Below are positions 1-64,000 of a stretch of 64,000 nt of DNA, in pieces (position 1 is the stretch's first letter; every line of letters begins with the position of its first letter). The notes below the pieces were generated by a model, which saw only the letters and a list, made by a program, of their open reading frames with translations, was not told the origin of the DNA and did not search any database. The DNA is from Planctomycetota bacterium (GTDB lineage: Bacteria > Planctomycetota > UBA1135 > GCA-002748355), in the NCBI GenBank assembly GCA_011321845.1, contig DROQ01000055.1:1-64000 (forward strand), in the 5' to 3' direction. Position numbers and translations under genes: made by a program.

Positions 1-2354
1 ACCAGTCATCGAAATATATGATGACTTTATGTGGATTCTCACTGCCGTTCTGTTGACGGAAATGGAAGATTTCATAGTCCGAGGAGTTTCCTGACCAATA
101 GAGCCAACGAAACTCCCCAGGATAAATTGGGTAGGCTCCAGAAGGATTCACCACCCCGGAGGTTGGATCCAGGAAGAGATAGGGATTGTAACCTGACACG
201 CAGGTTTGCCACTCTGGGTTGACGGGCTTGGGCGACGAACTGGCCCAAGCAGGATGTGCGTCTGGGAGGAGATGGGGCGTAGTGTCGGCCTCAGTCGCCC
301 CGTAATAACTTGAAGGCGGTAAAGGGCCTGGGTTCCAGCTTGCTTGGTAAGTTTGCCCCCCGTTGTAAGGAACCTTATAGAAAAAAGGTTTTGGAACCAC
401 TGTCGAAGTGGCCAAAGCTTTAGGTGGCCCTAAAAACCAGATGTATCGGTTGGATTCTTTAAAGGTCCCATTAGTGCCAAAGTTAGCCGGAACATCAAAG
501 AAATGGTCCGTTCCGAATCGCTGCCCTGCGACAATCAGATCACCGACTTCATCGGCCCCGATATCCATGATCCCTCCCCCACCGTTGGGGTAGGCGGAGT
601 GGTCATGAATACGGGGATTGCCAAAGCCTTCACAGTCAAAGTCCCAGTTGTGGAAGAGCCAGGTGCTTTGGTCGGACGAAGGAAGAGGCAATTTCCCGGG
701 ATAGTCTTGAACCGATCTGCCATTGGCAAAGGTCAGCGGAAAAGTCGAAGTCGTGGAAGGTGCCCAACCCTTGTCGACGAGGGGGTTCAGGTACCCTACC
801 ACGGTTTGCGTTTGGGGATCGATTTCCCCCGGACCCCAGGGGACTGCAGTATCCACCCGGGCATCCACGACCGCAGGAGAAAGGCGAAAATCACCAGGGC
901 TGAAATCGAAGTCCACAGTTTTCGCTGTAACCGTGGGATAGAAGGCGGTGTTCTTATTATCAGCGATGCTCCTCCACCTTCCATTCTGAATCAAATCCCG
1001 GATATACAGGATCCCTCTTCTTTTATTGGTCGCAGTATTTCCCGTGATGGCGGAAAGGTCGAAGATGGAATCTGCGGGACGATCCTCAACCCCTCCAACC
1101 AGCCGGGGAAAGGTGGGAGGAAGACTCCCAACCGGGATTCCCAGGTCAAAATGAGTCTTTTCATAGGCATTGTAGTTCCCCGAAATAGAGTTGCTGCCCC
1201 CTGTGGATTGCAGGGTCATATCCGCTTTAGAAATCCCCTCGTAGGCTGTCAGGGTAGAAACCGAGGGCCAACTCCTGGGCCACCCGCTGGGCCAGGGATA
1301 AGCAGGATGTCCACCAGTCGAAGGGTCAAGAGGGGGTAGAGTCCTGTCGAATAAGTTGTTCAAAAGGACAAGGTGGGAGATCCCCCGGCTGGGAACATTT
1401 TGGGGGGTAATATATTGCCCATTCCAGATCCCACAACCGTTCCAAGCAAAGGTATTATTGGTGATGGTCAGGTTATGCCAATCCGTGAAAGGAGCACCTC
1501 CGTTTCCGTCGTCATAAGGTGCATCCACGACAATCCCGGCAAGGTTTCCGAAAATCCAACAGTTGGTAATGGTGGCCGAACAGGGATAGTTTCGCCCAAA
1601 ATAAATTGCTCCGTTTGAATCTGCAGTCAAACCCGGCTTTTCTGCTCCAAAAATAGAGATCGAGGAAATAAAGGAACCCAGGCCCGCGTGATTTGCATCC
1701 ATACCGAATACAAAAACAGGCCTCCCTAATGGAGTGGTACCTTGTCTAGGCTTTGGGAAGGCATGAAAAACTGTACTCAAAGCCGAGGCACCTTGGATGC
1801 TGACCCGATTTGGCAATTGGATTGGGAAGGTCTCCCCATTTCCATTGGCCAATTGAGCATTTTGCTTGTAATAGTAATCAACCGGTGGAGTAGTGGTAGG
1901 AGCATAAGAACCATTCGAGCCTGTTGGAGCACCATTCGAAACATCCGCGTACCAGCCGGGAAGAAGGTGAATGATGGCGTACTCCCAAGTGATTCCGGTG
2001 AACGGACTGGTGTAGGGGAGTGGAGGGATATAGCTCAAGGCTCCATGGATTCCATTGATCGTCTTAAAGGGATAGGGCGCATGGAGAAGGACAGCGTTCG
2101 AAGTATCCAAATAATCTACAGGGGCGGTAAGGATATTGGTGGAACCACATACGTTGCCATGGGGATTTAGAATCGAGGCTCCATCGAAAAGCGAATCGTT
2201 TCCATAGTGAGGGTCCACATAAACATGGATGACTCTTTTGATGGTTTGGGTTTGAAGGGCGGCTGAAAGCTGGGAAAAAGAAAAGAGCAAGGTGCTAAAG
2301 ACGAGGGCTAAGACCTTGGGCCAGATCCTCGGGGGGGGGGGTAAGTTTCTTCAT
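1..2354 (-). CDS. Secreted right-handed parallel beta-helix (DUF1565-like) protein, truncated by the window edge; N-terminus out of frame with the body because of an 11-nt C tract
   Basis: Reverse-strand reading: GGAGAAACC ATG AAG AAA CTT A-C(11)-GAGGATCTGG. After the tract one frame stays open to position 1 (~770 codons, no stop): ...RIWPKVLALVFSTLLFSFSQLSAALQTQTIKRVIHVYVDPHYGNDSLFDG...APYPFKTINGIHGAL...GIMDIGADEVGDLIVAG.... Signal peptide, DUF1565-like 'YVDPxxGNDS/PFKTI' motifs and 'DIGADE' near the C-terminal part. The ORF track omits it because no stop lies in the window. Confidence 0.75.
2331..2341. repeat. Poly-G/poly-C homopolymer (11 nt) within codons 5-8 of the beta-helix gene
   Basis: Direct reading: ctc-GGGGGGGGGGG-taag. 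With 11 C the peptide is MKKLTPPPEDLAQGLSPRL*; with 10 C it is MKKLTPPPRIWPKVLALVFSTLLFSFSQLSAALQ..., continuous with the long frame. Confidence 0.9.
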
Positions 2355-3047
2355 GGTTTCTCCATGGTCAAGGGGTTAAAGAATCGGAGTCATGGTGCAT
2401 TCTCTAAGGTGCTATCTAAGCTGGTTTCAAATCTCCCTTGAAATCTCAGATTTTGCAAGGGGGAAAAGGGTTTTTCGCAAAAAAACAATTACGATGAGAA
2501 CAGAGATCCGCCTAAGGAGTGAAAGGCAAAGAGTTAAACAAGCTTTTGTCCTATCCAAATTTTTTCTTTTTCGGGCGGGTTTTGAATCCCACGGTTTCCT
2601 TGGACTCGTGAAAATTGGGATCGTTCATCGCTTTTCAGGATTTGAGCTGTTTGGGTAGCGGGTTTTTTAGGAATCAGTGACACCAGCAAGAAAGGCCAGG
2701 AAGGAGGAGGAACCATTGTATTTCGCAGGCTCCATCGAAGGTCGCCATGGAACATTCGATGCTTTCGGGAGAAGGCGGGGAAGAAGGAAGAGCGATCCTT
2801 GGAAGAAAGGGCTTTTTGGAGCTGCGCGAGGGGGGAGAGGCAGGCCTGTCCAAGATAGCTTTTCCCAAATCGCCCAAACGTAATGGTGGAGACTAAAAAC
2901 TTGCCCTTCAGGCAAGGGGAACCTGATTTCGGAAGGGCGAGTTTTGGGCTTAGAATGCGGGTTAGACGGAGAATGGGAGGGGTTTCAGAGGGAGGGTCGG
3001 ATTATCTTGGACAGCACTGGGGGAGAGGCGATTCACTTCGGGTTGAA

Positions 3048-3120
3048 CTCGGAATCCTCCAAAGGCTTTGGCCGACTTCGCCGAAGGCGCCTGAGGCCAA
3101 AGCCTTTGGAGGATTCCGAG
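3048..3120. repeat. Perfect 26-bp inverted repeat with 21-nt spacer (long hairpin)
   Basis: CTCGGAATCCTCCAAAGGCTTTGGCC (3048-3073) and its exact reverse complement GGCCAAAGCCTTTGGAGGATTCCGAG (3095-3120); the spacer contains CTTCGCCGAAG. Confidence 0.95.
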
Positions 3121-3229
3121 CCGCGCCGAGAGAGAGCCAAAGCGGGAATGCAGGCCCGGGCTGAGGTCAGGCAACCGGTCAGTCGGCCAGGTCGGGCATC
3201 TAGGTCGGGTGGCCTGGGCCGACAGGTTG

Positions 3230-4282
3230 CTAGAGTTCCACGAGGACCTTGCCTTCCGTTCCGTCCTTTTTTCGGAATCGGAGGAAGACGAAGTCGCCCT
3301 TGTGGTGATGGCCGATGAGGTCCTGGACGTGCATGCCGTTGCGGGCGGGTTTGCCGCCTACAGCGAGGATCAGGTCGCCCTTGGCCAGGCCGGCTTGCCA
3401 GGCGGCGCTGTCCTTTTGGACCGAAAGGATTTTTCCACCCGGTCCGAGGTAGTTGGGATCCATCCGAACTCCGAGGAGGGGACGCTTGAAGATCCGCCCC
3501 TTTTTCAGCTCGGCCAAAATGGGGCCAAGGCCATGGAGAGGAACTCCGAAACCGATTCCAGAGTCATACCAATTCGCCCCCGCCATGTCCCCGTTGGGGG
3601 AGAGGGGAACGATGATGGCGAGCGCCCTGCCGCGGAGGTCCACGAGAGGGCCGCCGTAGTTGGCGGGGGAGGTGTTGGCGTCGCATTGGATGGCCTTGCC
3701 ATGGATGCGCCCCAGGCTGGAGAGGATTCCGGCGTGCACCGTCGGGAGCTTGGGGCCGAAGCTGCGGCCCAGGGCGAATACCCACTGCCCGACCCGCATT
3801 TCCTCCCCAGGGACCATCTCGGGGACGGGGAGATCGTCGGCCTCCACCTTGAGGAGGGCGATCCCCCTCCCCTGGTCCTCCCCCATTTTTTTGGCCGTAA
3901 ACTTCCGACCGTCGGCGAGGCTTACGAGGATGGTGGTGGGCTGAAAATTCAGCACAAAGCGCGTCGTCAGGATCCAGCCATCCGATCCCACCACGATACC
4001 TGTGCTCGTCCCCTGAGCCTGGAGAAAACCCGGCATCCTCAGGGGGCCCAGGCCCTTTTTGGGTCTCCTGGGTTTCTTGGGGCTGCCCAGAGTGGAACGG
4101 CGGATTCCCCCAAAGGTCTCGACCGTCACAACCCAGGGTGAAGCCTGGGCAACGATCCCGGGGACGACCTTGGAAAGAGCGCGAACCTCACGCAGGGGAT
4201 CTGGTTTGCCCCCTCCCTGTCCCGGTAGTTGCGGAAGGAGCGTGGCCAGCGACAAACACAGAAGAGAACGAAACAGCTTCAT
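3230..4282 (-). CDS. HtrA/DegP-like S1C-fold protein with C-terminal PDZ; catalytic triad apparently lost (pseudoprotease)
   Basis: Signal peptide; HtrA landmarks GWILTTRFVL (normally TNxHVV), GRGIALLKV (normally DIALLKV), ANYGGPL (normally GNSGGPL); PDZ-like C-terminus (KDSAAWQAGLAKGDLILAVGG). Confidence 0.85.
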   Translation of the reverse strand: MKLFRSLLCLSLATLLPQLPGQGGGKPDPLREVRALSKVVPGIVAQASPWVVTVETFGGIRRSTLGSPKKPRRPKKGLGPLRMPGFLQAQGTSTGIVVGSDGWILTTRFVLNFQPTTILVSLADGRKFTAKKMGEDQGRGIALLKVEADDLPVPEMVPGEEMRVGQWVFALGRSFGPKLPTVHAGILSSLGRIHGKAIQCDANTSPANYGGPLVDLRGRALAIIVPLSPNGDMAGANWYDSGIGFGVPLHGLGPILAELKKGRIFKRPLLGVRMDPNYLGPGGKILSVQKDSAAWQAGLAKGDLILAVGGKPARNGMHVQDLIGHHHKGDFVFLRFRKKDGTEGKVLVEL

Positions 4283-7218
4283 TTCTTCGCCTCCAGGACC
4301 AAGGTCACCTTGGTGACTCGGGATCCCCGCTTGAGAGTCAGGTCGATGCTCTCACCCGGGCCAAAAGCCTTGAGGGCCCTTCGGAACTCCGCGCAGGTCC
4401 GAATGGGGTAGTCGTTGACGCGGACGATCATGTCGTCGGGTCGGATCCCCGCCCGTTGGGCAGGGGAGTCGGGAAAGACGCGGTCTACATAGGCTGGGGG
4501 AGAGCGCCGTCTTCCGGTGTCGAAGAGTTTGATCCCGGTGTAGACAGGAGCCTTGGCCTTGGCCCGGAGAGACCTGGCCGCGAGGTTCTTGGCCAGACTG
4601 CGATCGCCCAGGCAGAGGGCGACAAAAGGCGCCAGATCCTCGGCCGGGATGGCGAGGGAGAGCTGGGTGTTGGTCTCCCGCGACTCCACGAGAGGGGTCA
4701 ACATCCCCACGAGCTTGCCGTCCGTAGTGAAGAGCCCTCCCCCCTGCGTCCCAGGGTTCGAGGGCGCGTCCGTCAGGTAGACCCGCCCCTTGTAGGGGAA
4801 CTTGCGGAGATTCAGGCGCAGATCCGAACGCAGGCTCCCGGTGATGACACCCTCCACAACGGTGACCCGCTCATCGAATTCGGCCAGCTTGAAGGCGTTC
4901 CCCATGGACCAGACATAGGTCCCTGGTGGAAGCTCCCGCTTCTCTCTGGGAATGGGGATGGGTCTCAGTTCTTGCTTGCCCGGATCGATCTTGAGCATGG
5001 CGAGGCCCAGTTCCTCGGCCCGCCGATAGATCCTCGCCTCGTGGATGCTTCCGTCGGCCAACACGACCTTGATCTGGCCCGGCTGCAGCATGATGTGATC
5101 CCAGGTGAGAATGAACCCCTTCTTGGAGACGATCAGGCCCGAGCCATACCCTTCGACCCCCTTGAGGCCGCTCGCCCCCACGATCTTGACGACCGATTCC
5201 AGGAGAAGCGCGAGGGCATCCTCCATCACCGAGCTGGGCCGAGGGAGCTTTTGCTCCAGGATACGAAAACCAGGGAGACCGGCGCTGAGAGGATTTCCTT
5301 GGGGAACTTCCCAGGTCTCCACCAGAATCTTGTCCACCCGCTTCTCGAAACGGAGAGGATAGAGGAGGGCATTCCCACCTTCCTTCCACGAGGTCGCCAC
5401 CACTTCGACAAGCCCTCCATCGGCCGGGCTCCGGTAACGGCAACCCACGGGCACAAAGCGCTTGCCGTCGATGTAGAGGGCGCGTTTCCCTGGGCCTCGC
5501 AGTGCAAGAACCCAAACCGGAGTCCCAGCGACAAAGGCCCCCCCCTCGACGTAAGCATCCTTGGGAAACCCCTGGGAGGTGACGGGATCCAAGAAGGGAA
5601 GGAGGGAGCGCTCCCTCCTAAGGGTCACGAGCTGGTCTCCCTTGTTTTTCATTTCCGCAAGGGCGGCCGAATCCAGTGTAGTCCCCCGGTAGCTCCGTAA
5701 GATCCGGGGACCATCGAGTTCCCAGGTTCGCTCGTAGCTCCCCTTCCTGGAAGGGACCTGGACCATGAGCCGGACCCTCCTCTTCTTCCCCTCCCCCTTG
5801 GGGATCCGGGCGAGCACTCTTTCCCGGAGCCAGGAGACAACTCCATCCATGTAGAGGAAGAGACCCTGATCCCGCTCCAACTCCGCCACGCTGGGACCGG
5901 TCTTTTTCACCTTGACCTTGCCCCGGAACTTCCTGGGGATCTTCCCACGCCAGCCCTTGGGCAAAGCCTTTTTCCACCCCTTGGGGACATCGAAGCCCTT
6001 GGGGAGGACCAGGTCTTGGAGAGAGAGGCGTCGGTTCTTTTCCCTCTCCTCCCGCTTTTTTGCCTCGGAAATCAAGCGGGCAAAGTCGGGTCTCCTCGAG
6101 AAATCGGGCACATTGGGCCTGGGGTTGCGGTTGGAACCCGTGGGGAGAGCTGCCAGAGGGAAACGCGCGTGTCGGACAGGGCCGTAGGATCTGGTTCCTT
6201 CGTCGAAACGACGGTAGCCGATATCCACAACGAAACCCGCGGGAAGTCGCCCCGTCCACTTGCCGAGCTGGTTCGCGGTGCGCACCCTGCGTCCATTGAA
6301 GGTCAAAATCTCATCCCCCAAGCGGATCCCATGCCTCCAGGCAACCGAATCCTCGAACAGGGCCTGGGCGAAAACCCCCCTCCGCCCCCCCATGTTGGGA
6401 TCTTCCATGGTCCATGCGCTCATGTCACTGGTCCCATGTTCGCAGTGTTTCCCGGCGAGCAGATCCGGAAGGAAGCCCTTGATCTGCTGGATGCTCACTG
6501 CGAAACCCGCCCCGGTGTTCACCCGGCCCCGGTCCCTGATCGTAATCCGTCCGTTGATCCCGACGAGGAGACCATTTTCATCGAAGAGCGGCCCCCCGGA
6601 GTTCCCAGGGTTGACCGCCGCGTCCACCTGGACGCAGTCGGGGTACATCAGCATCCTCCCATTGGGTCCCGTCCCCTTTTGGAAGCGGTGGATGCCCGAG
6701 ACGATCCCTGCCGTCACCGTCGGTTTGAAGTCGGTGGCCAGGAGAAAGGGATTGCCCATGGCATAGACGAAGCCCCCGAGCTTGAGCTTGTCGGAGTCGC
6801 CGAGAATGGCGTGGGGCCATGTCCCGTCCGGGTTGGTTCCCTTGCCCCGGAGGGCGCAGAGAGCGATGTCTCCCCCCGGATCCACCCCGATGACATCCGC
6901 GAGATAGAACTTGCCATCGGGGAGCCCGATTTTCATGACCTTGTTGGTCGTCACGACGTGATAGTTGGTCAGGATCCAGCCCTTGGGGGAAATGATGACA
7001 CCCGACCCCCCTCCCGGCCGGCTGAGAGACATGACCGCGCAAACTGTGGGTTCGAGCCGGGAGATGAGTTCCGTCCGGGCCTTCTCCGCCGCCAGCACGA
7101 GGTCCAATCCCAGTCGCTCATTTCGAGGCCCGTCCCCAACCTGGGGAGGAACGGAAACCGCACCCACAAGACCCAAGAGTGAAAGCGTAGAGACGACCGC
7201 CAGCAATCCTGTTTTCAT
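4279..7218 (-). CDS. Secreted protein with two HtrA-like trypsin domains and PDZ domains; first domain canonical, second degenerate
   Basis: Domain 1: GWILTNYHVV, GGDIAL, NPGNSGGPL, followed by PDZ. Domain 2: GFILTWDHIM, ELGLAML, NPGTQGGGL, followed by PDZ (PDSPAQRAGIRPDDMIVRVND). N-terminal signal peptide. ATGA overlap with the downstream gene. Confidence 0.88.
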   Translation of the reverse strand: MKTGLLAVVSTLSLLGLVGAVSVPPQVGDGPRNERLGLDLVLAAEKARTELISRLEPTVCAVMSLSRPGGGSGVIISPKGWILTNYHVVTTNKVMKIGLPDGKFYLADVIGVDPGGDIALCALRGKGTNPDGTWPHAILGDSDKLKLGGFVYAMGNPFLLATDFKPTVTAGIVSGIHRFQKGTGPNGRMLMYPDCVQVDAAVNPGNSGGPLFDENGLLVGINGRITIRDRGRVNTGAGFAVSIQQIKGFLPDLLAGKHCEHGTSDMSAWTMEDPNMGGRRGVFAQALFEDSVAWRHGIRLGDEILTFNGRRVRTANQLGKWTGRLPAGFVVDIGYRRFDEGTRSYGPVRHARFPLAALPTGSNRNPRPNVPDFSRRPDFARLISEAKKREEREKNRRLSLQDLVLPKGFDVPKGWKKALPKGWRGKIPRKFRGKVKVKKTGPSVAELERDQGLFLYMDGVVSWLRERVLARIPKGEGKKRRVRLMVQVPSRKGSYERTWELDGPRILRSYRGTTLDSAALAEMKNKGDQLVTLRRERSLLPFLDPVTSQGFPKDAYVEGGAFVAGTPVWVLALRGPGKRALYIDGKRFVPVGCRYRSPADGGLVEVVATSWKEGGNALLYPLRFEKRVDKILVETWEVPQGNPLSAGLPGFRILEQKLPRPSSVMEDALALLLESVVKIVGASGLKGVEGYGSGLIVSKKGFILTWDHIMLQPGQIKVVLADGSIHEARIYRRAEELGLAMLKIDPGKQELRPIPIPREKRELPPGTYVWSMGNAFKLAEFDERVTVVEGVITGSLRSDLRLNLRKFPYKGRVYLTDAPSNPGTQGGGLFTTDGKLVGMLTPLVESRETNTQLSLAIPAEDLAPFVALCLGDRSLAKNLAARSLRAKAKAPVYTGIKLFDTGRRRSPPAYVDRVFPDSPAQRAGIRPDDMIVRVNDYPIRTCAEFRRALKAFGPGESIDLTLKRGSRVTKVTLVLEAKK

Positions 7219-8618
7219 TGTTCCAAAATCCTCAGGTCACCAAGGATGACCGCAGCCCCCGAATCCAACATAAAACTCCCTTTCAGCTCGAGGACAAGGC
7301 GGTCCACCCTCTCGACGGAGACACGCAGTTCTCTGGCCTTTTCCCCCGCCTTCAACTCCAGTTCATCCAAAAGGGGTTTTCCGTCGGCGAGGATGCGCAG
7401 TTTGACCAGGCCCTTGTTCCTCGAAACCAGGCCGACCTCTCCCAGCAAAAGACCCTTCTTTTTCCCTAGTGGTATCTCGAGGTCCAAGTTGGGCACCAGC
7501 CAAAACCCATGCCGGAACTTTTTGCGGCCCAGCTTGAGGGCTCTTCCGGCAGGGGAATGGTCCCTGAGAATGGGCCATTTCCGATCGAGCGTGGGAGTCT
7601 GCGTCACCTGGATCCCCGACATCATGGAGACAAAGTGCACCCGGGTCGAACCAAACTCCACCTCCCGGATGAACCGGGATCCAAGATGCAGCTGGAAGCC
7701 TTCGAGGGTTTGAAATACCCAGTTCCCTCCGGAAGCCGCTGAGAGCAACCGTCCCTGGAGAGTGCTGCCATTGGTCAAAAGGATCCGGTCCACCGCAACC
7801 CCCTTGGGAGCCACCGCTTCAATCCCCGAGCCCTCGGCCATGACTACCCCATAGACCTTCTTCATGGGAAGGGTTCGCTCCTTTCCTCCTACCTGGAGGA
7901 GGAGGCTGGGGGCCTTGCCAGCGCCCCCCCTGCCACCTCCCAATACCTTGCAGGGGATTCTTCGCACCATGGGTCTGCCGTCCTTGGCCTTCCCCTTCAG
8001 GTAGAAACAGAGGTCGGACTCGAGGGGAGGAGCAAGCAGAGTCCGGGTAAAGTTCGCGTCCCGGGTTCTTCGGGCCCTATCCTTGTCCCTGGTTCCATTC
8101 TTGGTCTCGGAGTTCTCGTCCCCCTTGTTGGAGGAAGGAGCCAGAGCCCGCCTCCGAAACCCCTGAAGATACTCTATGGGGATTTCGACGATGTTTCCTC
8201 CGCTCACTCGAAACCTGAGACTCCCCTTGGCCCCTCCCAAGCATTCTCCCTGGAGGATTCCCCCGCTCCGGAGCCGAAGAAACCCGGAGGAGGGAAACTC
8301 CAATCCCGCAACCCCTCCCACAGAAGAATCCTCCTCTCCAGGGAGAGCAAGGATCCAGGCTTCACCCGGGGCCAGTTTGAGATTCCTTCCCTCGGCCTTG
8401 CCCCGAAAACCCTCTTTGAGGGCATAGGTCCACTCCGAAAGGAAAAGGCTCTCCCCGGAGAAGGTCCTGAGACGCACTGCAAGATCCGAGGGAGCAGATA
8501 GGGGGAGCATCGCCCGCGGATGCATTCCGACCGAGATCGAATCCGGATGGCCCGGTCCCGTGGAAATCCAGGGGACGAGGAACAGAGGAAGAGAGAGGTA
8601 GAACCCTGACTTGTTCAC
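7215..8618 (-). CDS. Secreted protein with C-terminal NPCBM/NEW2-like carbohydrate-binding domain
   Basis: C-terminus LKIRILADGKPLLDELELKAGEKARELRVSVERVDRLVLELKG...GDLRILEQ resembles NPCBM; GTG start inside a GTGA overlap with the upstream gene. Confidence 0.65.
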   Translation of the reverse strand: MNKSGFYLSLPLFLVPWISTGPGHPDSISVGMHPRAMLPLSAPSDLAVRLRTFSGESLFLSEWTYALKEGFRGKAEGRNLKLAPGEAWILALPGEEDSSVGGVAGLEFPSSGFLRLRSGGILQGECLGGAKGSLRFRVSGGNIVEIPIEYLQGFRRRALAPSSNKGDENSETKNGTRDKDRARRTRDANFTRTLLAPPLESDLCFYLKGKAKDGRPMVRRIPCKVLGGGRGGAGKAPSLLLQVGGKERTLPMKKVYGVVMAEGSGIEAVAPKGVAVDRILLTNGSTLQGRLLSAASGGNWVFQTLEGFQLHLGSRFIREVEFGSTRVHFVSMMSGIQVTQTPTLDRKWPILRDHSPAGRALKLGRKKFRHGFWLVPNLDLEIPLGKKKGLLLGEVGLVSRNKGLVKLRILADGKPLLDELELKAGEKARELRVSVERVDRLVLELKGSFMLDSGAAVILGDLRILEQ

Positions 8619-9679
8619 TTCCCCCCTCGGTTCACTTTGCGGTAATAACGTTCCAGAACTTCACGGTACCGCTCGGGCAGCTTGGTTTGGACCTCGTTCA
8701 TGATCTTCTTGCGATCCCGATCTTTCATCTCGCCCCACTTGCTCTTGACCCCACGGGACCCATGAAGTTGCCCGACCCGACCCGGCCCATCGCTCAGGGA
8801 CGACTGATTGGCCGGACCTTTGGATTGCTGGTTCCCCTTGGGGGGACCGCTGCTTTGCTGCTGCTCCTGTTTTTCAAGCTCTTCGATCAACTTGGTGAGT
8901 TTCTCAACGATCTCGAGCTGCTTGGTCTCGACTTTTTTGCCCGTCTGTTCCTTCTTGAGCTTCCGCTCGCAGTACTTCATCTCGTCCGCAATGGCGTGAA
9001 GGGGGCTGTCCCACTGCGCCTCGAGTTCGGCGAGGAGCTGGGCCGCGTTGGCCCGGTAGCGCTCCGGAGCATCGGGGTAGAGATCCAAAAAGGCCTTGAG
9101 GTTGAGGATGGCGTTTCCCGCGTCGGGGATCAGAGCCAGACTGTAGCCGATGTAAAAAGCGCCTTCCCCGTCCAGGAGGCTGTAGCCGCTGTCTTTGGTC
9201 ACGAAATCGGCCAGGATGAGGACGGCTCCCTCCGGATCGTCCTCGTCCAGGAGGGCTCTTGCGAGGAAGTACCTTGCGTGCGCCCGCAGGTAGGGATCCT
9301 TGGTTTCATCGAGAAACTTGGCGAGATCCAACACTCCCTTGGGTGCCCCTGTCTCGATCTCGTTCATGCATTTGCGGTACTCGGGAACCAGCTTGCGGAG
9401 AACTCGGTCGGTGATCCGGCTATCCGGCCCCACTGCCCACTCCTTCTCAAAAGTTTTCAAGAGTGCGGGAGAGGCCCGATGCGCCTTCATCCAAAGAAGG
9501 AAAGCGTTCTTGTCGAATTTTTTCCGTTGCTGAACAGCGGGTTTCTTGGATTCGCCCCCCTCGCTCTTTTTCTGGGAGATGGCGAGCGAAGGAAACCCGA
9601 AAAGGAGAGCCAAGGCCATAAAGGCCGGAAGAAAGTCCTCCAGGCTCCTTCCCAAGATTCGTCTAGGTTTTCTGCTCAT
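8615..9679 (-). CDS. Secreted TPR-like protein
   Basis: Signal peptide; repeated helical segments (ARYFLARALLDEDDPEGAVLILADFV, FYIGYSLALIPDAGNAILNLKAFLDLYP). Confidence 0.6.
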   Translation of the reverse strand: MSRKPRRILGRSLEDFLPAFMALALLFGFPSLAISQKKSEGGESKKPAVQQRKKFDKNAFLLWMKAHRASPALLKTFEKEWAVGPDSRITDRVLRKLVPEYRKCMNEIETGAPKGVLDLAKFLDETKDPYLRAHARYFLARALLDEDDPEGAVLILADFVTKDSGYSLLDGEGAFYIGYSLALIPDAGNAILNLKAFLDLYPDAPERYRANAAQLLAELEAQWDSPLHAIADEMKYCERKLKKEQTGKKVETKQLEIVEKLTKLIEELEKQEQQQSSGPPKGNQQSKGPANQSSLSDGPGRVGQLHGSRGVKSKWGEMKDRDRKKIMNEVQTKLPERYREVLERYYRKVNRGGK

Positions 9680-11625
9680 TTATCCTCTCCGTCTTCGTTT
9701 CCCTCATCCTTTTGGAGTTTATTTGCGAGTTTGCGGGTCAATCCTCCCACTCTTCCCTCCTGCCTGGCGGCGTCATCCGCGAGTTCCTTGCGGGACTTAC
9801 CCTTCTTCATCTTGTTGACAACCTTGGTCTTGCGGTTGACTCCCTCTTGGAGGGTGCGGAGCATCCTCAGCTCGGCCGAGAGCGGAACAAGGGGCTGCTC
9901 CCCATCGTTGGGTTGGCTGGGTTTGGACTCGTCGTCGTTGTACTCGATCTGCTTCCTCAAGGCTTCGAGCAGCGCCTTGAGCAACCTCTCCACCTCCAAC
10001 TGGCGGACCGTGACAGACTCGCCCGTTTCAAAGGATTCCAACAACCCAGCGACCTTGCGGAGTTCCTGGGCAAGCTCCTTGACGATCTCGGGGAAGACGG
10101 CGGTACTCCCCTCCTCCTCCAGGAGGCGAAGGGCGGAGCGCGCCTCGGCCTCGAGCGAGCGTTCACCCTTGGAGATCTGCCGGCAGGCGGTCTTGATCGA
10201 AGTCGGGACGATGCCGCTCTGGGCCAGGGCTTCGATCCGCTTCCTGCGTTTTTGGGTCACCTTGGTGCGCGAAGTGAGGGCCACCTGCTTGGCCAGCATG
10301 GCCGTAAATCGCTCTTCCAGGGCACGGAGAACCTCCTCCTGCAACTCCTGTCTCAACTGGGCAAGAGCGTCCTCGAGCTTCTTTTTGGCTTCTTTGAGTT
10401 CGTCTTCAGCGTCTTTCTGGTCTCGCCTCGCCTTGCTCGGCTTTCTCTCCTTGAGAGATCCCGCTGCGTTTTTCTGTTTGGGAACCGCCAGCTCGACATT
10501 CTTCTTTCCAGGAATCGGTTCGCCTCCCCCATTTCCATCCTCTCCCTTCTCCGCCTCCTGGGCCTTGTCCATGTCCTTGGCCAGATCGTCGGTCTTTTGC
10601 ATGGTCTCCAACTGCTTCTTGGAGAGCTGCTCGAAAGGCAAGGAAAGAAGCTTGCGCTGAGCTTCTTCCTCCATTTTCTGGAGGGCTTCATCCGCCCTCT
10701 TGAGTTCGTCGATCGCGTTCTCCTGGTCATCGAGAGCGGCTTCGGGCGCTTTGGCTCCCATCCGCGCCTGGGCTCGTTGCATCGACTCGGCTGCCTTGCC
10801 CGCCGAGGATGAAGCGCTTCCCGACTGGCCCTCGGCGCCTCCTGCTTTCCCTTCGGACCCCTCCCCCTTGGACAGATCCTTCCCTTCCTGCTCAAGGGCT
10901 TTGAGGCTCTCTTCGAGTTTCTCGGCCTTCTCGGCAAGCTCACCCTGTTTTTCGGTGAGACGGGGATCCTCCTTGGCCGTTGCCCCGAGCGCCTTGGTCC
11001 CGCTCTTGACCTCCTGTTCCTTGGCAATGAGGTCCTGGACCCTCGAACGCGCCTCCTTGAGATCCTCAATGTGCTTCTTGAGCTTCTCGGCCTTGGAGGA
11101 TTCCTCCTTCTCCTTACGCTGCTCGCTAAGGAGCTTGTCGACCTTGTTTTTGAACTTCTCCAGTTTGTCGATCTGCTCCATGAGCTTGCGGAGATCCACG
11201 TCTCGATCCAGGAGGAGCTGCATGAGCTGATCCAGGTCCTTGCGGATCGTGTCCATCTGCCTGATGGCCTCGTCCCAGGACTTGCCCTCGAGCATGTCCG
11301 AGACCTCCTTCATCCGCTCCTCCATTTTCGTCTCGGCCATGAATCGGAGCCCAACCTGGATCCGCTTGACCTTGTCAGGCTCCCGCTCCTTGAGTTCGGC
11401 CTTGAGACTGCGCATCGTCGACTGGAGTTCTCGGAACTTGAGAACCGCCTGGGACTGCAGATGTGTGGGAGACACCTCTTTGCCTCCTTGCTCCCCGGCG
11501 CTTTTCTGCCCCGCTTGATCTCCTCCTACCTTGGCCTGTGCTTGGGAGCACAGGCCGGGAGCCATCACTCCCAGGGAGAAAAGAAACGCGAGACCCACGC
11601 ACAAGCTTTTCGCAGCCGTCTTCAT
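9676..11625 (-). CDS. Secreted long coiled-coil protein
   Basis: Start reassigned to MKTAAKSLCVGLAFLFSLGVMAPGLCSQ (signal peptide) at 11625 rather than 11676; Glu/Lys/Leu-rich heptad-like body. Confidence 0.6.
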   Translation of the reverse strand: MKTAAKSLCVGLAFLFSLGVMAPGLCSQAQAKVGGDQAGQKSAGEQGGKEVSPTHLQSQAVLKFRELQSTMRSLKAELKEREPDKVKRIQVGLRFMAETKMEERMKEVSDMLEGKSWDEAIRQMDTIRKDLDQLMQLLLDRDVDLRKLMEQIDKLEKFKNKVDKLLSEQRKEKEESSKAEKLKKHIEDLKEARSRVQDLIAKEQEVKSGTKALGATAKEDPRLTEKQGELAEKAEKLEESLKALEQEGKDLSKGEGSEGKAGGAEGQSGSASSSAGKAAESMQRAQARMGAKAPEAALDDQENAIDELKRADEALQKMEEEAQRKLLSLPFEQLSKKQLETMQKTDDLAKDMDKAQEAEKGEDGNGGGEPIPGKKNVELAVPKQKNAAGSLKERKPSKARRDQKDAEDELKEAKKKLEDALAQLRQELQEEVLRALEERFTAMLAKQVALTSRTKVTQKRRKRIEALAQSGIVPTSIKTACRQISKGERSLEAEARSALRLLEEEGSTAVFPEIVKELAQELRKVAGLLESFETGESVTVRQLEVERLLKALLEALRKQIEYNDDESKPSQPNDGEQPLVPLSAELRMLRTLQEGVNRKTKVVNKMKKGKSRKELADDAARQEGRVGGLTRKLANKLQKDEGNEDGEDK

Positions 11626-11629
11626 CTTG

Positions 11630-13903
11630 TCACCTGTCCTTCCCGTTCTTGTCAGGACCATCCTTTCCTGGGCCAAAGAGCTCGTTCATTTCCTTTTTCA
11701 GAGCAGCCTTGGCCTTTTCTCTCGCACCTTCCTCCAGGCGGATCACCTCTCGAAGGGTGTTCAGAATCCTTGTAAAGGTCTCAAGGCGCGTCATGTACCG
11801 GAGTACATTCCGCATCATCGAGGCGACTTCATCATATCCCTTGGAGACCAGGACGCGGTCCCCCTGGGAGGCGGATCGGGCATATCCCCGCACTGACCCC
11901 GCGAGGGAGGGCATATGCCTGGTTCCCAGGAGGTCCAGGGGTTCCACGATCCGGGACTTGAGCCTGAACACCCGGGATTCCTCGGCCAGACGGTTGTTCC
12001 ACATCTCGTCCAGGATGGCGTCGTAACGCCGGCCGATCCCGCCGACACTTCGACCCAGGTGCCGCTGGTGGCGCGCAAGGGTCAGGATCCGTCTCCGGAT
12101 CTTTTCCTTGTTGTCACCCGCCTTCGAGAGATCCTGCAAATCCCTGAATTCGGCGGCATCCGCCAGGTGTTGTTTGAGCAGTTTCTCGAACTCGAGCCGT
12201 TGCTCGTTCTGGCGGCGAAGGAGTTCCTTCAACAACTCGGATGGAGTCACAACCTTGAAGGCGTACGCGTCCGAGATGGTCTCGGCGGCCGTGCCATCCT
12301 TCCCCTTCTCGATGCTTTCCTGCGGGCGGTTGTCTTTGGCCCCCACCCGGATGGCGAGAAACTCGCCGGGGTGGATCGGGTTGGCCGGATCCATCAGGGC
12401 GTCCTTTTTCTTCAGCAAGGGAAGAAGGTCGAAGACGATTGGGCGATCAAAGACGGGGCTCCCAGGCTCGAAGTCCTCGAGTCCTTGGGCCTTGGTCTCT
12501 TCGAAGTCCTTGATGCGCTCGGGAGAACCAACCGAGGCAGTCTTCCCTTTGGCGAAAAGCAGCCGAATACGGGAGAGACCGAAGTCGTCCACTGCGGTGA
12601 CCTCGACGGGGATCTTGGCCATGGGTGTGATCTTGGCTCCGACACCCCGCACTACCAGCTTGACCCGGGGGGGGCGATCGGGAACCACCTGCAAAACAAG
12701 GCGCCGCCCCAAGCCCTCGCGAAGACCGCTCTCGTCCTCCAAGGCCACGACAAAGAGACCCGAAGTCCTAGGGACCACGCTGCCCGCGAAACCCAAACCT
12801 CCATCCACCAATTCGAGGGACCCTTGGGGGTCTCCACCGATTTCGACCCATGCCCTGGTCACCTTCTTGCTGACCTTGCCTTTGATCTCAAGAGAGGCCC
12901 CCTGGGGAACGACAAGCTCTCCGGCGTCGGGCGCAAGGGCTTCGTCCTCTTTGCCCATGTATTTGGGAAAGTGCACGAGAAGAGAGAGGTCCTGGACCAT
13001 GGGCCGATCCACGAGGCGCACGAACAAGTCCTGGGTGAGCCCGTCCCCGCCTTCGGCCCAGGCCTGGATCGGATCCATCAAGCCGGGAAAGGTCACCGAG
13101 AAGACATTCTCACCCGTGTTCTGCACCATAGGTTCGGTGGTCCAGCTCCCCCCCACGAAGCGCCAGTGGATGAACACCCGCTCGGGAACCACTCCTTCGG
13201 CGCGCACCTGGAGCGTCAAATCATCTCCTCGTGGAGAGACGAGGACCCCATCCTTGGCATCCATGAAGCGCAGCTGCGTCTTCCGGGGCCAGTCCACAAC
13301 CCTGCTCAAGAGCAGGTTGCGCTGCGCCCAGATCTTGAAGGTTTTCGGGCTGATCCCAGCGGCGACCAGAATGAGGAGGAAGCCCCCTCCAAACATCAGC
13401 AGCTCCCGGCGGAGGCGCTCACGACGGATCGCCTTAGAAAAATGCAGTTCCTCCAGCTCCTTTGCGTTCAGGAGAACCGCTTCGGCCATCAGTGCCTGGG
13501 ACTCCCCACGGACCTTCCCCTGGACAAGGATCCGCGAGAACTGCAAGGCCGAGATGAATCGTTGCCCCAGGCCAGGAGTTGCCCGTTCGACCGCAAGAGC
13601 GAGTTCATCATCCGCGAGCCGAGACTGCAGGGGGCCCCAGACCTTTTTGTAGAGCCCCCAGGCCACCCAGAGCAACCAGAGGACCAGTAGGACAGCTCTC
13701 GCCGGCATCTCCAGTCGAAGCATGCGGTCCAGCCCGAAGGTGACCAGGTAGTAGAGGAGACAGGCCGGAGCCAGAAACCCCAGGCCCTCGATCAAGATCC
13801 CCTTGCGCACCTTCGAACGGAGATTGCCCAGGTTCGCCTGGAAACGTGCGAGGCTCCTTGCCACTTCTTGGGCGATCGTGGATGGAAGTTTGGTTTCACT
13901 CAT
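11630..13903 (-). CDS. Membrane protein, DUF4175-like
   Basis: N-terminal TM helices then LADDELALAVERATPGLGQRFISALQF; large extracytoplasmic body and C-terminal coiled coil. Confidence 0.55.
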   Translation of the reverse strand: MSETKLPSTIAQEVARSLARFQANLGNLRSKVRKGILIEGLGFLAPACLLYYLVTFGLDRMLRLEMPARAVLLVLWLLWVAWGLYKKVWGPLQSRLADDELALAVERATPGLGQRFISALQFSRILVQGKVRGESQALMAEAVLLNAKELEELHFSKAIRRERLRRELLMFGGGFLLILVAAGISPKTFKIWAQRNLLLSRVVDWPRKTQLRFMDAKDGVLVSPRGDDLTLQVRAEGVVPERVFIHWRFVGGSWTTEPMVQNTGENVFSVTFPGLMDPIQAWAEGGDGLTQDLFVRLVDRPMVQDLSLLVHFPKYMGKEDEALAPDAGELVVPQGASLEIKGKVSKKVTRAWVEIGGDPQGSLELVDGGLGFAGSVVPRTSGLFVVALEDESGLREGLGRRLVLQVVPDRPPRVKLVVRGVGAKITPMAKIPVEVTAVDDFGLSRIRLLFAKGKTASVGSPERIKDFEETKAQGLEDFEPGSPVFDRPIVFDLLPLLKKKDALMDPANPIHPGEFLAIRVGAKDNRPQESIEKGKDGTAAETISDAYAFKVVTPSELLKELLRRQNEQRLEFEKLLKQHLADAAEFRDLQDLSKAGDNKEKIRRRILTLARHQRHLGRSVGGIGRRYDAILDEMWNNRLAEESRVFRLKSRIVEPLDLLGTRHMPSLAGSVRGYARSASQGDRVLVSKGYDEVASMMRNVLRYMTRLETFTRILNTLREVIRLEEGAREKAKAALKKEMNELFGPGKDGPDKNGKDR

Positions 13904-13941
13904 CGAATCAGTTCTTGTGGATCAGTTCTTGTTGGGGAGCC

Positions 13942-16443
13942 TCAAATCAAGTCGAATCGCTTTCTCAGGATCCATTCAAGCGTCAGAAAGAAGACCACCA
14001 GGGCCAGAGAAAACCAGTTGTCCCAGAGAGGAAAGGGAAAAGCGTAGACCGAAGTGCGCGACCGGGAGGGGATCCCGGCGACCCGGTCCGCGAGGTGGTC
14101 GGGCATGAGAAATTCGCCCCCCGCAGTCTTGGCCAGTCGTTGAAGCCCCGCTCGGTCCATGGGCCCCCGGCTCTCCAGTTTGGAACGCTGGACCTCGAAG
14201 GTGACGGGTTTGCCCGCCCCGTCCCCGGACATGGCTGTAACCGTCCATGTCCCCGTCCCGGTCGGCCGGAAGGCTCCACGATACCGTCCCTCCCCCGACG
14301 CCAGCGGCTTGAGCCGAACTTCGAAGGAGCTGCCCTTGGGTCCCTGGACCCGCACCGGGACATCCTCGGCGATCAGGGGCTCGAAGTTTTCATTGAGCGC
14401 CCGGAGGAAGATCTCAACCTCCTTGCCCAGAGTCACCTTGGTCAGGGAGAGCCCGAGTTTGTATCTTCCGCTCCCGGCCGTGAGGCGCCCCTCGCTCAAG
14501 AAGCGGAGACCCTTGAGCCAATAGCGGTTGAAGGCCGGCTCCATCACTCCGAACCAGCGATAGGTCTCATCGGTGCCCGAGTAGCTGACTCTGCCCGCTC
14601 CCACGAATTGCGTCGCGAGAATGGGGCGTCGCTGTCCCCCCACCATGAACGCGTCATTGGGATGATCGATCAGCACGAAGGCCGCCGGCTTCTTGCGCAG
14701 AACGGGAAAGGACCAGTGAAAACCCGGAAGCAGACCCCAGATCTGCTCGTTGGCCTCGGGCGAGGACACCAGGCGCAGACTCCGGTGGCGCTTGCCCTCG
14801 GTCGTCAGGTGCCAGGGCCATGCGGTCCGGAAGAAGCGGCCATATCCGATCTCCCGTTCCGCGGAGGGAAGGTCGGGGACGATCGGCAAGAGGTCCACAA
14901 GGGGTTTGAGGCTTGAGTCGGGTTGGATGGCGGAGAGAGAGAACTTGTCCCCCATGACCCACCAGAGCCCAGTCCCCCGCTCCGAGACGGCCCGCTCCAC
15001 CATTTGCGAAAACTCGAGGGGGATCGAGCGTGGATCGGGATCGAGAAAGACGATCACGTCCCACTCATCCAGTTCCTTGGGGTCCTTGGGAAGAGCTCTG
15101 AGGCTCACGTTGCCTTCCTGGGGGAAACCCTTTTCCGCGCTTTGGAGCCAGCAGGCTACCTTGACTGTGTCATCCCGCTGAAGCTGCGTTTTGACCAGAC
15201 GGTACTCAAAAGTGGGAGAGCCCGCGATCACCAACACATCCAAGGTCGAAGTGAGCACCTGGACGCGATGGACGATCCGGTGACGCTCCCGATCGAAGTC
15301 CTCCCCCTCCGGAGGACCGAGCTCGACCTCGAGCACGTGTTCGCCCTCCTTCTCCAGCTTTTGGGGAGGAAACTTGACGGTGACCGAGGGTTGGTCTCCC
15401 CCCAATTCGACCCGCTTGGTGGCCAGGGTTTTTCGCCCTCCCTCCGAGCGCTCCATGAGCCGAACCTCCACCTGCTGCAGAGGGTATCCCTGCGACTGGA
15501 CCCGCACGGAGACGGGAACGGGATCTCCCTTGAACACCTTCTCCGGCGCCTGGAGGTCACTCAGAGAAACGATCCATGCTTCGCGTGGATCTCCGACTCC
15601 GACCACATAAACCTTGTCGATGTTCTTGCGGGCGAGGATAGCCCCGGCCTCCTCGGGGCGGCCTCCCAGATTGACACGTCCATCCGTCAAGAGGATCACC
15701 CCCGCCACCCGGGCGGAACGGACCGCGTCCAGAGCCTGCCGGAGCGAAGTCGTGAGGTTGGTTCCACCCTCGGTGGGCTTCATCGCGTCCCAGTCCAGGA
15801 CCGGTGGGGGGGGAAGCCGGCCCAACCTCACCTGATCCTTCCCGAGCTTTTTTCCCCCGACCTCCTTGGAAGCCTTGGTGGTTTTGGACTCCTTCCCTTT
15901 TTCCCTCTCCTGCTTCTCGGGAGCCGGTCGCGATCCTTCCCCAAAGAGACGCACCCTGACGAGGTTCTTCTTGGCCAGAGTGTTCAGGATGTCCTTGGTT
16001 TTCAGCAGGTGGATGGAGAGGCCGAACCGACTCATGGTCGAGGGGTCCTCGACGCCGATGGCCTTCCAGGAATCGGACTCCTTCTCCGAGTGGGCGTAGC
16101 TGTCCAGATGGCCCATGGACTGGGAAGCGTCCAGCAAGACGATTACTTCACCGGGCCGAATCGACTTGCGAACCTTGACAAGGGTGGGCTCGAGGAGGAG
16201 GAGGGCGATCGAAGCGAGGGCCATCAACCGGAGGAAGGCAAGCAGGGAACGTTTGGCGGGGGAAAGACGCCGAGCGTCCTTTTTGTAGAGGTAGAACACC
16301 AGGAAAAGGATCGCGACCGTGGCCGCGATGGAGAGGAGGGCGAGGGTCCCGCCCGGGAGGGAACTGAACTCGAAGCGCAGCTTCTCTCCCGCCTGTCCTT
16401 CCCCGGGTCCGAGCCCGGCCAACCATTTCAGAAACTGTTCCAT
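13942..16443 (-). CDS. Membrane-anchored vWA-domain protein with GATase1-like C-terminal region
   Basis: TM helices; MIDAS VIVLLDASQSMG, GGTNLTTSL, VILLTDGR; C-terminal LDVLVIAGSPTFEYRLVKTQL... Confidence 0.75.
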   Translation of the reverse strand: MEQFLKWLAGLGPGEGQAGEKLRFEFSSLPGGTLALLSIAATVAILFLVFYLYKKDARRLSPAKRSLLAFLRLMALASIALLLLEPTLVKVRKSIRPGEVIVLLDASQSMGHLDSYAHSEKESDSWKAIGVEDPSTMSRFGLSIHLLKTKDILNTLAKKNLVRVRLFGEGSRPAPEKQEREKGKESKTTKASKEVGGKKLGKDQVRLGRLPPPPVLDWDAMKPTEGGTNLTTSLRQALDAVRSARVAGVILLTDGRVNLGGRPEEAGAILARKNIDKVYVVGVGDPREAWIVSLSDLQAPEKVFKGDPVPVSVRVQSQGYPLQQVEVRLMERSEGGRKTLATKRVELGGDQPSVTVKFPPQKLEKEGEHVLEVELGPPEGEDFDRERHRIVHRVQVLTSTLDVLVIAGSPTFEYRLVKTQLQRDDTVKVACWLQSAEKGFPQEGNVSLRALPKDPKELDEWDVIVFLDPDPRSIPLEFSQMVERAVSERGTGLWWVMGDKFSLSAIQPDSSLKPLVDLLPIVPDLPSAEREIGYGRFFRTAWPWHLTTEGKRHRSLRLVSSPEANEQIWGLLPGFHWSFPVLRKKPAAFVLIDHPNDAFMVGGQRRPILATQFVGAGRVSYSGTDETYRWFGVMEPAFNRYWLKGLRFLSEGRLTAGSGRYKLGLSLTKVTLGKEVEIFLRALNENFEPLIAEDVPVRVQGPKGSSFEVRLKPLASGEGRYRGAFRPTGTGTWTVTAMSGDGAGKPVTFEVQRSKLESRGPMDRAGLQRLAKTAGGEFLMPDHLADRVAGIPSRSRTSVYAFPFPLWDNWFSLALVVFFLTLEWILRKRFDLI

Positions 16444-16530
16444 CGAGTCGCCAGCGTCCTTTTTTCAGGGGATCCCCAGCACAGAGGAGCCCTCTTCTTT
16501 TTTTCACATCCGGTCTTCAACAGCCCAGGC

Positions 16531-18783
16531 TCAGTGGTGTCCAAAGCGCCAGGCCAGGAAACTCTCCAACAACAAAAAACCCAGAAGGGCAAAAGCCAAC
16601 ACCCGCCAGAACTCCCCTTCTTCCACCAAAAAGCCGGCTTTTGCCGCCGAGGTTCCATCCACCCAGGTGGCCCTCTTCGCCATCTCGGCAGGAAGCCCCG
16701 CGAAAAACGTTTTCTTGGGAACCGTCTCGAGGCGCCCCTCCTCCCTCCAGGGGGAGACGGAAAAGAAACGCTTTTCGGTACCAAGCCCCACACGCTCCAC
16801 GCTGAGTGTCCACGCGCCCGCCATGGGCCATGGACGCCCCTCTTCGGGACCCACCAAGGCCTTCAAGAAATCGGGGTCCTCTTTGTCAGGCCGGGCCAGG
16901 ACTCCCAACTCCACGTCCGGCCCGCCCCCTTCCACTGCAAGAGGAAGAATCCGGAGGGCGGGCCTGTACTCCGCGGCCGGGAGGGAGAGCTTCCACACAC
17001 CCCTGGGTCCCAGGTTGAAGGGCCGCAAATCCATCGGCTTCAGGAGCTGCTCCGCCAGGCGGGTCATCAGGACGGGGTAGGAGAAGTCCCCCGGCCAGCT
17101 CGTCCAGGCGGCGTCGGCCGTCGTGGTCATCAGGGCAACCGATCCCCTTCCGTATTTCTTCTCCAGCAGAAGGGGGGACCCACTCTCGTCCCCAAGCCTC
17201 AGGAGTACGCTCGCACCCTCCCCCAGGATCGCCGCTCCCTTGGGGTCCCTTGCAATGTCGTGGTAACGGCCCACAGAGACCAGCGAGAGCAGCTTGGAGA
17301 GGACATCCTTCATCCCCACGAAGAGGGGGTCCTCGGCCTTGGTGATCACTGGGGAGAGGGGTTTTCCCATGTCTCCCTCGACCTGATCGAGGGGAGCGGG
17401 AAGGAGGCCCTTGCCATCCTTCCAGAGGAGACTGTTGTAGGAGTTCACCGAAACCTGGTCTCCCGTGAAGACCAGCAGGCCTCCCCCCTTCTTCACCCAT
17501 GCTTCGACTCTCTGGACCTCTTTCTCGGGCAAGCGGCCCATGTTGGCGAAAACAATCAAATCGAAGAGGTCCAGCTTCTTCTGGGGAAAATCGTATTCGT
17601 CGCTGCGCGTCACCGAGAAGCCGGAAGCGCCATCCTCGCTCGGATCCAGAGCCGAGGCCAGATAAAAGGTCTCCGCCAGCTCCGCCCGTTCTCCGGGGTC
17701 TCCGTCCACGAGCAGAATCTGCGCGGCATCCTGGACTTCGACCGCAAGGGCCCGTCGGTTGTCCAAGCCCAATCGGTCCATCGGCAGGTCGGCCTGCACG
17801 ACGTGCGAGCCCGCCGAGGCGAAGTCCACACGAAAAATCTCCACCCTGGAGCTGTTGGGAGCGATGGACTCGAGAGGCCTGGTAATCCTCGCCCCCCCAT
17901 CCACCTGGAATCCAAGAGAGGTCCTCGGGCTCGCCTCCCTGGAAAAGTTGAAGACCTCCACCTCGAAGCGAGAGGGAATCTTCTGAATCGATCTCGCCTG
18001 CAGGGGCTTGATGCTGGTGATCCCGAGGTTGCTTTGGCCGGTCTTGGTCACGGGAAAAAAGAACATCTTCCCCGTCCCCCCACGGAGCCCGCGGAGGCCT
18101 TTGACCAGGTTCTGCTTGAGACGCCCATCCGCCCCCATGAAATCAACACGCCGGAAGTCCGAAACGAGATAGATCGAGAGGCGTGAGGTTTTGGTCCCCA
18201 GGGCCTTGTCGATCCTCCGGAGCCCTTCGAAAAGGGCCGTGGGATCGAAGCGGTCAGGAGTGGCGCGGGCCGATCCGAGCACCTCCGCCAGGTCGCTCCT
18301 AAGGTTGGTTGTCACGGGGCGCGCGGAGAGATCGGGCTTGGTCGAAGAACTTCTCCAGAGGGTCAAATAATCCCCCCCTCGCGTCTTTCCGATCTGGTCC
18401 GAGATCTCGAGCACTTTCTTCCGGGCCGCGTCAAAAACCGTCCCTACGCCGGCCCGCTCTCCCAGACTTCCTGAGTCATCGAGAACAATCACATGGTGTG
18501 TGCTGCGTCGCCCCAAACCCAAGAGATCCTCCGAAGAGGCCATGGGACGAGAAAGCAAAAAAGCCAGTAGAGCGACGACCCCCATGCGCAAAAGGAGCAA
18601 CAAAAGCTGCTCGAAACGCATCCGTCTCCGCGTCTCTTTTTCCGCTCTCAGGAGAAACTCGATGGCCGCCCAACGAATCCTCTTGAAGCGCCGCTTGTTG
18701 AGGATGTGGATGATCAGGGGAATCGAGGCCAAACCCGTCCCCCAGAGGAGGAAGGGATTGAGAAAGGAAAAGGCGAGGATCAT
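16531..18783 (-). CDS. BatA-type N-terminal membrane region plus vWA-domain protein
   Basis: FLNPFLLWGTGLASIPLIIHILNKRRFKRIRWAAIEFLL...RMRFEQLLLLLLR (BatA-type); HVIVLDDSGSLG MIDAS; C-terminal ILLVDGDPGERAELAE GATase-like region. Confidence 0.8.
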   Translation of the reverse strand: MILAFSFLNPFLLWGTGLASIPLIIHILNKRRFKRIRWAAIEFLLRAEKETRRRMRFEQLLLLLLRMGVVALLAFLLSRPMASSEDLLGLGRRSTHHVIVLDDSGSLGERAGVGTVFDAARKKVLEISDQIGKTRGGDYLTLWRSSSTKPDLSARPVTTNLRSDLAEVLGSARATPDRFDPTALFEGLRRIDKALGTKTSRLSIYLVSDFRRVDFMGADGRLKQNLVKGLRGLRGGTGKMFFFPVTKTGQSNLGITSIKPLQARSIQKIPSRFEVEVFNFSREASPRTSLGFQVDGGARITRPLESIAPNSSRVEIFRVDFASAGSHVVQADLPMDRLGLDNRRALAVEVQDAAQILLVDGDPGERAELAETFYLASALDPSEDGASGFSVTRSDEYDFPQKKLDLFDLIVFANMGRLPEKEVQRVEAWVKKGGGLLVFTGDQVSVNSYNSLLWKDGKGLLPAPLDQVEGDMGKPLSPVITKAEDPLFVGMKDVLSKLLSLVSVGRYHDIARDPKGAAILGEGASVLLRLGDESGSPLLLEKKYGRGSVALMTTTADAAWTSWPGDFSYPVLMTRLAEQLLKPMDLRPFNLGPRGVWKLSLPAAEYRPALRILPLAVEGGGPDVELGVLARPDKEDPDFLKALVGPEEGRPWPMAGAWTLSVERVGLGTEKRFFSVSPWREEGRLETVPKKTFFAGLPAEMAKRATWVDGTSAAKAGFLVEEGEFWRVLAFALLGFLLLESFLAWRFGHH

Positions 18784-18809
18784 GAAGAGCGACTCCTAAT
18801 GGGCAGAGA

Positions 18810-19892
18810 TCAACGCTGGAGGATGGGAAGGTGGGCGTAGGGAAGGTTCAGGATGATGAGGGCGATGGCGGTCCCATAGGTCAGCCCCACCCCGTCGCCC
18901 TGCCAGCTCCCTTTGGAGCTTTGCCGTTTCAGCATGTACTCGGAGATCTCCTTGTAGTAACGATCCCAGTCCTTCCCGCCCTTCTGATAAAGGGCCTCGG
19001 AGAAATAGAGCTGGGCGTAGAAATGGAAGCCCCCGCTGCGGGTCGGGCTGAGATGGCTCTGCGCATACTTCATCGCCTTGATCGCCATCTTGTCGTCATA
19101 TTTTCCCGCGTTGTAGAGAACCGCGCAGGCCGCCGCCGTGATCGCGGGACGCGAAGGCCCCCGGAAGCGCGCCCCATAGCGGATCCCCCCATCCTCGTTC
19201 GCCGAGTCCGCAATGTATTTGATCGCGTTCTGGATCACCTTTTTGGGAACGTTGATCCCGGCATTGCGGCAGGCTCGGAGCCCCTGGACCTGGGTCACCG
19301 TCACCGAGCCCTCGTCATAGTTGTCGCCCGGAGCGTAGTTCCAGCCCCCATAGGAGGACTGGCTCTTGGCGGTGAGTCGGATGGCTTTGTCCAGAACCCG
19401 GCGGAGCTTGCGCTGCATTTTGAGATCCACCTCCATCCCGTAGACCTCCGCCAGGAACAGCATCGCGAAGCCGTGCCCATACATGGGCCGCTCCTCCTCC
19501 TGGAGAACCGAGATCAAACCGCTCTTGAGGGAGTGGCGCATCAAAAAGTCGGCGGCCTTGCGGATGTTCGGAGCGTAAGGACCACGCATGGGGGTGGACC
19601 CGGTCGCCATCAAAGCGAACCCCGCCAGGGAGGTCATCGCGACAGGGTAGCCATTGGAGGAGCCGTTGGCCCTCCAGGAGCCATCCCTGTTCTGGGTGCG
19701 GACAAGAAACTCCGCCCCTTTGCGGATCGCCCTCTCGATGCGAGCGTTCACTCCCCGGGGATAGAGTTTGCCGCTTTTAGGGATCTTGATCCCGTCGATC
19801 TCCTGGGCGCCAAGGCCGCTGGTCCCGGCAAGGAACAGGACCCCACAACCTCCAAGAAGGAAAATCGAAGGCAGACGAATCTTCATGCTCAT
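18810..19892 (-). CDS. Secreted prenyltransferase/squalene-cyclase-like repeat protein
   Basis: Signal peptide; alpha/alpha-barrel type repeats (GAEFLVRTQNRDGSW, AADFLMRHS, MYGHGFAMLFLAEVYG). Enzymatic activity not implied. Confidence 0.7.
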   Translation of the reverse strand: MSMKIRLPSIFLLGGCGVLFLAGTSGLGAQEIDGIKIPKSGKLYPRGVNARIERAIRKGAEFLVRTQNRDGSWRANGSSNGYPVAMTSLAGFALMATGSTPMRGPYAPNIRKAADFLMRHSLKSGLISVLQEEERPMYGHGFAMLFLAEVYGMEVDLKMQRKLRRVLDKAIRLTAKSQSSYGGWNYAPGDNYDEGSVTVTQVQGLRACRNAGINVPKKVIQNAIKYIADSANEDGGIRYGARFRGPSRPAITAAACAVLYNAGKYDDKMAIKAMKYAQSHLSPTRSGGFHFYAQLYFSEALYQKGGKDWDRYYKEISEYMLKRQSSKGSWQGDGVGLTYGTAIALIILNLPYAHLPILQR

Positions 19893-22681
19893 TTCCTTGC
19901 CTCTTTTTCCCGGGTCGGTCTTCCCAAGGCAGATCGTTTCTGAGTAGAACTCGGAAGGGAGTCCAGGATCTCAAGCAATTGGCGAACCTCGTTGGAACGG
20001 CCGGCTTTTTCCAAAACTTCGATCCGGGCCAGCAACAAATCCGCGAGATACTTGTTGCGCAACGCCCCTTTTCCGAATTTCTGGAGGAGAACCTTGGTTC
20101 GCCGCAATTGCTCCAAGGCCTTGTCCACTTCACCCCTTGCCGCGAGGTCCAGGGCGAATTCGCGGCCAATCCGACGACTGACGTCCAAAACGGCTTCTCT
20201 TTCTTCCCGGGGGACCTCTCCTCCAAGGAGGGCTTTTTCCCCCAGGATGAAAGCCTCTTCCTTTTTCTCAAGCAGGAGTCGGCGCTGGATGGCTTCCAAA
20301 ACGGAGGGAACGCTGCCGAGAAAATCTTCGGGAACCGCGTAAGCCACGACCCCCGCCTCGTCCGAGGCGAAAAGGAGCCCGTCCCTCCCCCAGAGGCTCA
20401 TGGGGAGGTTCCTCTCCTCTCCCCCCTTCTCCAGGGGGGGAAGGGGGAAAGTGCCCAGTTGTCGTCCCGTCTTCCCGTCAAAGACCTGGATCCCTTCCGC
20501 AACCGGAAGAAACACATGCCCACCCAGGGCGAGGCCACGCCCTAAGAGAGTATCGGTGAGGGAGACTTCGAAGAGGCGTTTGCCGGTCAGGATGTCCACT
20601 GCCTGGAGCATGGTCCCCACGAGATAGATCCGTCCTTCTGAGGGACCAAGGACCTGGCGGAAGGTGACGACCCGGGGGCCTCGTTCAAAGCGGGGGAGCT
20701 TCCACTCCACCTTCCCCGAGAAACGGTTCAAACAGAGGAGAACGTCCGAGTCGGTAGGCGCAATCAGGAGCAGGTCCCCAAAGAGGATGGGGGGGTAGGG
20801 AAAGAACTTGCGCTGACGGATCTTTTGGACCCCGTAAAAGGAACGGCGTCTCGGGTTGGCGGCCTTGGGGGGAGGTTGTACGGGATCCCAAGTCTCATAA
20901 CGCCGGAACCAGAGCAGCTCCAAGTCCGGCGCCCTGAGGGCGGCCACCCCTCCGCTGTTGGTCAAAAAATAGAGGATGTTCCCCTTGGCCCTGAGGGGGA
21001 CAGGAGGAGGGAGGAAAAGCTCGCTCCCTCCACTGTGGATCGGCACAACCTGGAGGACTTCTCCGTCCTTGGGATCCAGTTTGGCGATCGAATACTCCCG
21101 GCCCACCTGGACTGGAGCGAAAAGCCAGGATCCAAGAGAAAGAGGGGGTGCCAGGAAAAAAAGACGCCTCCCGTCCTTGAGCTTGGGGCGCACCTTCCAA
21201 AGCGGCTCCTGCTTTTCCGTATCGAAGCAAATCAAGGAGTTTCGGTATTGGCTTCCCTCCATTCCACCCCGCCCGAGGGGTTTCCGGAAATCTCCGAGAA
21301 AATAGACATAGGTCGTGTTCGGGGTGGCCCTCAGGCTGACGCTCTGCTGGGCGAAGTCTTTGGCGGGATTTCGATACGAGAGGCTCTGCTGCATCATCCG
21401 GTTGACAGGCCGAAAGCGGGAGCGCCTCTTCCACTCGCTGGGATCCTTGGGCCAGGAAAAGACCAACTTGCCCGTCTCCTCATCCAAGCCGACCAGTCGC
21501 AGGTGATCCTTGATGAGAAGGGTCCACCGCCCATGGAACCGGACAAAACCCAAGGGAAGCCCCGCACGATAACTCTTGTTGTCGGGAACCTTGATTCCCC
21601 CTCGTCCTGAGAAGAACACAGTCCCACTGCTGTTGCGGGTCGAAACCTTTCCCAGACCATAGGGATCCTTGACCTCGCAACGAAACTCCCAGAGGGGGAT
21701 GAAGTCAAAGGCGGAAAACCCCCTGACCTCCTCGCTCCTCCCCTCCCGGAGGTCCTCCCTCAGAGCGAAGGCCTCGTGCTCTCCCAGCTTGGAAAGAGGG
21801 ACCAACTCCCCGTGAACTCGAACCGACCCTCCAGGGTCCAGCCTGAGCAGAGCCTGGAGGTGACGATTCCTCGCCTCTTCGTTTCCCAGCAAAGCGGAGA
21901 TGTGGGCCTGCCGCAGGTGGATCCGGACCTGGATCTTCCTGCTGGGGTCGGGAAAGTTCTCCAGGATCCGATCGCGGACAAGGAGGGACTCCCCGAGCCT
22001 CCCCTGGGTTTCGAACAGATCCGCCAGCAGCATCCCCACGCTGGCTCCATAGCTGCTCGGGAGGTACAGCTCGAAAAGCCGCCGCAGCTCCGCCTCATCC
22101 AGGCTCTCCTTCGCCCGGGCATAGCGCTCCTCCACCTTGGAGTCCACCAAGAGGCGGAAGGTCTCCAGGCCCTCCGGGGGCAGGGAACTGAGCAGATTCT
22201 GACAGAAGCGGGCGAGGGGAAAGTAGAGCCGCTCATTGTCGCTGTAATAGACCTTGAAGGGATCGTTCCTCCCGAATCGGTCCTCAACGCCTAGAGCCTT
22301 ACCCTCCATCACTTTCTGGAGATCCCCAATCCCTTCCTCCCACTTCTCCCTGGAGAAGAACTCCATGGCTTTGTCGAGGATCCGGTTGAGGTCGGGGTTT
22401 TCAGGGACGGAAAGACTCCCGCCGTTTTCGTCCGATTCCTCCTTTTTCTCGCCGGGTTTTTGCCCCGAGAGAAAGGGGGAAAGGCTGAAAAGGAAAAGCA
22501 GAATGGAAAGAAATCCCCAAAAACGTCCCACTTTCCTGGAACCGCCGGGAGGACCGAAGGAGCAGGAATGGCCCAACCTGCCGGCATTGCTGAAATGGCA
22601 GGAATTACCGGGTTTGCCGGAGGCGACGAAAGGAACCGAAGGCAGCACGAAGGTCGGAAATGTTTTTGCAGTCTGTCGCAT
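19889..22681 (-). CDS. PQQ-like beta-propeller protein with TPR-like flanks
   Basis: Repeats such as LVGLDEETGKLVFSWP, LLCLNRFSGKVEWKLP, LQAVDILTGKRLFEVS, IQVFDGKTGRQLGTFP. Start taken at MRQTAK... (22681) instead of the ORF-track start 22963. Confidence 0.7.
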   Translation of the reverse strand: MRQTAKTFPTFVLPSVPFVASGKPGNSCHFSNAGRLGHSCSFGPPGGSRKVGRFWGFLSILLFLFSLSPFLSGQKPGEKKEESDENGGSLSVPENPDLNRILDKAMEFFSREKWEEGIGDLQKVMEGKALGVEDRFGRNDPFKVYYSDNERLYFPLARFCQNLLSSLPPEGLETFRLLVDSKVEERYARAKESLDEAELRRLFELYLPSSYGASVGMLLADLFETQGRLGESLLVRDRILENFPDPSRKIQVRIHLRQAHISALLGNEEARNRHLQALLRLDPGGSVRVHGELVPLSKLGEHEAFALREDLREGRSEEVRGFSAFDFIPLWEFRCEVKDPYGLGKVSTRNSSGTVFFSGRGGIKVPDNKSYRAGLPLGFVRFHGRWTLLIKDHLRLVGLDEETGKLVFSWPKDPSEWKRRSRFRPVNRMMQQSLSYRNPAKDFAQQSVSLRATPNTTYVYFLGDFRKPLGRGGMEGSQYRNSLICFDTEKQEPLWKVRPKLKDGRRLFFLAPPLSLGSWLFAPVQVGREYSIAKLDPKDGEVLQVVPIHSGGSELFLPPPVPLRAKGNILYFLTNSGGVAALRAPDLELLWFRRYETWDPVQPPPKAANPRRRSFYGVQKIRQRKFFPYPPILFGDLLLIAPTDSDVLLCLNRFSGKVEWKLPRFERGPRVVTFRQVLGPSEGRIYLVGTMLQAVDILTGKRLFEVSLTDTLLGRGLALGGHVFLPVAEGIQVFDGKTGRQLGTFPLPPLEKGGEERNLPMSLWGRDGLLFASDEAGVVAYAVPEDFLGSVPSVLEAIQRRLLLEKKEEAFILGEKALLGGEVPREEREAVLDVSRRIGREFALDLAARGEVDKALEQLRRTKVLLQKFGKGALRNKYLADLLLARIEVLEKAGRSNEVRQLLEILDSLPSSTQKRSALGRPTREKEARK

Positions 22682-22920
22682 CAAGCCTGAAGAGGACGAT
22701 GATCCCTCTCGTATATTCCACTTCGAAACTCCCTCGAGAATCCCCAGGGCTATGTGGGTGAGCGGATCCGAAAACCTTCGGAAGCAAATGGCTCCAAACT
22801 CGTCCGGATGATTCCAGCTCAGGGAAAGGGCGCTATTGTAAGGTACAGAGCCCCAAACCTTGCGAAGCTCCTTCCAGAAATCTTTCCCCATCCCCGGCGG
22901 AAACCGTGAGAATCCACAGA

Positions 22921-25596
22921 ATGAAAACCAACCAGAACCAAGGCGCGTCCCGACCCATCCCAAGAAGCGCGCGAAAAACGCGAAGGACGCCTGGCCTCTA
23001 CCTCCTCTGCTCCCTCGCTCTGGCAGCCCAACCCCTGCCCCAAAAAAAGGCCCCTCCTCCCAAGAGCCCCAAGGTCTCGGCCAAACCGACTGCCAAGTCC
23101 GCCACTCAGCCCGCCGCCAGGCCCGCCGCCAAGCCCGGGAAAAAGCCTGCCAACGAGCCGGACAAGGCCAAGAAAGCCTCCACCCCCAAAAAGAAGGTGG
23201 ACGAGGTCATGAACCTCCTCGACAAAGGAATCGAGAAGAGCTACCTCCTCCGACTGAAACTCATCCCCAAGATCCTCCAGATCGACCCTGATACGATCGC
23301 GACTCGCTTCCTCCCCCTCCTGGAAGGGGATCGACAGCGACTCACCCTCAAGGTTACCCGTCTGATCGAAGACCTCGGCGATCCCCGCTACAAAAAGAGA
23401 GAAGCCGCCCAAAGAGCCTTGCTCCAACTTGGCCCCAGGATCCTCCCCATCCTGGGAGAACTGGCCACCCCGGCCGACCTCGAGGTCAGGATTCGGCTTC
23501 GTTACGTCCTGAAATCCCTCAAGATGATGGGCGACGAGGACATCGTCCGCCTCGCCCTCCGGGCTCGCCTGATCGCCGAAGCCCTGGCGTACGCCCCCAA
23601 CACCCGCCACCTCATCGCCCTCACCAAAGGTCTCTCCCATCTCGACCACAGGGTCCGCAAGGCCTCGCTCAACTCCATCATTTCCCAGCTTCGGACCATC
23701 CAACCCGATGAACGGACAGCTGGCCTGATCCGGACCTATTGCCTCCATCTCCTCGAGGGAGAGGATCTGAGCCTTCGAAACGCCGCCCTCACCACCCTCT
23801 CCATCCTCCCCCAGGGTCGGGACCGAGTTCTCAAGGTCCTCCAAGACCCCCACTCCCCCACAAGCCTCAGAGTCCTCGCCCTCAACCTTCTCGCCCGCTC
23901 GGACCCGAAAACCAGAGAGCAGCTTCCCGGACTCCTCGGCCGGGAGCGCCCCGCCTGGCTGGAAGAGGCAGCCAAGAGCCTTGCCGCTCCCCCCCCACCG
24001 TCCAGCCCCGAAGAGGGAAAGGAACTCGTCGCCAGGATCTGGACCAAGGAGGATCAGGAGATCGCCCTCGACTCCAGCATCAAGTCCATGCTGGGGAACA
24101 TGATTATGATCGCACCCCCCAAGGAACTCAGCTCCCTGGGAGAGCTTCTCTTCCCCCGGGATGTCATCGAAAAAATCAAGTATGACAGCGCAGCCACCTC
24201 CCAACCCAGCCCCCCCGAAAACGGAACTCCCGAAAAGGGAACTCCCGGGAAGGAGGCTCCAGGAAAGGGGATGGCCAGGAAAGCCGCAGACGAAAAGGCG
24301 GCTCCCGACCTCAAGGCGGCCTCCAAGGGGCATCTCTATCTGGTCCTGAAATCCGGGATGAAACTCGCCATCCAAAACCCCAGGTTCCAGGAGGGCGTCC
24401 TCACAGTCCAGACCCTGGGGAGGACTCTCAAGATCCCCCAATCCGACATCCGTGGCTTTTTGAGCAACACCAGGCGCAAGTTTCTCTTTGGTGGCAGCCG
24501 GCTCGGCGACCAGTTCCGTCTCCAAAAGGAGCCCACTGTCCCCCGCACGGGCAAGATCCAGACCTTGGACTCCAAGGGAATCACCTTTGTGGAAAAAGGG
24601 AAAGTCCTCAAACTCCCATGGAGCGAGCTGGGAACAGTCCAGTTCCAAGTCGGCAACAATCTGGGCTTGAAAACAAAACGGGGGAACCTGGGACAGTTCC
24701 TCCAGGTCGATCTCCAGGACGGGCAGCGGCTGGTCGCCTTCCTCGCGGACCTGGACAAGGACAGGATCACCCTGACCCATCCCCTCTTCGGGGCTGTCGA
24801 AATGGGCCTGGACCGCATCCAGAAAATGGTCCTCGCCAATTCGGGCCAGGCCCTCGCCGGCTTCACCCTGATCGTGGACTACGGCGAGTACAGCGTCAAA
24901 GAGTTGGACGCCGACGGCAAAGTCGTCTGGTCCATGGAGGACCTCTACGGTCCCATCGACGCTGAGATCCTCCCCAACGGCAACATCCTGATCACCGAGC
25001 AGGGGGAAAACGCGGTCCGGGAATACACCCGCAAGGGCGACATCGTATGGGAGTTTACGGACTGCGAATTCCCCCGCGAAGCCGACAGCCTCCCTGGCGG
25101 AAACGTGCTGATCACCGACATGAAGAACCGCCGCGTCATCGAAGTCGACCGACAGAAGAAGATCCTCTGGTCCTTCGGAACCAAACAAGCTGGAACTTCG
25201 TTCAAACCCTACGACGCCGACCGGCTCCCCAACGGCAACACCCTGATCGCCGACTTCGGCGGTTCCCGCATCCTCGAGGTCAGTCCCCAAGGCAAGATCG
25301 TCTGGCAACAAAAGAACCTTCCTTTCCTTTGGGACGTGGACCCCCTTCCCAATGGAAACATCCTGGTCACCCTCCACAAGGCGGGAACCAAGGCTTCCAC
25401 GGGGAAGATCCTCGAGATCCGCCCCGACCACAAGGTCACCTGGGAGATCCGAGTCAAGAATCCCTCCGACGCCGACCTCCTCCCCGACGGCACCCTTCTC
25501 GTAACCGAGGGCGCCTCCGTCAGCCTCTACAACCGCGCCGGCAAACTCCTCAAAAAATGGAAGACCGACTGGTCCGCCCGGGCGAGCAGGTACTGA
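22921..25596 (+). CDS. Secreted HEAT-like repeat protein with C-terminal NHL/arylsulfotransferase-like propeller repeats
   Basis: Repeats: AEILPNGNILITE, ADSLPGGNVLITD, ADRLPNGNTLIAD, VDPLPNGNILVTL, ADLLPDGTLLVTE; Lys/Pro/Ala-rich linkers. Start MKTNQN... chosen at 22921; 22906 also possible. Confidence 0.7.
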   Translation: MKTNQNQGASRPIPRSARKTRRTPGLYLLCSLALAAQPLPQKKAPPPKSPKVSAKPTAKSATQPAARPAAKPGKKPANEPDKAKKASTPKKKVDEVMNLLDKGIEKSYLLRLKLIPKILQIDPDTIATRFLPLLEGDRQRLTLKVTRLIEDLGDPRYKKREAAQRALLQLGPRILPILGELATPADLEVRIRLRYVLKSLKMMGDEDIVRLALRARLIAEALAYAPNTRHLIALTKGLSHLDHRVRKASLNSIISQLRTIQPDERTAGLIRTYCLHLLEGEDLSLRNAALTTLSILPQGRDRVLKVLQDPHSPTSLRVLALNLLARSDPKTREQLPGLLGRERPAWLEEAAKSLAAPPPPSSPEEGKELVARIWTKEDQEIALDSSIKSMLGNMIMIAPPKELSSLGELLFPRDVIEKIKYDSAATSQPSPPENGTPEKGTPGKEAPGKGMARKAADEKAAPDLKAASKGHLYLVLKSGMKLAIQNPRFQEGVLTVQTLGRTLKIPQSDIRGFLSNTRRKFLFGGSRLGDQFRLQKEPTVPRTGKIQTLDSKGITFVEKGKVLKLPWSELGTVQFQVGNNLGLKTKRGNLGQFLQVDLQDGQRLVAFLADLDKDRITLTHPLFGAVEMGLDRIQKMVLANSGQALAGFTLIVDYGEYSVKELDADGKVVWSMEDLYGPIDAEILPNGNILITEQGENAVREYTRKGDIVWEFTDCEFPREADSLPGGNVLITDMKNRRVIEVDRQKKILWSFGTKQAGTSFKPYDADRLPNGNTLIADFGGSRILEVSPQGKIVWQQKNLPFLWDVDPLPNGNILVTLHKAGTKASTGKILEIRPDHKVTWEIRVKNPSDADLLPDGTLLVTEGASVSLYNRAGKLLKKWKTDWSARASRY

Positions 25597-25632
25597 TCCC
25601 ACTCCTCCGGAAGCGGAGTCTTCCCTCCCCGA

Positions 25633-27405
25633 TCACAACCGCTCCTTGGGGGGAATGAGGGCGGGATCGGTGGGATAGTGGGCAAGCAGGATGCCGAGCC
25701 GCTTGCCTTGGATCTTTTGTTCTCCGGTGTCCCCTTCGCGGAGAGCCCGGAGGAATTGGTAGAGAACGGTCTGGTAGACCGTTCCCTCGCCCCAGCGAAG
25801 ATAGAGTCCCAGCCAACCCATGGCCGCGTCGAGGTCCTTCTCGCGGAGCGCTTTGGAGGCACGGCTGTGCGCCAGTTTTCTCAGGATGGGGAGGGCAGCG
25901 ATTCCTTCCTGGCCCCGGGCTTCCACCAGAAGCCTCCCCCTCGAGGCCTCGTCCAGAAGATAGACGAAGTCCAGGGTTTCGCGGTCCTGTGGCTTCCTGG
26001 AGGACCGTTCGTCGGGTCCAGTCCGACCCTCGCCTCCATCCCAGCCGGCCATCCGCTCGGGGGCGAGATCCAGCAACATGGAATAAGCCTCTCCCGGGTA
26101 GCCAAGGTCCAGGAGGAATTCCGGGTATTGGGCCTTCCACTGGGAACGAAGCCTCGGGACGGAGAGTCCGATCCCCAGGCCGAGCAGAACGAAGAGCCCC
26201 GCCTGGAGGCGCTTCACCTGGGCCCGGAAGATCTCCGCCCGCGACGGGTCCTCGTCCAGAGCCTGCAAAAACGCGATGCGCGCCTGAGTGCTCGGATGGC
26301 GGAAACCGGCCTTCTCCCCACTCCCCGGCGCGAGAAACTCACCCTCCTGCAGGCTTTCGATCAGTGGCTCGCTCCCTCCCAGGAAGGCCCGGGCGTTCAA
26401 GTCCGCATCGCACTCCATCAGGCGGCTATAGCGTTTGTAGAGTGGGATCATCAGGACCAGGCAAGCTCCGAAAACCAGGAGCTGGGTGTCTTCATCCGCC
26501 AGCCCGAACAGCCAGCTTCCCCCAAAGGCGAGGAGCCAGGGCGCCAGCAGGAAAAAGGTCAAAAGACGCAGCATGTGATGCTGACGCACATGAGCGATCT
26601 CATGGGCGTAGACCCCCAGCACCTGCCGCGGGCTCAGAAGTTCCAACAAAAGGTCCGTAAACAGAATCAGCCGTGTCCAACGGAAGAAACCTACGACCGC
26701 CGCGTTGAACATCCTCCCCCCCGTTCGGAGAAGGTAGGCTCCCGCCACTCCCGTCCCCGCCCGCTCGTCGATTCGGCGGAAGCCCTCGAGTAGCTCCCTG
26801 TCGGAGAGGGGTTTGAGGCCGAGGATCCATCGCGTCCAAAGAGGAAGAAGAAGGACCAGGATGGTGATGGACAAACCCAGACCCAGCCCCAGGCCAAAGC
26901 TGAACGCGTCCAACACCGCCCGCAGATGCGTCTCCATCGCCATCAGGTCGAAGAGCAGGAGCACCAAAAGGAAGAAGGGCAGGACCATCCAGGTGGCCCG
27001 CGCCCGGAACCCGCTCCGAACCTTCCCATAGACCCGGAACTCGCCCAGGAGGAGCAAAAGTTCGAACCAGAGATAGGGGAGCAGGATCAAAAGCTCGGCA
27101 AAGGCCTCGGAATTCCCCGCGATGTCGTAGCGCACATAGGATTCGAGACGAAAAACGGCCCAGACCACATAGCTGAGAGCCCAGGGAAGAAAGGGAAGCA
27201 GGACTTCTATAAAACGCGCCGGCCCTTTGGCCCTCCCGAAATGGCGGAGCAGCACAAGCAGTTCGAAGAGAATCAGGATGGATGCGCCGCTCAGAGCCGC
27301 CACCGCGAGAGCCCCCCTCCCCTCCCCAGGCATCAGAGGCTCGGTCACCCAACCCGCAAGAGCGCGAAGCAGCAGGGCCCCCAGAAACCAAAAAGGAAAG
27401 ATCAA
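25633..27405 (-). CDS. Membrane M48-family metalloprotease (HtpX/Ste24-like)
   Basis: HEIAHVRQHH zinc motif, ECDADLNAR third-ligand region, multiple TM helices. TTG at 27405 overlaps the dapF stop (TTGA); the ORF track extends to 27510. Confidence 0.85.
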   Translation of the reverse strand: MIFPFWFLGALLLRALAGWVTEPLMPGEGRGALAVAALSGASILILFELLVLLRHFGRAKGPARFIEVLLPFLPWALSYVVWAVFRLESYVRYDIAGNSEAFAELLILLPYLWFELLLLLGEFRVYGKVRSGFRARATWMVLPFFLLVLLLFDLMAMETHLRAVLDAFSFGLGLGLGLSITILVLLLPLWTRWILGLKPLSDRELLEGFRRIDERAGTGVAGAYLLRTGGRMFNAAVVGFFRWTRLILFTDLLLELLSPRQVLGVYAHEIAHVRQHHMLRLLTFFLLAPWLLAFGGSWLFGLADEDTQLLVFGACLVLMIPLYKRYSRLMECDADLNARAFLGGSEPLIESLQEGEFLAPGSGEKAGFRHPSTQARIAFLQALDEDPSRAEIFRAQVKRLQAGLFVLLGLGIGLSVPRLRSQWKAQYPEFLLDLGYPGEAYSMLLDLAPERMAGWDGGEGRTGPDERSSRKPQDRETLDFVYLLDEASRGRLLVEARGQEGIAALPILRKLAHSRASKALREKDLDAAMGWLGLYLRWGEGTVYQTVLYQFLRALREGDTGEQKIQGKRLGILLAHYPTDPALIPPKERL

Positions 27406-28412
27406 GCCGAGCCCTCCCGGGAGGAATCCACATCGCCTCCCCGAGCCTCCTCCAAAAGATCCACCCAGACCCGCCCCTCGAAGACCCGCCGCGCTGGCCC
27501 TCGCATCCATAGCCCCCCGTCCTCCTTCCAGCCGATCTGCAGGGTCCCCCCGCGCAGCCGAACAGGGATGGCCTCACCCCTCCCGAAAAAACCCCGGTCC
27601 ACGGCAGCCACCGCCACCGCGCAGGCCCCCGAGCCGCAGGCCAGGGTCTCCCCCGAGCCCCTCTCATAAGTCCGCTGTCGGATGCCCCCCTCCTCCACTC
27701 GGACGAACTCCACGTTCGCCCGATCGGGAAAGGCCCGCGCCGACTCCAGACCCGGCCCCCAGCGTTCCAGGTCCAGGTCCGCGGGGTCCTCCTCCAGAAA
27801 CACCACAAGATGCGGATTGCCCACCGAGAGAACCGAAGCCTCCCGCCTCTCCCCCTCCAGCTCGAGCGCGACCCGGTAGGGACGATCTCCGCCCCCTCCC
27901 AGCACCTCGAGATCCTCACCGGGCAGGAATGGAATCGCGGCACTCTCGAAGATCGGCTCCCCCATCTCCGCCAGGACCTGCTCGACCCTTCCCTCTCTTC
28001 CCTCGAAGCTCAGAGTCTTGACCCCCGAGTCCGTCCCCACGCGCAGGCCCCGGGAAATCCGATCGGGCTCCCGCTCCGCCAGGTATTTCCCCACACAGCG
28101 CAGCGCGTTGCCGCAGAGGCTCCCCAGGGATCCGTCGGCGTTGTACATCCACATGCGGGCCAGCCCCCCCTCCTCGCCGATCAGGACCAATCCATCCCCT
28201 CCCACGCCGAAATGGCGATCGCTCAGGACCCGGGAGAGCGAGGCTGCCCGAGCCCGGACCTCCCCCGGCGCTTCGACCTCGGCGAGGTCCACGTAGATGT
28301 AATCATTGCCCAGGCCCTCCCATTTCTCGAAGGGCAGCCAGAACCCATCCCCGCCCCGGGACCGCCTCCCCTCGGCAAAACCCTCGCCCGCGCCTTTGGA
28401 ACTTCCATTCAC
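27402..28412 (-). CDS. dapF: Diaminopimelate epimerase
   Basis: FEKWEGLGNDYIYVD, GSLCGNALRCVGKYL, SGETLACGSGACAVAVAA (paired active-site Cys). GTG start at 28412, just after the upstream stop. Confidence 0.93.
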   Translation of the reverse strand: MNGSSKGAGEGFAEGRRSRGGDGFWLPFEKWEGLGNDYIYVDLAEVEAPGEVRARAASLSRVLSDRHFGVGGDGLVLIGEEGGLARMWMYNADGSLGSLCGNALRCVGKYLAEREPDRISRGLRVGTDSGVKTLSFEGREGRVEQVLAEMGEPIFESAAIPFLPGEDLEVLGGGGDRPYRVALELEGERREASVLSVGNPHLVVFLEEDPADLDLERWGPGLESARAFPDRANVEFVRVEEGGIRQRTYERGSGETLACGSGACAVAVAAVDRGFFGRGEAIPVRLRGGTLQIGWKEDGGLWMRGPARRVFEGRVWVDLLEEARGGDVDSSREGSA

Positions 28413-28414
28413 GA

Positions 28415-29827
28415 TTACCCTTGTTCCTCCCACAGGTCGTACCGCTCCCCCTCCACAGGAACGCACACGTCCTTGAACCCCACCGCCAGTAGTTTGTCCC
28501 GCAGCGAGTAGGAGGCATCCTTCTCCCCGTGCACCACAAAGCATTTCCTCACGCTGCCCGCGAGGTGCCGGAGGCTGGAGATCAGCTCCTTGGAATCCGC
28601 GTGGGCGGAAAGACCGTTCATGGTCCGCACCTGGCAACGGACCTGGACCTCCTGGCGAAAGATCCGGACGCGCTTTTCTTTTTCAACGATCCGGCGCCCC
28701 AGAGTGTAGGGGGCCATATAGCCAACCACCAGGACGCAGTCCTCCCTGCGCGGAAGGGAGCGAAGGAGGTGGTGGAGGATCCTCCCCCCCTCGCACATCC
28801 CCGAGGCCGCAATGATGACACAGGGGTGTTCGATCCGGTTCAGCGCCTTGCTCTCCTCCACCGAGCGCGTGAAATGGATGTCCTTGAAGTGGAAGGGGTC
28901 GTGCCCCCCCTTGATCATTTTTTGGATGTCGGCGTCCAGGTCCTCGAGATGGTTCGAGACCACTGAGGTTGCGGCCCGCGCCAGGGGGGAATCCACGTAG
29001 ATCGGAATGTGTTCGATCTTTCCCTCCCGGATCAACTTGCCGAAGAGGTAGATGAGGTTCTGGGTCCGTCCCACCGCGAAGGCGGGGATCAAGAGCCGCC
29101 CCCCGTCCTCCTGCTCCTCCCGGACGATCTTGGCCAGGTCCTTCTCCATGGTTTTCTCGTCCGGATGGAGCCTGTTGCCGTAGGTGGACTCGGTGACCAG
29201 CACATCCACCGGGGGGAGAGGCTCTGGGTCCCGGAGGATGGGCATGTCCTTGCGCCCATGGTCCCCCGTGAAAGCAATCTTGAACTCCTCCCCGCCTTCC
29301 CTCAGGGTCACCACGACCTGGGCGGAACCGATGATGTGTCCCGCGTCGAAGAACTCGACCTCGATCCCTTTTTCCAGCTCGAATTTCTCGTGGTAGTCCC
29401 TCGCCTTGAGCCGCTGGATCGCCAGGGCGCTGTCCTCCCCGGTGTAAAGCGGCAGGATTTCGGGCTCGTTGTTTTTCCGGTGCCGGTTCAAAAAGTCCGC
29501 ATCCCCCTCCTGGATCCGGGCCGAATCCTCGAGGAGCACGGCTGCCAGGTCCTTGGTCCCGGGAGTGCACCAGATCCGGCCCCGATAGCCCTCCCGCACC
29601 AGGATGGGGAGTCCCCCCGAGTGGTCGATGTGCGCGTGGGAGAGCAGAACATGGTCGATCTCCTTGGGATCGAAAGGAAGGTGGAGGTTGGCCTTGCGCG
29701 CCTTGTCCCGTTTCCCCTGGACCATTCCGCAGTCGAAGAGAATCCGCACTCCCTTCCATTCCAGGAGGTGCTTGGAGCCCGTCACGTTGCGGACGGCTCC
29801 GAAGAACCGGAAACTAGGGTGGTTCAC
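28415..29827 (-). CDS. Metallo-beta-lactamase/beta-CASP fold RNA nuclease-like protein
   Basis: LLSHAHIDHSGGLP, FTGDHGRKDMPIL, VLVTESTYGNR, GLSAHADSKEL, C-terminal CFVVHGEKDA. Confidence 0.9.
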   Translation of the reverse strand: MNHPSFRFFGAVRNVTGSKHLLEWKGVRILFDCGMVQGKRDKARKANLHLPFDPKEIDHVLLSHAHIDHSGGLPILVREGYRGRIWCTPGTKDLAAVLLEDSARIQEGDADFLNRHRKNNEPEILPLYTGEDSALAIQRLKARDYHEKFELEKGIEVEFFDAGHIIGSAQVVVTLREGGEEFKIAFTGDHGRKDMPILRDPEPLPPVDVLVTESTYGNRLHPDEKTMEKDLAKIVREEQEDGGRLLIPAFAVGRTQNLIYLFGKLIREGKIEHIPIYVDSPLARAATSVVSNHLEDLDADIQKMIKGGHDPFHFKDIHFTRSVEESKALNRIEHPCVIIAASGMCEGGRILHHLLRSLPRREDCVLVVGYMAPYTLGRRIVEKEKRVRIFRQEVQVRCQVRTMNGLSAHADSKELISSLRHLAGSVRKCFVVHGEKDASYSLRDKLLAVGFKDVCVPVEGERYDLWEEQG

Positions 29828-30114
29828 TTCTCCACCCAGACGCTCTTGGTCCGGATCGTCAGCGGGAAGAAGATCAGATTCAGGATCCCATCCCAGATCG
29901 TGTACTCCGTCGTGACCCGGTAGCTCGTAGCCTCGCCCGCCAGGCGTTCGGGGTCCAGGCCATTGAGTCGGGCCAGACCGAAGAAAAGATACCAGTTACG
30001 CCCCCGGACCACCTCCGTACCCGTCGGGCCCGCCCCCACAGTGTGCACCTGGGTCATGCAACCCGATGAAACCAGGCATAGAATCAGCAGAAGGGTCCAG
30101 GAAATTCGTTTCAT
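29824..30114 (-). CDS. Small putative lipoprotein
   Basis: MKRISWTLLLILCLVSSGCMTQ lipobox; ATGA-type overlap with the next gene. Confidence 0.7.
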   Translation of the reverse strand: MKRISWTLLLILCLVSSGCMTQVHTVGAGPTGTEVVRGRNWYLFFGLARLNGLDPERLAGEATSYRVTTEYTIWDGILNLIFFPLTIRTKSVWVEK

Positions 30115-30251
30115 ACAGCGCCTCCAAAGGCTCTTGTTCGGGGACAAAGGCTAGCCGGGTTTACCCACAAGATCGAGTCCAAGGCGGGACCCAAGCCGGG
30201 AAGCGAAAAATCAGGATGACCAGCGCCCTCCCTTGGGAATAATAGCTGAGA

Positions 30252-31436
30252 ATGCCACCCAACGTCCTCATCCCCTTGATCCTGGGTTTCAGCCTCCTCC
30301 TCGGATGGCTGTTCCTCCACCTTTCCAAACGACGGGACCAGGAGGGATTCTTTTACGAACGGGCTCCGAGTCTCCCCATCCATCTCCTGGCCGAGCATGA
30401 CGACGCCTGGATCCGGGGAACCATCCAGATGGAACACCCCCTCCGCTGTCCCTGGTTCGACTTCCCCTGCTGCTGGTACGCCTACCAAATCGAGGAGAAG
30501 ACCACGAGGACGGTCACCGACTCGGACGGGCACAGCCATACCGAAACCTCCTGGGACACGGTCTTCGAGGAGGAAAAAAGTCGCCCCTTCGACCTCGTCG
30601 GCAAGAAGGGCCGCATTCGAGTGAGAACCGAGGAATTCGCGATCCAGAGCAGCGTATCCACGGGCTACGACTACGAGGGAGGGGATCTGAGGCACAGTGC
30701 GCGCTACCTCCCCACCGCCGCCAAAGTCAGCGTCCTCGGGGTCAAGCTGGAGGACGGCAGCTTCGGGCAGCTGGGCAGGATCCCGAGTCTGATCACTTTT
30801 AAATCGCGAAGCGCCTTCGTCCTGGCCACCAACCGGGGGGAAACATGGTACCGCTGGCTCGGTTTCTTCTCTCTATTCCTTGGGGGTGGAGGGACCATGG
30901 CCTTTTGGACCGGGATGCGGCAAGGCCATGTCGACTGGCCCCTGTCCCTGGCGGCCGGCCTGGCCCTTCTCGCGCCTTTTTGGATCTGGTCCACCTACAA
31001 TCGCTTCATCCAGAGACGGCAACAGATCGAATCCGCCTGGAGCCAGATCGATGTGGACCTCATGGTGCGCTTTGACCTCATCCCCCAGCTGGTGGCTGTC
31101 GTCCAGGGCTACCAGAAGCACGAACGGGAAACCCTAAAAGCCCTCGGCCGGATCCGTGCGGGGAGCAGCCTCGGGGAGAAAATCGAGGGAGACCGCCTCG
31201 CCAGCCGGATCAGCAAGAGCCTCCTGGCCCTGGACGAGGCCTACCCCGAACTCAAGGCCAACGAGCAATTCCAATCCCTGCACGACAAGCTCGTGGCCCT
31301 GGAGGAGAAGCTGGCCACCAGCCGCAGCCTCTACAACAAGGTCACTCGGGAATGGAACGATCTCTGCCAGGGCTTTCCCACCCTCCTGGTGGCGGCCCTC
31401 TTCGGATTCAGGCCGAGGCCCTACTTCCACAAGTAA
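30252..31436 (+). CDS. GIDE-like domain fused to LemA-like C-terminal domain
   Basis: N-terminal TM, then RGTIQMEHPLRCPWFDFPCCWYAYQIEEKTTR...SWDTVFEEEKSRPFDLVGKKGRIRV (GIDE-like); second TM; LemA-like NRFIQRRQQIESAWSQIDVDLMVRFDLIPQLVAVVQGYQKHE. Confidence 0.75.
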   Translation: MPPNVLIPLILGFSLLLGWLFLHLSKRRDQEGFFYERAPSLPIHLLAEHDDAWIRGTIQMEHPLRCPWFDFPCCWYAYQIEEKTTRTVTDSDGHSHTETSWDTVFEEEKSRPFDLVGKKGRIRVRTEEFAIQSSVSTGYDYEGGDLRHSARYLPTAAKVSVLGVKLEDGSFGQLGRIPSLITFKSRSAFVLATNRGETWYRWLGFFSLFLGGGGTMAFWTGMRQGHVDWPLSLAAGLALLAPFWIWSTYNRFIQRRQQIESAWSQIDVDLMVRFDLIPQLVAVVQGYQKHERETLKALGRIRAGSSLGEKIEGDRLASRISKSLLALDEAYPELKANEQFQSLHDKLVALEEKLATSRSLYNKVTREWNDLCQGFPTLLVAALFGFRPRPYFHK

Positions 31437-31544
31437 AGGGGCTTTTCCTACCGCCGGAGGCCCCTCTGGGTTACAATCCCTCGCTTTTCCTTCACACCGG
31501 TGCGGCACCGGAGCAGCAGAATCAGGGGCTGCAAGGGGAAAGCA

Positions 31545-33005
31545 ATGGATCAAAAAATTCTAGGTGAAGGCCTCACCTTCGACGACGTCCTCGTCGTTCC
31601 CCGCAAGACGGAAATTCTTCCTCGAGAAGTCGATACGAGCACGAAAATCACGAGGGAGATCCGCATGGAGATCCCCCTGGTCTCCGCCGCCATGGACACA
31701 GTCACCGAGTCCAAGCTCGCGATCGCCCTCGCCCAGGAAGGGGGGATCGGCATCATCCACAAAAACCTGAGCCTCGAGGGCCAGATCCAGGAAGTCGACC
31801 GGGTCAAGCGTTCGGCCAACGGGGTCATCCTGGACCCTGTCACCCTTTCCCCCAGCGCGACCGCGCGAGAGGCCAAGGAGTCCCTCCGGAGACACAAGAT
31901 CTCCGGCCTCCCGGTGGTGGACGAGGACAACAAGGTCCTCGGCATCCTGACCGCCCGGGACCTTCGCTTCCAGACGGGCAGCGATACCAAGGTCATGGAC
32001 CTCATGACGCGCAAGGTGATCACCGCCCCTCCCAATACCACCCTCGAGGAGGCCAAGGAGATCCTGCACGACCACAAGGTGGAGAAGCTGGTCCTGGTTG
32101 ACTCCGAAAACAAGCTCGCCGGGCTCATCACGATCAAGGACATCAACTTGACCGAGACCTTCCCCAACGCCTGCCGCGACGGGCGGGGGCGCTTGCGGGT
32201 GGGAGCCGCCGTGGGCGTTCAGGATTATGAACGCATCGAGCGACTGATCGAGGCGGGGGTCGACCTGGTGGTCGTCGACACCGCCCATGGACACAGCAAG
32301 AACGTCCTGGACACGGTCCGGGAGATCAAAAAACGGCACGCCCTCCAAGTCGTCGCCGGAAACATCGCGACAGCCGCCGCGGCCAGGGATCTGATCGAGG
32401 CGGGCGCGGACGGGATCAAGGTGGGCATCGGGCCGGGTTCCATCTGCACGACCCGGATCATCGCGGGCATCGGTGTCCCCCAGCTCACCGCCATCTATGA
32501 GTGCGCCCGGGTTGCGGAAAAAGCAGGCATTCCGGTCATCGCCGACGGGGGCATCCGGCAGAGCGGCGACGCGGTCAAGGCCCTGGTGGGCGGCGCCTCC
32601 TGCGTCATGATCGGGAGCCTCTTCGCGGGGCTGGAGGAATCGCCGGGCGAGCTGATCCACTACCAGGGGAGGACCTTCAAGGCGGTCCGCGGCATGGGCA
32701 GCCTGGGGGCCATGATCCAGGGGAGCAAGGACCGCTACGCCCAGGCCGACGTCAGCGAACGCGACAAACTCGTCCCCGAAGGCGTCGAGGGGATGGTGCC
32801 CTACAAGGGCCGCCTCTCCGGCTACGTCTACCAATTCGTGGGCGGCATCCGCAGCGCTATGGGCTACACCGGGACCAAAACCATCGAGGAGCTGAGGAAC
32901 AAGGCCCAATTCGTGCGAGTCTCCCCGGCCGGGCTCAAAGAGTCCCATCCCCACGACATCCAGATCACCAAGGAGGCGCCCAACTACTTCGGCAAGGGGC
33001 TCTAG
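31545..33005 (+). CDS. guaB: IMP dehydrogenase with CBS domains
   Basis: [12 protein letters not shown] pair, [22 protein letters not shown] active-site loop, [15 protein letters not shown]. Start reassigned to MDQKILGEG at 31545. Confidence 0.96.
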
Positions 33006-33016
33006 GCAGGAAACAG

Positions 33017-34582
33017 ATGGAGACCAGAAACCACAAGGGAGTGCTGATCGTCGACTTCGGGACCCAGTACTGCCAGCTCATCGCCCGCCGCGTCCGGGAG
33101 CAGGGGATCTTTTCGAGGATCACGGTGCCGGGCAAGGCGCTGGAAGCCCTGGAAGAAGGGAATTACGGGGCCATCATCCTCTCCGGGGGGCCGCAGTCGG
33201 TCTACGAGGAGGGCGCCCCTTCTCTGGACAGGGAAATCCTCGACAAGGGCCTACCCATCCTCGGAATCTGCTACGGCATGCAGTGGACCGTGCAGGCCCT
33301 CGGAGGAGTGGTCGCTCCCGCCGCGGCCAAGGCCGCCCGCGAATATGGACACGCCGAGCTGCGGCTCAGCGAGGCGCCGGGACCGCTCTTCGACGGGGTG
33401 GAGAGCCCCACGAGGGTCTGGATGAGCCACGGAGACCACGTGGAGAGTCTTCCCTCCGGCTTCGCGGTCAGCGGGTCCACCGACACCTGCGAGATCGCGG
33501 CGGCCTATCACCAGGCGAACAGGATCTACTTGCTGCAGTTCCACCCCGAGGTCAGCCACAGCCTGGACGGCCAGGTCATCCTGCGCAACTTTCTCTTCGG
33601 GGCGGCGGGTCTGCACGCTGACTGGACCCCGGGCTCCATCGTCGAGGAGACAGTGGCCGAGCTGCGGGAGCAGATCGGCGAGGAGGGCGAGGTCATCCTC
33701 GGCCTCTCGGGAGGGGTCGACTCCTCCGTGGCCGCCGTCCTCATCCAAAAGGCCATCGGCCGGCGCCTGCACTGCATCTTCGTCGACAACGGACTGCTCC
33801 GGCACGGGGAGCGCGAAGGAGTCGAAAAGCTCTTCGCGCGCAACTTCGACATGGACCTTCACGTGGTGGACGCGCGCGAGCGCTTCCTCGGCGAGCTGGC
33901 GGGCGTTACCGACCCCGAACAAAAGCGCAAGATCATCGGCCGGGTCTTTGTCGAGGTCTTCGAGAAGGCCAAGCAAAAGCTGCCCAAGGCCCGCTTCCTC
34001 GGCCAGGGCACCCTCTACCCCGACGTCATCGAGTCGGTGGCGGCCCACGGAGGGGCGACCTCGGTCATCAAGTCCCACCACAACGTCGGAGGACTCCCCG
34101 AAGAGATGGAGATGGAGCTGGTCGAGCCCCTGCGCACCCTCTTCAAGGACGAGGTGCGCGCCATCGGGAGGAGCCTGGGCCTTCCACCCGAGGTCATCGA
34201 CCGGCAGCCCTTCCCAGGGCCCGGGCTCGCGGTCCGCATCCTCGGGGAGATCACCGAGGAGCGCTGCGAGATCCTGCGCCAGGCCGACCACATCTTCACC
34301 TCCGAGGTCGAGGCCGAGGGGCTGCACAAGGGGCTCTGGCAGTACTTCGCCGTCCTTCTGCCGGTGCGGAGCGTCGGGGTCATGGGAGACGCGCGCACCT
34401 ATGAGTTCCCGATCGTCCTCAGGGCGGTCGAGAGCCAGGACGCCATGACGGCGGACTGGGCGTTTTTACCCCAAGAACTCCTGCGCCGGGTCAGCAACCG
34501 CATTATCAACGAAGTACCGCAGGTCAACCGCGTAACCCTCGACATCACCAGCAAACCCCCGGGAACCATCGAATGGGAATAA
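33017..34582 (+). CDS. guaA: GMP synthase (glutamine-hydrolysing)
   Basis: VLIVDFGTQYCQLIARR, GICYGMQW, FHPEV, LSGGVDSSVAA, DITSKPPGTIEWE. Confidence 0.97.
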   Translation: METRNHKGVLIVDFGTQYCQLIARRVREQGIFSRITVPGKALEALEEGNYGAIILSGGPQSVYEEGAPSLDREILDKGLPILGICYGMQWTVQALGGVVAPAAAKAAREYGHAELRLSEAPGPLFDGVESPTRVWMSHGDHVESLPSGFAVSGSTDTCEIAAAYHQANRIYLLQFHPEVSHSLDGQVILRNFLFGAAGLHADWTPGSIVEETVAELREQIGEEGEVILGLSGGVDSSVAAVLIQKAIGRRLHCIFVDNGLLRHGEREGVEKLFARNFDMDLHVVDARERFLGELAGVTDPEQKRKIIGRVFVEVFEKAKQKLPKARFLGQGTLYPDVIESVAAHGGATSVIKSHHNVGGLPEEMEMELVEPLRTLFKDEVRAIGRSLGLPPEVIDRQPFPGPGLAVRILGEITEERCEILRQADHIFTSEVEAEGLHKGLWQYFAVLLPVRSVGVMGDARTYEFPIVLRAVESQDAMTADWAFLPQELLRRVSNRIINEVPQVNRVTLDITSKPPGTIEWE

Positions 34583-35532
34583 GCCAGGCTCCGCCTTCCA
34601 TCGCCGAAGGCCTCCAATTCGCCCTCGAAGTCGAGCACGTCACCAAGCGTTTCGGTGACTTCACCGCTGTTTCCGATCTCTCCATGCGCGTCCCCACCGG
34701 GAGCATCTATGGGTTCCTGGGACCCAACGGATCGGGAAAAACGACGACGATGCGCATGATCATGTCCATCTTCTACCCCGACGAAGGGCAGATCCGAGTG
34801 CTTGGGGCCGAGGACGCGGCCCAGGTCAAGGACCGCCTGGGCTATCTCCCCGAGGAGAAGGGGCTCTACAAAAAAATGAAAGTCCGGGAGATCGTCGCCT
34901 ACTTCGGGAGGCTCAAGGGCCTCTCCAAGGAAGAGGCCTACGGGCGGGCGACCGAACTGCTCAGCAAATACGGCCTCGGCGACTGGCTCGACACCCGCTG
35001 CGAGGCCCTGTCCAAGGGCATGGGCCAAAAGGTCCAACTCCTCGGCACCCTGGTCCATGACCCCGACCTCGTCATCCTGGACGAGCCTTTCAGCGGTCTC
35101 GACCCCATCAACATGGAACTGATGCGGGACACCATCCTGGACCTCAAGAAGCAAGGCAAGACCGTCCTCTTCTCCACCCACGTCATGGCCCAGGCCGAGG
35201 AGATCTGCGACTCCATCCTGCTCATTTACAAGGGCAAGGCCAAACTCGACGGCCCTCTGGCCAAGATCCGCGCCGGAGGCCACCGGGCGATCCGGCTGGA
35301 GTTCGAGGGGGACGCATCCTTCCTCCGGGACGACCCCCAAGTGGACCATGTCAACATGACCCCGAACAGCGCCGAGGTCTTTTTGAAGACAGAGGCCGAC
35401 CCTCAGGATTTCCTGAGGAGTCTCCTTGGCAAGCTGCGGATCCGGCGATTCGACATGCGTGACCCCTCTCTCCATGAGATCTATGTCCGCACCATCGGCC
35501 CCGAGGCGGCAAAGGAGTTCGGACATGTCTAA
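34573..35532 (+). CDS. ABC transporter ATP-binding protein (NatA-like)
   Basis: GPNGSGKTTT, LSKGMGQKVQLL, LVILDEPFSGLDP. Confidence 0.9.
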   Translation: MGISQAPPSIAEGLQFALEVEHVTKRFGDFTAVSDLSMRVPTGSIYGFLGPNGSGKTTTMRMIMSIFYPDEGQIRVLGAEDAAQVKDRLGYLPEEKGLYKKMKVREIVAYFGRLKGLSKEEAYGRATELLSKYGLGDWLDTRCEALSKGMGQKVQLLGTLVHDPDLVILDEPFSGLDPINMELMRDTILDLKKQGKTVLFSTHVMAQAEEICDSILLIYKGKAKLDGPLAKIRAGGHRAIRLEFEGDASFLRDDPQVDHVNMTPNSAEVFLKTEADPQDFLRSLLGKLRIRRFDMRDPSLHEIYVRTIGPEAAKEFGHV

Positions 35533-37159
35533 GGGAAAAAGCAAAACGAAACTGGTCGCCCAGCGCGAGATCCTCGAGAACGTCCGAACCAAGACCTTTT
35601 GGATCGGCATCCTCTCCTTTCCCGTGATCCTGGTCGCCTCCATCCTGATCCCGACCTGGTTTCAGAAAAAGGTCGATGTCCGGACCTTTGGCGTCGAAGA
35701 CCGGTCCGGCTGGCTCAGCGCGGCCATCGAAAAGCGGCTCGAGATGCCCGACTTCGACGCTCTGACCAAGCTCCTCCTGGACAAGGACGCCGAGCCCTCC
35801 CTCCCCAAGGACCTCCGTCAGAGCACTTTGGGGCAGTTTCTCCAAGCCTTCGCCAAGGTCGGAGCCAAACAGCTGAAAGAAAAACAAAGTCTCAACAGCC
35901 TCCTCCCGACCCTCCTCGACACCTTGGAATCCAGCGACCTCGGCTCCCTGCTCGAAAAACTGCCTATCTCCCTCCCCATCCCCAAGGGGAAGGCCAAAGA
36001 GGGCATCAAAACCTTTCTCGGGAACATGCGCAGCGACATTGCCAAGTTCAACGACTGGATCGAGTCCCTCCCCGAGGAGGAAGCCGAAAAGCTCCGCAAC
36101 CCCCGCAAGAACCCTAAATTCCAGCTCACGGCCAAGGGCCCCGAGGACGAACTCAGGGAACTGCTCAAGAAGGAGAAACTTTTCGCCTACTTCGTGATCG
36201 GCAAAGACCCTGTCCAGGGGGACGATGGAAACAAGTACGTTTCCAACAACCTGACCGATCAGAGCCTTCGGCGCTGGTTCAGCAACATCGCGAACGGCAT
36301 CGTCGCCGCCAAGCGCATCCAAAAGCTAGGGATCTCCCCGGAGAAGGCCGCCTGGCTTCAGACCCCAGTGCGCTTCGCCCCGAAGAAACTGGACGAGTCC
36401 GGGAACGAAACCGAAGTCGCGCGCAAGGACATCGCCCTCAAGTGGGCTCCCGTGGCCTTCGTCTATCTCCTCTGGATCTCCGTTTTCATGATGGCCCAGA
36501 TGATGCTGACCAACACCATCGAAGAAAAATCCAACCGCATCATCGAGGTTCTCCTCTCCTCCGTCTCCCCCCTGGAACTGATGACCGGCAAGATCCTCGG
36601 AATCGCCGTTACCGGTCTTCTCGTCGTAGGCTCCTGGGCTGGCTTTTTCGCCCTGGGGATCTACCTGTTGCCCACCTTTTTCCCGCAGTCCGAGGGCATC
36701 ATCGCCTCTCTCGGACTGGGTTCCATCCTCGCCAACCCCGCCTACCTGGCCTCCTTCATCATCTACTTCGTCCTCGGCTTCCTCCTCTACGCCTCGGTCC
36801 TCGGCGGCATCGGCTCGGTCTGCAACAGTCTCAAGGAGGCCCAAAACCTGCAGCAACCCGTCATCCTCCTCCTCATCATCCCGCTCCTGGCCATGATGCC
36901 CATCGCCTCCGATCCCAACGGTACCTTGGCACGGGTCCTGTCCTTCATCCCGCCCTTCACCCCCTTCGTGATGATGAACCGGGCAGGAGGGCCTCCCGCC
37001 CTCTGGGAGTACGCCCTCACTTCCATCCTCCTGCTCCTGACCGTCTGGCTCACCTTCCGAGGCGCGGCCAAGATCTTCCGCATCGGCATCCTCATGACGG
37101 GCAAGCCCCCCAAGCTTCGCGAGATGCTCCGCTGGCTCCGGGCACCGGTCAATCGGTAG
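35525..37159 (+). CDS. ABC-2 type permease (NatB-like)
   Basis: Start at MSKGKSKTKLVAQREILENVRTKTFW overlapping the upstream gene; NTIEEKSNRIIEVLLSSVSPLELMTGKILGIA. Confidence 0.88.
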   Translation: MSKGKSKTKLVAQREILENVRTKTFWIGILSFPVILVASILIPTWFQKKVDVRTFGVEDRSGWLSAAIEKRLEMPDFDALTKLLLDKDAEPSLPKDLRQSTLGQFLQAFAKVGAKQLKEKQSLNSLLPTLLDTLESSDLGSLLEKLPISLPIPKGKAKEGIKTFLGNMRSDIAKFNDWIESLPEEEAEKLRNPRKNPKFQLTAKGPEDELRELLKKEKLFAYFVIGKDPVQGDDGNKYVSNNLTDQSLRRWFSNIANGIVAAKRIQKLGISPEKAAWLQTPVRFAPKKLDESGNETEVARKDIALKWAPVAFVYLLWISVFMMAQMMLTNTIEEKSNRIIEVLLSSVSPLELMTGKILGIAVTGLLVVGSWAGFFALGIYLLPTFFPQSEGIIASLGLGSILANPAYLASFIIYFVLGFLLYASVLGGIGSVCNSLKEAQNLQQPVILLLIIPLLAMMPIASDPNGTLARVLSFIPPFTPFVMMNRAGGPPALWEYALTSILLLLTVWLTFRGAAKIFRIGILMTGKPPKLREMLRWLRAPVNR

Positions 37160-39737
37160 GCCGGATCCCCGCCCCCCGGCCCAGCCGAAGAGCGGGGACC
37201 ACCGCGCATAGCATCGAGATCCCAAAGGCCAGGAGTCCCACCCAGAAGCATTCCCGCCAGGGAAGATAAAAAGGGAGGTCCAACCCGCTGACCCCGCGCA
37301 GGCCGCGCACCAGCACCCAAGACAGGGGCAAACCCGCCACCACGGTGAGAAGAAAGGTCAAAAACCCGACAACCACCGACTCCACTCCAAGCAGAGCGAA
37401 GAAACCGGGGCGCGTCACCCCCAACGCCCGCAGAACCCAGTTCTCCCGCGCCCGCGCCATCGTCGCGAGGGTCATCAGGTTGACCTGCCCCGTCCCCGCG
37501 AGCACGAGCAACAAGAGCAGCAGAACGTCGAAGAATCTGAAGTCCCGGTCCACGTCCCCCAGGTGGAAGCGCTCGACCTCCCAGCCGCTCCGCACCCATC
37601 CCAGCCTGGCCTTGTCCTGGTAGACCGCCCGGATCCCACGCTCGACAGCTTCGGGCGAGGCTCCCTTTTCCAGCCCGATCTGGAAGTCGCCCGAGCGGTC
37701 CACGTCCAAGCAAAAATCCCGGTGGAACCAGGACAGGTCCACCAGCGCGAAGGCCCGCTCGTCCGGGAAGAAGCCCGCCCGGTCACTGATGGCGAGAACC
37801 TTGTAGGGGACGATCTTGCCTCCCCCCACCGAGATGGGGACTTCGCTGCCGGGGACAAGACCTCGGAGCCGGGCGAGCCGGGTGCTCACGACCATGCTCC
37901 GCTCGGCTTTCATCCGCTTCAACAGCTCCGGGCCAAAAGGGGCCCCCAGCCTGGCAAGCTCCTCGCTCTGGGTCCCGCGGGTCAAAAAAGGAAGCGCCGC
38001 CCGCGCCCCGAGGGGGAGGACCGCGCGCACTCCCGGCAGTGCCCGCAGCTTTGCCCAGTCTTGGCGGGATAGAGCCTCTCCCCGCACAAAGAGGTAGTCC
38101 CGCATCCCCGCCCGCGAAAAGGCACGGATCTCCTCCTTGAGCGAGCCCGTGAGCCCTTTGAGCCCGACCATGGCAAGGGCGACCAGGGTCAGACCGGCCA
38201 CAGCCGAGGCAACCCGGGCAGGCGCGCGCAGGAGGTTCTTGCGCACGAGGAAACAGGCCAGAGGCAGCCGCCTCTCCAGCAGCCTCAGGGGGAGGTTCCC
38301 CAGCCTCCGCACCAGCCCCGGGGCGAGGAGCAAAACCCCGAAAAAGACTCCTACCACCAGGCCAAGCTCCAGCAGCACCAGACCCGCGCCCCCACCCTCC
38401 TCCCTGAGGAGAGGCGTCATCGCCAGATACGCCATGGGAAGGGCGAGGACGAGGGTCGCGAACAAAAAGACATTCACTCCCCGGAGAAGGTCCGCCGGCG
38501 GCGCCAGATCCCGCACAAAGAGAATGCGCCTCGGGGTCAGCCGTCGGACCTTGAGTAGGGGAAACGCAGCCCCCACCAGGGTGAAGAAAGCGCCCAAGCC
38601 CATGATCCAGAGGAGGGGCTTCCAGGGGATCTCGAAGGTCACGATCGTCTTGCCCAAGCCGAGGGTCGTGATCCCCGCCCCCGCGAAGAGCTTGGCCAGC
38701 AACAAGCCCAAGCCCAGGCCCAGGACCGAACCCAGGACAGCCAGCAAACAGGCCTCCACGAAAAAGGTCATGGCCACCTGACCCTGCGTCGCTCCCAGAC
38801 AGCGCAGGATCCCGACCCGCCGCATTCGCTCGGCCAGCGCGTGGGAGAGGGTGTGAAAGATCACGAACATCCCGAGCGCCAGGGCAAGGCTCCCCAAAAC
38901 CTTGACTCCGTTGCGAAAGGCCCGCTCGTCGGCATCCTCCCCGATCATCGCGCTCCGTCGGTCGTCGATCAAAAAGCGACCTGAAAGGCTCTTTTTGAGC
39001 CCATCCACGGGAAAGCCCTCCGTCCGCTTCACCTGGAAGACGGGGCTCAGGGCGGGAGAGAGCTTGCGGGCCAGGCCGAAGGAACCGAGGATCACCAGAC
39101 CTCCCTGCCGCCGGGCCAGGCGCAGCGGTTGGAGGATGCCCTTGACGACGAGGACTTCTTCCGACTTCCAGGAATCCGCTTTCGCCCGGGGGGGAGTCCA
39201 TTTTCCGTCCTTGCAGTCGGCCGGAGTGATCCTCGGGAGAGAGCGGATCCGAAACCGGGATCCCGGGCGCAGGCCAAAGGTCTCCGCCAGGGCCGGCCCC
39301 ACAAGGACCATGTGAAAAGGATCCAACTCGCTCAGGTCCTTACCCTCGGCCACGAGGTAATGCCCAAAGAGTTTCTGCCCCCTCGGCATGAGCCCAAAGA
39401 GAATGCAGACCTCCTTGCGCCCCTGCCCGGCTCCCTCTCCCTGTTCCGCAAGAACAGGGACCTGACCGATCAGCCCCAGGCGCTGGATCCCGTCCTGGCG
39501 CGCGAGGTACTCCTGGTGTTCCCCCAGGCGCTTCAGCCCGTCCCGGGGACGCAACTCCAGGTCCACCCGCCCGAAATCCCCCCGTTTCTGCACGAGTTGG
39601 CTCAGGATGGTGTTGTGATCCAAAACGTGGACCGAAGTCACCACCGCCACGCCCAGCAACACCCCAAACAGGGTCAGGACATGGCGCAGGGGCTCAGATC
39701 GAAAGCTCTTCCAAACGAGAAAAAACAGCAGCCGCAT
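37149..39737 (-). CDS. ABC transporter permease, FtsX/MacB-like
   Basis: MRLLFFLVWKSFRSEPLRHVLTLFGVLLGVAVV; repeated FtsX-type TM blocks (ERMRRVGILRCLGATQGQV...; RENWVLRALGVTRPGFF...). Confidence 0.88.
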   Translation of the reverse strand: MRLLFFLVWKSFRSEPLRHVLTLFGVLLGVAVVTSVHVLDHNTILSQLVQKRGDFGRVDLELRPRDGLKRLGEHQEYLARQDGIQRLGLIGQVPVLAEQGEGAGQGRKEVCILFGLMPRGQKLFGHYLVAEGKDLSELDPFHMVLVGPALAETFGLRPGSRFRIRSLPRITPADCKDGKWTPPRAKADSWKSEEVLVVKGILQPLRLARRQGGLVILGSFGLARKLSPALSPVFQVKRTEGFPVDGLKKSLSGRFLIDDRRSAMIGEDADERAFRNGVKVLGSLALALGMFVIFHTLSHALAERMRRVGILRCLGATQGQVAMTFFVEACLLAVLGSVLGLGLGLLLAKLFAGAGITTLGLGKTIVTFEIPWKPLLWIMGLGAFFTLVGAAFPLLKVRRLTPRRILFVRDLAPPADLLRGVNVFLFATLVLALPMAYLAMTPLLREEGGGAGLVLLELGLVVGVFFGVLLLAPGLVRRLGNLPLRLLERRLPLACFLVRKNLLRAPARVASAVAGLTLVALAMVGLKGLTGSLKEEIRAFSRAGMRDYLFVRGEALSRQDWAKLRALPGVRAVLPLGARAALPFLTRGTQSEELARLGAPFGPELLKRMKAERSMVVSTRLARLRGLVPGSEVPISVGGGKIVPYKVLAISDRAGFFPDERAFALVDLSWFHRDFCLDVDRSGDFQIGLEKGASPEAVERGIRAVYQDKARLGWVRSGWEVERFHLGDVDRDFRFFDVLLLLLLVLAGTGQVNLMTLATMARARENWVLRALGVTRPGFFALLGVESVVVGFLTFLLTVVAGLPLSWVLVRGLRGVSGLDLPFYLPWRECFWVGLLAFGISMLCAVVPALRLGRGAGIRPTD

Positions 39738-40437
39738 CGAGTCCTGGCCCCGTCAAGGAATGAGAGGGATCGAGTCGCCCGTCCCTCAAAAAGAGAACGC
39801 GATCCCCATAGGCCGCGTCTCGTGGGTTGTGCGTCACAAGGAGAATGGAAATCCCATAGCGCTCCCGCACCTTGGAGAAAAGGCGCATGGTTTCCTCTCC
39901 TGCCTTGGAGGAGAGATTCCCCGTGGGTTCATCGCAAAGGAGGACCGGTGGCCGTTGAGCGATGGCCCTTGCGATCCCCACCCGCTGCATCTCGCCGCCC
40001 GAGAGGCCGTGGGGCTGCCGGTCCAGGAGTTTCTGGAGATCCAAAACCTCCACCACCTCCTCCAGCTCCCGCTGGTGCATGGCGGGATCCTTCCCGGCGA
40101 TCAGCAGAGGCAGGATGATGTTTTCGCGGACACTGAGATCCGGGAGGAGCTGAAAGAACTGGAAGACATAGCCCAGGTACCGCCTCCTGAGGATGGTCCG
40201 CTTTCGCTGGGATTGGGCGAAGAGATCCGTCCCCCCGAGCAGAACGGTTCCCCGATCGGGTGTTTCGAGGCCGCCGAGGAGATGCAGGAGGGTGGTCTTG
40301 CCCGATCCCGAGGGTCCCATCACGGTAACGAAGGCCCCCTCTTCGAGGGTGAGGGAGACCTCCTGGAGCACAAAGGAATCGGCGCCTTCCCGGGGGGACC
40401 AAGCGAGGGAAGTGGCGACGAGGATGGGTGACTTCAT
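39694..40437 (-). CDS. ABC transporter ATP-binding protein (LolD/MacB-like)
   Basis: GPSGSGKTTLLHLLGGL, LSGGEMQRVGIARAI, VLLCDEPTGNL. Start reassigned to MKSPILVATSLAW (40437). Confidence 0.92.
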   Translation of the reverse strand: MKSPILVATSLAWSPREGADSFVLQEVSLTLEEGAFVTVMGPSGSGKTTLLHLLGGLETPDRGTVLLGGTDLFAQSQRKRTILRRRYLGYVFQFFQLLPDLSVRENIILPLLIAGKDPAMHQRELEEVVEVLDLQKLLDRQPHGLSGGEMQRVGIARAIAQRPPVLLCDEPTGNLSSKAGEETMRLFSKVRERYGISILLVTHNPRDAAYGDRVLFLRDGRLDPSHSLTGPGLDAAAVFSRLEELSI

Positions 40438-40683
40438 GCGCTGCATCATGGAGGAGCCACGGGGAGGATCAAGCGCCCTTCTCCCCTTCTCAGCCAAGCT
40501 TTCCTTTCGGCGACATGAATTCTTATGCAAAAATGCATCCCAAGATAGAGACCTTTTTATGGAGCTTCTCCCTTTTTTCTCAAACTTGAGACAGAGAGGC
40601 GGCCAAAGAGGGAAACAACTCTCTCCAAACTCTGCCTCCTTTCGGCCCCAACCCCGGCATTTAGCCCTTTTTTTCAGGAATTC

Positions 40684-40707
40684 CTTGGGATTCAGGGAAA
40701 TCCCAAG
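40684..40707. promoter_or_regulatory. Perfect 9-bp inverted repeat, 6-nt spacer (operator-like)
   Basis: CTTGGGATT-cаggga-AATCCCAAG read directly (spacer CAGGGA), upstream of the response-regulator gene. Confidence 0.5.
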
Positions 40708-40730
40708 CAAATCCTCCCATTAGGGGTCCC

Positions 40731-40746
40731 TGGCATTACTCTTGCT
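40731..40746 (+). promoter_or_regulatory. Candidate sigma54 (-24/-12) promoter
   Basis: TGGCAT-TACTC-TTGCT against TGGCAC-N5-TTGCW: correct GG-GC spacing, one substitution; ATG 22 nt downstream. Confidence 0.45.
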
Positions 40747-40767
40747 ATTTCAATCCGCATTCTCATT

Positions 40768-42291
40768 ATGACCCGAATTGACCCACAACCCCCCCTGACC
40801 AGGAAAGAGCCGGTCCTCATCATCGATGACGACCGGGAGATTCGGGGGATCTTGCAGGAGAGGCTCCAGATCGAGGGCTTGGAATCGGCCGCCGCCGCCT
40901 CGGGCGAAGAGGGTCTCAGCCTCTTCCTCGCCCGGCTCGCCCAGGGAAGGCCCTTCTCCACCCTCATTCTGGATATCCGCATGAAGGGGATCTCAGGGAT
41001 CGAACTGCTCAAACTGATCCGGCTGATCGACCAGAACTCGACCATCTTGATGATTTCGGGGTTGGGGGATCTGAGCAAAGCCGTCCTCTGCCTCCGACAC
41101 GGGGCCGACGACTACCTCAGCAAACCCATCAAAATTTGGGACCTCAAGGCCAGACTGACCACGGCCCAGGGGCGAAGAAACGCCATCACCCATCGTCAGG
41201 GTGGCGAAACGAACAAGGGACTGCGTTGGGGGACCGCCTTCATCCCCCAGGTTCCACACGAGATTTCCTCTGCGTTGGATTCGGCTACCTCGATACCGGG
41301 AGATGAATCACCGGAAGAAGCGAGCAATTCTGGACCAGGAGAAGGGGGCCAGGATGCTTTGGGCCTTGTTCATGGCCCTACCGACGCGAAGGAGAGCATG
41401 AAAAGTCCGGGTCCACCGATGGATCCCGAGGTTCTCGAGACCGGAAGAGAGGAAAAAGGACAGAAGGGCAGAAAGGGAGGATCTTTTCAAGACGCTCCCA
41501 AGCGCGGGAAGGGCGAAACCCGCGCGAAAGCCGCAAGGGAGAGCGGCGCCCTCGAATCCGGTCCCGGGAAAAAGGCACCTCTGGCGCCATCGGACCCGGC
41601 ATCTCATTCAGGGGAGGAGGCTAGGCTGCGTGCGGCCTCCCCCCTGGATGTTTTTTTCTTCCTCATCGAACGTCTGGAGAACCAGGAAGTCGGCTGGGCG
41701 GGACACTCCAAGAGACTCTCCCAGTTCCTCTGCAAAGCGGCTGCCTTGCTCGTCCAGGATTTGGACTTGGGACCCCAGGATCTGGACGCCTTGAGGCTCG
41801 CGGGTCTCATCCACAACCTCGGACTTATCCGGGTCCATGGAACCCTTGGGCAAGGCTTTGCCCTCCCCCCCCACGCCTCCACCTCCCCCAAGAAAATCGA
41901 CCCTTCCCTGCTCGAAGACCTGACACTCCCCGCACGGGTCCTGGAGGGACTCCTTCCTTTTTTGGAGCCAAGGCACAGACAGGCCGGGGAGATCGCCCAG
42001 GGAATCCTGGAACAGGCTGGACGTATCCGGCGGCAGCTCCAGGAATACGACGCCATCCTCGACAAAAAACAGGAGAAAGGCGGGGAAGAGGCGCAGGAGA
42101 AAAGAGCCGAACTCCTCGGCTTTTTTTTCGAGCTGGCGGATCTCTGCTTCCACGCGGGAGAAGAAGGTTTGGATCTCAGCACCCCTCCCCATCCCACCTC
42201 CATCGAGGCCTATGCCGATAAGATCGGCTTCCCCCTCGAGAAGACCTGGGAGACCCTCTCCCGCATCAGCGACGGGTCCGCCCAGACATAA
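40768..42291 (+). CDS. Response regulator receiver fused by a low-complexity linker to a degenerate HD/HD-GYP-like domain
   Basis: Receiver VLIIDDDREI, LILDIRMKGISGIELL, MISGLG, DYLSKPI. C-terminus WAGHSKRLSQFLCKAAALL...LRLAGLIHNLGLIRVHG resembles HD-GYP, but HD is HN and no HHE or GYP motif is present. Confidence 0.65.
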   Translation: MTRIDPQPPLTRKEPVLIIDDDREIRGILQERLQIEGLESAAAASGEEGLSLFLARLAQGRPFSTLILDIRMKGISGIELLKLIRLIDQNSTILMISGLGDLSKAVLCLRHGADDYLSKPIKIWDLKARLTTAQGRRNAITHRQGGETNKGLRWGTAFIPQVPHEISSALDSATSIPGDESPEEASNSGPGEGGQDALGLVHGPTDAKESMKSPGPPMDPEVLETGREEKGQKGRKGGSFQDAPKRGKGETRAKAARESGALESGPGKKAPLAPSDPASHSGEEARLRAASPLDVFFFLIERLENQEVGWAGHSKRLSQFLCKAAALLVQDLDLGPQDLDALRLAGLIHNLGLIRVHGTLGQGFALPPHASTSPKKIDPSLLEDLTLPARVLEGLLPFLEPRHRQAGEIAQGILEQAGRIRRQLQEYDAILDKKQEKGGEEAQEKRAELLGFFFELADLCFHAGEEGLDLSTPPHPTSIEAYADKIGFPLEKTWETLSRISDGSAQT

Positions 42292-42886
42292 TCTCGAGGG
42301 GTCCTCCGGATTCCTCCCAGCCCTTCCAACCTTCCCGGCGCAGGAGCTCCATTTTGAGTCCCAACCCTGCGTTGCCGAATTTCCCCGGGCCGTTCGATGC
42401 CACCACTCTGTGGCAGGGGACAAAGAGGGGGATGGGGTTGTTCCTCATCGCAGTCCCGACCGCCCGCGCCGCCCGGGCAGCCCCAGCCCGTTCCGCCAGT
42501 TCGCCATAGGTCACAACCCTGCCTGGAAGGACCGCCTGGAGTGCCTTCCAAACCCGGAGCCGGAATGCCGTCCCCCGCAGATCCAGGGGTAAGGGGAGGG
42601 AAAACACATGGGAAGCCACCTCCAAGTCCCATTCCTCCACAAAGGCCGCGGCCTGATCCAAAAGCCCCTGGATCCCTCCCACCAGGCGAGGGTCCCGGCC
42701 CTCGGTGGAGGGAGGGAGCTGGAGTTGCCTCCGCAGCAAGGCCTCAAAAGCCTCCTCGCTGGTCCCCGGCAGAGCAAGAGCCAGGATGCCCAGCGGGCCA
42801 GCCGCCAGCCGATAGATCCCACCCCCCGGCCCTCGCAGCCTGGTCTTGCGCAGCTCCGTCTCCCTCTCCTTGCTCCACCGCGTCAA
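42266..42886 (-). CDS. ogt: Methylated-DNA--[protein]-cysteine S-methyltransferase
   Basis: GTAFRLRVWKALQAVLPGRVVTYGELAERAG...ARAVGTAMRNNPIPLFVPCHRVVASNG. Confidence 0.93.
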   Translation of the reverse strand: MTRWSKERETELRKTRLRGPGGGIYRLAAGPLGILALALPGTSEEAFEALLRRQLQLPPSTEGRDPRLVGGIQGLLDQAAAFVEEWDLEVASHVFSLPLPLDLRGTAFRLRVWKALQAVLPGRVVTYGELAERAGAARAARAVGTAMRNNPIPLFVPCHRVVASNGPGKFGNAGLGLKMELLRREGWKGWEESGGPLEIMSGRTRR

Positions 42887-42920
42887 GATCCCGTCCTCCT
42901 AGCGCCGATAAATCCATCCT

Positions 42921-44366
42921 ATGGGCCATTCCCCTCCAGGCAGATCCCGCCCCCGAGTCACCGTCGTCATCCCCAGTTGGAATGGACGCGGGCTCCTCGA
43001 ATCCTGCCTCGAGGCCTTGGAGGCAGCATACCAGAGGACCGGCCTCCCCGACGCCGTTCTGGTCGTCGACAACGGCAGCGAGGACGGGACCATGGAGTGG
43101 CTGCGCGACCTGGGCAAGCCCCGCGTCTCCTGCCTGCCTCTGGCTCGGAACCATGGCTTCGCCTTCGCCTGCAACCGCGGAGTGGAGGCCGCCGAAAGCG
43201 AGTGGATCCTCATCCTCAACAACGACACGATCCCCGCCCCCCGCATGGTCCAAAAACTCATGGAGGCGGAGGAAAGGGAGGGAAATGCAGCCGTCCCCCT
43301 CCTCTGCGCCCCGGTCGCCAACTACGTCAAGGGCAAACAGCTCATCCCCCTCCTCGCGGGGGAAGACGAGAACAGCGTCTCCGCGATCGAAGCGCGGCTG
43401 GCTGATTGCGCCGAGGGAATGGTCGAGGATGTGCGGGAACTTTCGGGGCTCTGCCTCCTCCTGCGCAGGAAGCACTACCTCGATCTGGGGGGTTTCGACG
43501 AGCGTTTCGGACTGGGCAACTTCGAGGACGACGACCTCTGCTTCCGGTTTCGAAGGATGGGAGGCCGTCTCCTGATCGTCCGTGACAGCTATGTCCATCA
43601 CCTGGGAAACAGGACCTTCATCGCCCTGGGAATGGACTATGAGAAGGATCTGGAAGAAAAGCGGCAGGTCTTCTTGAAGAAATGGGAGAGAGACCCTCTC
43701 TTCCTTCTGGAGAAACATTCCCTCGAGTGGGAAGCCTCCCAGTTCCTGCCCTCCCTGGAGCGGGCACAACTCCCCTCGGACCAGACCCCCTGGCTCCGAC
43801 GCCTCCAAGCCAAGACCTACGGAGCGCTGGACCAGCCCCAGAGAGCCCTCTTGGCCTGGAGGGAATACCTGGGACACTGCCCCAAGGATACCGAAGCGCG
43901 CTCGACCGAAGCCCTCCTGCTCTTCCAGATGGGAAGGTCGTTGGAAGCCCGGAAGACCCTGAGCCGCACCCTGGACGAGTGCTGGTTCGGACCCGTCTTC
44001 GCGGCGAGCCTGCTGACCCAGGTGGCCAGGCAACTCCATCACGAAGCCCCAGGCGAAGCCGAAGACTACCTCCGCTACGCCCTCGACATCCGCCCCGACT
44101 TCGTCCCCGGCCTGAACCTCAAGGCGGTCTGGGCCATCGAACAGGGCAGGTTCCAGGAGGCCGAGCACATTCTCCAGCCCTTCCGTCAAAAAGAAGATCC
44201 CGACCTCTGGAACAACCTCGGGATCGCCCTCTACCAGCAGGGGAAGGCGCCGGAGGCTCTCGAGGCTTTCAGCGAGGCCGCCCGCAGAGGAGGCCCCCAA
44301 TCCCCGGCCGCCCGCAACCTGGAGGCTCTGCTCACCACTGGGAAGCAGCCTCCCGAAAGGCCCTGA
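42921..44366 (+). CDS. Family 2 glycosyltransferase fused to TPR-like repeats
   Basis: VTVVIPSWNGRGLLESCLEAL, VLVVDNGSEDGT, ILILNNDT, GFDERFGLGNFEDDDLCFR; C-terminal TPR-like repeats. Confidence 0.87.
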   Translation: MGHSPPGRSRPRVTVVIPSWNGRGLLESCLEALEAAYQRTGLPDAVLVVDNGSEDGTMEWLRDLGKPRVSCLPLARNHGFAFACNRGVEAAESEWILILNNDTIPAPRMVQKLMEAEEREGNAAVPLLCAPVANYVKGKQLIPLLAGEDENSVSAIEARLADCAEGMVEDVRELSGLCLLLRRKHYLDLGGFDERFGLGNFEDDDLCFRFRRMGGRLLIVRDSYVHHLGNRTFIALGMDYEKDLEEKRQVFLKKWERDPLFLLEKHSLEWEASQFLPSLERAQLPSDQTPWLRRLQAKTYGALDQPQRALLAWREYLGHCPKDTEARSTEALLLFQMGRSLEARKTLSRTLDECWFGPVFAASLLTQVARQLHHEAPGEAEDYLRYALDIRPDFVPGLNLKAVWAIEQGRFQEAEHILQPFRQKEDPDLWNNLGIALYQQGKAPEALEAFSEAARRGGPQSPAARNLEALLTTGKQPPERP

Positions 44367-45633
44367 GCCCCCGTTCGAACTTCTTCTTCCTCCGGACCCG
44401 CTTGGGTCCGCGAACCTTGAGTTCGGGGAGGAGGCCCCAGTTGGCGTTCATCGGCTGGAAGTTCTCGGGGTTCGCCCCCGCGAGAAAGCGCACCAGCCCC
44501 CCCAACATGCTCTCCGGCGGTGGGACCACGGGCTCCTTCCCCAGGACCCGGCGCGCCGCGTTGGTCCCCGCCAACCATCCAGTCGCAGCGGACTCGAGAT
44601 AACCCTCGACCCCGCAGAGCACGCCCGCGACGAAGAATCCCTCCCGCTTCCGCAGCTCGAGAGTCGGTTCCAGCAGAGCCGGGGCGTTCAAAAAGGTGTT
44701 CCTGTGCATGACCCCGTAGCGGACGATCTCCGCACTCTCCAGGCCGGGGATCAGGGCGAGAACCTCTTTCTGATCCGGCCACCTGAGGCCGGTCTGGAAA
44801 CCGACCAGGCTCCACATGCGCCCCTCTGCGTCCTCCCGCCTGAGCTGGACCACGGCGAAAGGGCTCTTGCCCGTGCGCGGATCCACGATCCCCTTGGGCT
44901 TCATCGGCCCATGGGCGGGGGTCAGGTAGCCACGCCGGGCGATCTCCTCGATGGGCATGCAGCCCTCGAAAAACTCCAGCTTCTCCCAGTCATGGGGGAC
45001 ATGCTTCCTCGCCCGGGTAATGGCTTCGAAGAGCCTCCTGTACTCCTCCTCGGCCAGGGGGCAGTTGAGGTAGTCCGGCTCCTGTTCATAGCGTCCCTGG
45101 GCAAAAACCTTTTCCCGGTCCAAGCTCTCCCCCAGGACCACAGGCGCGGCCGCGTCATAGAAGGAGAGAAAGGCTTCCCCCAGGGTCTCCTGGATTCGCG
45201 CGGCCAGAGCCTCCGTGGTGAGCGGCCCCGTCGCCAGGACCAGCGGTCCATCCTCCGGCAACTCCACAAGCTCCCTGCCCTCCCGCTCGATCAGGGATTC
45301 CCGCTCCAAAGCAGCATCCACAAAGGCCGAAAATCGCTCCCGGTCCACGGCCAGGGCCCCCCCGGCCGCCACCTGGGCCTCGTCGGCGGCCGCCAGGATC
45401 AAAGATCCCAGCTCCCGCAACTCCGCCTGGAGCAGGCCCTTGGCGTTGGTTTCCCCCCTGCCGCCCAAGGAGTTGGAGCAGACCAGCTCCGCCGCCCGCC
45501 CCGTCCGGTGTGCCGGCGTCATCCGCCCCGGCCGCATCTCCACCAGCCGAACGGGGACACCCATCCTCGCGATGGCCATCGCCGCCTCCGAGCCGGCCAG
45601 CCCCGCCCCCACCACCAGAATCCGATCGCTCAT
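44332..45633 (-). CDS. trmFO: Methylenetetrahydrofolate--tRNA-(uracil-5-)-methyltransferase
   Basis: RILVVGAGLAGSEAAMAIARMGVPVRLVEMRPGRMTPAH, LVCSNSLGG, YLTPAHGPMKPKGIVDPRTG. Start set at MSDRILVVG. Confidence 0.94.
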   Translation of the reverse strand: MSDRILVVGAGLAGSEAAMAIARMGVPVRLVEMRPGRMTPAHRTGRAAELVCSNSLGGRGETNAKGLLQAELRELGSLILAAADEAQVAAGGALAVDRERFSAFVDAALERESLIEREGRELVELPEDGPLVLATGPLTTEALAARIQETLGEAFLSFYDAAAPVVLGESLDREKVFAQGRYEQEPDYLNCPLAEEEYRRLFEAITRARKHVPHDWEKLEFFEGCMPIEEIARRGYLTPAHGPMKPKGIVDPRTGKSPFAVVQLRREDAEGRMWSLVGFQTGLRWPDQKEVLALIPGLESAEIVRYGVMHRNTFLNAPALLEPTLELRKREGFFVAGVLCGVEGYLESAATGWLAGTNAARRVLGKEPVVPPPESMLGGLVRFLAGANPENFQPMNANWGLLPELKVRGPKRVRRKKKFERGLRAFREAASQW

Positions 45634-45750
45634 CCGCCGTCCTTTTTTCCTGCTTTCCCGTGACAAAACAGCCTGGATCTTGACAGCTCCCCGCCGGGGA
45701 TCTATCCCCTTCCCTCCCTTTTTCTTCAGACACCATTACAAGGAACGCCG

Positions 45751-46893
45751 ATGTCCAGCTCCCCCCCCGTCTCCCAGGAGGCCGTTCTCCAAGCCCTCAG
45801 CAACATCCAGGACCCCGACCTGGGAAAAGACATCGTCAGCCTGGGCTTCGTCAAGGATCTCAGCATCGAGGGGAACAGGGTCTCCTTCACGATCGAGCTG
45901 ACGACCCCCGCTTGCCCCGTCAAGGAGAGCTTTCGCGAGCAAGCCGAGTCCCTGGTGGGGGCCATCCCCGGGGTCGAGAGCGTCCAAGTGGAGATGAGCG
46001 CGAACGTGGCCGCCGCCAACCCCTTCGACAATCAAAACGCCGTCCAGGGGGTTAAAAACATCATCGCCGTTTCCTCCGGAAAAGGAGGCGTCGGCAAGTC
46101 CACGGTTGCCGTCAACCTGGCCTGCGCCCTGCACCAGCTCGGGGCCAAAGTCGGCATCCTCGACGCGGACGTGTACGGCCCGAACGTCCCCCTGATGATG
46201 GGCCTCCAGGGGAACCCCAAGATGGTGGAGAAAAAGATCATCCCCCTCAACGCCAGGGGCATCCAGGTCATGTCCATGGCCTTCCTCGTCGCCGAGGACC
46301 AGCCCGTCATCTGGCGTGGCCCCATGCTCCACAGCGCGATGCGGCAGTTCCTGCACGAGGTCCTCTGGGGGGACCTCGACTACCTGATCGTGGACCTCCC
46401 CCCGGGCACGGGCGACGCCCAACTCTCCCTCGCCCAGCACACCCACCTGATGGGCGCGGTCATCGTCACGACTCCTCAGGAGGTCAGCGTCCTGGATGTC
46501 CGCAAGGCCATCGGCATGTTCCAGCAGGTCAGCGTCCCCGTCCTCGGCATCGTCGAGAACATGGCGGGCCTGGTGCTGCGGGGATCCTATGAGGGGAATC
46601 TTTCCAAGCTGTGCGCGGACGGTCCTGAGGGTAAGGTTGAGGCCCAGTTGTCCGATGGGCGTTTCGAGCTTCATCTGGATCTCTTTGGGAAGGGTGGAGG
46701 AGACAAGATCGCCGAAGCCTACGATCTCCCCATCCTCGGCCGCGTCCCTCTGGACCCGGCCCTCCGCGCGGGGGGGGACCAGGGGAGCCCGGTGACCCTT
46801 GACCAGCCGGACAGCCCAGTCGCCCAAAAGTTCATCGAAGTGGCCGGAGCCCTGGCCGCCAAGGTGAGCACGGCGAACCTCGCTTCCAGCTAG
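45751..46893 (+). CDS. Mrp/NBP35-family ATPase with N-terminal MIP18/DUF59 domain, lacking the canonical CxxC
   Basis: IQDPDLGKDIVSLGFV; IIAVSSGKGGVGKSTVAVNLACAL; DADVYGPNVPLMMG; DLPPGTGDAQLSLAQ; the usual CPxC region is replaced by a longer segment. Confidence 0.88.
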   Translation: MSSSPPVSQEAVLQALSNIQDPDLGKDIVSLGFVKDLSIEGNRVSFTIELTTPACPVKESFREQAESLVGAIPGVESVQVEMSANVAAANPFDNQNAVQGVKNIIAVSSGKGGVGKSTVAVNLACALHQLGAKVGILDADVYGPNVPLMMGLQGNPKMVEKKIIPLNARGIQVMSMAFLVAEDQPVIWRGPMLHSAMRQFLHEVLWGDLDYLIVDLPPGTGDAQLSLAQHTHLMGAVIVTTPQEVSVLDVRKAIGMFQQVSVPVLGIVENMAGLVLRGSYEGNLSKLCADGPEGKVEAQLSDGRFELHLDLFGKGGGDKIAEAYDLPILGRVPLDPALRAGGDQGSPVTLDQPDSPVAQKFIEVAGALAAKVSTANLASS

Positions 46894-46894
46894 G

Positions 46895-46942
46895 CCGGCC
46901 AAGGCCGGGAGGATGGAGCAGGCCACGGCTTGGGCCTGCTCC
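46895..46942. other. Two adjacent hairpins in the mrp-M28 intergenic gap
   Basis: CCGGCC-AA-GGCCGG (46895-46908) and GGAGCAGGCC-ACGGCTTG-GGCCTGCTCC (46915-46942), both perfect; no obvious T tract. Confidence 0.7.
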
Positions 46943-46978
46943 TCGGCTGTTCAAGGAATCCAGAGACAAGGAGAGACT

Positions 46979-48979
46979 ATGTCCACGATCGCACTCATCC
47001 TGAGCCTTGCCTTCCTCCCCTCCCTTCTCCCGCTCCGGCAGGAGCAGGCCAAGGCCCCCCAGGTCCGACCCGACCGGGCGAGGCTCGAGCGCTTCCATCG
47101 CATGATCACCTCCAGCGTGCGCCTCGCAGGAACCGAGGGCGATCTGAAATCGGCCGACCAGGTCAAAGAGGTCTTTCTCGCCGCCGGGCTCGAGGTCGAA
47201 GAACAGGAGTACCTCGTCTACCTCTCCCGCCCAAAAAAGGCGAGCCTCAGCCTCCTGGGTCCCAAACCCCGCCCCCTGCCCCTCGGAGAAAAAGGCTTCG
47301 AGTGGGACAGCGCCTCCTACAAGAGCACGGAGGTCCTCCCCCACCTTGCCTACACGCCTTCCTGCGACCTGGAGGAAAGGGTCGTCTACGCCAACTACGG
47401 CCTCCCGGAGGACTACGAGTACCTGAAGACCCAGGGCGTGGACGTCCGGGGGCGCATCGTCCTGGTGCGCTACGGGAAGTCCTTCCGCGGGGTCAAGGTC
47501 CAACTCGCCGAAGAGAACGGCGCCAGAGCCATCCTGATCTACTCGGACCCGGCGGACGACGGCTTCGCCAAGGGCGATCCCTATCCCAAGGGCAAGTTTC
47601 GGCCCAAGGACGGGATCCAGCGGGGAAGCCCCCTTTACATCTTCGAGTATCCAGGCGACCCCCTGACCCCGGGAGAGCCTTCGATCGAGGGCGTGCAGCG
47701 CATGAACCCCAAAGCTGCCAAGAGCCTGCCCAAGATCCCGGGACTCCCCATCTCCTGGGGCGCCGCCAAACCCATCCTCGCGGCCATGGGCGGTCCGGTC
47801 GCCCCCAGGACCTGGCGCGGCGCGCTCGAACTGACCTACCACCTCGGACCCAGCTCCGTCTCCGTCAGGATGAAGGTCGAGAACGTCCTCGAGCAGCGGA
47901 CCATCCGCAACGTCATCGGCCTGCTCCCCGGCAAGTCCGGCAAAAAAGGCGACTTCGTCCTCGTGGGCAACCACCGGGACTCCTGGGTGGCAGGGGGCAT
48001 CGATCCCGCCTCGGGGACGGCCTGCCTCCTGGAGGCCGCCACCCTCCTGGGAAAACTCCGGCGGGGCGGCTACGTCCCCGAACTGAGCATCCGCCTCGCC
48101 TCCTGGGACGGGGAGGAGTTCGGCTTGATCGGCTCGGTCGAATACGGCGAGCAGTTCCGCGACTTCCTGGGAGCCCACCTGCGGGCCTATCTCAACGTCG
48201 ACGCGGCGGTCTCGGGTCCCAATCCCTCCCTCTCGGCGAGCCCCTCTCTCGCCGCCTTCGCGCAGAAGGTCTGGGGATCTGTGATCCACCCGGACACCGG
48301 CGAGCCCATCGCGAACAAGAAAAAGCTGAAGGCCGGCCCCATGGGGGGCGGCTCCGACTTCCAGGTTTTTTTGGATCATCTCGGCATCCCCTGCCTGGGG
48401 ATGGGCATGGGAGGGGGACATGGGGTCTACCACTCGAGCTATGACTCCCATTGGTTCGTGAAAAACCGCATCGACCCGGGCTTTCGCTACCACGCGGCTG
48501 TGACCGAGGGCCTGCTCCGCTTGCTCCGTCCTTTGGCGGCCAATGCGCCCGGATGCTTTCGGCCCGCCCAGGGTTTCGCTGTGGCGATCACATGGCTGGA
48601 GAAACTCAAGCCTTCTTTGCTGCACCTCTCCCTGGACAAAAAGGAGTACGAGGATCTGCTCGCTCTCGGGAAGCGCGTCGAAACGCTCGCGAAAAAGGCC
48701 CAGCAGAGGCTCCCCCCCAAGGCTTCCGCCGACCTGGAAAAACTCTGGCTGGACCCCGAGGGGCTCTTTGGGCGACCTTGGTACCGCAACCTCCTGGTGG
48801 CCCCGGGGAGGCGCACAGGATACGCGGCCAAGATCCTCCCCGGCATCCAGGAGGCCATCGGCACGGGAGACCGAGGCAGGGTGCAACGCTCGGTCCAGAA
48901 GCTTCGTGTCCTCCTCCAACAGGCGGAAGAGGCCCTCCTAGGGTTGGCGAAGAAGGGGGGAACCCCACACAAAAAGTGA
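46979..48979 (+). CDS. Secreted M28-family metallopeptidase with PA-like insertion (glutamate carboxypeptidase II-like)
   Basis: NHRDSWVAGGIDPASG, SWDGEEFGLIGS, YLNVDAA, HGVYHSSYDS metal-ligand motifs; N-terminal signal. Confidence 0.85.
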   Translation: MSTIALILSLAFLPSLLPLRQEQAKAPQVRPDRARLERFHRMITSSVRLAGTEGDLKSADQVKEVFLAAGLEVEEQEYLVYLSRPKKASLSLLGPKPRPLPLGEKGFEWDSASYKSTEVLPHLAYTPSCDLEERVVYANYGLPEDYEYLKTQGVDVRGRIVLVRYGKSFRGVKVQLAEENGARAILIYSDPADDGFAKGDPYPKGKFRPKDGIQRGSPLYIFEYPGDPLTPGEPSIEGVQRMNPKAAKSLPKIPGLPISWGAAKPILAAMGGPVAPRTWRGALELTYHLGPSSVSVRMKVENVLEQRTIRNVIGLLPGKSGKKGDFVLVGNHRDSWVAGGIDPASGTACLLEAATLLGKLRRGGYVPELSIRLASWDGEEFGLIGSVEYGEQFRDFLGAHLRAYLNVDAAVSGPNPSLSASPSLAAFAQKVWGSVIHPDTGEPIANKKKLKAGPMGGGSDFQVFLDHLGIPCLGMGMGGGHGVYHSSYDSHWFVKNRIDPGFRYHAAVTEGLLRLLRPLAANAPGCFRPAQGFAVAITWLEKLKPSLLHLSLDKKEYEDLLALGKRVETLAKKAQQRLPPKASADLEKLWLDPEGLFGRPWYRNLLVAPGRRTGYAAKILPGIQEAIGTGDRGRVQRSVQKLRVLLQQAEEALLGLAKKGGTPHKK

Positions 48980-50823
48980 GTTCCCTGGACGCACAGCTCG
49001 GGGCGCCGGGAAGCGGCCCCGCCCAAACCGGCCCCAGCGGGAGGCAAGGCTTCCGCCGCCTTCTCCCCTACCTCGGAAGACACAAGAAACGGCTCATCCT
49101 TGGCCTCCTCCTGGTCCCCGTCTTCACCCTCGTCCAGCTCTCCATCCCTTGGGTCATTCGAGGCGCCCTCGGGACCCTCGAGGGGATCGGCAAGGGGGAG
49201 GTCGCCCTGGACCAGAGTTACTGGCTCGGGCTCGCCTTCAGCCTCATCGGCCTCTGGGCGGTCTACGGCATCGTCCGGCTCGTTTCCCGCTATCTGATCA
49301 TCGGCCTCTCCCGCCAGATCGAAGAGGAAATGAAGGACGACCTCTTCGACCACCTCCTCCACCTCCCGGTCTCCTTTTTCGACAAGGCCCGCATCGGAGA
49401 CCTGATCTCCCGGGCCAACCAGGACGTCGAACTACTGCGTTTCATGGCGGGACCGGCGCTCTTCTTCGGACTCACCATGATCATCATGGTCCCCCTGGCT
49501 TTTGGAGTCCTGGCCTATCTCTCCCTTCCGCTGGGCATCTTGACCGTGGCGCTCTACTCCCTCGTCGCCCTGGGGCTGATCCGGGTCTTCCCCAAACTGG
49601 CGGTCCTCTCCCGCAAGGTCCAGGACACACAGGGGGACGCCTCGGCGAGGGCCCAGGAGGATTTTTCGGGGATCCGGGTTTTGCAATCCTTCGCGCGGGA
49701 GGAGGCGAGCAAACAGGCCTACGCCAAGGTCGCAACAGACTGCCTCGAAGCCCAGGTGGCCATGGCCAAGACACGGGGTTTTCTGCACGCCCTCTTTATG
49801 AGCAGCGGCAGCCTGGGGCTCCTGGCCCTGGTCGGGGTCGCCCTCGTGGATCCCCTGCCGCCGAGCGACCTCTTTCCGGCCATGCTCTACATCCTCCAGC
49901 TCTCCTGGCCGTTGATGATCATCGGCTGGATCCTCCAGACCTGGCACCGTGCAAAAGCGGCCGCCGACCGACTCGACGAGGTCTTCGAGGTTCCCTTGGA
50001 GGAGTCCCTCCCCCTAGGGAGCGCCCCCGAACCTGATTTTCGACGGCATCCCGCGATCTGCGCGGACCACCTGAGCTTCCGCTACGAAGAGAACGCCCCC
50101 CTCGCCCTCAAGGACCTGGACTTCTGCCTTCCGACCGGGGGAACCTTGGGCCTCGTAGGGCCGATCGGCGCGGGGAAAACCACCTTCATCTCCCTGCTGA
50201 CCCGTCTCTATGACCCTCCCCGGGGCATGCTCTTCGTGGGCGGGGTGGATGTCAGGGACCTGCCCCTCAAGACCCTGAGAAGCCTGGTCTCCCTGGCGCC
50301 CCAGGATCCCTTCTTGTTCAGCGACACGCTCAAGAACAACATCCTCTTCGCGGAGGAAGCGCAATTGTCCACCAGAGGGGGAGACAAGAACCCCCTCCCC
50401 GACGGCCAACGGATCGACCACCTCCTCGAGGAGTCCCGCCTGGGTCGGGACCTGGAGGCTTTTCCGGGGGGGCTGGACCAGGTCATCGGAGAGAGGGGCG
50501 TCACCCTTTCGGGCGGCCAGAAGCAGCGCACCTCCCTCGCGCGCGCCCTCGCTCCGAGGCGCCCCATCCTGGTCCTGGACGACACTCTTTCCGCGGTCGA
50601 CCACGAGACCGAAAAGCACATTCTCGAGAGCCTCAACCAGCGGGACCAGGCCCAGACCCGGATCTTCGTCGCCCATCGCCTCGAAGCCGTGCGCGGGGCC
50701 GACCTCATCCTGGTCCTGGACAAGGGAGAGGTCATCGAGCAAGGCACCCACGAAGAACTGCTCGCCCAGAACGGCTGGTACGCCCGGACCTGGCGGCAAC
50801 AGCAGGAGGAGGCAGAAGCATGA
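48976..50823 (+). CDS. ABC exporter subunit (TM domain plus NBD), non-canonical Walker B side
   Basis: GTG start in a GTGA overlap; Walker A GPIGAGKTT; signature LSGGQKQ; Walker B PILVLDDTLSAVD (Glu replaced by Asp). Confidence 0.9.
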   Translation: MSSLDAQLGAPGSGPAQTGPSGRQGFRRLLPYLGRHKKRLILGLLLVPVFTLVQLSIPWVIRGALGTLEGIGKGEVALDQSYWLGLAFSLIGLWAVYGIVRLVSRYLIIGLSRQIEEEMKDDLFDHLLHLPVSFFDKARIGDLISRANQDVELLRFMAGPALFFGLTMIIMVPLAFGVLAYLSLPLGILTVALYSLVALGLIRVFPKLAVLSRKVQDTQGDASARAQEDFSGIRVLQSFAREEASKQAYAKVATDCLEAQVAMAKTRGFLHALFMSSGSLGLLALVGVALVDPLPPSDLFPAMLYILQLSWPLMIIGWILQTWHRAKAAADRLDEVFEVPLEESLPLGSAPEPDFRRHPAICADHLSFRYEENAPLALKDLDFCLPTGGTLGLVGPIGAGKTTFISLLTRLYDPPRGMLFVGGVDVRDLPLKTLRSLVSLAPQDPFLFSDTLKNNILFAEEAQLSTRGGDKNPLPDGQRIDHLLEESRLGRDLEAFPGGLDQVIGERGVTLSGGQKQRTSLARALAPRRPILVLDDTLSAVDHETEKHILESLNQRDQAQTRIFVAHRLEAVRGADLILVLDKGEVIEQGTHEELLAQNGWYARTWRQQQEEAEA

Positions 50824-52604
50824 GTCTGGACTTTGAACAGGAAGAGGAAGAGAAACTCTCCCTCAAGCTGAGTCGGGACCACGCGAAGCGCCTCTGGGGA
50901 TATCTCAGGCCGCACCTCCGGCTCTTCGTGCTCGCCGTCCTCACTCTCCTGGTCCTCTTCGGTCTCGAACTCCTGGGGCCCTGGATCCTCCGGAAGGCCA
51001 TCGACGGACCTCTGCGCAAGGCCTTCGAGATGGGTTACGCGGAGATTCCCGCCCTCATGCCCTGGCTGCTGGCTTTCATCGGGGTCAGCGCGCTGCGCTT
51101 CCTCGGCAACACCCTCGAGATTTGGATGGCCTCCCTGGCGGGCCAGCGGGTCGTAAGGGATCTTCGGGTGGAACTCTTCGGCCACATCCTCAACCTCTCC
51201 CCCGACTACTTCGACCGGACCGCCACAGGCCGTCTGGTCACCAGGATCAGCTCCGACTGCGAGAACCTCAGCGAACTCTTCACTACCGGGGTCATCGTCA
51301 CCATCGTGGATGTCCTCAAGATCCTGGGCTTCTTCGCGGCCTGCCTCTACCTCAGCCCCAGGCTCACGATCATCATTCTGGCCGCGGGACCGGTCTTCCT
51401 GGTGGCCTCGGTCTGGTTCCAGAACCGTGCCAAGCTCCAGTACCGCAAGGTCCGCGGCCTGATGTCCCGGCAGACGGCCTGGTTCGCCGAAGCCGTCCAG
51501 GGGATCCGGATCGCCAAGATCTTCGGCCAAGAGGACTTCGTCCTGGGCAAGTACAAGGACCTCACAGCCCGGACCAAGCGGTCCTGGTTCAAGACCATCC
51601 TCCTCTTCGGGACCTTCTTCTCCTTCGTCGATTTCGCGGCTGGGAGCATGCAGGCAGGCATCCTCTGGTCGGCGGGGCCGGAGTTGGACGAGGGAGCCCT
51701 GGCCTGGGGGGCCTTCATCCAGTTCTGGCTCTATTTTGGTTACATGCTCCAGCCAGTTCGCTCCCTGGGGGAAAAATACAACGTCATCCAGTCCGCCTTC
51801 GCCTCGGCCGAGCGCATCTTCCACATCCTGGACGAGAAACCTTCGCTGCCTGAGCCGGCCAACCCCCTCCCCATCCCCAAGGACAAGAGCGACATCCGCT
51901 TCGAACATGTCTCCTTCTCCTACAAGGAGGGGGTCCCCGTTCTCCGGGATCTGAGTTTCCACATCCCGAGCGGGGCGCGTTACGCGGTCGTGGGCCCGAC
52001 CGGCGCGGGCAAGACGACCCTCATCCAACTCATCGCGAGGTTCCGGGACCCCACCGAGGGGCGCATCCTCATCGGAGGCCAGGACATCCGTCGACTCGAC
52101 CTCCGGGCCCACCGCAGAAGGATCGGCATCGTCCTCCAGGACGTTTTTCTCTTCGCCAGCAACATCCTCGAGAACGTGCGGCTCTGGGACGAGTCCATCT
52201 CGGAGGAAGCCGTGGTCGAGGCCCTCCAGGCCGTGCAGGCCTACGACCTGGTGGAGCGGGCGGGAGGACTCTACGCCCCCGTCAACGAGCGAGGGATCAC
52301 TCTCTCACAGGGGGAGCGGCAGCTTCTGGCCTTCGCCCGCGCCCTGGTCCACGACCCCCAAATCCTGATTCTCGATGAGGCCACCGCCAACATCGACTCC
52401 CAGACCGAGCGCAGGATCCAGGCGGCTATGGAGCGCGTCATGCGTGGGCGCACCACGGTCATCATCGCCCACCGCCTCTCCACGATTCGGGAGGCGGATT
52501 GCATCCTGGTCCTGGAGCATGGGCGGCTCGTGGAAAGGGGCACCCACGAACAACTCATGGAGAGGCAGGGACTCTACGCCCAACTCACTGAAGCGGGAGC
52601 CTGA
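50820..52604 (+). CDS. ABC exporter subunit (TM domain plus NBD), canonical Walker B
   Basis: Walker A GPTGAGKTT; signature LSQGERQ; Walker B ILILDEATANID; ATGA overlap with the upstream subunit. Confidence 0.92.
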   Translation: MSLDFEQEEEEKLSLKLSRDHAKRLWGYLRPHLRLFVLAVLTLLVLFGLELLGPWILRKAIDGPLRKAFEMGYAEIPALMPWLLAFIGVSALRFLGNTLEIWMASLAGQRVVRDLRVELFGHILNLSPDYFDRTATGRLVTRISSDCENLSELFTTGVIVTIVDVLKILGFFAACLYLSPRLTIIILAAGPVFLVASVWFQNRAKLQYRKVRGLMSRQTAWFAEAVQGIRIAKIFGQEDFVLGKYKDLTARTKRSWFKTILLFGTFFSFVDFAAGSMQAGILWSAGPELDEGALAWGAFIQFWLYFGYMLQPVRSLGEKYNVIQSAFASAERIFHILDEKPSLPEPANPLPIPKDKSDIRFEHVSFSYKEGVPVLRDLSFHIPSGARYAVVGPTGAGKTTLIQLIARFRDPTEGRILIGGQDIRRLDLRAHRRRIGIVLQDVFLFASNILENVRLWDESISEEAVVEALQAVQAYDLVERAGGLYAPVNERGITLSQGERQLLAFARALVHDPQILILDEATANIDSQTERRIQAAMERVMRGRTTVIIAHRLSTIREADCILVLEHGRLVERGTHEQLMERQGLYAQLTEAGA

Positions 52605-52640
52605 CTCCGGATCCCGGTCCTGCCCCGATGTTCGCCACCC

Positions 52641-53273
52641 TTAGTTCTCGAAACGCAGGACGTGGAAAGCCTTCTTGATCCAGGGTTTCGCCTTCTTGTA
52701 GTCGTCGTAAAGGAAAACCACGTAGGCGTCGGCCTTGTCGTTGGCATGGAGGGCGAGGACGAACAGGCCCTTCTTCCTGGTGTAATCGGGGTTGGGAACC
52801 TCTGCCGCCGCTGAGGCCCAATCCGCGCGGAAGGAAGCCAGAGCCTCCTTGGCGAACTGCTTCTTGGCCTCCACCCCATGGCCCGAGATCCGCTGCAGGA
52901 TGGTCTGGTACATCATCGAGAAGATGTGGTTGGGCTCGGGGGCCGCGGAATGGGGGTCCCTGTATTCGATTCGGATCTGCTTGAGTGGGCGCAGGGAGAG
53001 CCGAACCTCCAAACCAGAAGCCCTGTGATAGAGACTCCACTCATAGGGGAGCAGCTCGTTGCTCCGAGGCGCGACCTCCTCGAAACCTTGGGGAAGAGTG
53101 TAGACCATGCGGGAGGCGGTGAGGAGTTTCTCGAAAGCCACCCTCGTCTGTTTGGAGGGGGGAACCAGGGGTGGGTTGCCTTCTTCGGCTCGGACATCGC
53201 AACTCCCCAAAGCCAGCATCAAAGCCAGCGAGAAACTCCCCAAACAGGGAATCCCGCGATCTCCCTCTCTCAT
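52641..53273 (-). CDS. Hypothetical lipoprotein
   Basis: MREGDRGIPCLGSFSLALMLALGSCDVRA lipobox-like; start at 53273 gives an ATGA overlap with the upstream gene. Confidence 0.6.
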   Translation of the reverse strand: MREGDRGIPCLGSFSLALMLALGSCDVRAEEGNPPLVPPSKQTRVAFEKLLTASRMVYTLPQGFEEVAPRSNELLPYEWSLYHRASGLEVRLSLRPLKQIRIEYRDPHSAAPEPNHIFSMMYQTILQRISGHGVEAKKQFAKEALASFRADWASAAAEVPNPDYTRKKGLFVLALHANDKADAYVVFLYDDYKKAKPWIKKAFHVLRFEN

Positions 53274-54037
53274 TTCCCCCCCTTCTTCTCCACCTCTCCG
53301 GCCTTCCAGGCAGCAATCGCTTTTTTGGCCATCTCTTGCTGTTTTGGGTCCTTTGTCAGTTCGGCGTATTTCTTCATATCGGCGATCGCATCGCTCCGAC
53401 GACCGAGAGCCCAATAGACAAAAGCCCGGGTCCCATAGGTTTTGGCGATCTCTGGTTCAGCCTTCTCACAAAGATTGTATTCCTTTAAGGCTTCGGCAAA
53501 GGCCTTCTTGCCCGCGAGCATCCTGGCCTTGAGAAAATGGGCGGGATAGAAGAGGGGCTCGAGGGAAATGGCCTTGTCCAAGTCCTTCATTCCGGAGTCA
53601 TAGCGTCCGAATTTAAAATACAAAAAAGCCCGATTGACAAGGAAGCGGGGATCATTGGGGCTCAGCGAGACAGCTTTCTCCCGGTCCGCGAGGGCCTTTG
53701 TGAACTCCTTCCGTTCCACCAGGATGGAGGCACGAGCATCATAGAATTCCGGGCGATCGGGATACTTTTCGATTCCCATCGCCAGGTGCAGCAAAGCATC
53801 GTCGAACTTCTTGGCGTTGAAATACCGCATCGCGATTTCGAAGAGCGTCTCGGCCGACAAAGCCCCATGCACCGAAGGGTCCCCCACCTCCGGGTGCTTT
53901 GCCTGCGCCTTCTTTTCGGTGCCTTTTTGAGCCGTCGGCCTGGATCGGGCACCCGAGGTCTTGGCCTGGGCGGCCCCGGGTCCCTGGCCGCAGGAACCCA
54001 GCGCAAGGAGGAGTGGAAGGAAAAGGAGCTGCTTCAT
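53270..54037 (-). CDS. TPR lipoprotein
   Basis: MKQLLFLPLLLALGSCGQG lipobox; TPR-like repeats (ALLHLAMGIEKYPDRPEFYDARASILVERKEFTKALADREKAVSLSPNDPRFLVNRAFLYFKFGRYDSGMKDLDKAISLEP). Confidence 0.8.
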   Translation of the reverse strand: MKQLLFLPLLLALGSCGQGPGAAQAKTSGARSRPTAQKGTEKKAQAKHPEVGDPSVHGALSAETLFEIAMRYFNAKKFDDALLHLAMGIEKYPDRPEFYDARASILVERKEFTKALADREKAVSLSPNDPRFLVNRAFLYFKFGRYDSGMKDLDKAISLEPLFYPAHFLKARMLAGKKAFAEALKEYNLCEKAEPEIAKTYGTRAFVYWALGRRSDAIADMKKYAELTKDPKQQEMAKKAIAAWKAGEVEKKGGK

Positions 54038-54076
54038 AGGATCCAGCATATCCCCGAGAACCGAGGAGAAGAGATA

Positions 54077-54154
54077 AAAGGGGAGCCGGACAGGGGCTTC
54101 GATGTGCCGCCATCCGGCTCTCTTTTTTGCCCGGAATCACCAGGTTCCGGGCAA
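54077..54154 (-). terminator. Double hairpin downstream of the cytochrome gene, second hairpin followed by a T-containing stretch
   Basis: 10-bp stem TTGCCCGGAA/TTCCGGGCAA (54127-54136/54145-54154) just after the stop; then 8-bp stem GAGCCGGA/TCCGGCTC (54083-54090/54113-54120) followed on the minus strand by CCCCTTTT. Confidence 0.6.
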
Positions 54155-54158
54155 GCAA

Positions 54159-56684
54159 TCATTTACCAGCCTTTTTCTTTTCGAAGTAGGCCTTGAGCAC
54201 ATTGTTCATGAGTTCGATGTGCTGTTCATCGGTGAGCTGACCGGGAGTGGAGACTTTGCCCCAGAGTTCCTCGTTGGTCATCTCACGGTGGCAACCCATA
54301 CAAAGTCCCGTCCTCTTCATCCCCTTCCGCATCTTCTCGGTCAGTGCGCGAGAGAGGGGCCAGTGGGTTCCGACGGTCTGCACCTGGTTCCCATCCTTGT
54401 CAATAATGGTGGAAAGGTCGAAGGTCAGGCCGGGGACCTTCTGGATCTGGATCGAGTACTTCTTGGGAATCGGTTTCCCAGTCTTTTGATCGATCAGATC
54501 TTCGACGATCTCCTCGGCATAGCGATGCTGGAAGACCCCGCCCGAGATCCCATACCCCATGGCCTTGGGATTGTTGTGGCAGCTTTCGCAGGTTCTGGCC
54601 TTCCGCTGGGCGGAGTGGGGCTGGACGGGAGCCATGTCGATCCCGAGAGGAACCCGGCTCTGTCCCAGCTCCCTGGCTTCGTCTTCGGACCGGGCGATCT
54701 GGTTGTGGGTCCTCGTCTTTCCGTCCCTGCCGATCACGGTGACAATCACCTGGCAGCCGGGCATGAGAGGCGTCACACGACCCTCGCCATTGATCCCGAG
54801 CACAGGCTCCTCCCAGCGCAGGTAGGAGCGGGTTTCGAAGCACTTGCCGGGGCTCTTGATCCCCGGAGTCCCCAAGGAGGACTCAGCCGTCTGTCCATTG
54901 GAGAAGCGCTTGCTTCCCGAGGCGATCCAGTCCACGTCGCTGTAAGGCTTGCCGCTGGGGTCCTTGCCATAGTTGACCGCCACATGGCAGCCGTAGCACT
55001 GGGGAACCCAGGAGGAATGGCAAGCATAGCATTCGAGGCTCTCGTTGTGCTTTTTGACCTTGGACATGGCCACCTTGGCGTCCGGGCTCTTCCAGCTGTT
55101 GTCCAGGTTGATCTGCTTGAGGACCGGGACCTCGAAGTCGTTCCCGGTGGCCGAGTGGAGGATGACCTTGTTGCCATCTTTGACCACATTCCCAAAGGGG
55201 TTGCCGCGTGCCGTAAGCAGGTAGCCGTCCTTCTTGTCATATTTGGTGGCAAAAGCGACGGTCTCGGGGAGAGCTTCGTCCGCGAGCCCCCTGCCCTTGG
55301 TCCCGATGTCCTTTTGGAACTCCTCGCCATAGCCCACGGGCAATTCCCAGGGGAACTTGTCAGGGGTGCCATGGCAGTCCTGGCATTCGATCTCCACCTG
55401 CGCGAGGGTGGTCCCGAAGATGTTTCCATCCCCGTGCATGTCGATCGTGGTGTGGCAGTCCTGGCAGAGCATCCCCCCCTTGGGATTGCCCGGTCGGCTC
55501 TGGATCTGGTGATGCAGATCGTCCGAGATGAACAGATACTTCTTGGTGTGGAGCTTGGGCTGTTTCTTGCCCTGGGGGGAGAAGGGGCTCCCATAGGGGA
55601 ACTCCATCAGACCCTGGTAGGTCACACCGATGCGCTTGCCACGGTTGTGACAAGAGTTGCAGGTCTCCACGGGGATCCCGTTCCCCGCCTGCCTTGTTCC
55701 ATGGAGGCGATGGGTCAGGAGATGCCCGGGCTCGTCCTTTTTGATCGTGGGGTCCTTGCCCTCGTAGAAACCGTTGTTGCTGTAGAGCATGTGGCAGGCC
55801 GAGCAGCCCATCCCGCGGTAGTCCCCGCGTTTTTCCCGTCCCCTGACAGCGACGTGGCATCTCTGGCACTGCTGCCTCTGGTAGGTGAACCCGGCAAGTT
55901 TCGGATCCTTCTCGATTTCTTCCACGCTGGGCTGGGGCACCTGCTTGAGTTCCGTGGGGAACTGGTCGGGATGGTCCGCGATCATCCTGGCCATATAAGC
56001 CTTGTAGGTGTCGGTCCCTACGATGGGTTCTCTGCCATCCTCGTCCTTGATGTCGTAGTTGCCCCAGGGAACTTTGTGGTTCTGCACCTCGGGAATCCCC
56101 CAGGTATGGAGGTTGCCCTGGATCTTGCCGGCTTCGGTGTTCATCAGGGCTTTGGACAGGCGCGCGACATAGCCTGGGTGGCACTGTCCACAGGTGTTGT
56201 TGGCGATCCAGATGCTTCCTGGGTCGGGATAGAACTCCTTGGGACCAGCGGGGGACATGTTTTTGGGAACTCCCTTGTGAGCCTCTTCGGCCGTCGTCGC
56301 CTTGGGATTTCCCCCGTGGCAGACCACGCAACCCGCGGGGTCGCCGTAGACGGCTCCCATCCCCTCGATCTGGGTCATCATCAGGCTTCCCTTCTCGCGA
56401 ATCGAGGCCAGCCCCTCGTGGCAGCTGAGACAACCCTTTTCCTCGGCGAGGGCCTTGGTGGTTGTCCTGAGGTTAGCGGCGGGACTGGAGTTGTTCCCCG
56501 TCCCGGAAGTGTTCCCTCCAAGGGAGGGCATGGTTGCGTTTGCAGGGTTGTGATAGGGCTTGGCAGCCTTGCTTTTTCCCGCTCCGGCCTTGTCCTCTTT
56601 CCCGCAGGCGGGAAGGAGGACGAGGCTCATCAGGGCGGCAAAGGTTGACATGCCTATCAAGAGCTTGCGACCTCGATTCAGCAT
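54159..56684 (-). CDS. Multiheme c-type cytochrome lipoprotein with 12 CXXCH motifs
   Basis: Lipobox-like LVLLPACGKE; CLSCH, CVVCH, CGQCH, CQRCH, CSACH, CNSCH, CQDCH, CQDCH, CYACH, CYGCH, CESCH, CMGCH counted in the translation. Confidence 0.92.
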   Translation of the reverse strand: MLNRGRKLLIGMSTFAALMSLVLLPACGKEDKAGAGKSKAAKPYHNPANATMPSLGGNTSGTGNNSSPAANLRTTTKALAEEKGCLSCHEGLASIREKGSLMMTQIEGMGAVYGDPAGCVVCHGGNPKATTAEEAHKGVPKNMSPAGPKEFYPDPGSIWIANNTCGQCHPGYVARLSKALMNTEAGKIQGNLHTWGIPEVQNHKVPWGNYDIKDEDGREPIVGTDTYKAYMARMIADHPDQFPTELKQVPQPSVEEIEKDPKLAGFTYQRQQCQRCHVAVRGREKRGDYRGMGCSACHMLYSNNGFYEGKDPTIKKDEPGHLLTHRLHGTRQAGNGIPVETCNSCHNRGKRIGVTYQGLMEFPYGSPFSPQGKKQPKLHTKKYLFISDDLHHQIQSRPGNPKGGMLCQDCHTTIDMHGDGNIFGTTLAQVEIECQDCHGTPDKFPWELPVGYGEEFQKDIGTKGRGLADEALPETVAFATKYDKKDGYLLTARGNPFGNVVKDGNKVILHSATGNDFEVPVLKQINLDNSWKSPDAKVAMSKVKKHNESLECYACHSSWVPQCYGCHVAVNYGKDPSGKPYSDVDWIASGSKRFSNGQTAESSLGTPGIKSPGKCFETRSYLRWEEPVLGINGEGRVTPLMPGCQVIVTVIGRDGKTRTHNQIARSEDEARELGQSRVPLGIDMAPVQPHSAQRKARTCESCHNNPKAMGYGISGGVFQHRYAEEIVEDLIDQKTGKPIPKKYSIQIQKVPGLTFDLSTIIDKDGNQVQTVGTHWPLSRALTEKMRKGMKRTGLCMGCHREMTNEELWGKVSTPGQLTDEQHIELMNNVLKAYFEKKKAGK

Positions 56685-56717
56685 TTTGGAACCACCTTAT
56701 GTTTGGAGTAGAGATCC

Positions 56718-57872
56718 TCAGAATTTGAAGGTGAAGTCCGCGCGGAAACGCCAGCGCAGATCATCGTTGGCCGAGGTGGACCCGTCTTCGAGAGAGACCG
56801 CGCTGCCCCAGAGATGCATCCCCAGGTTCTTCATGAGGCCTTTCTTCCAACCGAAGACATGGCCCGTGAAATTGGTCGCCAGGAGGAAATCGTCCTGAAC
56901 CAGGGGGGAGTAGACAGAGTCCTGCCCGACCACCATGTACTGGTAGTAGAACTTGCCAAGAGGCTTTTTGGGGGAGCCATAGGCAATGCCCAGGGCCCAG
57001 CCGGTGTCGTCCACCGAATCCGCGGCGTCGGTGTTCAGGAAGAACTCGAGCCCCACGGTGAGAGGGTTCTCCATCCCGGTGTAGGTGAAGGAGAAGATGG
57101 GGTGGATCAGGGTGAACCTGGAGCTGAAGTCGTTGGGAGTCCCGCCGGTTGTGGCGTTGCCCCGGTTGGCGGAGACAAGCGCGGTGCTTCCGTCAGGGGA
57201 CTGGTCCCCGAAGTAATAGAAGGCCAGGGAGGCCGCACCCTTCATCTCGTCGTTGAATTGGAGATCGGCAGCAGCTTCGGCAAAGAATGCCGTGGCATCT
57301 TCGGCGCCGGACTGCTCGAGGACCATGTATTCCCCCGCGATGAAGCGGTAGTTGGTGATCACCGAATCCTCGACCTTGCCGGAATACACGCCCGCAATCC
57401 CCTCCGGGTTCAGGTCGGCGTCGAAGACCAACTCCCCATAGACCGGGTTCCTCTTGGCGGGATGCCCGAACTTGCCGGCGACCAGGGTAAACCCTTTGAC
57501 CTGTTCAGGAGAATAGGTGACGTAGAGGCGGGAAAGGTTGAATTCGAAGTTGTTGAAGCCTCCCCCGAGATCCTGGTAGGGGCTGGTCGGGGTATTGGGG
57601 TTTCCCGTCCGGACCCGGGCATGCAGCCCGATCTGCTCATTGAACTCGTGGTCCAGGTTCAAACGAAACCGCATCCGCTGACGATGGCGATCTCTCTGGC
57701 CGGGGACCTTGAAGTTGGATTCCCAGCGGAGCCGAAGATCGCCGGAGAACTTGAGGGGGGACTTCGTCTCTTCCTTGGGAGCCTTGGCCTGTCCCATGGC
57801 CTGGCCGCCAAGACCGAGCATTGCAACAACCAAGCCCCACTGGGACCATCGAGAAAAGGTGGTGTAGTTCAT
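56718..57872 (-). CDS. Putative outer-membrane porin
   Basis: Signal peptide, GGAGG 5 nt before ATG; alternating amphipathic strands (LRLRWESNF, QRMRFRLNLDHEF, IGLHARVRTG, NFEFNLSRLYVTYS); C-terminal aromatic RWRFRADFTFKF. Confidence 0.75.
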   Translation of the reverse strand: MNYTTFSRWSQWGLVVAMLGLGGQAMGQAKAPKEETKSPLKFSGDLRLRWESNFKVPGQRDRHRQRMRFRLNLDHEFNEQIGLHARVRTGNPNTPTSPYQDLGGGFNNFEFNLSRLYVTYSPEQVKGFTLVAGKFGHPAKRNPVYGELVFDADLNPEGIAGVYSGKVEDSVITNYRFIAGEYMVLEQSGAEDATAFFAEAAADLQFNDEMKGAASLAFYYFGDQSPDGSTALVSANRGNATTGGTPNDFSSRFTLIHPIFSFTYTGMENPLTVGLEFFLNTDAADSVDDTGWALGIAYGSPKKPLGKFYYQYMVVGQDSVYSPLVQDDFLLATNFTGHVFGWKKGLMKNLGMHLWGSAVSLEDGSTSANDDLRWRFRADFTFKF

Positions 57873-58078
57873 GCCATCCTCCACAAAAAATGTTGGCAAG
57901 AGATCCGGGGCCCCTCAAAAACCGGAAGCGCCCAGCAAAGACAACAAGTCGAACAATAGAACCGTGGGATCCTAACCAAGCTGAGACCCCGTCCCGAATG
58001 CCAAGATCTTTCGCAGCTAGGGCCTTTTGTCGCAGCTCTCCAGGGGACCCACCCTTCCAAGGACCCTTGTCATGGGGA

Positions 58079-58738
58079 TCACAGGAAACGCAACCGGGGT
58101 CCCCCCTCGGGATCCACGATGCGCGCTTCCCCCTCCAGCCGCTCCAAAAAATCGAGGGTGAAGAGTGCTGTGAGTCCCCAGAGCGGGTGACCCTGGTGAT
58201 GGAAAAAGGGCATGCGCCGCTGGAAGGGAGGCGGCGGGAGCGTTTTCCACACCCAGTTTCCAGGCTCCCGAAGAGAAGAGATGGGGATCTCCAACAGGGC
58301 GGCAACCTCTGCCGGGTCCAAAACAGGCTCGAACCTGGATGGATCCACCCGCCCGACGAGAACATGCACCCAAAAATCGGCAATACTCCTCATGGGAGAG
58401 AGGGCACCGAGAACACGGACCGTTTCGGGCAAAATGCCCACCTCCTCCTGGGCTTCCCTCAGGGCGCAGGTCAAGGGATCCTCCCCCGCTTCCCGGGCAC
58501 CCCCTGGAAAACTGACTTCCCCGCTGTGCGTGCGCAAACTGGGCTGCCGAAGCGTGTAAAGGAGGACATCCCCCTCCTCTCGGCGGAGAATCGGGGCCAG
58601 GACCGCCGCCTCCCGCAGTCCGGGACGGCCTCCCCACTCTCTCGGCAGTTCCGAAAGCCGCCGTTGGAATCTCTCGTCATCCACAAACACGGAGCGGAGG
58701 ATACCCCGGACATTGCGGAAAAGAGGACATGCAGGCAT
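58079..58738 (-). CDS. NUDIX hydrolase, CoA pyrophosphatase-like (NudL-type)
   Basis: LRQPSLRTHSGEVSFPGGAREAGEDPLTCALREAQEEVGI matches the NudL-type motif plus Nudix box. Confidence 0.9.
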   Translation of the reverse strand: MPACPLFRNVRGILRSVFVDDERFQRRLSELPREWGGRPGLREAAVLAPILRREEGDVLLYTLRQPSLRTHSGEVSFPGGAREAGEDPLTCALREAQEEVGILPETVRVLGALSPMRSIADFWVHVLVGRVDPSRFEPVLDPAEVAALLEIPISSLREPGNWVWKTLPPPPFQRRMPFFHHQGHPLWGLTALFTLDFLERLEGEARIVDPEGGPRLRFL

Positions 58739-58838
58739 AGTGTTGGGCCTTTTTTTCCACTCTCCCTCGGCCGAAGAGGGAGAAGAGAAGGCGCCAGGTC
58801 CCTCGATTCATGGCTCCGGGCAAGGAAAGTAAACGGTT

Positions 58839-60659
58839 ATGGCCGAACAAAAGATCCGAAATCTGGCGATCATCGCCCACGTCGATCACGGGAAAACAAC
58901 CCTCGTGGACGGCATGCTTGCCCAGGCGGGCGCCTTCCGCGCCAACCAGAAGGTCGAGGAGTGTTTCCTCGACTCCAACGACCTGGAGCGGGAGCGGGGG
59001 ATCACCATCCTCGCCAAAAACACCGTCATCGACTGGGAAGGAACCAAGATCAACCTCATCGACACCCCGGGGCACGCCGACTTCGGGGGCGAGGTCGAGC
59101 GGGTCCTCTCCATGGCGGACGGGGTCCTCCTCCTGGTGGACGCCTTCGAGGGCCCGATGCCCCAGACCCGTTTCGTCCTCTCCAAGGCCTTCGAGAACCA
59201 TCTCGTTCCGATTGTCCTGGTCAACAAGATGGATCGGCCCGAGGCCCGCCCTGCCGAGGTCCTGAACGAAGTCTACGACCTCTTCATCGACCTGGACGCC
59301 GACGAGGAAGCCCTCGAATTCCCCGTCCTCTACGCTTCGGGCCGGGACGCATGGGCGAGCACAAGCCCCGATGAGCCGGGGACCGATCTGAGTCCTCTCT
59401 TCCGGGCCATTCTGGACAAGATCCCCGCCCCCAGCGACGATCCCGAAGGGCCGCTCCAGTTCCGGGTCTCCACTCTCGACCACTCGGACTTCGTCGGGCG
59501 CATCGCCGTCGGGCGGGTCCACCGCGGCAAGGTCCGCCGCCAGGCGCGGGTCATGCACGTCAGTCGCGACGGCAGCAGAAAAGAGGTGCAGATCCGGGGG
59601 GTCTACCATTTCGTGGGCCTCCGCCGGGAGGAATGCGAGGAGGTGGCCGCAGGGGACATCTGCGCCATCTACGGCATCGAGGACCTGGACATCGGCGACT
59701 CCCTGACCGACCTCGAGGTCGTGGAGCCGCTGGAGCCCATCGCCATCGACGAGCCCACGATCTCCATGCTCTTTCGCGTCAACGATTCCCCCTTCGCGGG
59801 GAGGGAGGGCAAGTTCGTGACCTCGCGGCAGGTCAAGGACCGCCTCTTCAAGGAACTGCGCAGCAATGTGGCCATGCGCATCGAGCCCGGTCCCAGCAAC
59901 GACGCCTTCATCGTCAAGGGCCGCGGCGTCATGCACCTCGGCATCCTCTGCGAGAACATGCGCCGGGAAGGCTTCGAGTTCTCCGTCGGCAAGCCCAAGG
60001 TCATCCTTCGGGAGATCGAAGGCAAGAAACATGAGCCCATGGAGCTTCTCGTCGTCAACACCCCCGAGGAAACGGTCGGCAAAATCATCGAATTCCTGGG
60101 TCAGCGCAAGGGGGAGCTGGTCACGATGACGCCCAAGGGAGAGTACACCCACCTCGAATTCCGCATCCCGGCCCGGGGCCTGATCGGCGCCAGGACCCGC
60201 ATGCTCAACCTCACCCAGGGCCGGGCCATCATCCACCACAGCTTTTTGGAGTACGGGGAATACAAAGGGGAACTCCCGACCCGGACCAACGGGGTCATGG
60301 TCTCCTCCGACAACGGCGTCGCCACCCCTTATTCCCTCGACAACCTGCGGGACCGGGGCATCTTTTTCACTCCCCCCCAGACGGCCATCTACGAGGGAAT
60401 GATCGTAGGCGAGCACTGCAAAGACAACGACATCCTCGTCAACCTCTGCCGCGAGAAGAAGATGACCAACATCCGCTCCTCCACCAAGGAAGCGACGACC
60501 AAGATGATCCCCGCCCACGTCCTCACCCTCGAGGAGGCCCTGGAGTACATCGACGACGACGAATTCGTCGAACTCACCCCCAAATCCATCCGCCTCCGCA
60601 AGATCCACCTCAAAGAAAAGGACCGCAAGAAGGTCGCCCGCCAGGCGGCCAAGCTCTAG
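58839..60659 (+). CDS. typA: Ribosome-associated GTPase TypA/BipA
   Basis: [53 protein letters not shown]; typical C-terminal domain. Confidence 0.96.
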
Positions 60660-60666
60660 GTATGGA

Positions 60667-62322
60667 TCAGCGGCCGAGGGCTTTGCGGGCGCGGGCCCGC
60701 AGGCTCGGGGGGAATCGTTCGCCCTCGGCCAAAATCCCCAGTTCCTGCATGGCGCGGAGCTTCTGACCGCGGTTGAAGTAAGCACCGGCGAGATTCCAGC
60801 GGAGCTGCGCCTCGGTGTCGGGCTGGAGGATTTTGGCCCGGAGCCCCTTTTCCCCGGCCTGGATCCCCTTGGCCCACTGCCTTTGTTGCAGGTAGTAGGC
60901 TGCGAGCTGACTCCAGCTGTCCGCGAAATCGGGCCAGAGGCGCGTGGCCTGGAGGAGAAGCTCCTCCTCGCGCTTCTTTTCGCCTTCGTTCCCGAGGATC
61001 GCCGCGAGGCGAAGGTGGAGGAGGACGGATTTGGGATGGGTCCTGAGATCGTGGCTGAACAGCCGCTTTTCGGAGCGCCAGGCGAGGCTGCGCTGGACAT
61101 CCACGATCCCGCTGTCCAGAGCCCAGAAGCCGAGGGCGAGGAGGAGGCCGACCTTGAACTTGGGTTTGAGGCCGGGGATTTGGGCGAGGGCGGCGATGGC
61201 CAGGGAGAGGCCCAGGACGGGGGTGAACCAGAGGCGGTCGGCGAAGACGGTGCCGATCGGGAAGAAGAGGTTGGAGAGGGGGAGGCTGAAAAGCAGGTAG
61301 ACCAGGGTTCCCCGCCCCAGGTTGGGGAGACGGCGGCCCAGCCGGAGCCCCGCGAAGAGGAGGCCGAGAACCAGATAACCCACCAGCGCCAAGGGCGCAA
61401 AGAGCGACGAAAGAACAGGGAAAACCCAGGGTCCGTAGTCGCAGGAGAGATCGAAGGGGAAGAGACTCAGCCTGAAGCTGTGGGCGTAAACCCAGGCGGC
61501 GCTGGGCAAGCGCTGAGAAAAGGGGAGACCAGCGAAGGGATTGGCCTGTGGGAGGATGGGGACCGCTCCCAGGCCCTCGGCTCCGGAACGAAGGAGGAAA
61601 TAGGGGAGGAGGACCCCCGCGAGAAGACCGAGGAGGGGGGCAGCCCTGGCCCGGAGCAAAGCCGGCCACTCTCGAAGCGGCTTCAGAGGGAGGAGGCAGA
61701 GGAACAGCCAAGCCAGGCCCGACTCCTTGAAGGTCAGCGAAAGGAAGAGCGCCAGGGCCGCCCCGAGGAGGCGCAGCCAGCGGGCGCCCCCCGACGACCT
61801 CATGGAAGAGCGAAAGAGAAGCCATCCCAAGGCCCCGGTCACGAAAGCCCCCAGCTCGGCCCTCCCCACCACAGCGGCCACCGCCTCGGTGTGCAGGGCG
61901 TGCACCCCAAAGAAAAGGGTCCCCAGCAGGGCGGGGAAGCGTCCCGCCACCCGGCGCAGCAGGCGATAAGCCAGATAAACCGCCAGCAGGTAGAGGAGGA
62001 GGTTGACGATGTGTTGGGCGCGGGCCTCGGCGACCTGATCCCCGCCCGGAGCGAGCAGGGCTCTGGTCAGCGCGAAGCTGAGGATGGTCGTCGGGCGGTA
62101 GAGCGGACTGCGCTCCCTCGTCCCCGCCCAGTAGTGGGCCCCGTAGTACCGCCCCAGGGGCTGCAGCTCCGCGACCAGGGGATTGGGCCGCCCACTGAGA
62201 TGGCGCGAGGAAGCCACTGCCGCATCATCCAGGACGAAGCCCCCCTTGTAGACCGGGGAGAACACGACGAGGACCAGGCCCAGGATTCCGAACAGAAAAA
62301 GCCGCGCCTTCTCCCGCCCCAT
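60667..62322 (-). CDS. Multi-TM TMTC-like protein with C-terminal TPR-like repeats
   Basis: YKGGFVLDDAAV, SPLYRPTTILSFALT, HIVNLLLYLLAVYLAYRLL, FGVHALHTEAVAAVVGRAELGA; C-terminal TPR-like repeats. Confidence 0.75.
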   Translation of the reverse strand: MGREKARLFLFGILGLVLVVFSPVYKGGFVLDDAAVASSRHLSGRPNPLVAELQPLGRYYGAHYWAGTRERSPLYRPTTILSFALTRALLAPGGDQVAEARAQHIVNLLLYLLAVYLAYRLLRRVAGRFPALLGTLFFGVHALHTEAVAAVVGRAELGAFVTGALGWLLFRSSMRSSGGARWLRLLGAALALFLSLTFKESGLAWLFLCLLPLKPLREWPALLRARAAPLLGLLAGVLLPYFLLRSGAEGLGAVPILPQANPFAGLPFSQRLPSAAWVYAHSFRLSLFPFDLSCDYGPWVFPVLSSLFAPLALVGYLVLGLLFAGLRLGRRLPNLGRGTLVYLLFSLPLSNLFFPIGTVFADRLWFTPVLGLSLAIAALAQIPGLKPKFKVGLLLALGFWALDSGIVDVQRSLAWRSEKRLFSHDLRTHPKSVLLHLRLAAILGNEGEKKREEELLLQATRLWPDFADSWSQLAAYYLQQRQWAKGIQAGEKGLRAKILQPDTEAQLRWNLAGAYFNRGQKLRAMQELGILAEGERFPPSLRARARKALGR

Positions 62323-63314
62323 CAGCTCCCCTTGCGAGCCCTGGTCCAGGCCTGCTCTCTCAACTCAGGGAGCAGGTCCTCCACCTTCATCCCCCGGGCC
62401 TTGGCCTCGAAGCCCAGAAGGATGCGATGCCGCAGCGCGGGCAGCACAAATCGATCCACATCCTGCCGCGAGACATGGAACCGGCCCTGGACCAGGGCGG
62501 CCACCCGCGCAAGGGCAAGAATGGAGATCCCCGCCCGCGGCGAGGCTCCCAGCCGAATCGAAGGCTTCCCCCCCTGGGTCAGCGAGCAGAGCGCGGCCAC
62601 GTAGCGCACCAGCTCCTCCGCCACCAGCACTTCCTGGGCCAAGTCTCCGAACTCCAGAACCGTCTCGGAATCCAACACAGCGGTCGGCAACTCCCGCTTG
62701 GGCGGCCCCACAACCAGGGCCCCGAGCACCTCTTCGTCGGGATAGGGAACCTCCAGGCAAAGGGCAAAGCGATCCAGCTGCGCCTCCGGCAAAGGATAGG
62801 TCCCCTCCATCTCCACCGGATTCTGGGTCCCGATCAGCGAAAAAGGCCGGGGCAAGGCCCGCGTCTTCCCAAAGGAGGTCACCTGCCCCTCTTCCATCGC
62901 CTCCAGGAGCGCCGACTGCGTCTTGGGAGTCGCCCGATTCAGCTCGTCCGCCAAAACCAGGTGGGCAAACACCGGCCCCACCCGAAAATCAAAAGCCATC
63001 CCCCCCTCGGGCCGCTCTTCCAGGATCTCCGTCCCGGTCACATCCGCCGGCATCAGGTCCGGCGTACACTGGATCCGCGAAAACCGGCAACCCAAACCCG
63101 CCGCCACCGCCTTGACCAAAAACGTCTTCCCAAGCCCCGGCAGCCCCTCGAGCAACACATGCCTCCCCCCCAAGATCGCGAAAAGCAAAGGCTCCACCAG
63201 ACTCTCCCGCTGCCCAAGAAACGCCTTCCCCAGCACTTCCAGACAATCCCGGACCCGCTGGGCAAGCTCCCCCACCCTTCTTTCCAGCTCTATGTTGTAC
63301 ATTCCCGGTTTCAT
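62322..63314 (-). CDS. MoxR-family AAA+ ATPase
   Basis: HVLLEGLPGLGKT, IQCTPDLMPADVTGTEIL, GPVFAHLVLADELNRATPKTQSALLEAM, GTQNPVEMEGTYPLPEAQLDRF; 1-nt TGATG overlap with the next gene. Confidence 0.93.
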   Translation of the reverse strand: MKPGMYNIELERRVGELAQRVRDCLEVLGKAFLGQRESLVEPLLFAILGGRHVLLEGLPGLGKTFLVKAVAAGLGCRFSRIQCTPDLMPADVTGTEILEERPEGGMAFDFRVGPVFAHLVLADELNRATPKTQSALLEAMEEGQVTSFGKTRALPRPFSLIGTQNPVEMEGTYPLPEAQLDRFALCLEVPYPDEEVLGALVVGPPKRELPTAVLDSETVLEFGDLAQEVLVAEELVRYVAALCSLTQGGKPSIRLGASPRAGISILALARVAALVQGRFHVSRQDVDRFVLPALRHRILLGFEAKARGMKVEDLLPELREQAWTRARKGS

Positions 63315-63742
63315 CAGGGGTTAGTTTTTCCTAACCTAAAATGGGGTAAGATAAATAGCCACATTTCCTAGAGTTTTCGTATTAGCCAAGCTACCCAATC
63401 CCAGTTAACAATCCTCTTTCAAACCTTCGTTGAAAAAAACAACAAGGGATCCCAACGCAGCTTACAATGTCAAAATAAAAAAACTGCAAGGTAAAATAGC
63501 TCTATTCCCCCTCAATTGGTTACGGCTCCTACGAATTCCCACTTCAAAGATCCGCCAACAAGGAACCTAACCTCTTGTATTCACGAAAATCAGTCATCAA
63601 CCTGAATAAAAGAAAAACATTGGAAACTAGAATTTGGTCCTTTCCCTTGACATGGAAGGGAACCCGGACATTTTTACTGAAAAAGCTCCTTTTATATTTT
63701 CATCGAGATTTTTTTTGAAATAAACAAATTTTTCTATTGACA

Positions 63743-63754
63743 AGAGAGAGAGAG
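63743..63754. repeat. (AG)6 dinucleotide tract adjacent to TTGACA
   Basis: TTGACA (63737-63742) followed immediately by AGAGAGAGAGAG. Confidence 0.9.
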
Positions 63755-63896
63755 TTGGGGCAGATCTTTTAGGAAGGTTACCAAATGATCCTATCCCCTC
63801 AATTTGGCCTTTTTTACCTTTTCTTCCTCCCTTTTAGATCACAACTTATGCCGAATAGGAGGTATGGATTAATTTTTATCGCAAAAGGATACAACC

Positions 63897-64000
63897 ATGA
63901 AACTTAAAGCCCTTTTCCTCACCCTCACAATCCTTTTCCTTGCAGGAATCGCCAATTCTCAAGTCAAAATAAACAACATTGCTGTAACAACAAATACAGG
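63897..64000 (+). CDS. N-terminus of a secreted protein, truncated by the window edge
   Basis: ATG with upstream AAGGA; MKLKALFLTLTILFLAGIANSQVKINNIAVTTNTG (signal peptide). Absent from the ORF track because no stop lies in the window. Confidence 0.7.
   Translation, partial: MKLKALFLTLTILFLAGIANSQVKINNIAVTTNT

Follow-up and report, generated by a model that had tools for sequence, protein, structure and literature searches.

The window analysed here, the whole 64-kb stretch of DNA from a deep-sea planctomycete, carries on its minus strand a porin gene followed by a gene for a multiheme cytochrome. The genes and features of the locus are:

56718..57872, minus strand: porin gene (384 aa; Porin_5 (PF16930), 16-strand outer-membrane porin according to Pfam (66.3 bits), AlphaFold2 and Foldseek)
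57663..57689, minus strand: arginine ladder R62/R64/R66/R68/R70 in porin strand 2, accompanied by R47, R49, R86, R115, R375 and R377
57405..57470, minus strand: long porin loop L3 (residues 135-156) between strands 5 and 6, with invariant D151, D153 and P156
54159..56684, minus strand: dodecaheme c-type cytochrome gene (841 aa; probable lipoprotein (Cys27), distant ExtM relative)
54753..54755, minus strand: codon of cytochrome Cys644 (PGCQ), the sole invariant cysteine outside the heme motifs
54050..54158, minus strand: double hairpin 3' of the cytochrome gene, probable terminator/attenuator (-53.3 kcal/mol)
53270..54049, minus strand: TPR lipoprotein gene (Pfam TPR), conserved neighbour downstream of the cytochrome
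52641..53273, minus strand: gene for a small secreted lipoprotein-like protein of no known family, with an ATGA overlap with the TPR gene

The porin stop codon and the cytochrome open reading frame are separated by 33 bp on the same strand. The porin ATG is preceded by GGAGG and the protein ends in FTFKF, with Phe as the last residue. Exactly 12 CXXCH motifs are present in a single frame of the cytochrome gene (mean of 0.03 in shuffled sequences), and no second CXXCH cluster was found in the window. The double hairpin is more stable than expected (z = -4.78), and at the same site the sister genome G001 has a different sequence with a classical stem followed by U7, which makes a terminator after the cytochrome gene likely; porin and cytochrome are thus probably expressed as one transcript ending in the hairpins. 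A previous sequence-only reading had described an outer-membrane beta-barrel with an aromatic C-terminus and a strong Shine-Dalgarno sequence, a 12-CXXCH cytochrome 33 bp further on and a double hairpin, all of which were confirmed, and its two-gene operon is probable. The same reading overlooked the two same-strand genes downstream (TPR and small secreted protein), which are the commonest neighbours of the cytochrome across phyla. Other genes around the pair in the window code for ABC transporters, a NUDIX protein and a TypA-like GTPase.

A scan of genome contigs for relatives of the cytochrome yielded 329 related stretches, 80 of which were kept (45-91% identity). The kept relatives belong to more than ten phyla, including Planctomycetota, Pseudomonadota, Bacteroidota, Campylobacterota, Thermodesulfobacteriota and Aquificota as well as Gemmatimonadota, Deinococcota, Nitrospinota, Chloroflexota, Poribacteria and Dadabacteria, with individual host labels being uncertain as many sources are metagenome bins. 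Identities reached 70-79% between members from Planctomycetota, Gammaproteobacteria, Alphaproteobacteria and Bacteroidota, and the earlier suggestion that the system is lineage-specific does not hold for a family of this breadth. Hosts include many vent and sediment bacteria and sulfur-oxidising symbionts, and many bear the names of sulfur-cycle lineages (Sedimenticola, Thiosymbion, Ruthturnera, Thiotrichaceae, Halothiobacillaceae and Desulfobacula). A plasmid search returned weak partial matches only, and no paper naming the family was found in our literature search; none of the libraries searched assigns a function to this widespread family. Reading pointed to the undecaheme/TPR locus of Tenderia electrophaga as a lead.

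The lipobox of the cytochrome (LLPAC) has an unusual Pro at position -2; relatives of the same clade have regular lipoboxes, and proteobacterial relatives have a plain signal peptide and no lipobox. All 12 heme sites were kept in the 80 homologues. Every full-length member has them, with the third site varying between CXXCH, CX3CH and CX4CH. Outside the motifs, 11 His residues are kept in the core family and His193 in 77%; once 15 distant planctomycete 12-heme homologues were added, the near-invariant ones dropped to seven (136, 325, 391, 417, 546, 690 and 822), too few to provide each of the 12 hemes with a conserved distal His. All 81 core sequences and 14 of the 15 distant ones have Cys644 (95/96). 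With all other conserved cysteines binding heme, this lone residue is the strongest hint that the protein may catalyse a reaction and not simply conduct electrons. In the same planctomycete order, 10/11-heme cytochromes (L007-L030) share 22-30% identity with the cytochrome over hemes 1-11; heme 12 is missing from them, and only one of the 24 has the lone cysteine. The 10-heme representatives inspected have a long C-terminal repeat region. An AlphaFold2 model of the cytochrome (pLDDT 80.5, pTM 0.82) found no solved structure with Foldseek, which is weak evidence given that irregular multiheme folds are hard for this program, and the idea of an active site accordingly draws on residue conservation. 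Searches of the PDB with phmmer and with a profile gave nothing useful, NrfA (E = 0.13) being a lead only.

The Pfam score of the porin lies above the Porin_5 gathering cut-off of 22 bits; no NCBIfam model matched it, and phmmer and profile searches against the PDB gave nothing useful. In the AlphaFold2 model, which was built from 26 homologues, the protein forms 16 strands (mean pLDDT 86.6). The best solved Foldseek match of this model was OmpM1 of Veillonella, followed by MOMP, OprB, OmpE36/OmpC, AlgE and Omp32, and no MtrB-type barrel was present among the 50 matches listed. An alignment of the 26 homologues revealed that R49, R62, R64, R66, R68, R70, R86 and R375 are invariant; according to the strand list of the model they map mostly to strands 1-3 and 16, and invariant acids are located in loops, including D151 and D153 of L3. 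In classical porins the constriction loop sits between strands 5 and 6. L3 of the modelled porin occupies this position with a pLDDT of about 90, and we infer that it folds inward into the barrel. The predicted layout of arginines and acids is that of a diffusion-porin eyelet, and in diffusion porins an Arg-rich eyelet favours anions. Within the order, porin homologues were detected in 22 of the 61 genomes searched, only four of which (G000, G001, G034 and G040) have a clear copy of the cytochrome; at least 18 genomes carry a porin homologue and no cytochrome, and the genes flanking these porins are unrelated.

Gene neighbourhoods were compared at 86 loci (83 after removal of duplicates). A TPR homologue lies directly downstream of the cytochrome at 51 of them (48/83 de-duplicated) and the small secreted protein follows at 41 (39/83), always on the same strand, and many contigs end too early to show these neighbours. 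The small secreted protein had no match in Pfam or NCBIfam; its invariant residues are F47, Y104, D106, P107, H108, P112, P114, W152, H176 and D182. A porin of the same type is linked to the cytochrome at 14 of the 83 loci in three arrangements, namely porin-cytochrome-TPR-small protein as in the window, cytochrome-TPR-small protein-porin (L056 and L088) and a divergent organisation (L047, L055 and L064). Eleven of these 14 loci are found among the 16 loci of one clade, where most porin-linked cytochromes have a lipobox; this clade, whose members were assigned by tree or similarity (by similarity for L088, a fragment), comprises Planctomycetota, Gemmatimonadota, Bacteroidota, Poribacteria, Dadabacteria and three proteobacteria. 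Among the more distant 12-heme homologues from planctomycetes (39-42% identity), the cytochrome has no porin, TPR or small-protein neighbour. In the porin tree, linked planctomycete porins are scattered among unlinked ones, and inheritance of porin and cytochrome as one unit was rejected. This mixed tree and the differing gene orders indicate that the link was made repeatedly; the planctomycete porins appear to have been recruited locally and not co-inherited with the cytochrome, with the recruitment count being a minimum for this order, from which alone the unlinked porins were sampled. As its rows are related, a Fisher test of porin linkage by clade was not used as proof. The recurrence of the association (14/83, three arrangements) makes a functional link between porin and cytochrome plausible.

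The best NCBIfam match of the cytochrome was ExtM (NF040943; 233.8 bits, E = 3e-69), at a score below the equivalog cut-off of 800. Positions 33-539 of the 599 in the model were matched colinearly in three stretches, and this colinear homology and the 12 hemes are in line with a distant relationship. None of the other ext cluster genes (ExtH, KL, N, O, P, Q and S) occurs among the neighbours of the cytochrome. ExtM is a 12-heme cytochrome encoded in a selenite/tellurite cluster of Geobacter along with the porin ExtI, deletion of which lowered the formation of Se0 to 30% and that of Te0 to 25% and left Fe(III) citrate reduction unaffected (PMC5877670). Another study counted extHIJKL among a number of putative conduits that contribute little to metal reduction (PMC6148476), which makes the role of the ExtI porin tentative even in Geobacter.

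With respect to established conduits, the cytochrome had no match to the DmsE/MtrA decaheme model (TIGR03508; NCBIfam, E<=1) and a chance-level match to that of MtrC/OmcA (TIGR03507; E = 0.058). The MtrB/PioB barrel (PF11854, about 26 strands) had no match in the genome, the porin matching Porin_5 only, and the window has no gene for a small periplasmic cytochrome of the OmaB kind. Of the porin-cytochrome conduit put forward in the sequence-only reading, the linkage of the two genes is thus retained, as it recurs, whereas the conduit itself is for the most part not supported. A different pair, on contig C33, is the genome's better electron-conduit candidate. Its first protein has 18 CXXCH motifs and scores above the DmsE/MtrA-family cut-off (252 vs 192 bits); the second, encoded next to it with a short overlap, is about 746 aa long and has three CXXCH motifs in its N-terminal part and a long beta-barrel-like region. 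Homologues of this barrel protein were found in five of seven other genomes of the family searched, and in all four readable flanks the gene directly upstream codes for a cytochrome that has the same HGSNRNR/HGSQRHR C-terminal ending and no fewer than 11 to 16 CXXCH motifs.

Our best explanation, put forward tentatively and with somewhat less than even confidence, is that the cytochrome is a 12-heme oxidoreductase anchored to the outer membrane and acting on soluble oxyanions, probably those of chalcogens, which reach it through an anion-type porin. The cytochrome would be lipid-anchored to the outer membrane in this lineage, most likely on the periplasmic side, and would pass electrons from periplasmic carriers through its heme chain to a small soluble substrate, or take electrons from that substrate; its reaction site would likely be formed by the invariant Cys644 together with a single, poorly ligated heme. 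The porin would be an ordinary 16-strand diffusion channel admitting the substrate and working with the cytochrome as ExtI is thought to work with the ext cytochromes, even though the curated cut-off places the cytochrome itself outside the ExtM family. Its regular partners would be the TPR protein and the small secreted protein, perhaps in assembly or docking. The substrate is at best guess a chalcogen oxyanion, for example selenite, tellurite or an oxyanion of sulfur; both this choice and the direction of electron flow were guessed from the relationship to ExtM, the lone cysteine, the arginine ladder and the names of the hosts. The oxyanion enzyme is favoured by ExtM being the nearest curated family, with the same heme number and the ExtI precedent, by the general-porin fold with its invariant arginine ladder, by the near-universal Cys644, which nearly all 10/11-heme relatives lack, by the presence of only seven family-wide non-motif His, by the regular partners and the porin linkage recurring in several arrangements, and by the many hosts named as sulfur-cycle lineages. 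Against it stand the ExtM score far under the cut-off (234 vs 800 bits) and an active site derived from conservation, no solved structure resembling the cytochrome model. A link to Sox-type sulfur oxidation is unsupported here, as the genome has no SoxB match, a check that is uninformative for co-occurrence given that 0 of 392 Planctomycetota pass the cut-off and that other nucleotidase-like proteins are caught below it.

A further point against the oxyanion enzyme is that the porin may be an unrelated housekeeping channel, given its close homologues in cytochrome-free genomes and the separate recruitment suggested by the tree. An alternative is a cytochrome that serves as a respiratory-chain electron carrier or store, periplasmic or outer-membrane-anchored, with no chemistry of its own and a generic porin adjacent by happenstance, a serious possibility which we nevertheless doubt. 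Porin homologues beside unrelated genes in cytochrome-free genomes, cytochromes that mostly have no porin, and the conservation of 12 heme sites and most non-motif His in the core family are as expected for such a carrier, but chance is unlikely to have brought porin and cytochrome together repeatedly and in several arrangements, and the invariant lone cysteine and 70% residue conservation across phyla suggest more than a wire. An MtrAB- or PCC-like conduit, in which the porin holds or passes the cytochrome and electrons cross the outer membrane, would account for the 33-bp spacing with a probable shared transcript up to the hairpins, for the lipid anchor and for the porin linkage in a clade of mostly lipoprotein cytochromes, in a genome rich in multiheme proteins; it is improbable in view of the 16-strand barrel with long L3, Arg-rich strand cluster and general-porin matches, the conduit models that matched at chance level or not at all, the lack of a second small periplasmic cytochrome, the many homologues with no linked porin and the better candidate on contig C33. 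Still slimmer are the prospects of a porin-independent multiheme lipoprotein on the extracellular face that trades electrons with solids or partners: the lipid anchor in the clade, relatives in hydrothermal and sediment bacteria and the C-terminal repeat region of distant same-order 10-heme cytochromes point in this direction, but the proteobacterial relatives with a plain signal peptide look periplasmic. If the oxyanion enzyme is extended to the whole family, the latter would be a class of 12-heme oxidoreductases of chalcogen oxyanions that is new and has been widely transferred, with a lone-Cys centre at or near an open heme and a TPR and small secreted partner, and its outer-membrane-anchored members would have been coupled repeatedly to a dedicated anion porin, a generalisation that we regard as unlikely. 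Porins next to multiheme genes are commonly taken for extracellular conduits; barrel size, a basic strand cluster and cytochrome-free relatives can tell a substrate pore from a conduit, as here, and Cys644 offers a direct experimental handle on the family.

Compared with known systems, the pair shares with the MtrAB, MtoAB and PioAB conduits an outer-membrane barrel adjoining a multiheme c-type cytochrome, but its porin has 16 strands instead of about 26 and no PF11854 match, and its cytochrome lies outside the DmsE/MtrA family. The Geobacter PCC (OmbB-OmaB-OmcB) likewise combines a porin with a 12-heme cytochrome, a lipoprotein as that of the pair probably is, yet includes a small periplasmic cytochrome for which the pair has no gene. 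With the general diffusion porins (OmpM1, OprB, OmpC and Omp32; Porin_5), the porin has in common its 16 strands, a basic strand cluster and a long loop joining strands 5 and 6, and it differs from them in being linked to a cytochrome, here and in some other genomes. ExtM of the Geobacter extHIJKLMNOPQS cluster resembles the cytochrome in its 12 hemes and in the presence of a porin (ExtI) in its cluster, whereas the cytochrome of the window stands apart from other ext genes, is probably a lipoprotein and has the TPR and small-protein genes as its neighbours.

Of greater interest than the porin-cytochrome pair of the window is a candidate conduit at locus L178, on contig C33 of the same genome (G000), which consists of the following genes:

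4712-6340, + strand: cytochrome with 18 CXXCH motifs, above the DmsE/MtrA-family cut-off
6334-8574, + strand: protein of ~746 aa with three N-terminal CXXCH motifs and an apparent beta-barrel

The apparent barrel showed no match to any Pfam barrel model, and the cytochrome/barrel pair is kept in at least four further genomes of the same family. This pair has the appearance of a heme-fused, MtrB-like conduit that had gone unrecognised.

In the window, the 12-heme cytochrome is accompanied by a member of a small protein family (alignment A4):

52641-53273, - strand: small secreted protein

The family, which is linked to the 12-heme cytochrome in multiple phyla, has an invariant Y-x-D-P-H motif followed further on by invariant W, H and D, and gave no Pfam or NCBIfam matches. 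At the Arcobacter-type loci (L083-L086, L093 and L109), the TPR lipoprotein and the small protein downstream of the cytochrome appear, as judged by sequence reading, to be replaced by two small thioredoxin-like proteins, and several of these loci add a putative flavin oxidoreductase similar to the sulfide dehydrogenase flavoprotein. Stand-alone 12-heme homologues (L162-L176, 39-50% identity) were found in distant Planctomycetota families; many carry a lipobox, and the copy in genome G358 contains one in-frame TAA. Ten-heme relatives of the window cytochrome occur in the same order (L007-L025), and those inspected carry a long stretch of repeats at the C-terminus, which may be a beta-propeller.

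Genome G000 encodes further multiheme proteins:

L181, contig C150, 6788-8803, + strand: 671-aa protein, 25 CXXCH motifs in regular repeats
L179, contig C36, 5730-7025, + strand: octaheme cytochrome, 431 aa
L183, contig C71, 1-3998, - strand: gene row with two tetrahemes flanking a probable FeS protein and a multi-pass membrane protein

The 25-CXXCH protein scored weakly above cut-off against TIGR04257, the model for the nanowire_3heme domain, the octaheme cytochrome matched hydrazine dehydrogenase weakly and far under the cut-off, and the L183 gene row resembles a quinol-oxidising multiheme complex.
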